Source: an uncultured Armatimonadota bacterium (GTDB taxonomy: Bacteria; Armatimonadota; Armatimonadia; Armatimonadales; Armatimonadaceae). From it: a stretch of 35,036 bases of DNA. Shown here piece by piece: positions 1-35,036 of the stretch. How positions within the stretch are numbered: position 1 is the stretch's first letter; the number at the start of each line of letters is the position of its first letter. The translations under genes and the position numbers were made by a program. The notes under the pieces were generated by a model, which saw only the letters and a program-made list of their open reading frames with translations, had not been told where the DNA came from and made no database searches. The DNA is taken from positions 1-35,036 of the forward strand of contig CAIRTT010000249.1 in NCBI GenBank assembly GCA_903881535.1. The letters are read 5' to 3'.

Positions 1-74
1 ACCTGTTATGGAAAACTCACGCTGGATCGAGAAACATCGACGGCGACCATTAACCCGCAGTAAGGAAGTAAGAC

Positions 75-299
75 ATGGACTACCAAGTGCTATTCAACAT
101 CGCAGTGTGCATCGCAGGATTCTTTGGCGGTTGGACGTTGAACCGCATTTACACTGCTATTGACCGCCTTGATGGGGACGTTAGGAATATGCCAATAAAC
201 TACGTCACAAAAGATGATTACCGGGACGATATCAAGGACATGAATCGCAAACTAGATAAAATCTTTGATCTACTGCAAACCAAAGTAGACAAGGCATAA
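75..299 (+). CDS. Small phage protein with an N-terminal transmembrane segment and a charged/coiled C-terminus, lysis-region hypothetical
   Basis: ORF with ATG; preceding AAGGAAG is a good SD; hydrophobic N-terminus (VLFNIAVCIAGFFGGW). Confidence 0.75.
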   Translation: MDYQVLFNIAVCIAGFFGGWTLNRIYTAIDRLDGDVRNMPINYVTKDDYRDDIKDMNRKLDKIFDLLQTKVDKA

Positions 300-301
300 A
301 C

Positions 302-541
302 ATGGCTACACCGAGTGAAGTCAAAGGAAAGCTGACGTTTGCCGTAACGCTGATGGTGTCTGCCACGCTGTGCATATCCGTTTTGCTGATGGTCGTCGCG
401 CTCGTGACCGGCTTGTGGTTTCGAGAAATAGACAACGGCGAGATATTTAAGCTCATCAGTCCTGCATTTCAGACCATCGTTGGCGGCTTTATCGGGCTGC
501 TTGCTGGGGTAAAACTCAGCCACGATGATAATTTAAAGTAA
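302..541 (+). CDS. Small membrane protein with two predicted TM segments, possible holin-type lysis protein
   Basis: ATG 3 nt after the previous stop; two hydrophobic stretches (LMVSATLCISVLLMVVALVTGLWF; IVGGFIGLLAGV). Confidence 0.65.
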   Translation: MATPSEVKGKLTFAVTLMVSATLCISVLLMVVALVTGLWFREIDNGEIFKLISPAFQTIVGGFIGLLAGVKLSHDDNLK

Positions 542-550
542 GGTATCAGC

Positions 551-949
551 ATGATCATTTTACACAAGCGCACATATCAGACTGACAAAACCATTGGCGT
601 CATACAAATCGGTGATGAAGTTTTAGGCGTTACGCTCGAAGACATTGGCCGTCCATTTGGTATCAAGATCCCTAAAGAGACTTGCATTCCCGAAGGCGAG
701 TATCAAGTGGCTGTAACAATGTCCACTCGGTTTGGGCGGGAGATGTTGTTGCTCTACTCCAACCCCAAAGACCGCAGCTGCGACCTTGCCGGGTGTACAT
801 ATACAGGTATACGTGTACACAAAGGCACGAAAACTGAACATACGGAAGGCTGCGTACTCTACCAAGGCGACCTACCAGCACTAGAAAAACTAATATCAGA
901 TGCAATTGCTGCCGGTGACAAAGTCACTTGGATTATTGGGAGAGCCTAA
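551..949 (+). CDS. DUF5675-like phage protein of the lysis cassette
   Basis: ORF; pattern LEDIGRPFGIKIPKETCIPEGEYQV...GIRVHKGTKTEHTEGCVLYQG recognised as DUF5675-type. Confidence 0.7.
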   Translation: MIILHKRTYQTDKTIGVIQIGDEVLGVTLEDIGRPFGIKIPKETCIPEGEYQVAVTMSTRFGREMLLLYSNPKDRSCDLAGCTYTGIRVHKGTKTEHTEGCVLYQGDLPALEKLISDAIAAGDKVTWIIGRA

Positions 950-1362
950 TGGCGCTTGACCCTATTACTGCTGGAATTGGCTTGCTTGATACGTTCATCA
1001 ACAAATTTGTTGCTGACAAAGACCTAGCAGCCAAACTGGCGATTCAAGCCCGCTCCGAAGAGTTCCAAGGCAACATAACCTTGCTGACCGGACAGATGGC
1101 CGTTAATCAAGAGGAAGCCAAAAGCACGAACTGGTTTGTGGCCGGTTGGCGACCTTGGATCGGCTGGATCTGCGGTGCTGGTCTTGCCTATGCTGTGTTG
1201 ATCGAGCCGCTTGCCCGATTCATAGCACAAGTAGGTTTCCACTACACTGGGCCATTCCCGGCCATTGACACCACGCTGACGATGCAGGTTTTAATCGGCA
1301 TGTTGGGCTTGGGGACAATGCGGACATGGGAAAAGACCAAAGATGCTGAAGGCAAACGGTAA
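949..1362 (+). CDS. 3-TM phage/GTA-type holin
   Basis: Start trimmed to the ATG overlapping the upstream stop (TAATG); WFVAGWRPWIGWICGAGLAYAVLIEPLAR...LIGMLGLGTMRTWEK resembles the GTA_holin_3TM family. Confidence 0.75.
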   Translation: MALDPITAGIGLLDTFINKFVADKDLAAKLAIQARSEEFQGNITLLTGQMAVNQEEAKSTNWFVAGWRPWIGWICGAGLAYAVLIEPLARFIAQVGFHYTGPFPAIDTTLTMQVLIGMLGLGTMRTWEKTKDAEGKR

Positions 1363-1386
1363 ACTTTAATCAACTAGGACACGACC

Positions 1387-1938
1387 ATGAAAAGAATAAT
1401 CGCTGTGTTTGTTACCCTGTTCAGCATGGCTGTCCATGCCGACCCTAACATCGCTATCTGCCATGGCGAATACGCGCTGTGCGCATCCAGTGCAACCGAA
1501 CCGACTGGTAAAACAATGGTTGTGAACGGCAAAACTTTTGAGGAAGGCCACGCGGTCTGCCCAGTAATCAAAGGCGAGAGCGTTGCCGATTTTAACCTCA
1601 CCAACGGATCCTGTGCCCCGCCTAAAGGCGACCATACCGTGTGGAGTCTGTTCGGCACCCCAAGCACTTACCCGCAATCCCCGACATGGGCGCCGGCCCC
1701 AATGACCGTCCGTACATTCACCACCGCTGTGGGAGCCGGAAACGGGATGAGCAATATGTGGTCATTTCCTTGCGTTGTGCGTCCGAAAAAAGTAAACGGC
1801 GCCACCCTGTCAGATTGTTTTGGCCCCATCAACGAAAGTCCTTGGACTGGTGACCATGTACCGCCCGGCACAAACTCCGGGACTGGCGCTCCGGTTGGTG
1901 CAAGTGACCCGGTTGGTGGCAACTTTCCCGCCAAGTAA
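1387..1938 (+). CDS. Secreted/periplasmic Cys-containing phage protein, function unknown
   Basis: Clear signal peptide MKRIIAVFVTLFSMAVHA followed by a Cys-rich mature domain. Confidence 0.7.
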   Translation: MKRIIAVFVTLFSMAVHADPNIAICHGEYALCASSATEPTGKTMVVNGKTFEEGHAVCPVIKGESVADFNLTNGSCAPPKGDHTVWSLFGTPSTYPQSPTWAPAPMTVRTFTTAVGAGNGMSNMWSFPCVVRPKKVNGATLSDCFGPINESPWTGDHVPPGTNSGTGAPVGASDPVGGNFPAK

Positions 1939-2023
1939 CCAATTGAATACTCGTTATTTCGGGCGTACAATAACGATTCGCCGCGTGTGCTGAACCAGCA
2001 TCTGACAATACTTTGGAGTATTT

Positions 2024-2656
2024 ATGAGCTATAGCATGACGTATGACAGTCTGCTGGTTGATGTTCGCCGGTATCTTGAGCGCGGCTTCACACAAGCGTC
2101 AGATCAAATAGTTTACGACCAGCTGCCTCGCCTGATCACTCTGGGCGAGCGTCGAATAGCCCGTGAACTGAAAATCGAAGGGTTCATCCGTCCGGTCACC
2201 ACCCCATTGTCTGTTGGGGTTTCCACGTACATGAAGCCAGACCGCTGGCGCGACACCGTCAGCATGACCATTGACGGCACCCCCATCTTTGCCCGGTCAT
2301 ATGAATACTGCAGATCCTACTGGCCGGCCCCCGCCGAGACTGGCAAGCCCCAGTTCTACGCAGACTACGACTATCAGCACTGGCTGATTACCCCTACCCC
2401 TGACGCTGCCTACAACCTCGAAATCCTGTATTACGAGCAGCCGCCGCTTCTTGGGGACGACCTACAAACCAACTGGCTGACACAATATGCCCCTGACGTT
2501 CTGCTGTATGCGACGCTGTTAGAAGCAACGCCATTCCTGAAGAACGACGAGCGCGTGGGAGTATGGCAGGCCATGTACGACCGTGCGGCCAAAGCCCTGA
2601 GCGGCGAAGATCTTGGCCGTATCATGGATCGTTCAGCAAGCAGGAGTGAAGCGTAA
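2024..2656 (+). CDS. Phage head-tail adaptor-like protein
   Basis: 210-aa ORF; position in the structural module; ...ITLGERRIARELKIEGF...YYEQPPLL... resembles phage adaptor proteins. Confidence 0.65.
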   Translation: MSYSMTYDSLLVDVRRYLERGFTQASDQIVYDQLPRLITLGERRIARELKIEGFIRPVTTPLSVGVSTYMKPDRWRDTVSMTIDGTPIFARSYEYCRSYWPAPAETGKPQFYADYDYQHWLITPTPDAAYNLEILYYEQPPLLGDDLQTNWLTQYAPDVLLYATLLEATPFLKNDERVGVWQAMYDRAAKALSGEDLGRIMDRSASRSEA

Positions 2657-3921
2657 TGCCGATTTATACCGATGTGTTCGGTGGTGCGAACATTTACCCC
2701 AGCGAGATCAGCTACAGCGCGATTGCCCTGTCTGCGGATGTTGTCCTTAGCTGGCCTGAAGAAACCTCCACCAACGACAACCTTGCCACGCGCATCATTG
2801 ACGTTACTGCCTCTGCGGCTGGGTTCAACATTTTCCTGCCCGACGCGGCCAAGAGCGGCACCGGCAACACCATCCTGTTCAATAACCTTGGCGCCTACAC
2901 TTTTACGGTAAAAGACGCCGACGGGGTTCAGGTCGGGACGATTGCTGCCGGCACGTTGTGGCAGATATACCTGACCGACAACACCACAACCGCCGGCACA
3001 TGGCAGTTGCTGCAGTACGGCGCAACTACTTCAGTAGCCAACGCCTCGGCCCTTGCCGGCACTGGCATCGTGGCTGTTGGCACATTGCTTTCCCAGTCTG
3101 TGCCGATCACCTCGTTCAACAGCGACTACTCTGCTGGGGTGAGCGACAGGGCCAAAATGTACAACTGGACTGGCGCTGGCGGCACACTGACATTGCCTGA
3201 CCCGGTCACCACCGGCACCAACTGGTTCATGTACCTGCGCAACTCTGGCACCGGGGCTATTGTTGCCGATGCTCCGGGCACTACCACAATCAACGACACC
3301 AGTTTCCTGAGCTTCCAGCCCGGTGAGTCGGCCATCATCGCAACCGACGGCGCTAACTTCTTCACCATCGGGTTTGGTCAGTCGGCCACATTTGCCTTTG
3401 ACTACACCGTTATCGCTGTTGGCGGTACTGGCAATTACACCCTGAGCGGATCCGAACTGAACCGCGTGTCCTACCGCTTCACCGGAGTCAAGACCGGCAA
3501 CCGCGCCATCATTGTGCCGGCTACAGTACAGCAATACTGGGTCGACAATGAAACCACAGGCTCGTACACGTTCACGGTGAAGACTGCGGCAGGTACAGGC
3601 GTGGTGATTTTTGACGGTGAACGTGCCATCTTGTACAGTGACGGGACAAACGTGCTGCGTGCAGATACTTCCGGTATCTCGTACCCGATTGCGGTGGCAC
3701 AGGGCGGCACAGGGGCCACAACGGCTGGCGCTGCGCTGATTAACCTCGGCGGTACAGCGGTAGGCACTGGCCTGTTCACTGCAGTCGATGAGGCGGCGGC
3801 TTGGGCAGTGTTGGGCGGTACAGCGGTAGGCACCGGCCTGTTCACTGCAGTCGATCAGGCTGCGGCTTGGTCAGTGTTGGGAGCTGCGCCTTCTGGCACG
3901 GTGAATGGTGGCAGCTTCTAA
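2656..3921 (+). CDS. Tail-fibre/appendage-like structural protein
   Basis: 421-aa ORF overlapping the previous stop; fibre-type repeats VAQGGTGATTAGAALINLG and tandem GGTAVGTGLFTAVD(E/Q)AAAW(A/S)VL. Confidence 0.65.
   Translation: MPIYTDVFGGANIYPSEISYSAIALSADVVLSWPEETSTNDNLATRIIDVTASAAGFNIFLPDAAKSGTGNTILFNNLGAYTFTVKDADGVQVGTIAAGTLWQIYLTDNTTTAGTWQLLQYGATTSVANASALAGTGIVAVGTLLSQSVPITSFNSDYSAGVSDRAKMYNWTGAGGTLTLPDPVTTGTNWFMYLRNSGTGAIVADAPGTTTINDTSFLSFQPGESAIIATDGANFFTIGFGQSATFAFDYTVIAVGGTGNYTLSGSELNRVSYRFTGVKTGNRAIIVPATVQQYWVDNETTGSYTFTVKTAAGTGVVIFDGERAILYSDGTNVLRADTSGISYPIAVAQGGTGATTAGAALINLGGTAVGTGLFTAVDEAAAWAVLGGTAVGTGLFTAVDQAAAWSVLGAAPSGTVNGGSF
3748..3879 (+). repeat. 66-bp tandem repeat, two copies, inside the fibre-like gene
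   Basis: ggcggtacagcggtaggcac(t/c)ggcctgttcactgcagtcgat... recurs at 3748 and 3814. Confidence 0.85.
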
Positions 3922-5756
3922 TGCCCATCCAGACCACAGTCTTAAAGTCTCTGCCGGGCATCAAACGCGACGGCACAAAGTACGAGGGAGACGCCTACGT
4001 AGACGGTCAGTGGGTAAGATTTCAACGTGGTCTGCCGCGCAAGATTGGTGGTTACAGATCAACACAAAAGTACCTTACGGAAATCAGTCGCGGCTTTACT
4101 ACGTTCACCCAGATGAATTTTGTTTACTGCCATTCTGGCGGGACAAGTACGCTTGAGCGTTTTACGATTGACTCTACTATCAACAGCTCGATTGTTACGA
4201 GCCGAACCCCATTAGCAGCTTACGCTACCGGCACGGTGACGTTGACAAGCGGGGCTGCCGGCCAAGTTACCAACATATCCGTGAACGGCATCAACATCAT
4301 GTCTACGTCGGTAGCATACGCAACCAGCCTGTCGGCCACTGCTACAGCGGTAGCGGCAAACATCACCGCGTACACTTCTACTCCGGATTATTCAGCTGCA
4401 GCCGTAGGCGCAACCATAACCATAACCGCCATCACTGCCGGTTCGGCTACTAACGAATTTGTAGTTGTCGCTACTACAACCACTCTTACGACGACCACTA
4501 CCAACATGACCGGCGGCAACGATGCGTTGTTAGCTGATGTTCTGAACCTCTGGATGTTCGACTACCAGTACGATTCGTCCACCAACGATAATTACTTGAT
4601 AGCACATGTATCGCCTAACGAACGCTGCATTTGCAACGACGCGGGCGGTCAAATATTCTTTGGTGAAGTTTTAGGCACTGCCGCTTTGCAGTCAGTTAAT
4701 TTGCCGCCTAACGCCAACTGTACTGGGGGCATCGTTTCGCTTCACCCCTACATGTTCTACTACGGCACAGACGGGATAGTGGGCTGGTCAGTCGCAGGTG
4801 AGCCGACCAATCTGACCGGGGCAGGCTCTGGCTTGGCGCGAGTGTGGGGCCAAAAAATCATCAAGGGTTTGCCGTTGAGGGCAGGATCCGGAACTGCGCC
4901 AGCCGGATTGTTCTGGGCTTATGACGCAGTTATCCGGGCCACGTTTACTGGCGGGGCAACGGTATTCCAATTTGACACCATAGCAACTGACACCTCTATC
5001 GTATCGCCGTCCGTGGTGATCGATTTTGATGGTGTGTTTTACTGGTGCGGTGTTGACCGCTTTTACATGTTCAACGGCGTAGTGCGAGAAGTGCCGAACG
5101 CAATGAATTTGAATTATTTCTTTGACGGCCTCAACCGTAATGCAGCCACCAAGACATTTGCGTTTAAAGTGCCTCGGTTTGGTGAGATCTGGTGGTGCTA
5201 TCCACGAGGTGACGCAACCGAGTGTACGCATGCCGTCATCTATAATGTCCGTGAAAATACATGGTACGACACCGAACTCCCTAACAGTGGTAGGTCAGCT
5301 GGCCAATATTGCAATTCGTTTTCTGCGCCAATATTGACCGGCGTTGATAACAACGGCAGCGGTTATAACGTCTGGGTGCACGAAAAAGGTGTTGATGAAA
5401 TAAATGGTTCCAACATCAATCCTATTGTGTCTAATTTTGAAACAGGCGATATGTCTACGTTGGTGTCAGGAAAGAGCCAGTATCTGCGAATAACCACAAT
5501 AGAGCCTGATTTTGTGCAGGTTGGGCCTATGACTGTGCAGGTCACAGGTCGGGCAAACGCACGCGCACCCGAAGTGTACAGCACGTTCTTTACGTTCCCA
5601 GAAAGCTCTAACGAGCCATTTGAGCAGATCGTCATGCTTAAAGAGCAGCGTCGTGAGTTGCGGGTGAGATTCCAATCCAACGCTGTCAATGGCGACTATC
5701 AGATGGGCCAGATCATTGGCCATATCTCTGGCGGTGACGGGACGGTGCTCGGTTGA
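3921..5756 (+). CDS. Packaged-DNA stabilisation / tail protein (P22 gp10-like)
   Basis: Start trimmed to ATG 3921 overlapping the TAA; MPIQTTVLKSLPGIKRDGTKYEGDAYVDGQWVRFQRGLPRKIGGY is typical of this phage family. Confidence 0.7.
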   Translation: MPIQTTVLKSLPGIKRDGTKYEGDAYVDGQWVRFQRGLPRKIGGYRSTQKYLTEISRGFTTFTQMNFVYCHSGGTSTLERFTIDSTINSSIVTSRTPLAAYATGTVTLTSGAAGQVTNISVNGINIMSTSVAYATSLSATATAVAANITAYTSTPDYSAAAVGATITITAITAGSATNEFVVVATTTTLTTTTTNMTGGNDALLADVLNLWMFDYQYDSSTNDNYLIAHVSPNERCICNDAGGQIFFGEVLGTAALQSVNLPPNANCTGGIVSLHPYMFYYGTDGIVGWSVAGEPTNLTGAGSGLARVWGQKIIKGLPLRAGSGTAPAGLFWAYDAVIRATFTGGATVFQFDTIATDTSIVSPSVVIDFDGVFYWCGVDRFYMFNGVVREVPNAMNLNYFFDGLNRNAATKTFAFKVPRFGEIWWCYPRGDATECTHAVIYNVRENTWYDTELPNSGRSAGQYCNSFSAPILTGVDNNGSGYNVWVHEKGVDEINGSNINPIVSNFETGDMSTLVSGKSQYLRITTIEPDFVQVGPMTVQVTGRANARAPEVYSTFFTFPESSNEPFEQIVMLKEQRRELRVRFQSNAVNGDYQMGQIIGHISGGDGTVLG

Positions 5757-5986
5757 ACATAACCATCACATTGCCAGTAGGTATGGCGCTGCGAGACTGG
5801 GCAGATCAGATATCTTTGGATCTGGACAAATATGGGGCATTTGGTCGGCTAGACGACGAGACCAAGTGGCAGGATTGGGCTATGCAATTCCTCAACAATA
5901 CATCGTTGAGGAACAACTTCCCAATTCCGTATGATTATCAAAATTGGCAAGAATGGGCGCAGCGATTTTGTCAGGTGGCCCGATGA
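5753..5986 (+). CDS. Small phage structural-region hypothetical protein
   Basis: ORF with TTG start overlapping the upstream stop; stop overlaps the next ATG (ATGA). Confidence 0.6.
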   Translation: MNITITLPVGMALRDWADQISLDLDKYGAFGRLDDETKWQDWAMQFLNNTSLRNNFPIPYDYQNWQEWAQRFCQVAR

Positions 5987-6423
5987 GATTTGTTGGCTTT
6001 CAAAAGGAAGACGCAGCCGAGAAGTGGGCCAGAGACCAACTGGCCGTCAAAGGCGAGCCGGAATTCTTTCGCGCCATGACTGCTGTAGACGACAACGAAG
6101 AGTTTGCGTGCGTGGTGGTGTTCACCAACTTTACGTCACAAAACGTAGACCTGAACATCGCCGCAAAGAAAGACTTTTGGAAATGCCCGAAGTCTGTGAT
6201 CAGCACGTTCAATGGGATATTCAGCTACACGTTTCATACGATTAAGGCTGCGCGAGTTACCGCCCTGATCGCCGACAGTAACAGGAAATCGAAGAAGTTT
6301 GTGGAACATATGGGGTTTACCCTTGAAGGCGTCATGCGCAAGGCATCAAATAATAATGAAGACGTTTGCATATATGGTTTTCTGGCAGACGAATATCATC
6401 AACATAGTTGGTACAGAGGTTAA
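5983..6423 (+). CDS. GNAT-family N-acetyltransferase-like protein
   Basis: MRFVGFQKEDAAEKWA...ARVTALIADSNRKSKKFVEHMGFTLEGVMRKA fits the GNAT C-terminal motif. Confidence 0.75.
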   Translation: MRFVGFQKEDAAEKWARDQLAVKGEPEFFRAMTAVDDNEEFACVVVFTNFTSQNVDLNIAAKKDFWKCPKSVISTFNGIFSYTFHTIKAARVTALIADSNRKSKKFVEHMGFTLEGVMRKASNNNEDVCIYGFLADEYHQHSWYRG

Positions 6424-6426
6424 GTT

Positions 6427-8262
6427 ATGATTCGCGACATGATCATGCAGATGGCAAGCAAAGACCCCTCATTGACTCAGGGCGTCGATGCAATGGAAGC
6501 GCAATTGCAGCGCACCCCTATCGTGCCTGAAGACATGGACGAGGCGATCAAGCTGCTCGAATACGTCATACAAAACCCCGACAAATACAAAGCCATCCGT
6601 GCTGCGGCGATCAAGGACGGGCTGATTGATGAATCTACATTCCCGCCAGAATACGATCAGACCATGATTGTTTCGTTGCTGATTGCAATGTACGGCCTAC
6701 AAGATCGCTTGAAACAGCGCGGGTTCTCACGTGGAGGCCTGTCAGTTGCTGGGCGCCGGCTGATGACTGGTGGCCAAGGCGGCGATACCATGCTGGCCCA
6801 CATCAATCCACGCGAAGCTGAAGTGCTGCGTCGTATGGGCGGCCAAGGATCTATCAACCCGAACACCGGACTCCGAGAATACAAAGGCCTGAAGAAAATC
6901 CTTGGAGCCGTGTTGCCGATTGCATTGATGTTTACACCAATAGGGGCAATGGTTAGTGGATTTCTAACTCCCATGTTTGGTGCAGCCTCCGGAATTGTAG
7001 GCGGCGCTTTAACTGGCGCTGGTACTGCCAAACTGACCGGCGGCAACGTATTGCAGGGCGCCTTGTTAGGTGGTGCGGGCGCAGGGCTTGGCAGCACAAT
7101 TGGCAAAACGCTTGCACCTAGCTTGTCTGGCACCGCTCAGAACATGATTGGTAGCGGCTTAATTGGTGGTGTGGCCGGTGAAGCGACAGGTAAGGGATTT
7201 TTAAAAGGCGCTGCTATGGGCGCTGCAGGTGCAGGCATCAGCGGGGCTGTAAATTCCGCAGATCTTGGCAACGGCGCATTTCAGGCTGGCGTTCAAGGCG
7301 GCGTACAGAACGCAGGCAACATGCTGGCCGCCGGCTACGATCCGAAGTCGGCCCTGACAGGTGGCGCACTGGCTGGCATTGCTACTGGATTAAATTACAA
7401 AGTCCCAAAAACCGGCTTTGAAGATGTTTTGAAAGACCCATCAACATTGAAGCCCGGTGAAAGCGTAGTCAAAAACATTGCAAACCTTAAAGCTACAGGA
7501 TCGGATCCGTGGACTGTAGGGAATGCAGGCACAGGCGCCCCGGTAACTGCCGCAGATCCGTGGGCTGTAGGAAACGCTGGAACTGGAAACGCCAGCGGCG
7601 TTGCATCTCCTGACTTTAATACGCCCTACCAGCTGCCAACAGTTTCAGGTAATTCACCATCGGCAAATATTGCGCCCTCGGCTGGAACGGCGGCTGCGCC
7701 TGCACTGAAAGGCATGGGCGCGCTTGGGTATGCAGGGCTGGCCCTTGCCGGCGCGTCACTGCTGAAGAGCGCCCCGCCTGCCGTGCAAGAAGCTGTTAGC
7801 AGCCTGTCGCCTGCCCAGCAAGAATATTTCAACCGTCCGTCGACCCCGTGGGATTGGAATAGAATCCAGACAGAGGCCAACAACGCCAACGTAAGTCTGG
7901 CTGACTTCATGTCATCGAACTGGAACAAATTGTCGTCTGGGGTCTACAACCAAGCCCCTTCTACCCCCGCCACGCCTACAGTGCAGAAAGCAATGGGCGG
8001 CCCGCTGGGTCAGCTGTCTCGCTTTGCCAAGGGCGCAGGCTCTGGCCGTGCCGACACGATTAACGCCAAGCTGTCCGATGGCGAGTACGTGATGGACGCT
8101 GAGACCGTTGCCATGCTTGGCGATGGGTCGAGCGAAGAAGGCGCCAAGCGTCTGGATCAAATGCGAGCAAATTTACGCGAACACAAAGGCAAAGCATTGG
8201 CCAAGGGAAAGTTCAGCCCTGACGCCAAATCGCCGCTTGCCTACCTGAAAGGAGTTGCATAA
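6427..8262 (+). CDS. Large Gly/Ala-rich virion-associated protein, possible internal/ejection protein
   Basis: 611-aa ORF; hydrophobic Gly-rich middle; C-terminal LSDGEYVMDAETVAMLGDGS phage motif. Confidence 0.6.
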   Translation: MIRDMIMQMASKDPSLTQGVDAMEAQLQRTPIVPEDMDEAIKLLEYVIQNPDKYKAIRAAAIKDGLIDESTFPPEYDQTMIVSLLIAMYGLQDRLKQRGFSRGGLSVAGRRLMTGGQGGDTMLAHINPREAEVLRRMGGQGSINPNTGLREYKGLKKILGAVLPIALMFTPIGAMVSGFLTPMFGAASGIVGGALTGAGTAKLTGGNVLQGALLGGAGAGLGSTIGKTLAPSLSGTAQNMIGSGLIGGVAGEATGKGFLKGAAMGAAGAGISGAVNSADLGNGAFQAGVQGGVQNAGNMLAAGYDPKSALTGGALAGIATGLNYKVPKTGFEDVLKDPSTLKPGESVVKNIANLKATGSDPWTVGNAGTGAPVTAADPWAVGNAGTGNASGVASPDFNTPYQLPTVSGNSPSANIAPSAGTAAAPALKGMGALGYAGLALAGASLLKSAPPAVQEAVSSLSPAQQEYFNRPSTPWDWNRIQTEANNANVSLADFMSSNWNKLSSGVYNQAPSTPATPTVQKAMGGPLGQLSRFAKGAGSGRADTINAKLSDGEYVMDAETVAMLGDGSSEEGAKRLDQMRANLREHKGKALAKGKFSPDAKSPLAYLKGVA

Positions 8263-9941
8263 TGACTGACCTGTTTAGCGGCACCCCCCAAACGGCTACG
8301 TCCCATACTTCGACGTCCACTGAAACGCCGACGTGGATGCAAGATGCTATTTTCAATCAGCTCCAAGTTGCAAGAGGCGTAGCGGCTACTCCGTACCAAC
8401 AATACAGCATGCCAACAGTGGCTGATTTCTCAGACACTCAGGTTCAAGCCTTTAACCAGATGCAGGCAAACCAAGGCTCGTATAAACCGGGGATGGACGC
8501 GGCTCAGTCCGGGATGCAGGGTTTTTCTACCAAAGGTACTGCCGGTGATCTGCAGGCAGCGCAAAACCAGTATCTGCGTCAGGGTCTGGTAGACCAAAAT
8601 TTGAATGCCGGCCAGAACTATTTTAACCGAGCTGGCCAGATGGACATTGTCGGCGCTGCGCAGCCGTACATGAACCAAGCAGGTCAGGCCGCCGGCAACA
8701 TCATGGGTGCAGCGCAGCCGTATATGAATCAAGCTGGCGCAACCACAGCAGAGGCTTTGTCAGACCGCGCCCTGAATGCGGCCAATCCTTATCTGCAAGC
8801 AGCTTCGCAATCGTCTGCGGGGAATCTTGGCCAATATATGTCACCGTACCAGTCCAGCGTGATGGACACGATTGCCAAGCAAGGCGCCAGAAACCTATCT
8901 GAAAACCTCCTGCCGCAGGTATCTGACTCGTTTATCAAGGCTGGCCAATTCGGCAGCAAGGGCATGGGCGAGTTCGGCTCACGCGCTGTGAGAGACACGC
9001 AGGAAGCGATCCTCAATCAGCAGTCCCAGCTGGCCAACCAAGGCTACGGCCAAGCCCTGTCGGCCTCTCAGGCAGATCTGGCACGTCAGGCGCAATTGGC
9101 TGGCACCGTCGGAAGCATTTCGGGTGCGGATCTTTCTCGCGTGCTGCAGGGTGGCGCCCAGTATGGCAACCTTGGCCAGACCGCCGGCCAGTTAACCGCG
9201 CAGCAGGCAAGTGCACTAGGCCAGCTCGGCCAGACCGCCGGCCAGTTGACTGGACAACAAATGTCACAATTGGGCAATTTGGGTCAGATGCAAACGACCG
9301 CTGGTCAGGCACAGCAGCAGTTCGGCTTGACCGCCGCACAGGCCGTACAACAGGCGCAGGCTCAAGACTACCAGCGTCAGATGTCAGCCTTGCAAAGCGT
9401 GGCCTCAATGGCCGGGCAGAATCAAACGATGGGCTTTGCCGATACGTCTGCGCTGGAGTCAATGGGTCTTGCGAGACAGAACCAACAGCAGAAAGTTCTT
9501 ACTGCCGCACAGCAACAGTACCTTGACCAGCAGAACTATGCGAAGTCCAATGCTGACTGGCTCAATAACCAGATTCGCGGAATTGCTGGATCGGTGCCAA
9601 CAGTTACAACGGCATCTGGCTCATCTACTGGCGCGACATACTCGCCATCGGTTCTGTCGCAATTGGCTACCGCAGGCGCAACTGGAGCAGGCTTGTATAA
9701 CATGACCACTCAAGGTTCTGACATCAGAATTAAAGAAAACATTGAGCGCGTAGGTGAATTGCCTAATGGTTTGGGTATTTATGATTTTGATTACAAAACT
9801 GAATTTAAAGATCACCCATTGTGCGGTCACGGTCGTTTCCGTGGTGTCATGGCACATGAAGTCGCAAAACTCAACCCTAAAGCGGTTGTGCCAATGGGTA
9901 ATGGTTATAACGCGGTCAAATATGACCTCATTAACGCTTAA
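8262..9941 (+). CDS. Gln/Ala-rich virion protein with C-terminal peptidase S74-like chaperone domain
   Basis: C-terminus SDIRIKENIERVGELPNGLGIYDFDYK...GVMAHEVAKLNPKAV...YNAVKYDLINA; S..(5)..K spacing as in S74 domains. Confidence 0.7.
   Translation: MTDLFSGTPQTATSHTSTSTETPTWMQDAIFNQLQVARGVAATPYQQYSMPTVADFSDTQVQAFNQMQANQGSYKPGMDAAQSGMQGFSTKGTAGDLQAAQNQYLRQGLVDQNLNAGQNYFNRAGQMDIVGAAQPYMNQAGQAAGNIMGAAQPYMNQAGATTAEALSDRALNAANPYLQAASQSSAGNLGQYMSPYQSSVMDTIAKQGARNLSENLLPQVSDSFIKAGQFGSKGMGEFGSRAVRDTQEAILNQQSQLANQGYGQALSASQADLARQAQLAGTVGSISGADLSRVLQGGAQYGNLGQTAGQLTAQQASALGQLGQTAGQLTGQQMSQLGNLGQMQTTAGQAQQQFGLTAAQAVQQAQAQDYQRQMSALQSVASMAGQNQTMGFADTSALESMGLARQNQQQKVLTAAQQQYLDQQNYAKSNADWLNNQIRGIAGSVPTVTTASGSSTGATYSPSVLSQLATAGATGAGLYNMTTQGSDIRIKENIERVGELPNGLGIYDFDYKTEFKDHPLCGHGRFRGVMAHEVAKLNPKAVVPMGNGYNAVKYDLINA
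9174..9247 (+). repeat. Two-copy direct repeat (20-bp identical core, 54-bp period) in the Gln-rich ORF
   Basis: ggccagaccgccggccagtt at 9174 and 9228. Confidence 0.85.
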
Positions 9942-9955
9942 GCTAAGGAGCAGTT

Positions 9956-12562
9956 ATGGGATTTGAACTCGACAAGTTGATGAAGCAATACGGTGTAAGC
10001 ACGCCGACCGTTGCTACATACACCGGCACTGCTGCCCCGACAACGCCTCCCGTTGCAACCGCTACGCAGGCCGACAAAGACGCCTTCGCCGAACAAACGC
10101 GCAAGTACAACCTCGACCAAAATGCGTACAACCAATACAAGCAGCAGTACCAAGACCGGATGCAAGCCGGGTCACAGTACGGCCCGCCAACCACTGCGGC
10201 CAAGATCGTCAACCCGACCTACGGCGCGGTAGGACTCAATATGCAGGGCATGTCTGACGCAGACCGGCAGGCGTACTACAACAGCCAGCGCAAGCTGGGC
10301 TACACGATCGGAGATTTGAAGGCTAACGCTGAAAAAACATTCGGCGTTGGTTCAGTGGCCGACCCCAACTGGAACGGATGGGAAAGCCAGTACAATCCAA
10401 ATTACGTACCACCTGCTGGCCCAATCGTAGCGACCGGCTATACTCCGCCAGTCACAACAACAACTACGGGCACTACTGGCGCTACGGATACTCCCGACGG
10501 AAGCTATGCCGGACAGTATTTCGATCCCAACGACCCGAACAACCCATACTATCATAACGCACGGGGTGGTTCGATCCACGCGCTGGCCGCCAAATACCGC
10601 AACGGTGGCCCTGTTAAAACTCATTATAAAACTGCTGGGGCGGTCAATCTTGGCAATTATAACTATGACCCGGCCAAAGTGGCAGCAAGCGACTCCCCAT
10701 CATGGTTGAAAGCCGTGATCGCGCAGATCGCGCAGCTGCCGCCGAAGGCCGAACAAACGCCAAATATCACCAGCCCTGCGGGTGACGTTAATGCTGAAAA
10801 AACACCTCGGCAAGTTTCTTCCGCAATAGGATATGACCCTGCCGTTATTATTTCATCCCCAGCCACACCGACTACGGGCACTTATAATGCTCCGGATACT
10901 TTCAACGGGAGTTATGATAGTCAGTATTTCGATCCGAACAACCCAAACTGGGCTTATACCGAACAGTATAACGAACCGAGTAACCCATTCTACGGCCATG
11001 CGCGGCATAATTCGATCCATGCACTGGCCGCCAAGTACCGCAACGGTGGCCCGGTAAAGCGGCATTATGACGATGGCGGCAACGTCGACTTCGGCGCTGA
11101 TAACCCAGCCAACCTGCCTACAATGGCGTCCCCAGTTGCCGGCGTGCCCAGCATGGACGCTATTGCTGCCGCTACAAGGGCGGCCCCGATGCCGCAGGCT
11201 GCGCCTGTTGCACCTGCCGCGGTAGATCCAAATGCCATGCTTGCGTCAGCGGTTCGATCCAGAACGCTTCCGGAAACAACGAAAGCATTTTCAGATTATG
11301 ATGCTGCCCAGAAAGCTGTGATGGATTCACTGCGACAACAGGGCGCAGAAAAAATATCGAATGGCCCAAGCAAAGCCGAAACATACTTCAAACTAGCGGC
11401 AGCCTTTGCGGAACCCGGCAAGACCGGCAGCTTTGGCGAAGGCCTTGGCCGTGCGGCTGGCGTCATGGGCGACTACCAGAAAGCAGCAAGAGAATCTGAT
11501 ATTGCCAATGCTATGGCAAAACGTAGCTTGCAAAATGAAATGCTGAAATATCAGGCCCAATCTGCAGAAAAGGCTCTTGAGCAGCGCGTTAAAATTCAAG
11601 ATACATATGATCAGGCCAATAAAATGCCTGCAAAAATGCAAGACTTTATTGCATACAATTCCATGTCGCCTACTCAGCAAAAAGCATTCCGTGAAATGAA
11701 TAGCAACAACCCAGCATTGCCAGCATTGCTGCAAGAGTTTGATGCATTTAAAAACATGAGTTCGGGAGACCAAGCTCTCTACAAACAGATGAGAAGCACT
11801 GCTGCCGTTGCGCCAGTTCTTTCTGGGAATGCGCTAGATACAGTGGCTGAACAAGTTAGATTGACAGGTAAAATTCCAGCAGGATTTACACGTAATCTTG
11901 CACAAGTTGGCGCTATTTGGAATAGAGCTGCCGAACTAGCAGCTTTGGATGGCGATGATGCAAAATCATTAGCATTAAGACAGCAATCGCTTACATCCGA
12001 TCAAGGATCTTTGAAAGACCTGACAAAGAAAACAGATGCTATAGAAGCGTTTGAAAATACTGCGAAAAAGAACTTAGACATGGTGGTTCGGGCAGCCAAT
12101 GAATTAAATTTTGAGGAGTGGCCTGTTGTAAATGAAAAAATTCTTCAAGGTAAAAAGTTAACTGGCGATTCAAAGGCTGCAAAACTATATGCGGCAATAA
12201 TTCCGTTTGTCGATGAATACGGCAAAATATTAAGCGGAGCCACTGGCGCAGCCGGTGCAACCGATTCCTCAAAGGCAGAAGCTGCATCATTGATAGCGCC
12301 TTATATGACAGCAGAAACGATCAATGAACTTGCGCCTTGGTTTAAAGAAGAAATGGGAAACAGAACAACATCACTTTACGATCAGCTTGATACGATTCAG
12401 GCGCGTATGGGTGGCGGGAAAAGAAGGCCGCCAAAAGAAGCAAACAGCCCGGCAGCAGCCTCACTCCCTGCTGGCATCCCGGCAGGGTCAAAAATAATTG
12501 GCAAAACCCCTGATGGAAAAGATGTTTATCAAGATACAACTGGCAAAAAATGGGTTGAATAA
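9956..12562 (+). CDS. Large virion-associated protein with internally duplicated SIHALAAKYRNGGPVK module, putative ejection protein
   Basis: 868-aa ORF with SD (AAGGAG) before ATG; internal protein duplication seen directly. Confidence 0.6.
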   Translation: MGFELDKLMKQYGVSTPTVATYTGTAAPTTPPVATATQADKDAFAEQTRKYNLDQNAYNQYKQQYQDRMQAGSQYGPPTTAAKIVNPTYGAVGLNMQGMSDADRQAYYNSQRKLGYTIGDLKANAEKTFGVGSVADPNWNGWESQYNPNYVPPAGPIVATGYTPPVTTTTTGTTGATDTPDGSYAGQYFDPNDPNNPYYHNARGGSIHALAAKYRNGGPVKTHYKTAGAVNLGNYNYDPAKVAASDSPSWLKAVIAQIAQLPPKAEQTPNITSPAGDVNAEKTPRQVSSAIGYDPAVIISSPATPTTGTYNAPDTFNGSYDSQYFDPNNPNWAYTEQYNEPSNPFYGHARHNSIHALAAKYRNGGPVKRHYDDGGNVDFGADNPANLPTMASPVAGVPSMDAIAAATRAAPMPQAAPVAPAAVDPNAMLASAVRSRTLPETTKAFSDYDAAQKAVMDSLRQQGAEKISNGPSKAETYFKLAAAFAEPGKTGSFGEGLGRAAGVMGDYQKAARESDIANAMAKRSLQNEMLKYQAQSAEKALEQRVKIQDTYDQANKMPAKMQDFIAYNSMSPTQQKAFREMNSNNPALPALLQEFDAFKNMSSGDQALYKQMRSTAAVAPVLSGNALDTVAEQVRLTGKIPAGFTRNLAQVGAIWNRAAELAALDGDDAKSLALRQQSLTSDQGSLKDLTKKTDAIEAFENTAKKNLDMVVRAANELNFEEWPVVNEKILQGKKLTGDSKAAKLYAAIIPFVDEYGKILSGATGAAGATDSSKAEAASLIAPYMTAETINELAPWFKEEMGNRTTSLYDQLDTIQARMGGGKRRPPKEANSPAAASLPAGIPAGSKIIGKTPDGKDVYQDTTGKKWVE

Positions 12563-13797
12563 TGGCTACCGAATATAAAGACGAAGTCATCCCGGTTGCT
12601 CCGCCAACCGCAACAGGATATACCGGCGAAGTTGTGCCGCTTGCTGGATCCAAGAAAGCAGCCGATCCTCGTTTTAACATTGCGCTAGCATTGAAAGAGC
12701 TGGAAGGCGGCATATTCGACCCGTTGTTAAGTATGGGCAGCAACATGGTATTGAAGCCTATCAGCGACGTTGCTGGTCTGGTGGCTTGGCCTGCGCATGC
12801 GATGGGTCTTACTGATATGGATCCGAGGTATCTTCAGCAGTTAATACAGTCTCAGGCCTATGAGCCACGGACTAATGCAGGCAGATCACTCTATAATCCA
12901 TTAAATATTCCGCAGGCTATTGGCAAAGGATTAAATTATTTGCTTCCCGGCGAAGCAAAAGAGCCTAACACTATGTCCGGGATGGCTCAAAATGCGATTA
13001 GGGAAACAGTCCCGCAAGCTCTTTCGTTGTTGGGAATGAAATATGTAGCCCCAGCGGCAAGAGCTGGCGCCGAGTGGGGAGCAGGCAAGTTAATGAGATC
13101 CGCTCTTTCTACTCCGGGGGTTGAAGATGCGGCTGTTCAGTCCATGCTTGACAACGGGTACACCGTATCCGGGAAAAGCCTTGAACAGATAAAGGCAGAC
13201 ATAGCCACACATGGTGAATTACTGTCTAAAATACTTGAATCGCCTGAATATTCGGGAACAAGAATTCCGCAAAGTGAAATTATTGACCATCCTGCCATTG
13301 CAAATTTGCGAGAAAAAATTGGGCCAGAAAATGTTACCAGCGGATATGAAAACGATTTAAAGAAACTTGCAAAGCTTCAGGATAGTTTTGCTAATAACCC
13401 TGTATGGAAAATAAATCCTGAAACCGGAGTCCCAGAAATATCATTGGCTGAAGCCCAAGCCTTAAAAACTGGGACATACGAACGTGCCTACAAAACCAAA
13501 AGAGAAAATAAAGACGTAGTAACACAAACCAGAAAAGCTCAGGCACGCGCTTTGAAAGAAGCATTGGATACAGCGGCGCCTGAAACTGTGCCTATAAACC
13601 AAAAATTAAGTGGAATGATTCCAGCTAAAGTAGCAATAGAAAAGGCATTGAAAAACCCCTCACTTATATCTGGCCTGAGAACATATGGCGAGTCATTGGG
13701 CGCAAAAAGTTTGTATAACTCTGCGTCGCCATTGGAAAAAATATTGCAGGCACAATCACTAATGACGCAGCTATCGCGAGACCAGCCCCAGCCTTAA
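12562..13797 (+). CDS. Virion-associated hypothetical protein, last gene of the late block
   Basis: 411-aa ORF overlapping the previous stop (TAATGG); order within the structural module. Confidence 0.6.
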   Translation: MATEYKDEVIPVAPPTATGYTGEVVPLAGSKKAADPRFNIALALKELEGGIFDPLLSMGSNMVLKPISDVAGLVAWPAHAMGLTDMDPRYLQQLIQSQAYEPRTNAGRSLYNPLNIPQAIGKGLNYLLPGEAKEPNTMSGMAQNAIRETVPQALSLLGMKYVAPAARAGAEWGAGKLMRSALSTPGVEDAAVQSMLDNGYTVSGKSLEQIKADIATHGELLSKILESPEYSGTRIPQSEIIDHPAIANLREKIGPENVTSGYENDLKKLAKLQDSFANNPVWKINPETGVPEISLAEAQALKTGTYERAYKTKRENKDVVTQTRKAQARALKEALDTAAPETVPINQKLSGMIPAKVAIEKALKNPSLISGLRTYGESLGAKSLYNSASPLEKILQAQSLMTQLSRDQPQP

Positions 13798-13991
13798 TTG
13801 GTGGGGCGGTTCTTGTTGTAGAAATCCAGCAAGACAGGCGCGAGTTCGATAGCGTCAAACTCTACGCCCTCGTCACCCTCGACCTTGCCTATCCACAGCG
13901 TGCCTGTGTTGGGGACTTTGCCGGGCGCGATGAACAGCTCGCCGACTTGGATATGCCACGGGCACAGCGGGTAAAACGTCATGTCGGTCAT
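13794..13991 (-). CDS. Small hypothetical protein
   Basis: 65-aa ORF, overlaps the start of the upstream gene by 4 nt (operon-like). Confidence 0.6.
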   Translation of the reverse strand: MTDMTFYPLCPWHIQVGELFIAPGKVPNTGTLWIGKVEGDEGVEFDAIELAPVLLDFYNKNRPTN

Positions 13992-14518
13992 TTGTGGTTC
14001 GCCTTGAGTTCGGGGATTAGGTCGGCCATTGGATTGAGGAAGCCGATCTGGATTCTCCTCGCGTCAGCGTGTTGTATCAACCCGTCTGCCATCTGGCCCT
14101 GTCTTAAATTATCCGCGTTCTGGGTTGTCCAGAAATCAGCCTTTTTAATCCAGCCGCACAGCCACACATTTCGCTCAGACGCCCGAGCGAATACGTATAT
14201 GTCTGCGTCGAATTTGCTCTGTGAAAGCGTGACGTGGGCCGTGAAATTGGCCCGAGGAACCGAGCTGCAACGCTTGGTCTTGACGTCGATCTTCCTCCAG
14301 TCCACCAAGAAATCGTAGTGCGCCTGCTGCTTGGCAACGTACTTGAACAGGATATCTTTCTCGTTCATCCAGCGGCCAAAGGCCAGCTCACCCATAATGC
14401 CGGTGGTCTGGCCTTGGCCATCTTCAAGGATCGTCTGAGAGTTGAATGCCTGCTTTGTACTGTGCCTATCCGCATACCCGCGCCATTCGTCGCTGATTGT
14501 GTAGGCCCGTGGGATCAT
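13988..14518 (-). CDS. PD-(D/E)XK nuclease-like protein
   Basis: GIMGELAFGRWM...HYDFLVDWRKIDVKTK gives the E...D...D/K arrangement of PD-(D/E)XK folds; next to YqaJ. Confidence 0.6.
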   Translation of the reverse strand: MIPRAYTISDEWRGYADRHSTKQAFNSQTILEDGQGQTTGIMGELAFGRWMNEKDILFKYVAKQQAHYDFLVDWRKIDVKTKRCSSVPRANFTAHVTLSQSKFDADIYVFARASERNVWLCGWIKKADFWTTQNADNLRQGQMADGLIQHADARRIQIGFLNPMADLIPELKANHK

Positions 14519-15273
14519 CGTCGCAGCTTCGCCTCGGTCTCGGTTACCAGCTGGTCAAACTCCATTAAATCCATTTCCATTTGCTCAATGTAGTTGTCGT
14601 CACGCGCCACCCGCCGGCAGGTGAAATGGCGGTCAACCGTGACAAGGGCGGGGATGTACAGACACATGTCCCACCACTTCCTGCCGGTGATCCACAGGCA
14701 CCCCTGCACCTGATCCATGATGGTTCCCCAGTTATTGTCGATCAAGATAGGCCGTACCATCGTCGGATCGTAAAAGCACTTGTACTCACCGCCACCGTCT
14801 TCGCCCACCAGTGCGTCGGCGCTGCAGCCGAACTTCCGGTCGTCGGTCATGCAGAACCCAGCCAAATCAGACAGGTCGTTCAAGTGGACTTCGTGGGCCT
14901 GCCTGCACGCCTCTTCCAGCTCCTTGCCTCGGCGCATGGCAAATGTCTCGATCTGCTCTGCCAGCGGCTGGCCGGCTATACGTTCACATGCCAGCCTGAA
15001 GGCGTAGTTCTTTGCGGTTTCCGACCACTCTCCAATTCGCTCGCCACGCAGGGCTTTCTGAACGGAGATTGATGTTGGCGTGGATTTATATTCCCCGGCT
15101 AGTTTTGCGTCAGCTTCAGACCCGCCTCTCAAAATCGTATCGACATACATTTTCTGTTGATACGTCAGCAGGCCAACTTTAGCCCGGACGGTGTTGAACA
15201 TCGAGGCGGTGATCACCCCGGCCCGGTCAGCGTACCAGCCACTTGTGCCCTGTTCATATTCGCTGATGATCAT
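14515..15273 (-). CDS. YqaJ-like viral recombinase / lambda-type exonuclease
   Basis: GWYADRAGVITASMFNTVRA...MRRGKELEEACRQAHE...FGCSADALVGEDGGGEYKCF matches YqaJ motifs. Confidence 0.85.
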   Translation of the reverse strand: MIISEYEQGTSGWYADRAGVITASMFNTVRAKVGLLTYQQKMYVDTILRGGSEADAKLAGEYKSTPTSISVQKALRGERIGEWSETAKNYAFRLACERIAGQPLAEQIETFAMRRGKELEEACRQAHEVHLNDLSDLAGFCMTDDRKFGCSADALVGEDGGGEYKCFYDPTMVRPILIDNNWGTIMDQVQGCLWITGRKWWDMCLYIPALVTVDRHFTCRRVARDDNYIEQMEMDLMEFDQLVTETEAKLRR

Positions 15274-15998
15274 ACTGGGTCACCTGCTGGGGCGGCGTCA
15301 GCCTTGGCGGCGATGGTTTTGTAGATCTTTGTCAGTGCGCTCTCGTACCGTTCGGGCTGCAACTGGCCTACCGATGTTATTCGGGCCGACTTGCAGAACT
15401 GCTCTTCGGTCACGTCGGCCTGCAGCAGCAAGCTCTTGATGACGCCGGCCTGAACCACGCTGATGGTTTCAACCGGCTTTGCACCGTCGTTGTCGTCACC
15501 CGTGGAGATGTTGAGCATTGCGCAGATGCCGTACCGCTTGCCGTAGCTGATTGCCGAGCCTACCGCCTGCACGCCAGACTTGCTGCCGCTGGTGTCAGCC
15601 ATCAAGGGGATCGTTGTCTCTTCGCTGTGGCCGTCACGGTGAGACAAGACGACGCGCACATTGATAGCCCCGACCTCGCAAGACACGCGGAACGTCACAG
15701 CGAAACCGTGCTTGTAAAGGATGGGCCGCAGCTGGTCATTGATGTCTTCCAGCAGCGCGTATTTGATTGTGCCGTGGCCCTTGCCGGCTTCGGCGATACG
15801 GGGCAGCTCGACCTGCATTTCGGACAGGCTAGCCGCAAAAGACTGCTGCGCAGATCGTGTAACAACACGCTCCTGCATTTCCAGCAGGGTCTGCAGCTTT
15901 TCGATGGTGACGTCCGGATTCATGATCACCCTTTCGATCATTTCCAGCATGCGTTGACTTTCTGTCAGCGGTGCACTTGTTGCAGGAATGTTACTCAT
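15270..15998 (-). CDS. erf: ERF-family ssDNA annealing recombinase
   Basis: ALLEDINDQLRPILYKHGFAVTFRV...VQAVGSAISYGKRYGICAMLNISTGDDNDG is the ERF superfamily signature. Confidence 0.85.
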   Translation of the reverse strand: MSNIPATSAPLTESQRMLEMIERVIMNPDVTIEKLQTLLEMQERVVTRSAQQSFAASLSEMQVELPRIAEAGKGHGTIKYALLEDINDQLRPILYKHGFAVTFRVSCEVGAINVRVVLSHRDGHSEETTIPLMADTSGSKSGVQAVGSAISYGKRYGICAMLNISTGDDNDGAKPVETISVVQAGVIKSLLLQADVTEEQFCKSARITSVGQLQPERYESALTKIYKTIAAKADAAPAGDPV

Positions 15999-16029
15999 AC
16001 GTTGATACCCAGTTGATTAAAGAGCGGGC

Positions 16030-16058
16030 ATCGTAACGGATACGGAACGAACTTGCAA
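16030..16058 (-). promoter_or_regulatory. Candidate leftward promoter for the erf/exonuclease operon
   Basis: On - strand: TTGCAA (16058-16053), 17 nt, TACGAT (16035-16030). Confidence 0.5.
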
Positions 16059-16081
16059 TACTTATGATGTGTTGATACACT
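16053..16081 (+). promoter_or_regulatory. Candidate rightward promoter for the HTH/replication operon
   Basis: TTGCAA (16053-16058), 17 nt, TACACT (16076-16081); ATG at 16111 preceded by GGAGAG. Confidence 0.55.
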
Positions 16082-16110
16082 GCCGGCGCATCAACATTTG
16101 GAGAGCACCA

Positions 16111-16323
16111 ATGGTAGAGACAAGGCAGGAGGTACGAGCGGCACTGACCGAGATCACGGCGCTGACAGGCTGGAGCATGCGCGAGCTGGCACGCAAGGCC
16201 AACATCAGTGTCGCCACAGTGTCGCGCTTAACATCGGCACAGGAAGGCAGTCTGCCTTACCTGACCACCAGAGCCAACATCGAAAAGTTATTGATCAGGA
16301 TCCGCAAAAAGTACGCAGCATAA
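16111..16323 (+). CDS. Small HTH DNA-binding protein (Cro/XRE-like)
   Basis: WSMRELARKANISVATVSRLTSAQ helix-turn-helix; SD TTGGAGAG upstream. Confidence 0.75.
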   Translation: MVETRQEVRAALTEITALTGWSMRELARKANISVATVSRLTSAQEGSLPYLTTRANIEKLLIRIRKKYAA

Positions 16324-16350
16324 TTATTATTTACAACCGGGCAGATTGAC

Positions 16351-17823
16351 ATGAGAAAACAATTGCGGCCTCGCCAAGTGCAGGCTTTAAACGAATTGCG
16401 GGCCTCGCTGGGTTCCGGCAAGAAACGTCTAATACTCAAGGCACCTACAGGATTCGGTAAGACCGTACTAGCAGCCGAGATTATTCATCGCGCTCTGGAG
16501 CGGGGAAAGAAGGTGTTGTTTGTTGTGGATGCCATAAGCTTGGTAGATCAAACTGCGCGGTCGTTTTACGAGCAGGGCATCACAGACATCGGGGTAATCC
16601 AAGCCGACCATGAAATGACCAAGCCGGGCGCCGCTGTACAGGTCTGTTCGCAGGCCACGCTGGCACGTCGCCGGTTCCTTCCGGAAGCCGACCTGATCAT
16701 GATTGATGAAGTCCACGTCTTCTATAAGTTTTACCAAAAATGGATGGAGAGGTGGGACGCGATTCCTTTTATCGGATTGAGCGCCACGCCCTACACCACC
16801 GGGCTGGGGAAACACTTCCAGCAGTTGATATGCACGGCTACAACGCAAGAGCTGATCGACGAGGGCGACCTGTGCGACTTCCGCGTGTTTGCGCCGGCCC
16901 AGCCAGACCTCTCCAAAGTAAAAGTGATTGCTGGAGATTACAACGAGGCCGAGTTGGCGTTGGTGATGAACAACGCGGATCTTGTGGCAGGCATCGTCGA
17001 GACTTGGAAAGCAAAAGCGGAAGGGTTGCCCACTCTGGTCTACGCGGTAGACCGTGCCCATGCCAGAGCGATACAGGCCGAGTTCGACAAAGCTTGCATC
17101 AAGTTTGAATACATCGACGCTTTCACCGAGCGTGAAGACCGCGAAGTCATCAAGAAGCAATTTCATAACGGAGAAGTAGCTGGGGTAGTCAGCGTTGGCT
17201 GTTTGACTAAAGGCATCGACTGGGACGTCCGTTGTATCGTTCTCGCTCGGCCCACTAAAAGCGATATGCTGTATCAGCAGATCATCGGTAGGGGCTTGCG
17301 AAACGCACCCGGCAAGGAATATGTGTTGATCCTCGACCACAGCAGCACCACGCTCCGGCTGGGCTTTGTGACCGAGGTCGACGAGCGCCACGGCGCCCTG
17401 AGCATGGGCAAGAAAGGCCAAAGCGTGCGGGAAATAAAAGAACCACAGTCGAAAGAATGTTCGCAGTGCCATTTTGTAAAGCCACCCAAGACTTGGGAGT
17501 GTCCGAACTGTGGCCACAAGCCCGAGCGCCAGCCTGACGTAGTACACATTGCCGGCCAGCTGGAAGAGCTGACCAAGACGCGGAAGCGCAACAACAAATC
17601 ATCAACCGCAGTCGACAAGGCTTTTTTCCTTGGCGAGTGCCTGACCTATGCACTTAAGCGTGGCAGGGCTGAAGGCTGGGCAAAGCATCTATACCGCGCC
17701 AAATATGGGGTCTGGCCCAATAAAATAACCCCGTTCATGCGCACGCCTACGGCAGAAACTTTGACCTACATCACGGCGCAGGCCATCCGTTACGCAAAAG
17801 GAAAAGCCAATGCAAAAGTTTAA
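16351..17823 (+). CDS. Superfamily 2 DEAD/DEAH helicase (ResIII-like)
   Basis: Walker A APTGFGKTVLAA, DEVH box IDEVHVFY, SATP, and QIIGRGLR motif VI. Confidence 0.9.
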   Translation: MRKQLRPRQVQALNELRASLGSGKKRLILKAPTGFGKTVLAAEIIHRALERGKKVLFVVDAISLVDQTARSFYEQGITDIGVIQADHEMTKPGAAVQVCSQATLARRRFLPEADLIMIDEVHVFYKFYQKWMERWDAIPFIGLSATPYTTGLGKHFQQLICTATTQELIDEGDLCDFRVFAPAQPDLSKVKVIAGDYNEAELALVMNNADLVAGIVETWKAKAEGLPTLVYAVDRAHARAIQAEFDKACIKFEYIDAFTEREDREVIKKQFHNGEVAGVVSVGCLTKGIDWDVRCIVLARPTKSDMLYQQIIGRGLRNAPGKEYVLILDHSSTTLRLGFVTEVDERHGALSMGKKGQSVREIKEPQSKECSQCHFVKPPKTWECPNCGHKPERQPDVVHIAGQLEELTKTRKRNNKSSTAVDKAFFLGECLTYALKRGRAEGWAKHLYRAKYGVWPNKITPFMRTPTAETLTYITAQAIRYAKGKANAKV

Positions 17824-18715
17824 GCGTTCGACAGCTGGGCGCTGGCTGGGCATTCTCGGTTCCTACGGCGTCGACGAGACTTTCTTCAGAACCGCTCACG
17901 GGCCGTGCCCGCTGTGTGGCGGGAAGGACAGGTACCGCTGGATAGATAAGGGTGGCAACGGGGAGTATTTCTGCAGTGGTTGCGGGCCGGGTGATGGTCT
18001 GGAGCTGCTGTCACGGTACACCGGCAAGAAGAAGGGCGAGCTGATACGCGAAATAAGCCCCAAAGTCGATAAGTACACAGCGATCAAAAAGAACCCAGCG
18101 CCTAATGGTGATGCCCGGATCCGCAAGATCATGAAGGAAAGCAAGCCGGTGTCATCGTTTGCCGGCGGGATCGTCAGGAAGTATCTGAAGTCGCGTGGCT
18201 TAAAAGCATCGGCATTGCTACGTGAGCACCCCGGCCTGCCGTATTACGAGGGCAACAAGGTTCTGGGCGTGTATCCTGCCATGATTGCACTGGTTGAGAC
18301 AGGCACGGCACTGGCCTCTTTGCACGTTACGTACCTGACCCCTGACGGACACAAAGCCCCAGTCCCGTCGCCCAAAAAACTGCTGACCCCGCGTTGCGAT
18401 ATGACAGGCGCATCAATACGCCTCACGAAGCCGTACCCTACCCTTGGAATTGCAGAGGGCATCGAGACAGCGTTGGCGGTGATTACGCTTTACAGCAAGC
18501 CCTGCTGGGCAGCGGCCACCGCCGGGATGCTGGAGAAGTTTGTGCCGCCCGAAGGCACCACCAGCATTATTATCTACGGCGACAATGACGCCAGCTTTAC
18601 CGGGCAAAAATCAGCCTACACGCTGGCCCAGACCCTGACCCAGAAAGGATTCGGCGTGACCGTAGTCATGCCACGTTTAATTGGCGACTTTGCCGACGAG
18701 GTGAAAAATGTCTAG
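17810..18715 (+). CDS. Zinc-ribbon / Toprim DNA primase
   Basis: CPLCGGKDRYRWIDKGGNGEYFCSGCGPGDG zinc-binding domain plus Toprim-like GIAEGIETALAV...IIYGDND. Confidence 0.9.
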   Translation: MQKFKRSTAGRWLGILGSYGVDETFFRTAHGPCPLCGGKDRYRWIDKGGNGEYFCSGCGPGDGLELLSRYTGKKKGELIREISPKVDKYTAIKKNPAPNGDARIRKIMKESKPVSSFAGGIVRKYLKSRGLKASALLREHPGLPYYEGNKVLGVYPAMIALVETGTALASLHVTYLTPDGHKAPVPSPKKLLTPRCDMTGASIRLTKPYPTLGIAEGIETALAVITLYSKPCWAAATAGMLEKFVPPEGTTSIIIYGDNDASFTGQKSAYTLAQTLTQKGFGVTVVMPRLIGDFADEVKNV

Positions 18716-18890
18716 AAAATTACCGCACCGATACGCTGCTGATTTTATGAAGGCCGGCGCCGACAAAGACGCACAGAAAGCTGCGCTGGCCGGGTGCCCA
18801 GTGCTCTGGCAAGACCAAGTCCGGACGCACATCAAGATTCAGAGGATGTGGGTTGAGCATAAACAGAGGGCGTACAATGGAAATCAGTGA
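18708..18890 (+). CDS. Small hypothetical protein
   Basis: 60-aa ORF overlapping the primase stop. Confidence 0.5.
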   Translation: MSRKLPHRYAADFMKAGADKDAQKAALAGCPVLWQDQVRTHIKIQRMWVEHKQRAYNGNQ

Positions 18891-19350
18891 AACAACATTC
18901 ATCGTCAATTCGGAAATATCGTGCGCCGGGTTTGCCAAATGGGCTGCGCAAAAGTGGCGGGATCACAAATACCTGACGTTTACTTTTCGCGTCGGGGAAG
19001 AACGTAGTCTAGATCAGAACGCACTACTTCACCTTTGGTTGACACTGTACGCCGCGCATCTTGCAAAAATAGATCGCAAGGCCGTCAGCGAGGAAATGCT
19101 GGAGTTCATGAAGCAAAAAGCCAAGTATCTGTATTACACCCAGACCGCTGCCGATTGGATGATCAGGAAGATGGTCAATCCAAAAAGCGGGGCAGAGGGC
19201 AAGGTTTACTACCGTAGCAGCGCAGACTATAAAGTGGGCGAGATGTTCCAATTCCTGACGTGGTTGCAGAACACTGCAGCAAATGACGGGCTGTTGCTCG
19301 AATCCAGAGGCCAGTACCAAAAACTCCAAAAACAACACAATGGCGAATAG
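18877..19350 (+). CDS. ninB: NinB-like recombination protein
   Basis: RSLDQNALLHLWLTLYAAHLAK is the NinB signature; located directly before ninG. Confidence 0.75.
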   Translation: MEISETTFIVNSEISCAGFAKWAAQKWRDHKYLTFTFRVGEERSLDQNALLHLWLTLYAAHLAKIDRKAVSEEMLEFMKQKAKYLYYTQTAADWMIRKMVNPKSGAEGKVYYRSSADYKVGEMFQFLTWLQNTAANDGLLLESRGQYQKLQKQHNGE

Positions 19351-19945
19351 TAAGCGCAAGTGCGCACTCAAGACTTGTGGACTGCGGTTCAGGCCTGAAG
19401 ACGGCATCGTCAGGGGCTTACAGGCGTGGTGTGGGCAAGAACACCAGATCGAGTGGGCGATGGCCGCGGGTAAGAAGCTGCGAGAGCGCACGGTCAAGCA
19501 GGCGAGGGTACAAGAGGTCAAGCAGTTCAAGGCAGGCGATAGGCCTTTACAGCTCAAGCTCACCCAAACCGAATTTAACCGCATGATCAGGCTTCTGGAC
19601 GCCAAACGGGGTTGCATCAGCTGCGACAAGCCCCCGTCATGGAAGGGCCAGTGGCATGCCGGCCATTTCAAAACTACTGCAGCGGCGCCGGCTCTTAGGT
19701 TTGATGCCCGCAATTGTTTTAAACAATGTTCACAGTGTAACAACTTCACCAGCGGCAACCTGCTGCCCTACAAGCAACGATTGATTGATACCTATGGGAT
19801 AGGGCTGGTCGATTGGCTGGAAGGCCCACACGAGATGGTGAAGCTGTCTGCGCAGGATCTGGCGGCCATGCGCAAGCAGTTCAGCGAAGAGTGCCGCCGG
19901 CTGGAAGCAGGATCGCCGCCAAGCCGTGACTGGCGCCACCTATAA
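19340..19945 (+). CDS. ninG: NinG/Rap recombination protein
   Basis: MANSKRKCALKTCGLRF...CISCDKPPSWKGQWHAGHFKTTAAAPALRFDARNCFKQCSQCNNFTSGN is the NinG signature. Confidence 0.9.
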   Translation: MANSKRKCALKTCGLRFRPEDGIVRGLQAWCGQEHQIEWAMAAGKKLRERTVKQARVQEVKQFKAGDRPLQLKLTQTEFNRMIRLLDAKRGCISCDKPPSWKGQWHAGHFKTTAAAPALRFDARNCFKQCSQCNNFTSGNLLPYKQRLIDTYGIGLVDWLEGPHEMVKLSAQDLAAMRKQFSEECRRLEAGSPPSRDWRHL

Positions 19946-20164
19946 GGGCTTGGGTATTTTCCGGTAGCTGATCGTAAACGGTCTTGGCGGCTCGGCGCGG
20001 GTAGAATCTATCAGATGCTCGACTTCTATAATTTTCCCGCCTTTAGCCAGAAACTCCGCTATGTGTCCGTCCAGCTCGGCCTGTATTGCTTCGGACGCTG
20101 CACGCTTTGACGTGTCGGTGAGGATGTAGCGCATATCGCTACTTCTGATATTAGGATTTGCCAT
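19940..20164 (-). CDS. Small hypothetical protein
   Basis: 74-aa ORF in a tightly packed - strand operon. Confidence 0.5.
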   Translation of the reverse strand: MANPNIRSSDMRYILTDTSKRAASEAIQAELDGHIAEFLAKGGKIIEVEHLIDSTRAEPPRPFTISYRKIPKPL

Positions 20165-20336
20165 CGGCTTTCTCCTTCTGGGCGATTTTGTAGAACAGGG
20201 CGTCTACGACTTGGATGACAGCGTCGGCGGTGGCGTATTGCGAGTGTGCCAATTGGGCGTTGCTGGCGAGCATGCCCTGCAGGGCCATCATGTACGCCAA
20301 CTGGCGCGGGGTAAGGTCTTCAAATTTATCACTCAT
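20151..20336 (-). CDS. Small hypothetical protein
   Basis: 61-aa ORF overlapping its neighbours. Confidence 0.5.
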   Translation of the reverse strand: MSDKFEDLTPRQLAYMMALQGMLASNAQLAHSQYATADAVIQVVDALFYKIAQKEKADGKS

Positions 20337-20520
20337 GGCTTTGCTCCTCTTCTGCCTTTTCCAATGCCGCCCACGCCAGTCTGGATGCGTTCTGAGCCTT
20401 CACCTCAGCATCCCACGCAGCATCCCACGCCTCTTTCGCATCACGAGTAGCAGCCCACGCCTCGGACAAGGTAGTTAATGCCTTTGCCCATTCTTTTTCC
20501 AGCCTTTCGATCTCAGTCAT
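20329..20520 (-). CDS. Small coiled-coil protein (63 aa)
   Basis: Trimmed to MTEIERLEKEWAKAL...; Ala/Glu-rich helix; resembles the tail of the 20978-21565 product. Confidence 0.5.
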   Translation of the reverse strand: MTEIERLEKEWAKALTTLSEAWAATRDAKEAWDAAWDAEVKAQNASRLAWAALEKAEEEQSHE

Positions 20521-20630
20521 AGCACCCACCCCCAAGCTCTCGCTACTTCGTAAACACAAAACGCCCAAATCGTTATCAAGTACGCCACGTAAAACCCGCG
20601 CCTTGCGGGGCCGCCAATAAAGTCTTTCAT
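20517..20630 (-). CDS. 37-aa single-TM protein (MKDFIGG...)
   Basis: Trimmed start overlapping the upstream stop; hydrophobic GFYVAYLITIWAFCVY. Confidence 0.45.
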   Translation of the reverse strand: MKDFIGGPARRGFYVAYLITIWAFCVYEVARAWGWVL

Positions 20631-20815
20631 TCTTTTGGCTCCAATTTCTGCCTTGAATAAAAGTTCAAGGTGCATACAATTGTGCATAGGTATTCGACTC
20701 CGCAGGCTCCACAAGTTATGGTAACGGTTCCATTTAGTTGACAACCGAAATAAATATCCCACGCATCTGGTTCCTCATGCTCACAATATGGGCATACCGG
20801 GGTGTCATCACTCAT
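20627..20815 (-). CDS. Small zinc-ribbon protein
   Basis: CPYCEHEEPDAWDIYFGCQLNGTVTITCGACG. Confidence 0.55.
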   Translation of the reverse strand: MSDDTPVCPYCEHEEPDAWDIYFGCQLNGTVTITCGACGVEYLCTIVCTLNFYSRQKLEPKE

Positions 20816-20981
20816 GTCTTTGCTCCTCTATATCAATTTGCAAAGCAATGCCAGCACCGTACCCGCAAGTCCCCTCGCACTTTATGAGCGAGTCAACAAT
20901 CTGGACTGGGGAGCCACAACGCGAGCATACCTGCGCCGTGTTATTAACTATCGTTTCAACGGCGTCTATAAAGTCTTTCAT
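20808..20981 (-). CDS. Small zinc-ribbon protein (MKDFID...)
   Basis: CSRCGSPVQIVDSLIKCEGTCGYG; ATG overlaps the upstream stop. Confidence 0.55.
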   Translation of the reverse strand: MKDFIDAVETIVNNTAQVCSRCGSPVQIVDSLIKCEGTCGYGAGIALQIDIEEQRHE

Positions 20982-21565
20982 TTTGCTTTTTCTTCTCTTG
21001 CCTTTTGCAGCGCCACCCACGTAGTTGATGCAGCATCGCACGCAGTTGAAAAAGCATCTTGCGCCGCCTGCACATCCTTTCCCGCCGCCTTTACAACAAG
21101 CTGTGCATTGGCATATTCTTTTTCTAATTGCTCAAGCCTAGGTACTTGTTTCTCTTTGGTAAAAGTTTGAGCATTTAATAATTTCAGAATGTCTGACTGG
21201 CGCCAGAAAATTGCCCTAGTACCAAGTTTGACGGGGCTAGGAAATTGGCCATCTTTGACACCTCGCCACCAAGTGGCCCGGCTTATGGGGATTACTGGCT
21301 GGATAGGGGGATTTGAATTAGGATTTCCAATTATTTGATAGAGACGAAGAAGTGGATCAATAATGTTAGCGCCCATAATATCTACCTTCTCTTGTTTTAT
21401 GGTTTCTATAAATTTGTATTGTTCTTTCTTACTTTCCAATCTATACCTTTTAGCCGTTTCATTATGGCAAGGTTTACAGGCGTAAAAATGTCCATCACGG
21501 CTTTTTTTATTATTATAAAATTCTGACTTAGGTTTTATGACTAGGCAATCTCTACATTTCTTCAT
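20978..21565 (-). CDS. Zinc-knuckle + AlpA-like HTH + coiled-coil fusion protein
   Basis: CRDCLVIKPKSEFYNNKKSRDGHFYACKPC, then ISRATWWRGVKDGQFPSPVKLGTRAIFWRQSDILKLL (AlpA-like), then an Ala-rich coil. Confidence 0.65.
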   Translation of the reverse strand: MKKCRDCLVIKPKSEFYNNKKSRDGHFYACKPCHNETAKRYRLESKKEQYKFIETIKQEKVDIMGANIIDPLLRLYQIIGNPNSNPPIQPVIPISRATWWRGVKDGQFPSPVKLGTRAIFWRQSDILKLLNAQTFTKEKQVPRLEQLEKEYANAQLVVKAAGKDVQAAQDAFSTACDAASTTWVALQKAREEKAK

Positions 21566-21573
21566 AAGAGTTC

Positions 21574-21993
21574 TCAAAACGGAATGTCATCATTAAATGA
21601 ATCCAGCGGTGCTGGCCGTTGTGCTGGCGCCTGTGCCGGCTGGGCAGCTGTTGTGCCTTGCGTCTTGCTGTCAAGCATCTGGAAGTCAGACAAACTGATT
21701 TCTGTTATGTATTGTTTGGCGCCGTCTTTTTCAAACGATCGCGTTTTCAATTTGCCTTCGATATAGAGCTTGGATCCTTTCCCACAATACTTGGACAGAT
21801 TCTCGGCCTGTTTACCGAACGCGGATATGCGAACCCATTCTGTTTGCTCAACTTTGTTGCCGGCCTTGTCTTTGTAGTCGTCGCCTACTGCGATCGAGAA
21901 GTTTGCGCAAGCGTTACCGTTGGGAAGATACCGCAACTCAATGTCTTGCCCGATGCGACCGATTGCCATGAATCTATTCAGATCTCTGCTCAT
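21574..21993 (-). CDS. ssb: Single-stranded DNA-binding protein
   Basis: MSRDLNRFMAIGRIGQDIELRYLPNGNACANFSIAV...WVRISAFGKQAENLSKYCGKGSKLYIEGKL...DDIPF. Confidence 0.95.
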   Translation of the reverse strand: MSRDLNRFMAIGRIGQDIELRYLPNGNACANFSIAVGDDYKDKAGNKVEQTEWVRISAFGKQAENLSKYCGKGSKLYIEGKLKTRSFEKDGAKQYITEISLSDFQMLDSKTQGTTAAQPAQAPAQRPAPLDSFNDDIPF

Positions 21994-22163
21994 GCTTTTT
22001 TACCTTTTAGTCCGGCCAAGTGCAGGCCAATGATGATGTTTAAAAGCGAGCTAACTGACCGCCTTTCTGAATCCGCAATCGTATGCAAGGCCTTGTATGT
22101 GTCCAAATCAACACGGGCCATCACTGCCTTCAAATTGCTATTTTCTTTTCTAACCTTTTTCAT
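21990..22163 (-). CDS. 57-aa ribbon-helix-helix-like protein, not in the supplied ORF track
   Basis: Manual translation MKKVRKENSNLKAVMARVDLDTYKALHTIADSERRSVSSLLNIIIGLHLAGLKGKKA; overlaps the SSB start by 4 nt. Confidence 0.6.
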   Translation of the reverse strand: MKKVRKENSNLKAVMARVDLDTYKALHTIADSERRSVSSLLNIIIGLHLAGLKGKKA

Positions 22164-22177
22164 ATTCATACATTACC

Positions 22178-22273
22178 TCAGAGTGTAAAAACAAATATTG
22201 TAATTGCGTACAGCACGATCAACATAAACGCCGCAGCAAAAACAACCTCAACGATTGCTAAAAAAGTCTTCAT
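22178..22273 (-). CDS. 31-aa single-TM protein
   Basis: MKTFLAIVEVVFAAAFMLIVLYAITIFVFTL, ATGA-coupled to the upstream 54-aa ORF. Confidence 0.45.
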   Translation of the reverse strand: MKTFLAIVEVVFAAAFMLIVLYAITIFVFTL

Positions 22274-22434
22274 CTTCCGATGCTCCGTATTTTTACCATG
22301 TCGTACTCCCGTACCCACTTGCGGAACTTGCCTACCACCTCCGCTTTTGAATAACCGTAAAACGTAAGAGTAGGCTGGTCGTCGGCGCCACTGACAAGCT
22401 GCCACCACTGTGGCTTGATTTCTTTAACCATCAT
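22270..22434 (-). CDS. 54-aa hypothetical protein, not in the supplied ORF track
   Basis: Manual translation MMVKEIKPQWWQLVSGADDQPTLTFYGYSKAEVVGKFRKWVREYDMVKIRSIGR. Confidence 0.5.
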   Translation of the reverse strand: MMVKEIKPQWWQLVSGADDQPTLTFYGYSKAEVVGKFRKWVREYDMVKIRSIGR

Positions 22435-22627
22435 ATTGACTGTCCCGTTCCGGTGAAAAGTTCTTCAGGTACTCGGCCTTGCTGAGTGCCCGCTCGATGT
22501 CAGGTTCTGCCGCAGAGATCCAGAAACCGTTGTCCAACTTGGCGTACATACCGCCGTCACAATCGACGACGGCGTGCCACTGTTGGTCTGCAGATGCGAA
22601 TACCCAATCACCTACGAAGATGATCAT
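22424..22627 (-). CDS. Small hypothetical protein
   Basis: 67-aa ORF coupled to the upstream gene stop. Confidence 0.55.
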   Translation of the reverse strand: MIIFVGDWVFASADQQWHAVVDCDGGMYAKLDNGFWISAAEPDIERALSKAEYLKNFSPERDSQYDG

Positions 22628-22938
22628 TACGCCCCCTTACGGGCAGAGACGCGGACAGCAACATAGCTGTCTTGTGCGTGTGTGTGTGCTGCGATCAACT
22701 GACGGCTTGGCGACAGTTTAGCTGCAACTGCTTCCCAATCTGTCTTGGGCGAGCGTTCGCAAATGCTTACTGCTGCGCGGAAAAACTTGCCTTCCAAGGC
22801 TGCGAAACCCGACCCTGTCAGTTGAGCTTTGATTGCGTCTTCACGGCTTTTAAGATCTGCCGCTTGTGCCTTGATGAGGCCCAGCTCATCAACAAGTGCT
22901 ACGAAGTCTATGCTTACTACGTTTGATGCTGTGTTCAT
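22627..22938 (-). CDS. Phage early hypothetical protein
   Basis: 103-aa ORF; downstream of a candidate promoter at 22988-23016. Confidence 0.6.
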   Translation of the reverse strand: MNTASNVVSIDFVALVDELGLIKAQAADLKSREDAIKAQLTGSGFAALEGKFFRAAVSICERSPKTDWEAVAAKLSPSRQLIAAHTHAQDSYVAVRVSARKGA

Positions 22939-22987
22939 TGCGTTTGCCCCAGTTGTGGCTGGTCGGTACGATCAGCCCATGTGTTGT

Positions 22988-23016
22988 ATATTGCACCACG
23001 ACGAATCGTGATGCAA
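22988..23016 (-). promoter_or_regulatory. Leftward early promoter, divergent member of the repeated family
   Basis: - strand TTGCAT-17-CAATAT with AT-rich upstream AAATAACTGAAAATAAGTG; ~43 nt before ATG 22938. Confidence 0.6.
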
Positions 23017-23029
23017 CACTTATTTTCAG

Positions 23030-23290
23030 TTATTTGAAATCCATCATCACTGATTGCAGCCATATCTCGTCATGCGAGACAGGCACGCCCTTGCAGGTAT
23101 ACGACACCCGGCGAAAAATGCCTTGGCCGCCCACCCGGTCATTCAGCTCTTGCGGGAAATTCGCAGCTCTGCGAACCCCCATCACCTCACCGCTGTCGGT
23201 CTGCCACGTTGATGGGCTTTGGTCGTACCCCATGTCGCCGGGGTTGGTGGTATAGCGTACCGTGATCTTGCTTCGATTAGTCAGGCTCAT
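23030..23290 (-). CDS. Small hypothetical protein
   Basis: 86-aa ORF with SD CCGGAGAGAGAAC-ATG. Confidence 0.6.
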   Translation of the reverse strand: MSLTNRSKITVRYTTNPGDMGYDQSPSTWQTDSGEVMGVRRAANFPQELNDRVGGQGIFRRVSYTCKGVPVSHDEIWLQSVMMDFK

Positions 23291-23306
23291 GTTCTCTCTC
23301 CGGTGA

Positions 23307-23320
23307 GGGGCCGAAGCCCC
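23307..23320 (-). promoter_or_regulatory. 5'UTR/intercistronic hairpin with UUCG tetraloop
   Basis: - strand GGGGC-TTCG-GCCCC just upstream of the SD of the 23290 gene. Confidence 0.6.
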
Positions 23321-23330
23321 GGTGGGTTAA

Positions 23331-23732
23331 TTAGAAGCTTGGATCAATGTGGTGGTCGCGTATCCCAAGGATCAAACCGCCCGAGGATTTTTTAAATTTG
23401 CCAGTTTCGCGGTTAATGAAACCGTGTACCCACTTGCCAGCCTTGTCCATGCGGTACAGGTCGGCATAGCCGGCGGGGTTGGGCGTCGTGGCAAACTCTG
23501 CGCTGCCGTCGTGCACGCTGCCGCTGATAACGGTGACATTGTCATGCACCACGCTGATCTCAAATGCCCATTTCTTACTGGCAAATTCAGTGACTTTTGT
23601 AACTGTAGCGGCATGGCGGTCAGTCCATGACAGCGTTGTGGCGCCCATGCCAACTTTAGGGACTGGCGAGCCGTTGACCATGCGGCTGTACAGATGATTG
23701 ACCAAGCTGTTTGTTTGTGTGCCTAAGTTCAT
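23331..23732 (-). CDS. Hypothetical phage early protein
   Basis: 133-aa ORF, coupled to the upstream gene (4-nt overlap). Confidence 0.6.
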   Translation of the reverse strand: MNLGTQTNSLVNHLYSRMVNGSPVPKVGMGATTLSWTDRHAATVTKVTEFASKKWAFEISVVHDNVTVISGSVHDGSAEFATTPNPAGYADLYRMDKAGKWVHGFINRETGKFKKSSGGLILGIRDHHIDPSF

Positions 23733-23926
23733 GCTGCACCTCGTGCGGCGCGGGCTTCCATGATGCGGGCCGCTACTGCTTCAGGGGAACCTACAAATTG
23801 CTGGTAAACTTTGAAATCTTCCTTTTCCAGACCATTCAGAATGGTCAGGTTTCCCACTAATTTTTTTACTTCTGCGTAGTGGGCTTCTAGTGCAATGCTT
23901 TTGGCTGTGGGTGCTGGTGCTCTCAT
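23729..23926 (-). CDS. Small hypothetical protein
   Basis: 65-aa ORF downstream of a promoter-cassette repeat. Confidence 0.55.
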   Translation of the reverse strand: MRAPAPTAKSIALEAHYAEVKKLVGNLTILNGLEKEDFKVYQQFVGSPEAVAARIMEARAARGAA

Positions 23927-23943
23927 CTTGTATGCTCCTGTGA

Positions 23944-24022
23944 CCTAGGCGGGATCGCTTCGGTATGGGTGCATAGTGCATCACCTAGAATCACAATGCA
24001 ACACTTATTTTTAATTATTTTT
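23944..24022 (-). repeat. Promoter/5'UTR cassette repeat, copy 2
   Basis: 49-nt segment cctaggcgggatcgcttcggtatgggtgcatagtgcatcacctagaatc identical to 24696-24744; - strand TTGCAT (24001-23996)-17-CACTAT (23978-23973). Confidence 0.8.
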
Positions 24023-24026
24023 GGGT

Positions 24027-24425
24027 TTATTCTCCCGGCGTCCAATAGGTGTTAACGGGTCGGTAGGTGCAGTCCCATTCATCGACCACGTACCCGTCTA
24101 CAATCGACGTTAGGTGGCCGCTGTTGATTACGACAGCAACCCTTGGTGCGCTTGTCCAGTCGCGCAGCTTGATGAGCTTCTTGCCATTGCGTGGCGGTTT
24201 GTTGGGCATCCAGCCCTGTTGCTTGAGATACGTTTTCCAAACAGTGTCGTGGTTGGGGTACGCCCCCAAAGTCAGGCCCAAAGTCATGAGGTCGGTGAAC
24301 ACCTGTTTGTAGGGTCGGCTCAACGCAAAGCTGATGGCGCGGATCACGCAGTCGTGTTTGAAGCTGGGGCAGATCCTGCCACCATCCAGCTTTTGAAATT
24401 TGAGGCTCTTCTCGGTTACTGACAT
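24027..24425 (-). CDS. Possible papain-like/C39-like cysteine peptidase, 132 aa
   Basis: Start trimmed to MSVTEKSLKF; DCVIRAISFALSRPYKQVF...VAVVINSGHLTSIVDGYVVDEWD (Cys, His, Asp order). Confidence 0.45.
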   Translation of the reverse strand: MSVTEKSLKFQKLDGGRICPSFKHDCVIRAISFALSRPYKQVFTDLMTLGLTLGAYPNHDTVWKTYLKQQGWMPNKPPRNGKKLIKLRDWTSAPRVAVVINSGHLTSIVDGYVVDEWDCTYRPVNTYWTPGE

Positions 24426-24443
24426 TTTGTCTCTCCGGTAAGG

Positions 24444-24457
24444 GGCCATCCTTGGCC
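24444..24457 (-). promoter_or_regulatory. Hairpin upstream of the 24425 gene
   Basis: - strand GGCCA-AGGA-TGGCC followed by SD CCGGAGAGACAAA-ATG. Confidence 0.5.
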
Positions 24458-24465
24458 TAGGTTGT

Positions 24466-24681
24466 TTAAACACCTTCGCTTCTGGCGTACTCCGAAAATA
24501 CGGGGCGTTGCGGTTTTAGTTCGGCTAGCGCATCGGCTGGATACTCATCAGCCAAAAAGAATATCTTATTGCGGCTTTCGATGTTCAGGCGCAGCTCCTC
24601 TGCTTTGGCTTCTGCCATCGTGTCGAAAGAGCCCATAAATTTGCCGTTGCTTGAAACTACTACAAAGGTTACGTTTTTCAT
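24466..24681 (-). CDS. Small hypothetical protein
   Basis: 71-aa ORF with SD CGGAGAGACAAG-ATG. Confidence 0.6.
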   Translation of the reverse strand: MKNVTFVVVSSNGKFMGSFDTMAEAKAEELRLNIESRNKIFFLADEYPADALAELKPQRPVFSEYARSEGV

Positions 24682-24695
24682 CTTGTCTCTCCGGG

Positions 24696-24773
24696 CCTAG
24701 GCGGGATCGCTTCGGTATGGGTGCATAGTGCATCACCTAGAATCGTGATGCAACATTTATTTTCATTTATTTT
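24696..24773 (-). repeat. Promoter/5'UTR cassette repeat, copy 3
   Basis: - strand TTGCAT (24753-24748)-17-CACTAT (24730-24725); ~37 nt from TSS to ATG 24681. Confidence 0.8.
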
Positions 24774-25090
24774 TACAGCTGGTAGGATTCCCAGAACTTG
24801 CCCTCAAGATCGTGGCAGTAATGGCTTGCGATATTGCGGTACTCGCTCAAAACGTATGCCTTCAACGCGGCTGCTGCACCCGGTCTAGACTGAGCCAGAT
24901 CAAGTACCAGATCAGCAAAATGCCGGCTTTGGTCGATGGTTTCCCAGTGGAAATTCTCGTCCTTGGCCAGCTCGGCCCAGACCAGATCGAGCACGTTGTC
25001 TGCCACGTCCATCTCACCGGGCCAGCCGGTGACGCAGTCTGATGAATTTTGCAGCATGATGTCCAAAATAGCGTTTTCTAGTATGTTCAT
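24773..25090 (-). CDS. Hypothetical phage early protein
   Basis: 105-aa ORF; SD CTGGAGC upstream. Confidence 0.6.
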   Translation of the reverse strand: MNILENAILDIMLQNSSDCVTGWPGEMDVADNVLDLVWAELAKDENFHWETIDQSRHFADLVLDLAQSRPGAAAALKAYVLSEYRNIASHYCHDLEGKFWESYQL

Positions 25091-25110
25091 TTTGTTTGCT
25101 CCAGTTGTGT

Positions 25111-25126
25111 GGGGGCTTGCGCCCCC
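25111..25126 (-). promoter_or_regulatory. Intercistronic hairpin with GNRA (GCAA) tetraloop
   Basis: - strand GGGGGC-GCAA-GCCCCC ahead of the SD of the 25090 gene; no U-tract follows. Confidence 0.6.
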
Positions 25127-25138
25127 GTTAGTTATTGG

Positions 25139-25330
25139 TTATTTAGCATCCCTTTTTGCAATCTCGCGCACAATTGCGCCCTTGTCAGAAATCCACCGAG
25201 CGTAGCTTGTACGCTGTATAAATCTGGGGGCTTTTGCTTTCTTTTCATCGACCGCGATCACATAATCGCACAGCTCTTGCGTAGTGAAATTTTTCATGCC
25301 GTCGTAAGTTGCTTTGATTTGCATTTTCAT
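25139..25330 (-). CDS. Small hypothetical protein, first gene of the leftward early block
   Basis: Start trimmed to MKMQIKATYDGMKNF; upstream extension in the track is translated promoter repeat. Confidence 0.55.
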   Translation of the reverse strand: MKMQIKATYDGMKNFTTQELCDYVIAVDEKKAKAPRFIQRTSYARWISDKGAIVREIAKRDAK

Positions 25331-25337
25331 CTCCGGG

Positions 25338-25413
25338 CCTAGGCTTGATTGCTTCGGCATGGGTGCATAGTGCATCACCTAGAATCACAATGCAACACTT
25401 ATTTTCATTTATT
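25338..25413 (-). repeat. Promoter/5'UTR cassette repeat, copy 4
   Basis: - strand TTGCAT (25395-25390)-17-CACTAT (25372-25367) with the same flanks. Confidence 0.8.
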
Positions 25414-25418
25414 TTTCT

Positions 25419-25607
25419 GTGCCGTCAGCAACGTGTTACACCAGACGTAACATCTTAAACGAGGGCACCAAAAAAAACATTATTAGAATCAAAAGGATAC
25501 TAGATGAATTCGGTGCTTTAGCCAGAACCGAATTGGTTTTGTGGCGCCAAGAGCAAGCAAAAATAAATCGCGGAGAGGGTATTGCGGGGGGAGTTGGGCG
25601 GGTGTAA
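25419..25607 (+). CDS. Possible small protein (62 aa, GTG start)
   Basis: ORF only; residues IIRIKRILDEFGALARTELVLWRQEQAKINRGEG look protein-like but have no family match by eye. Confidence 0.3.
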   Translation: MPSATCYTRRNILNEGTKKNIIRIKRILDEFGALARTELVLWRQEQAKINRGEGIAGGVGRV

Positions 25608-25633
25608 CCTGCGCTTTCGCTATCCCAGATAGG

Positions 25634-25667
25634 CGAAACCCCCGACTTGCAACAGTCGAGGGCTTCG
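25634..25667. other. Strong hairpin in the noncoding region between early and late blocks
   Basis: CGAAaCCCcCGACT-tgcaac-AGTCGaGGGcTTCG: 12 of 14 positions pair, with two symmetric mismatches; further outer arms GCTATCCC/GGGATAGC. Confidence 0.6.
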
Positions 25668-26094
25668 AGGGGATAGCAGGTTGGCACAAACAACCATGCA
25701 GACAGAATTGTCCCACTGGACTCTACTGGATGTCAACGGTCTGTTTCGCCCGCCTTACCACTGTGCGGAGAGATATGTCCGGGTTCACGCCCTCACTCAC
25801 CGGCTGCACAGTACGCGGAAGAAGATAGCCCAGCCGCAGCTGAGTTCTAGAGTCATTACAGGGGCTGGACGGTACGCTTACCGCAAAGATGACGAGCCTG
25901 CACATTGCGTTGCTTGCAGGCTACCCGACGACGCCACGGCTCCATCCGGCATTAGGGTAAACGGACTCAAGGCCTTTCACGGGCTTTGGGGTTCTTTTAC
26001 CCAAAACTCCTCCACTCCACCATCCGGCATTAACTTTAAAGATCTATTCTTAAATAGAATTGAAATCAGCCGGAAGCCGGAAGCCGGAATATTC

Positions 26095-26123
26095 TTGACA
26101 TTGCAACACCCTTGCAACAGAAT
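26095..26123 (+). promoter_or_regulatory. Candidate rightward promoter for terminase/late genes
   Basis: Consensus TTGACA, 17 nt, CAGAAT; spacer carries TTGCAACA repeated with 11-bp period. Confidence 0.55.
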
Positions 26124-26254
26124 GGTATCAGTCTCGCTCCCTGAGCATCGTTTACTGCCCAGTTGTCGGTGTGAACTCTGAGCCAGATAGCCGACCCCAA
26201 TACCAAAAGTTGCGGGGTCTGGCGCCTACAAAATCATTCAGTCACTGGAACGCA

Positions 26255-26539
26255 ATGGCTACCAAAGACCCCAGACTAGCAAGAGTCGGCGTACAGGCCT
26301 TTAACCAGCCCAAGCGCACCCCCTCGCATCCGACCAAATCACACGTGGTTGTGGCAAAAGTGGGTGACGAGATCAAGACGATCCGGTTTGGCCAGCAGGG
26401 CGTATCAGGATCCCCCAAGCGCGAAGGCGAGTCAGCCCACGACAAAGCCCGCCGCGAATCGTTCAAAGCCCGCCACGCCACAAACATTGCCAAGGGCAAG
26501 ATGTCAGCAGCGTACTGGGCCAACAAGGAAAAGTGGTAA
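26255..26539 (+). CDS. Small basic phage protein
   Basis: RESFKARHATNIAKGKMSAAYWANKEKW C-terminus, a motif recurring in phage proteins; located before terS. Confidence 0.65.
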   Translation: MATKDPRLARVGVQAFNQPKRTPSHPTKSHVVVAKVGDEIKTIRFGQQGVSGSPKREGESAHDKARRESFKARHATNIAKGKMSAAYWANKEKW

Positions 26540-26541
26540 CC

Positions 26542-27261
26542 ATGGCTGACGACACAGGTAAGAAGCCCCCCAAGGTTAAAGGAGCAAGAATCGCTACCCA
26601 CAACGCTGGGAAGCCCTCCAACCCCCATGAGCTGTCTCCCGTAGAGATAGCAGCCATAACCGAGTTCATGCAGAACGGGGGAAACATGAGCGCGGCAATG
26701 AGGAAAGCGCACCCAAATGCCAAGAACTGGCAAGAAAACACACTGAACGTCAATGCATCGCAGACCTTTGGGCAGACTAAGGTGCGAATTAGAATCGCTC
26801 AACTGAGGGCCGAACAGCAGCAAAGAACGGCGATCACCGCCGATCGTGTTCTGCAAGAGGCCTACAAACTGGCATTCTCGGACGTCCGTCAACTGTTCCA
26901 TGAGGACGGAGAATTGAAGTCTCCCGCCGAGTGGCCGGACGGTGCTGCAGGCGCCATCGCCTCGTTTGAGGTAGTCACCCAGAATCAGGGAGTAGGCCAG
27001 CCGCCCCGGTACATCCACAAGGTGAAGCTCTGGGACAAGAACCCGGCGCTTGAGAAACTGTTCCGGCACATGGGCCTGTTTGAGAAAGACAACAGCCAGA
27101 AGGCCAGCATCTTGGCCCAAGACCTGTCCACAATGCCCCTCCCACTATTGCAGATGATTCAGGACAAGATACGAGCCTATGACGATGGAGCAGCAAGCCG
27201 AGGATCTCTTCCGGATGTTTCTGGCAACGGGCCAGCATCGGGCGATCGCATTAACCATTGA
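26542..27261 (+). CDS. terS: Terminase small subunit-like
   Basis: N-terminal helix-turn-helix-like region NGGNMSAAMRKAHPNAKNWQENTLNVNASQTFG; immediately upstream of and overlapping terL. Confidence 0.7.
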   Translation: MADDTGKKPPKVKGARIATHNAGKPSNPHELSPVEIAAITEFMQNGGNMSAAMRKAHPNAKNWQENTLNVNASQTFGQTKVRIRIAQLRAEQQQRTAITADRVLQEAYKLAFSDVRQLFHEDGELKSPAEWPDGAAGAIASFEVVTQNQGVGQPPRYIHKVKLWDKNPALEKLFRHMGLFEKDNSQKASILAQDLSTMPLPLLQMIQDKIRAYDDGAASRGSLPDVSGNGPASGDRINH

Positions 27262-29857
27262 TAGCGTCGAAGAGAAGAAGCGCTGCGAGACCAGCCTAGC
27301 CGAGTTTGTGAAGTGTGCTTGGCACGTGGTAGAACCTCCCGGCACAAAGCTGATCTGGAACTGGCACTTGGACGTCATCTGCGCATACATGGAAGCGGTG
27401 TACGCCGGGGGCATCAAACGCCTGATTGTGAATATCCCGCCGGGCACGATGAAGTCGCTGGTGATCATGGTCTTCTACCCCAGCTGGGTCTGGACTCAGC
27501 GTCAGGGCGAGAGATTCCTGTGCGGCACGAACGACGGGACTCTGGCGACACGCGACGCGGTCAGGATGCGGCAGCTGATCACCTCCGAGTGGTACAAGTC
27601 GCACTGGGGTGCCAAGGTGCAGCTCTCGGTCGACCAGCAGGACAAAGGCCTGTTTGCCAACACCTACCGCGGCCACAGGGAGTCCCAGTCGATACTGGGC
27701 AAGGTAACTGGTAAGAGAGGCAGTTGCATTGCCGGCCATGTGTCTATTGAGACTGAGCAAGGCCCGATTGCTATGGAATTGCTGTGCTCTATGCCGTCAC
27801 CGCCCAGAGTATGGACGTTTAATATTGAGACTGGGAGCGCAGAGCTTCAGGCTGTTGTAGCTACGCGCAAATTAACGGCTGTAAAGACGATAGACGTTTG
27901 CACGCTTGCCGGTAACTTGCTAACATGCACGCCAGATCATTTGATCTTTGCGAGCGGAAACTATGCAAAAGCAGAAAGCGTCGCCGGGTGCAGCTTGTCC
28001 ATCATGCAAAGGCCCAACCGGACGGCGCAACGGGCTGCCCATCCGATGCAGCTCATGCGCAAAAGTTCGGTTGCAATGCATAACATGCGGAATTGGTTTT
28101 CAGCGGGATGGCGCGGAAATCGACAAGCATGCCCGCAGGGGATTGAAAGACGGGCCATTTTGCAGCAAGGCCTGCAACAAGCCGATAAGAAATCCCCAGC
28201 CGATCGTAAGGCAGTGCGCACACTGTGGCAGCAACTACCGTCCTCGCTCATTAGATCCATCAAGGAAGTTCTGCAGCAGGGTTTGCTATTGTGCGGCCCC
28301 ATCGCCAATAAAAGTCTTGCAGCCAAAGCCTTGTGCTCAGTGTGGATTGATGATGACAATCACAAGCATACGACGCAAGTATTGCGGAATGTCCTGCAAA
28401 AACAAAGCCCACTCGGTCAGGATGCAAGGTTCTGGCAATTCCCACTTTACAAAAGCAACCAGCCGAGATGGACTGTTCAGGCGCATGGCTTTGATAGTAT
28501 TGGAAAGGGATTGGTATTGTTGCGCAGCTTGTGGAACGCGAAAAGACTTCCGGCGGCTGTCGGTTCACCACATCGACCACGACCCGGATCACAACGAGCC
28601 GTACAATCTAATCAGCCTGTGCAGCTCTTGTCACAACACACACCACAGGTCTATCAATCCGCCTGCTGGATTGAAGACGGAGAAGCTGAAGGGCATGGCT
28701 CATGCCCGGTCGATGTCTATGACATACAAGTTGCAGCAAACAGCAACTTCTTTGCTGGCGGAATATTAGTCCACAATTGTTTGCTGTGGGACGATCCCCA
28801 CGACGCCAACTCGGTCGAGTCTGACGTGCAGCGGCAATCGGTCATCGACGCCTACGACCAAGGCTGGTCAAGCCGACGCAATGATCTGGAAAATTCGCCG
28901 ATCGTCATCGTTATGCAGCGAGTTCACTACGCCGACATCACCGGTCATTTGCTGAAGAAAGGCAACTGGACACGGCTGGCGATCCCCATGCGGTTTGACC
29001 CAGACACGACGTACGACCCGGTCGCTGACCTGAACCGGCCCGACCTGAAGGATCCCCGGACTGAGGCAGGGCAGCTGCTGTTCCCACAGAAGTTCCCCGA
29101 TGTAGCGGTCAAAGAGCTTGAGGCCAACCTAGGCTCCTACGGCACCGCTGGGCAGCTCCAGCAAAACCCCTCGCCGAAGGGTGGCGGTATCCTGCGGTCG
29201 AGCCTGATCAACCTGTGGCCGAACACCAAGCCCCTGCCGATCATGCAGTACATCGTCCAGTCATACGACACGGCCTTTACGGAAGACACCATGAACGACC
29301 CCACTGCCTGCACTGTCTGGGGCGTGTTCTGGCATGAAGGCAAGACCAACATCATGCTGATCGACTGCTGGCAGGAGCACATGGAGTACCCCGCGCTGCG
29401 TCAGAGGGTGATCAAGGAGTGGTCGAGCAAGTACGCCGGCAACCCCAAAGACATCAGCAACCCGGCCCGATCCCCGGACATCGTCCTGATCGAGAAGAAA
29501 GGGTCAGGCCAGTCGCTGCTGCAAGACCTGTCAGCGACCAAGATCCGGATCGCCGGCTACAACCCCGGTCTGGCCGGCAAGGTGGCACGTGCCCACCTGA
29601 TCACCCCGATCATGGACAGCGGCGTCATCTGGATCATTGAGTCCAAGGCTGGCGACTCGTGGCCGACTTGGGCGACGTGGCTGGAAAAGCAGATCGACCG
29701 ATTCCCGAACGACGAGCACGACGATGGGGTAGACACCATGACCCAAGCCCTGCGCTACCTGAAAGACTCCGGCTTCGTGTCCCTGAGCCAGAGCGAACGC
29801 ATCCACGAGAACCGCCCGCTAATCACAAAGGAGAAGGGGAACCCCTATGCCCAGTAA
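27179..29857 (+). CDS. terL: Terminase large subunit precursor, interrupted by an intein (892 aa precursor; 541 aa after predicted splicing)
   Basis: NIPPGTMKSL Walker A-like, LLWDDPHD Walker B-like, nuclease region SYDTAFTEDTMNDPTACTVWGVF; open throughout, including the intein. Confidence 0.92.
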   Translation: MTMEQQAEDLFRMFLATGQHRAIALTIDSVEEKKRCETSLAEFVKCAWHVVEPPGTKLIWNWHLDVICAYMEAVYAGGIKRLIVNIPPGTMKSLVIMVFYPSWVWTQRQGERFLCGTNDGTLATRDAVRMRQLITSEWYKSHWGAKVQLSVDQQDKGLFANTYRGHRESQSILGKVTGKRGSCIAGHVSIETEQGPIAMELLCSMPSPPRVWTFNIETGSAELQAVVATRKLTAVKTIDVCTLAGNLLTCTPDHLIFASGNYAKAESVAGCSLSIMQRPNRTAQRAAHPMQLMRKSSVAMHNMRNWFSAGWRGNRQACPQGIERRAILQQGLQQADKKSPADRKAVRTLWQQLPSSLIRSIKEVLQQGLLLCGPIANKSLAAKALCSVWIDDDNHKHTTQVLRNVLQKQSPLGQDARFWQFPLYKSNQPRWTVQAHGFDSIGKGLVLLRSLWNAKRLPAAVGSPHRPRPGSQRAVQSNQPVQLLSQHTPQVYQSACWIEDGEAEGHGSCPVDVYDIQVAANSNFFAGGILVHNCLLWDDPHDANSVESDVQRQSVIDAYDQGWSSRRNDLENSPIVIVMQRVHYADITGHLLKKGNWTRLAIPMRFDPDTTYDPVADLNRPDLKDPRTEAGQLLFPQKFPDVAVKELEANLGSYGTAGQLQQNPSPKGGGILRSSLINLWPNTKPLPIMQYIVQSYDTAFTEDTMNDPTACTVWGVFWHEGKTNIMLIDCWQEHMEYPALRQRVIKEWSSKYAGNPKDISNPARSPDIVLIEKKGSGQSLLQDLSATKIRIAGYNPGLAGKVARAHLITPIMDSGVIWIIESKAGDSWPTWATWLEKQIDRFPNDEHDDGVDTMTQALRYLKDSGFVSLSQSERIHENRPLITKEKGNPYAQ
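27725..28777 (+). mobile_element. Intein (351 codons) in terL
   Basis: Cys1 (TGC 27725), block A CIAGHVSIETEQG, block B LLTCTPDHLIFASG, block F/G VDVYDIQVAANSNFFAGGILVHN, then Cys+1 (TGT 28778). Confidence 0.95.
27963..28769 (+). CDS. HNH endonuclease with zinc knuckles, encoded out of frame (+1) inside the terL intein
   Basis: CITCGIGF..FCSKAC; CAHCGSNY..KFCSRVC; CAQCG..KYCGMSC; HNH core CCAACGTRKDFRRLSVHHIDHDPDHNEPYNLISLCSSCHNTHH; ATG 27963 (TTG alternative at 27948). Confidence 0.9.
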   Translation: MQKQKASPGAACPSCKGPTGRRNGLPIRCSSCAKVRLQCITCGIGFQRDGAEIDKHARRGLKDGPFCSKACNKPIRNPQPIVRQCAHCGSNYRPRSLDPSRKFCSRVCYCAAPSPIKVLQPKPCAQCGLMMTITSIRRKYCGMSCKNKAHSVRMQGSGNSHFTKATSRDGLFRRMALIVLERDWYCCAACGTRKDFRRLSVHHIDHDPDHNEPYNLISLCSSCHNTHHRSINPPAGLKTEKLKGMAHARSMSMTYKLQQTATSLLAEY

Positions 29858-30086
29858 GCCGCGAACGAGCGCCCGCTTGGTGCTCAACGGCAGACGATGC
29901 CAGTGCCCGACCTGCAAGGAGTATTTCAGTACGATCACCAACTTCGACAAGCACCGGGTAGGCGACCACGCCACCGGCAAGGTCTGCGTCGACCCGGAGT
30001 CTGTCGGCATGGCCATCGCCACAGCAGGCAGCTCAACCTATTGGATCACCCCCAGCAAAGACGGAAAGTTTTATGACAGCGAGTGA
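29847..30086 (+). CDS. Small C2H2-type zinc-finger phage protein
   Basis: CQCPTCKEYFSTITNFDKHRVGDH. Confidence 0.7.
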   Translation: MPSKPRTSARLVLNGRRCQCPTCKEYFSTITNFDKHRVGDHATGKVCVDPESVGMAIATAGSSTYWITPSKDGKFYDSE

Positions 30087-30273
30087 GAAAAGCCAGAGCA
30101 CCCGGATAATGATCAACGCCAAGGGCGTCGTGGCCCAGCTGCGGATGAGGCCGGGTATTTTTGAGGTTGAGTCTGGCCCGAGGTTTGGCGAGAGCGTGGG
30201 CGCCGGCAATCACGTAGACGAGATGGTAGAGATCTTCAAGGCGTGGATAAAAACAGAGCTTGACACTGAGTAG
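30073..30273 (+). CDS. Small hypothetical protein
   Basis: 66-aa ORF overlapping the previous gene. Confidence 0.5.
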   Translation: MTASEKSQSTRIMINAKGVVAQLRMRPGIFEVESGPRFGESVGAGNHVDEMVEIFKAWIKTELDTE

Positions 30274-30337
30274 ACAACTGGAACGGTGACACAGAAAGTG
30301 TTAAAGTACGGGGTACTACTCTTTGACGGGGTGAGTT

Positions 30338-33300
30338 ATGCCTAAGAAAACTGCTCCCCAGAACACTGGCCTGTTCAACAAGATGCTTGGCTCGATAGCC
30401 AAAGGCGTCGGCACGGCCACCAGTTCGCACCCGGTTGACTCCCTGCTTGGGTTTGTATCCCCCGACCTGTTAGCTATGAAGCTGGACGCCGAGAAGGCCG
30501 GCAACGCCTACCCAGTTGCAGACCGCTGGAACGGCCCCGGCGACGCCATGCGCCACCTGATGTTCTCTTCCAAGCTGGCCGACCGCTACGGGCAGATCCC
30601 GTCGCAGCTGGAGAGCCTTGCCCACGAGTACCTGCTGAATTTTGGCGAGTCTTCCGCAGAGCGCGAGATGGATCTATACAACGACACGCTGGGACGATCC
30701 ATTGCCGGGCAGACGTCAGACCCAGCCGAGATGCAGCGCCTTGCCCAGAAGTACGTGGATGAGGGCACAGCCAAGACCATCAAGGGCAAAGAGGGCGCAC
30801 CGAGCAACTACGGCGGCGGTGGCGCCGTAATCAAGGCTGCTGAGAGGGCTGCGGCAAGGGCGGTAGAGAAGAGCGCCGCTAAACCTGTGTTACATGCCGC
30901 ACCAAACGTAGTAAACATGAACAACATCCCCGACGAAAAAGAAGGGTATCTGAGGCTGTATCATGGGGGTTCTGAAGAGGGCTTTACAAGTGTCCCGGAT
31001 TCTTCAACAACTGCCGGCTTTTCTTTTGACGGATTATTTGCACACCCTGAAAAGCGAAGTTCATGGGGCGCACATGGCAATGGTTCTAACTATTTTGCCG
31101 ATATAAAAGAACCTGAAATTCTGACCCAAAACGCACTGGATTACCACATTCCTTACGAAAACACGGTGGCTGCACTTAAGAAAGCAATGCCTTGGCTTAA
31201 TGATAATGATGTCGATCTTGCTCACTCTGCTGTAATTGAAGACAAAAATGTTCATGACATGGACGCAAATGATGTTTCTAGAGTTTTCCGCGCAGATGAT
31301 CCCGGCCAAGCATCTTGGGAAGCGCAGCGCCTTCGAGGAAATGTAGCGCGAAATTTGGGATATAAAGCTGTGGAAATGGGCGACGAACATGGCACCAGCT
31401 ATCTCATGATGCCCGGTGTGCCTCTCACGCAAGTAATAGAAACAGACTCATCTGACCTAGGCCATGCCCACGGCGGCCTGATTGGCTTGGCTCAGAAGTA
31501 CGGTGGCGGCGGCCTGATCAGAAAGTACGACGAGGGTGGTGATGTCGCTGTACCAGATACCCAACCTAGTATCATGGGCGCACTGAAAGACCCGCAGTTC
31601 CGCCAAGACGTAGCTAACAACTTCAGGGATGCCGCGTATCGGGGTGCGGTGGCAGGTACGTTGGGTGCTCCGGTAGACATTGCTAACATGTTGGCTAACT
31701 TGGGCACAGCCGGTTACGGCTACCTTGGCAACAAGGCGGGTATGCTCCGTGGTTCCGAGATGCCAGCCACGTACAACGAACCAGTAGGCGGGTCAGAGTG
31801 GATAGGCAACAAGCTGCGGGACTATGGTGTCATCGGTGGCAACCGTAACTTAACCGCAGAAGTGATAGCAGGGTTAGGACTCCCGCTGGTACCAGTTGCT
31901 GCCGAGGCTCGCATACCGCAGATGGATAGAGCGTTGGAACAGATGGCCGCCAACTACGCTGCCAAAGACGATTTAAATGCCGGTGCTTTTGGTCAGCGTG
32001 GGGCCATAAAGCTGAGAGGGGGCAATTGGCTTAAGGGTAGTATAGAAGAGTCGTTGAATGGGTTGAAGGCAAGAACAATGAACGAATTTGAGCTTAAAAA
32101 TTTAGCAGAAAGTCAGGGCGTTGATGTAGCTGAAAGAATGCGCATCAACCAACAACCCGCAGAAGCACTCAACAACTGGGTAGACAAAACCCTTACCAAG
32201 TACGTCAAGAACGACATGGGTACGCCGGAAGACCCGTTGCGGATAATGGCGGATAAGCATGCCGTGGACAAACCTGCCAAGCTAGCTGAGGTGCAAGGGC
32301 GTATTGATGCCTTTGCTGCTAAGATGGAACAGACGGCTAGGGAGCGTGGAGTGCCTGTTGGGGATCTAACCTCTATGCGCCAGCAGATGATCGGTTTGGA
32401 GAAAGAGAAAGCATTGGTGGAAGCTAGACAAGGACTTCATTTTGAACCCCAACAACGCGGTCCTCAAATAATAGAAGATCTGCGTCACAATCGAGAGATG
32501 GAGGGTTTTCCGGGCGCAGGCTTTGGTCAATCGGAACTCGCTCGGAGATGGGAAACCGCTACCGACAAGGTTATACACCCAGAGCAAGCGCGAGACATAC
32601 TACGAGGACCGAATTACGTAAACGCAGCCATTGCCAAGGCACACGTTGACCATTCTTTGGCAAATGATCCGTGGTTGTTAAAAGTGCCTCCGGAAACAAA
32701 AGTGTATGACTTACCAGCTACCATGCGCCCTCCTGAGCACCTCGGCTTTGACCACCTCATCGACGAACTGCGCAACGCTACCAACCCTGAATCTGGCTTG
32801 CCCAAAGAGTTGCTGATTAACCCTAAAGATTTGCCCAAGATAACGATGGAGCAGGCCGTTGACCGCGTAGCTGACATAAATGCGTGGCGTGCTGCCCAGA
32901 AAGTTGAAGCCAATAAAGCAATGGCCAACAACCCTGCTACGTTCACGCACAAAGAGTATCCTGAGCAGGGTATGAAATGGGTGCAGTTGAAACGTCCTGA
33001 AGCTGTTCTTGAAGAAGGGCACGTTCCGGGCGCAGTATCAGGTTATCCAGATTTACATGGCATCATTGACCAACGCACCGGACAAAGCGTGTCACCGGGT
33101 CGGTACAATCCAGAAGAAGCTATGGACTTGTATAAGAGGGAAGAGCGCACCAAGTCTCTAGCCGACGCACTCAAGCACGAAGGCGACACAATGCGCCACT
33201 CTGTTGGAGGGTATGGAGTAAAAGGGGGGTATGGGGCTGGGGGCATAGACGCTATACTTGACGGCAGGGCTAGTATCTTTTCGCTTCGTGATGCCGAAGG

Positions 33301-35036
33301 GCGTTCCTACGCAACGATTGAAGTTCGTAAAGGAAAGCAATTAAATGACCCAACACAAGGGTTAAGTCAATCTATTTCAAACACTATTGACCCAAAACTA
33401 TTGCAAGAATATCACGAGGAATTCGCGCGGTCCGGTGAACATAGTATGTATTTTGCTAAGAACTTCTGGCCATGGCTCAAACAAACCCATCCTGAAACAT
33501 ATGAAGCGATGACTAAAGTGGGTAAGCCCATAATTCAACAAATAAAAGGCGTTGGGAATGCCGCTGTTAAGAAAGAATATTGGCCTTTGGTGCAGGACTT
33601 TGTCAAAAGCGGGTCGTGGTCAGGTGTGAATGACTTGCATAATACAGGGTTGTCAAATGTTGGCGGCAGATATTTCACCGAGCCTGAGCTTGTTGAGGCG
33701 GCTAAAAAGTATGGGCGCATGGGAGTCCAAGACACCACGTGGGAAGTTGCAAAACAACGGCACATCGATGCAGGCATGACAGAAGAGCGGGCTCTGGAAA
33801 ACTGGGTTGAAGGGTTTAGAGAGGGCCGAGGCAGGCTTGATATTCCACCCGAAGGCTTCGCTGCAGGCGGCAGCGTCAGAGCATACGATCCATCCCGGGT
33901 AGACCAGATTATGAACAGTATCAACACCCCGAGCAATTACGCAGCCGGCGGCCTTGCTGAGTTAGCCAACAAGTACGAAGGCGGCCCGTGCTACCAGTTT
34001 AAACATGACGACCATGACGAGCACTTCAACTTTGGTGGTGGTGGTGGGGTTGCCAAGGCTATGCGCGAGTGGCTCAAAGACCACCCAGAGAAGAGCTTGC
34101 AAAAGCTGAAGATGACGGCAGGAGGAGAAGACCCCGCGCAGTTGCTCAAGGCTATGGAAGAGGGCACTGACCCAAATCCTTCGGCACACATGCTTGAGCA
34201 GATGCCAAGCATCAAGGCAAAAGGTGCAATCAACAACTGGATCGACAGCACCCTGAAGAATTACGTCAAGCGCGACTACGGTCAAGAATGGGATCCGTTG
34301 TCCCAGCTGACTCCGGAACAGCGCCATGTTCCTTTGATGGATGAGCAGTACCGCAAAGAACAAATCAATGCCGTCTGGCCACCCAGAAACACAATAAACA
34401 AACGAAACCCGGCGGGGATCACAACGGTTACCCGCGCCCAACTTGAGAACCCACAGCTGAGAGAACAATATCAGAAACCCGACTATTTGGAATCTATCTA
34501 CAAAGAAAACCCGTGGATGCTCAACAAGGGAATGGACGAGCCAATCTCGTCATTTGATTCTTACGGTTTAGGGCTGGAGCATCTGACCGACGAGCTGCAC
34601 AATGCCACCCGCCCGGACTCAGACCTGCCTGATCAGTTGCGCATTAGGCCTGAATCCTTGAGCCGGATGTCGATGTCGCAAGCATCCCAGCTGGTGGGCA
34701 AGATCAATGAATACAGGGCTGCGTTAAAGGCTGCTAACGCGCAAAAGGCACTACTAACCCCTTACAAAGAATACAAATCAGGACACAAATGGGTTGAGTT
34801 GCCGGATGCATCTGATCCACAAGGATTAAAGGCGGTAATGGACACTGGTTGCGAAGGCGGCTGGTGTACTATGGGTGAGGATGAAGCAAGAGGTTATAGC
34901 CGAGCGGCGGACGGAAGGAAGCTCTATGCCTTGATAGATCCAGAAGGAAAGCCGCACGTTCAAGCTTATACTGTAAAAAACAACTTAGATCCTAACAGCC
35001 TGAATTCTGGCTACCACTTAGATCCTAACAGCACCA
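30338..35036 (+). CDS. Giant multidomain polyvalent-type phage protein (partial, >1,566 aa, no stop in window)
   Basis: Manual translation from ATG 30338 stays open to the last base; RWNGPGDAMRHLMFSSKLADRYG...AHEY...MDLYNDTLGR; ART-like region LRLYHGG...YFADI; PcfJ-like EGDTMRHSVGGYG...ASIFSLRDAEGRSYATIEV. Confidence 0.9.
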   Translation, partial: MPKKTAPQNTGLFNKMLGSIAKGVGTATSSHPVDSLLGFVSPDLLAMKLDAEKAGNAYPVADRWNGPGDAMRHLMFSSKLADRYGQIPSQLESLAHEYLLNFGESSAEREMDLYNDTLGRSIAGQTSDPAEMQRLAQKYVDEGTAKTIKGKEGAPSNYGGGGAVIKAAERAAARAVEKSAAKPVLHAAPNVVNMNNIPDEKEGYLRLYHGGSEEGFTSVPDSSTTAGFSFDGLFAHPEKRSSWGAHGNGSNYFADIKEPEILTQNALDYHIPYENTVAALKKAMPWLNDNDVDLAHSAVIEDKNVHDMDANDVSRVFRADDPGQASWEAQRLRGNVARNLGYKAVEMGDEHGTSYLMMPGVPLTQVIETDSSDLGHAHGGLIGLAQKYGGGGLIRKYDEGGDVAVPDTQPSIMGALKDPQFRQDVANNFRDAAYRGAVAGTLGAPVDIANMLANLGTAGYGYLGNKAGMLRGSEMPATYNEPVGGSEWIGNKLRDYGVIGGNRNLTAEVIAGLGLPLVPVAAEARIPQMDRALEQMAANYAAKDDLNAGAFGQRGAIKLRGGNWLKGSIEESLNGLKARTMNEFELKNLAESQGVDVAERMRINQQPAEALNNWVDKTLTKYVKNDMGTPEDPLRIMADKHAVDKPAKLAEVQGRIDAFAAKMEQTARERGVPVGDLTSMRQQMIGLEKEKALVEARQGLHFEPQQRGPQIIEDLRHNREMEGFPGAGFGQSELARRWETATDKVIHPEQARDILRGPNYVNAAIAKAHVDHSLANDPWLLKVPPETKVYDLPATMRPPEHLGFDHLIDELRNATNPESGLPKELLINPKDLPKITMEQAVDRVADINAWRAAQKVEANKAMANNPATFTHKEYPEQGMKWVQLKRPEAVLEEGHVPGAVSGYPDLHGIIDQRTGQSVSPGRYNPEEAMDLYKREERTKSLADALKHEGDTMRHSVGGYGVKGGYGAGGIDAILDGRASIFSLRDAEGRSYATIEVRKGKQLNDPTQGLSQSISNTIDPKLLQEYHEEFARSGEHSMYFAKNFWPWLKQTHPETYEAMTKVGKPIIQQIKGVGNAAVKKEYWPLVQDFVKSGSWSGVNDLHNTGLSNVGGRYFTEPELVEAAKKYGRMGVQDTTWEVAKQRHIDAGMTEERALENWVEGFREGRGRLDIPPEGFAAGGSVRAYDPSRVDQIMNSINTPSNYAAGGLAELANKYEGGPCYQFKHDDHDEHFNFGGGGGVAKAMREWLKDHPEKSLQKLKMTAGGEDPAQLLKAMEEGTDPNPSAHMLEQMPSIKAKGAINNWIDSTLKNYVKRDYGQEWDPLSQLTPEQRHVPLMDEQYRKEQINAVWPPRNTINKRNPAGITTVTRAQLENPQLREQYQKPDYLESIYKENPWMLNKGMDEPISSFDSYGLGLEHLTDELHNATRPDSDLPDQLRIRPESLSRMSMSQASQLVGKINEYRAALKAANAQKALLTPYKEYKSGHKWVELPDASDPQGLKAVMDTGCEGGWCTMGEDEARGYSRAADGRKLYALIDPEGKPHVQAYTVKNNLDPNSLNSGYHLDPNST
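34983..35032 (+). repeat. 17-bp direct repeat, 33-nt period, at the right edge
   Basis: acttagatcctaacagc at 34983 and 35016, encoding (N)LDPNS...LDPNS in frame. Confidence 0.8.

Follow-up and report, generated by a model that had tools for sequence, protein, structure and literature searches.

Inteins in the large terminase subunit (TerL) of mycobacteriophages splice, and some of them carry active endonucleases (PMC5050341). In actinobacteriophage DNA methylases, the ShiLan domain and the Pacc40 insertion hide an HNH out of frame (PMC11855218, 2025). Splicing domains are not detectable in ShiLan, which is thought to remain in the protein (PMC11855218). Here we analyze a locus related to both systems in a stretch of 35,036 nucleotides from an uncultured Armatimonadota bacterium, hereafter the window.

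Like the mycobacteriophage inteins, the insertion in the window interrupts the ATPase domain of TerL, possesses the splicing blocks, and accommodates an endonuclease in the usual slot between Blocks B and F. Whereas the mycobacteriophage inteins include the endonuclease in their own polypeptide, the HNH of the window is read from a different frame and has a separate start and stop. The locus shares with ShiLan and Pacc40 an out-of-frame HNH with zinc fingers, a host gene frame that stays open, and a sporadic distribution suggesting homing. Unlike ShiLan, however, the host frame is an intein with all splicing blocks and resides in TerL; an out-of-frame HNH in an open host frame is thus found as in ShiLan-type insertions, but the absence of splicing domains is not. 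Group I introns with a nested homing endonuclease gene (HEG) also resemble the locus, as a splicing element there contains the HEG as a distinct ORF that has a start of its own. Splicing in the window would, however, take place at the protein level. Because no group I or II intron RNA was matched in Rfam (E up to 1, positions 26500-30500) and the terL frame is open throughout, such an intron was rejected.

A single open frame of the window encodes TerL together with the intein (Table 1). Both TerL exteins match the PHROG terminase large subunit (best 2.8e-69), and the insertion point lies directly 5' of the Walker-B motif (LLWDDP). The splicing residues are present, namely C1, TPDH in Block B, the FFAGGILVHN terminus, and Cys+1. 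The TIGR01443 model of intein C-termini matches the TerL ORF above its cut-off (E = 1e-6), and Pfam Intein_splicing matches the intein alone with E = 2.8e-6, under the curated cut-off. The GC content of the intein is 52%, compared with 59-60% in the terL exteins. Searches with Pfam, TIGR, and PHROG profiles gave no match to endonuclease families in the intein frame. The locus does not qualify as a large (bifunctional) intein with an in-frame endonuclease, as its HNH lies in the +1 frame and has its own stop. Elsewhere in the window, a 1566-residue ORF (30338-35035) runs past the window end, and its sole match is a PHROG of unknown function.

The HNH frame is already open from TTG 27948, an alternative start, and ends 8 nt upstream of the intein end; the third frame contains 15 stops over the overlap. 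The HNH frame matches Pfam HNH over the cut-off (6.2e-5) and the PHROG HNH endonuclease (4e-20). Among 23 aligned HNH members, C187, H202, H203, N215, H224, and H228 are invariant, and C190, C220, and C223 are nearly so. The catalytic residues and zinc-binding cysteines of an HNH homing endonuclease are therefore conserved, although cleavage has not been shown. An earlier note on the window had described a terL frame without a stop through a full intein, no endonuclease motifs in the intein-frame linker, and an HNH ORF of about 268 residues one nucleotide off, from ATG 27963 to TAG 28767-28769. The coordinates of the intein and of this ORF were borne out, and none of the endonuclease families matches the linker.

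Table 1. Features of the intein-bearing terL locus, in window coordinates.
Feature	Position	Strand	Support
terS (terminase small subunit), context only	26533..27261	+	PHROG 51, 9e-21
terL ORF (terminase large subunit precursor, 892 aa, contains intein)	27179..29857	+	stop-free frame; PHROG terminase large subunit
Left side of presumed co-conversion footprint, adjoining intein	27716..27724	+	5/9 bases differ from L002
Intein, 351 aa, Cys1 to Asn351, then Cys+1	27725..28777	+	Pfam Intein_splicing, TIGR01443, predicted HINT fold, empty allele L002
N-terminal splicing half, intein residues 1-93 (Block A Cys1 to past Block B TPDH)	27725..28003	+	pLDDT; profile match to solved mini-inteins
Weak Shine-Dalgarno-like stretch CGAGCGGA, ahead of ATG 27963	27951..27958	+	pairing -2.6 kcal/mol
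HNH/zinc-finger endonuclease ORF, 268 aa, +1 frame, ATG 27963, TAG 28767-28769	27963..28769	+	Pfam, PHROG, AlphaFold2, selection in relatives
HNH catalytic region, +1 frame (C..C, VHH, N..NL, C..CH...H)	28521..28646	+	Pfam HNH; residue conservation
C-terminal splicing half, Blocks F and G, VYDIQV..NSNFFAGGILVHN	28697..28777	+	TIGR01443; pLDDT
Right side of presumed co-conversion footprint, +1 codon included	28778..28786	+	3/9 bases differ from L002

To collect related loci, we searched phage records by tblastn, scanned viral contigs with alignment queries, and also searched genomes and plasmids. Scanning the viral contigs with the single HNH sequence of the window found nothing, and the family surfaced only by tblastn on phage records and with alignment queries. 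The HNH protein of the window matched Gordonia phage Clown (gp5) and Synechococcus phage S-EIV1 by tblastn, in both cases within a gene annotated as plain terminase. In both genes, the TerL frame bears an intein and is open, and the HNH lies in +1 relative to it. The annotation of both phages lacks an HNH gene. In total, we obtained 37 TerL loci including the window, 24 once near duplicates were removed; their sources include viral contigs, a single bacterial genome from the phylum of the window, and four Streptomyces plasmids. All 37 share a common insertion site immediately ahead of Walker B, and in all 37 the HNH is found in the TerL frame +1 without any stop in the intein frame; the third frame contains 6-29 stops. 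The C-terminal residues of the inteins are HN, LN, or SN, with Cys or Ser as the next residue, and Cys1, TxxH, the C-terminal HN/LN/SN, and the +1 residue are conserved in 23 aligned members. In the alignment-based viral contig scan, all matches with E <= 2e-16 show the +1 layout, which is therefore not a product of choosing open frames. The nested two-frame element proposed from the window, a mini-intein with an overlapping HEG, thus recurs at 36 other TerL loci.

In the four Streptomyces plasmids (NZ_CP108353, NZ_CP032230, NC_013449, and NZ_CP134214), the automatic gene calls comprise the hidden HNH and a hypothetical protein that is the C-terminal part of TerL, whereas the N-terminal part of TerL is left without annotation, so that TerL is split around the HNH. 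These plasmids, which carry a phage terminase, may be phage-plasmids. In the dozens of other phages that have the two-in-one arrangement, annotation mostly misses it.

Since the window contig comes from a fragmented draft genome (673 contigs), one could suspect that the HNH is an ordinary in-frame endonuclease displaced by assembly or sequencing indels; the earlier note had named a sequencing indel as a possible refutation. The identical frame relation at the 36 other loci, among them isolate phages and the Streptomyces plasmids, contradicts this, and an artefact could not produce the avoidance of host-frame stops in HNH codon choice described below. Assembly error was rejected for the family on account of its recurrence over many independent genomes, and we regard it as practically ruled out.

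The two frames experience very different selection. Between close pairs, HNH codon position 3, which is position 1 of the intein codons, is substituted at about 2-5 times the frequency of HNH positions 1 and 2, and pair identities are higher in the HNH than in the intein frame (0.90 vs. 0.72, 0.92 vs. 0.79, and 0.84 vs. 0.61). We classified substitutions into four classes by their effect on both frames, pooling six pairs and assuming a transition weight of 2. The resulting omega is about 0.28 for the HNH frame and 1.1-1.9 for the intein linker, and substitutions that would give an intein-frame stop are depleted. The earlier note had suggested that about 800 nt are under two-frame constraint and had proposed searching for dual-frame selection. 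Such a signal is present, and amino-acid selection on the HNH stands; the intein frame, however, shows only stop avoidance, and a two-frame amino-acid constraint was rejected given the omega of the linker.

An HNH codon ending in T creates an intein-frame stop when followed by AA, AG, or GA. Over the 24 non-redundant loci, none of the 1169 HNH codons in this stop-making context ends in T, compared with 1090 of 3621 elsewhere (Fisher 2e-154), and the window alone shows the same pattern (0/54 vs. 46/161 in other contexts, p = 2.4e-7). In seven non-overlapping HNH relatives and other window genes, 7-58% of the codons in the same context end in T; neither the control genes nor the free-standing relatives show stop avoidance. 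When we simulated the overlap with the HNH amino acids fixed and terL codon usage, the intein frame was free of stops in 0.1% of the runs. The overlap is under asymmetric constraint, which acts on the amino acids of the HNH and requires of the intein frame essentially only that it stay open.

Structure prediction by AlphaFold2 gave a mean pLDDT of 83.6 for the HNH-frame protein; residues 97-325 of the intein frame, encoded by the same DNA, mostly have a pLDDT below 50. Residues 1-90 of the intein mostly score 84-98 and the last 21 residues 94-96. By sequence profile, the splicing halves match solved mini-inteins (2.4e-24; profile positions 1-98 for the N-terminal half), and the best Foldseek match of the intein model is the DnaX mini-intein (4.9e-6). 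The predicted intein model thus has a HINT fold; excision and ligation are inferred. The HNH model has only weak partial matches in the PDB (best E 0.006).

The long linker, which is predicted to be unfolded, and the lack of splicing data leave room for an insertion with a hidden HNH that stays unspliced and is inactive as an intein, as was proposed for ShiLan. We find this hard to reconcile with the conserved Cys1, TxxH, HN, and Cys+1, the HINT fold, and the mini-intein matches; moreover, TerL is essential, and leaving 351 residues unspliced beside its Walker B would presumably be lethal. An unspliced insertion is accordingly a reading to which we give very little weight, and we continue with a splicing intein.

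An allele without the intein, which the earlier note had recommended looking for, was found in a phage contig (L002) that has 95% nucleotide identity over terL and lacks the insert. The +1 codon is TGT (Cys) in the window and ACT (Thr) in L002. Differences between the two are concentrated at the junction, at 8 of 18 bases compared with 71 of 1611 elsewhere (p = 4e-7). This cluster agrees with co-conversion in the course of homing, or with selection acting on the junction, and comes from one allele pair only. The insertion sites of six further loci (L003-L008) are likewise empty. Absence of the insert from close alleles together with a junction footprint, as expected of an HNH homing endonuclease, is therefore observed with L002.

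We also found a locus (L086) whose intein is 97.6% identical to that of L076 except for one deletion of 378 nt, a multiple of three. The deletion takes out the zinc fingers of the HNH, whose frame additionally has a stop, and leaves the terL frame open. Judged from these sequences, L086 represents a decay stage in which the HNH is mostly lost and the intein is retained. A homologue with a broken +1 frame and an intact terL frame had been put forward as a refutation of the nested element. The only one found is this deletion derivative of a nearly identical intact element, and it does not refute the proposal because the homing cycle predicts such derivatives. In TerL of L086 (IMGVR_UViG_3300033571_013949, 1-2568), the Walker-B-site intein with the HNH deletion is the second of two; the first carries a LAGLIDADG endonuclease in frame. 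In the set of 24, HNH distances correlate with splicing-domain distances (Mantel r = 0.48, p = 0.0005) and with C-extein distances (r = 0.28). The correlation between HNH and splicing domain is only moderate, which is a point against a composite element.

HNH proteins encoded beside terminase genes help packaging in some phages, and the majority of the family members are located in terL. The HNH could hence be a packaging-associated nuclease partnering with the terminase instead of a homing enzyme, with the intein being incidental. Packaging-assisting HNH proteins near terminase are also mentioned in PMC11855218. However, near-identical and related phages do without the entire insert (L002-L008), the HNH is lost in L086, and hidden HNHs also reside within methylase and DNA polymerase A inteins. 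A packaging role is in our view very improbable, and we retain the homing endonuclease as the preferred reading.

Regarding translation of the HNH, we compared start codons located where the N-terminal splicing half ends. Shine-Dalgarno pairing is stronger at those in the HNH frame than at those in the remaining two frames, which served as the control (Mann-Whitney p = 1.6e-4; best-of-n resampling 0/5000). Clear ribosome sites are found in S-EIV1 (AGGAG before GTG) and in L009 (AAGGGG before ATG). The internal start of the HNH, suggested earlier for the window, thus gains support from the family statistics but little from the window's own weak site. This weak site could instead indicate programmed ribosomal frameshifting from the terL frame, which would give a fusion of TerL-N, intein-N, and HNH and no free HNH. 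A single shift would be enough, as the HNH frame of the window opens soon past Block B and overlaps terL throughout. Against frameshifting speak the better ribosome sites of HNH-frame starts across the family and the clear sites of S-EIV1 and L009. We consider frameshifting unlikely, though it is not excluded, and no translation data exist; internal initiation on the terL mRNA is the most likely route.

Hidden HNHs are not restricted to the Walker-B site. The intein of L009 is inserted at another TerL site (HDDF|C) and contains a different HNH in the +2 frame. Three N6/N4 methylase inteins (L106, L135, and L037) carry an HNH in +1, with stop avoidance of 0/59 in L106 and 0/58 in L135. A DNA polymerase A intein (L133) hides a different HNH in the +1 frame, again with stop avoidance (0/40 vs. 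28/106); the gene is located in IMGVR_UViG_3300035670_006332 (239-3259), with the intein at 1568-2425. For the +2-frame cases L009, L033, and L046, informative codons were too few for this statistic. L033, L046, L087, and others are methylases with a hidden HNH without an intein at that place, resembling ShiLan. The single N6/N4 methylase gene of L037 (IMGVR_UViG_3300020180_000451, 1238-3721) contains two hidden HNHs, one in +1 within an intein (1529-2359) and one in +2 (2977-3441) within a ShiLan-type insertion. The ThyX inteins of L116 and, by HNH match, L110 also combine an intein with an HNH of a related superfamily, but this HNH is in frame and shares one ORF with the intein and ThyX. The HNH superfamily therefore occurs in all three settings: free-standing, in-frame, and out-of-frame.

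The genetic code offers a possible basis for the prevailing register. In the +1 register, a stop in the host frame requires T at the third position of the preceding HNH codon. Since each amino acid can be encoded by a codon with another third base, no amino-acid pair forces a host-frame stop. In the +2 register, TGA is unavoidable wherever Met precedes Lys, Asn, Thr, Ile, or Met. We infer that the +1 register is probably favored because synonymous HNH changes can remove all host-frame stops.

Taken together, we are fairly confident that the locus is a composite selfish element consisting of an intein and a separately translated HEG. Its architecture, recurrence, selection pattern, empty site, and decay were established computationally; splicing, cleavage, and internal initiation are inferred. 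The first layer would be the intein in the terL frame, whose two splicing halves would fold together and excise it from TerL. We propose that an insertion adjacent to Walker B is tolerated because splicing removes the intein. The second layer would be the HNH HEG in the +1 frame between Blocks B and F, which has its own start and stop; ribosomes initiating internally on the terL mRNA would most likely produce it as a free protein. In co-infecting phages, this nuclease would cleave terL sites without the insertion, and repair off the occupied copy would install the intein and the HEG jointly. Homing selection would maintain the HEG protein, and the intein-frame linker would merely be kept free of stops.

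It also seems likely, with somewhat less certainty, that these loci represent a widespread and previously unreported class of mobile elements, in which a splicing intein contains an HEG translated independently in an overlapping frame. The layout would have arisen more than once (TerL Walker-B site, +1; second TerL site, +2; N6/N4 methylase intein, +1; DNA polymerase A intein, +1), with +1 favored by synonymous stop removal. No description of a splicing intein with an out-of-frame HEG was found in the literature within reach, which left out most subscription journals.

The element joins two formerly separate ideas, splicing inteins that protect the host protein and out-of-frame hidden HNHs, which as recently described had no known means of sparing the host protein. 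It also exposes a blind spot of annotation, as seen from the split TerL of the Streptomyces plasmids and the missing HNH genes of Clown and S-EIV1. With one frame selected for its amino acids and the other only kept open, it provides a clean natural system for the evolution of overlapping genes, and the translation of hidden HNHs can now be tested in cultured phage. Inteins deemed to lack an endonuclease from searches of the host frame alone may conceal one in another frame.
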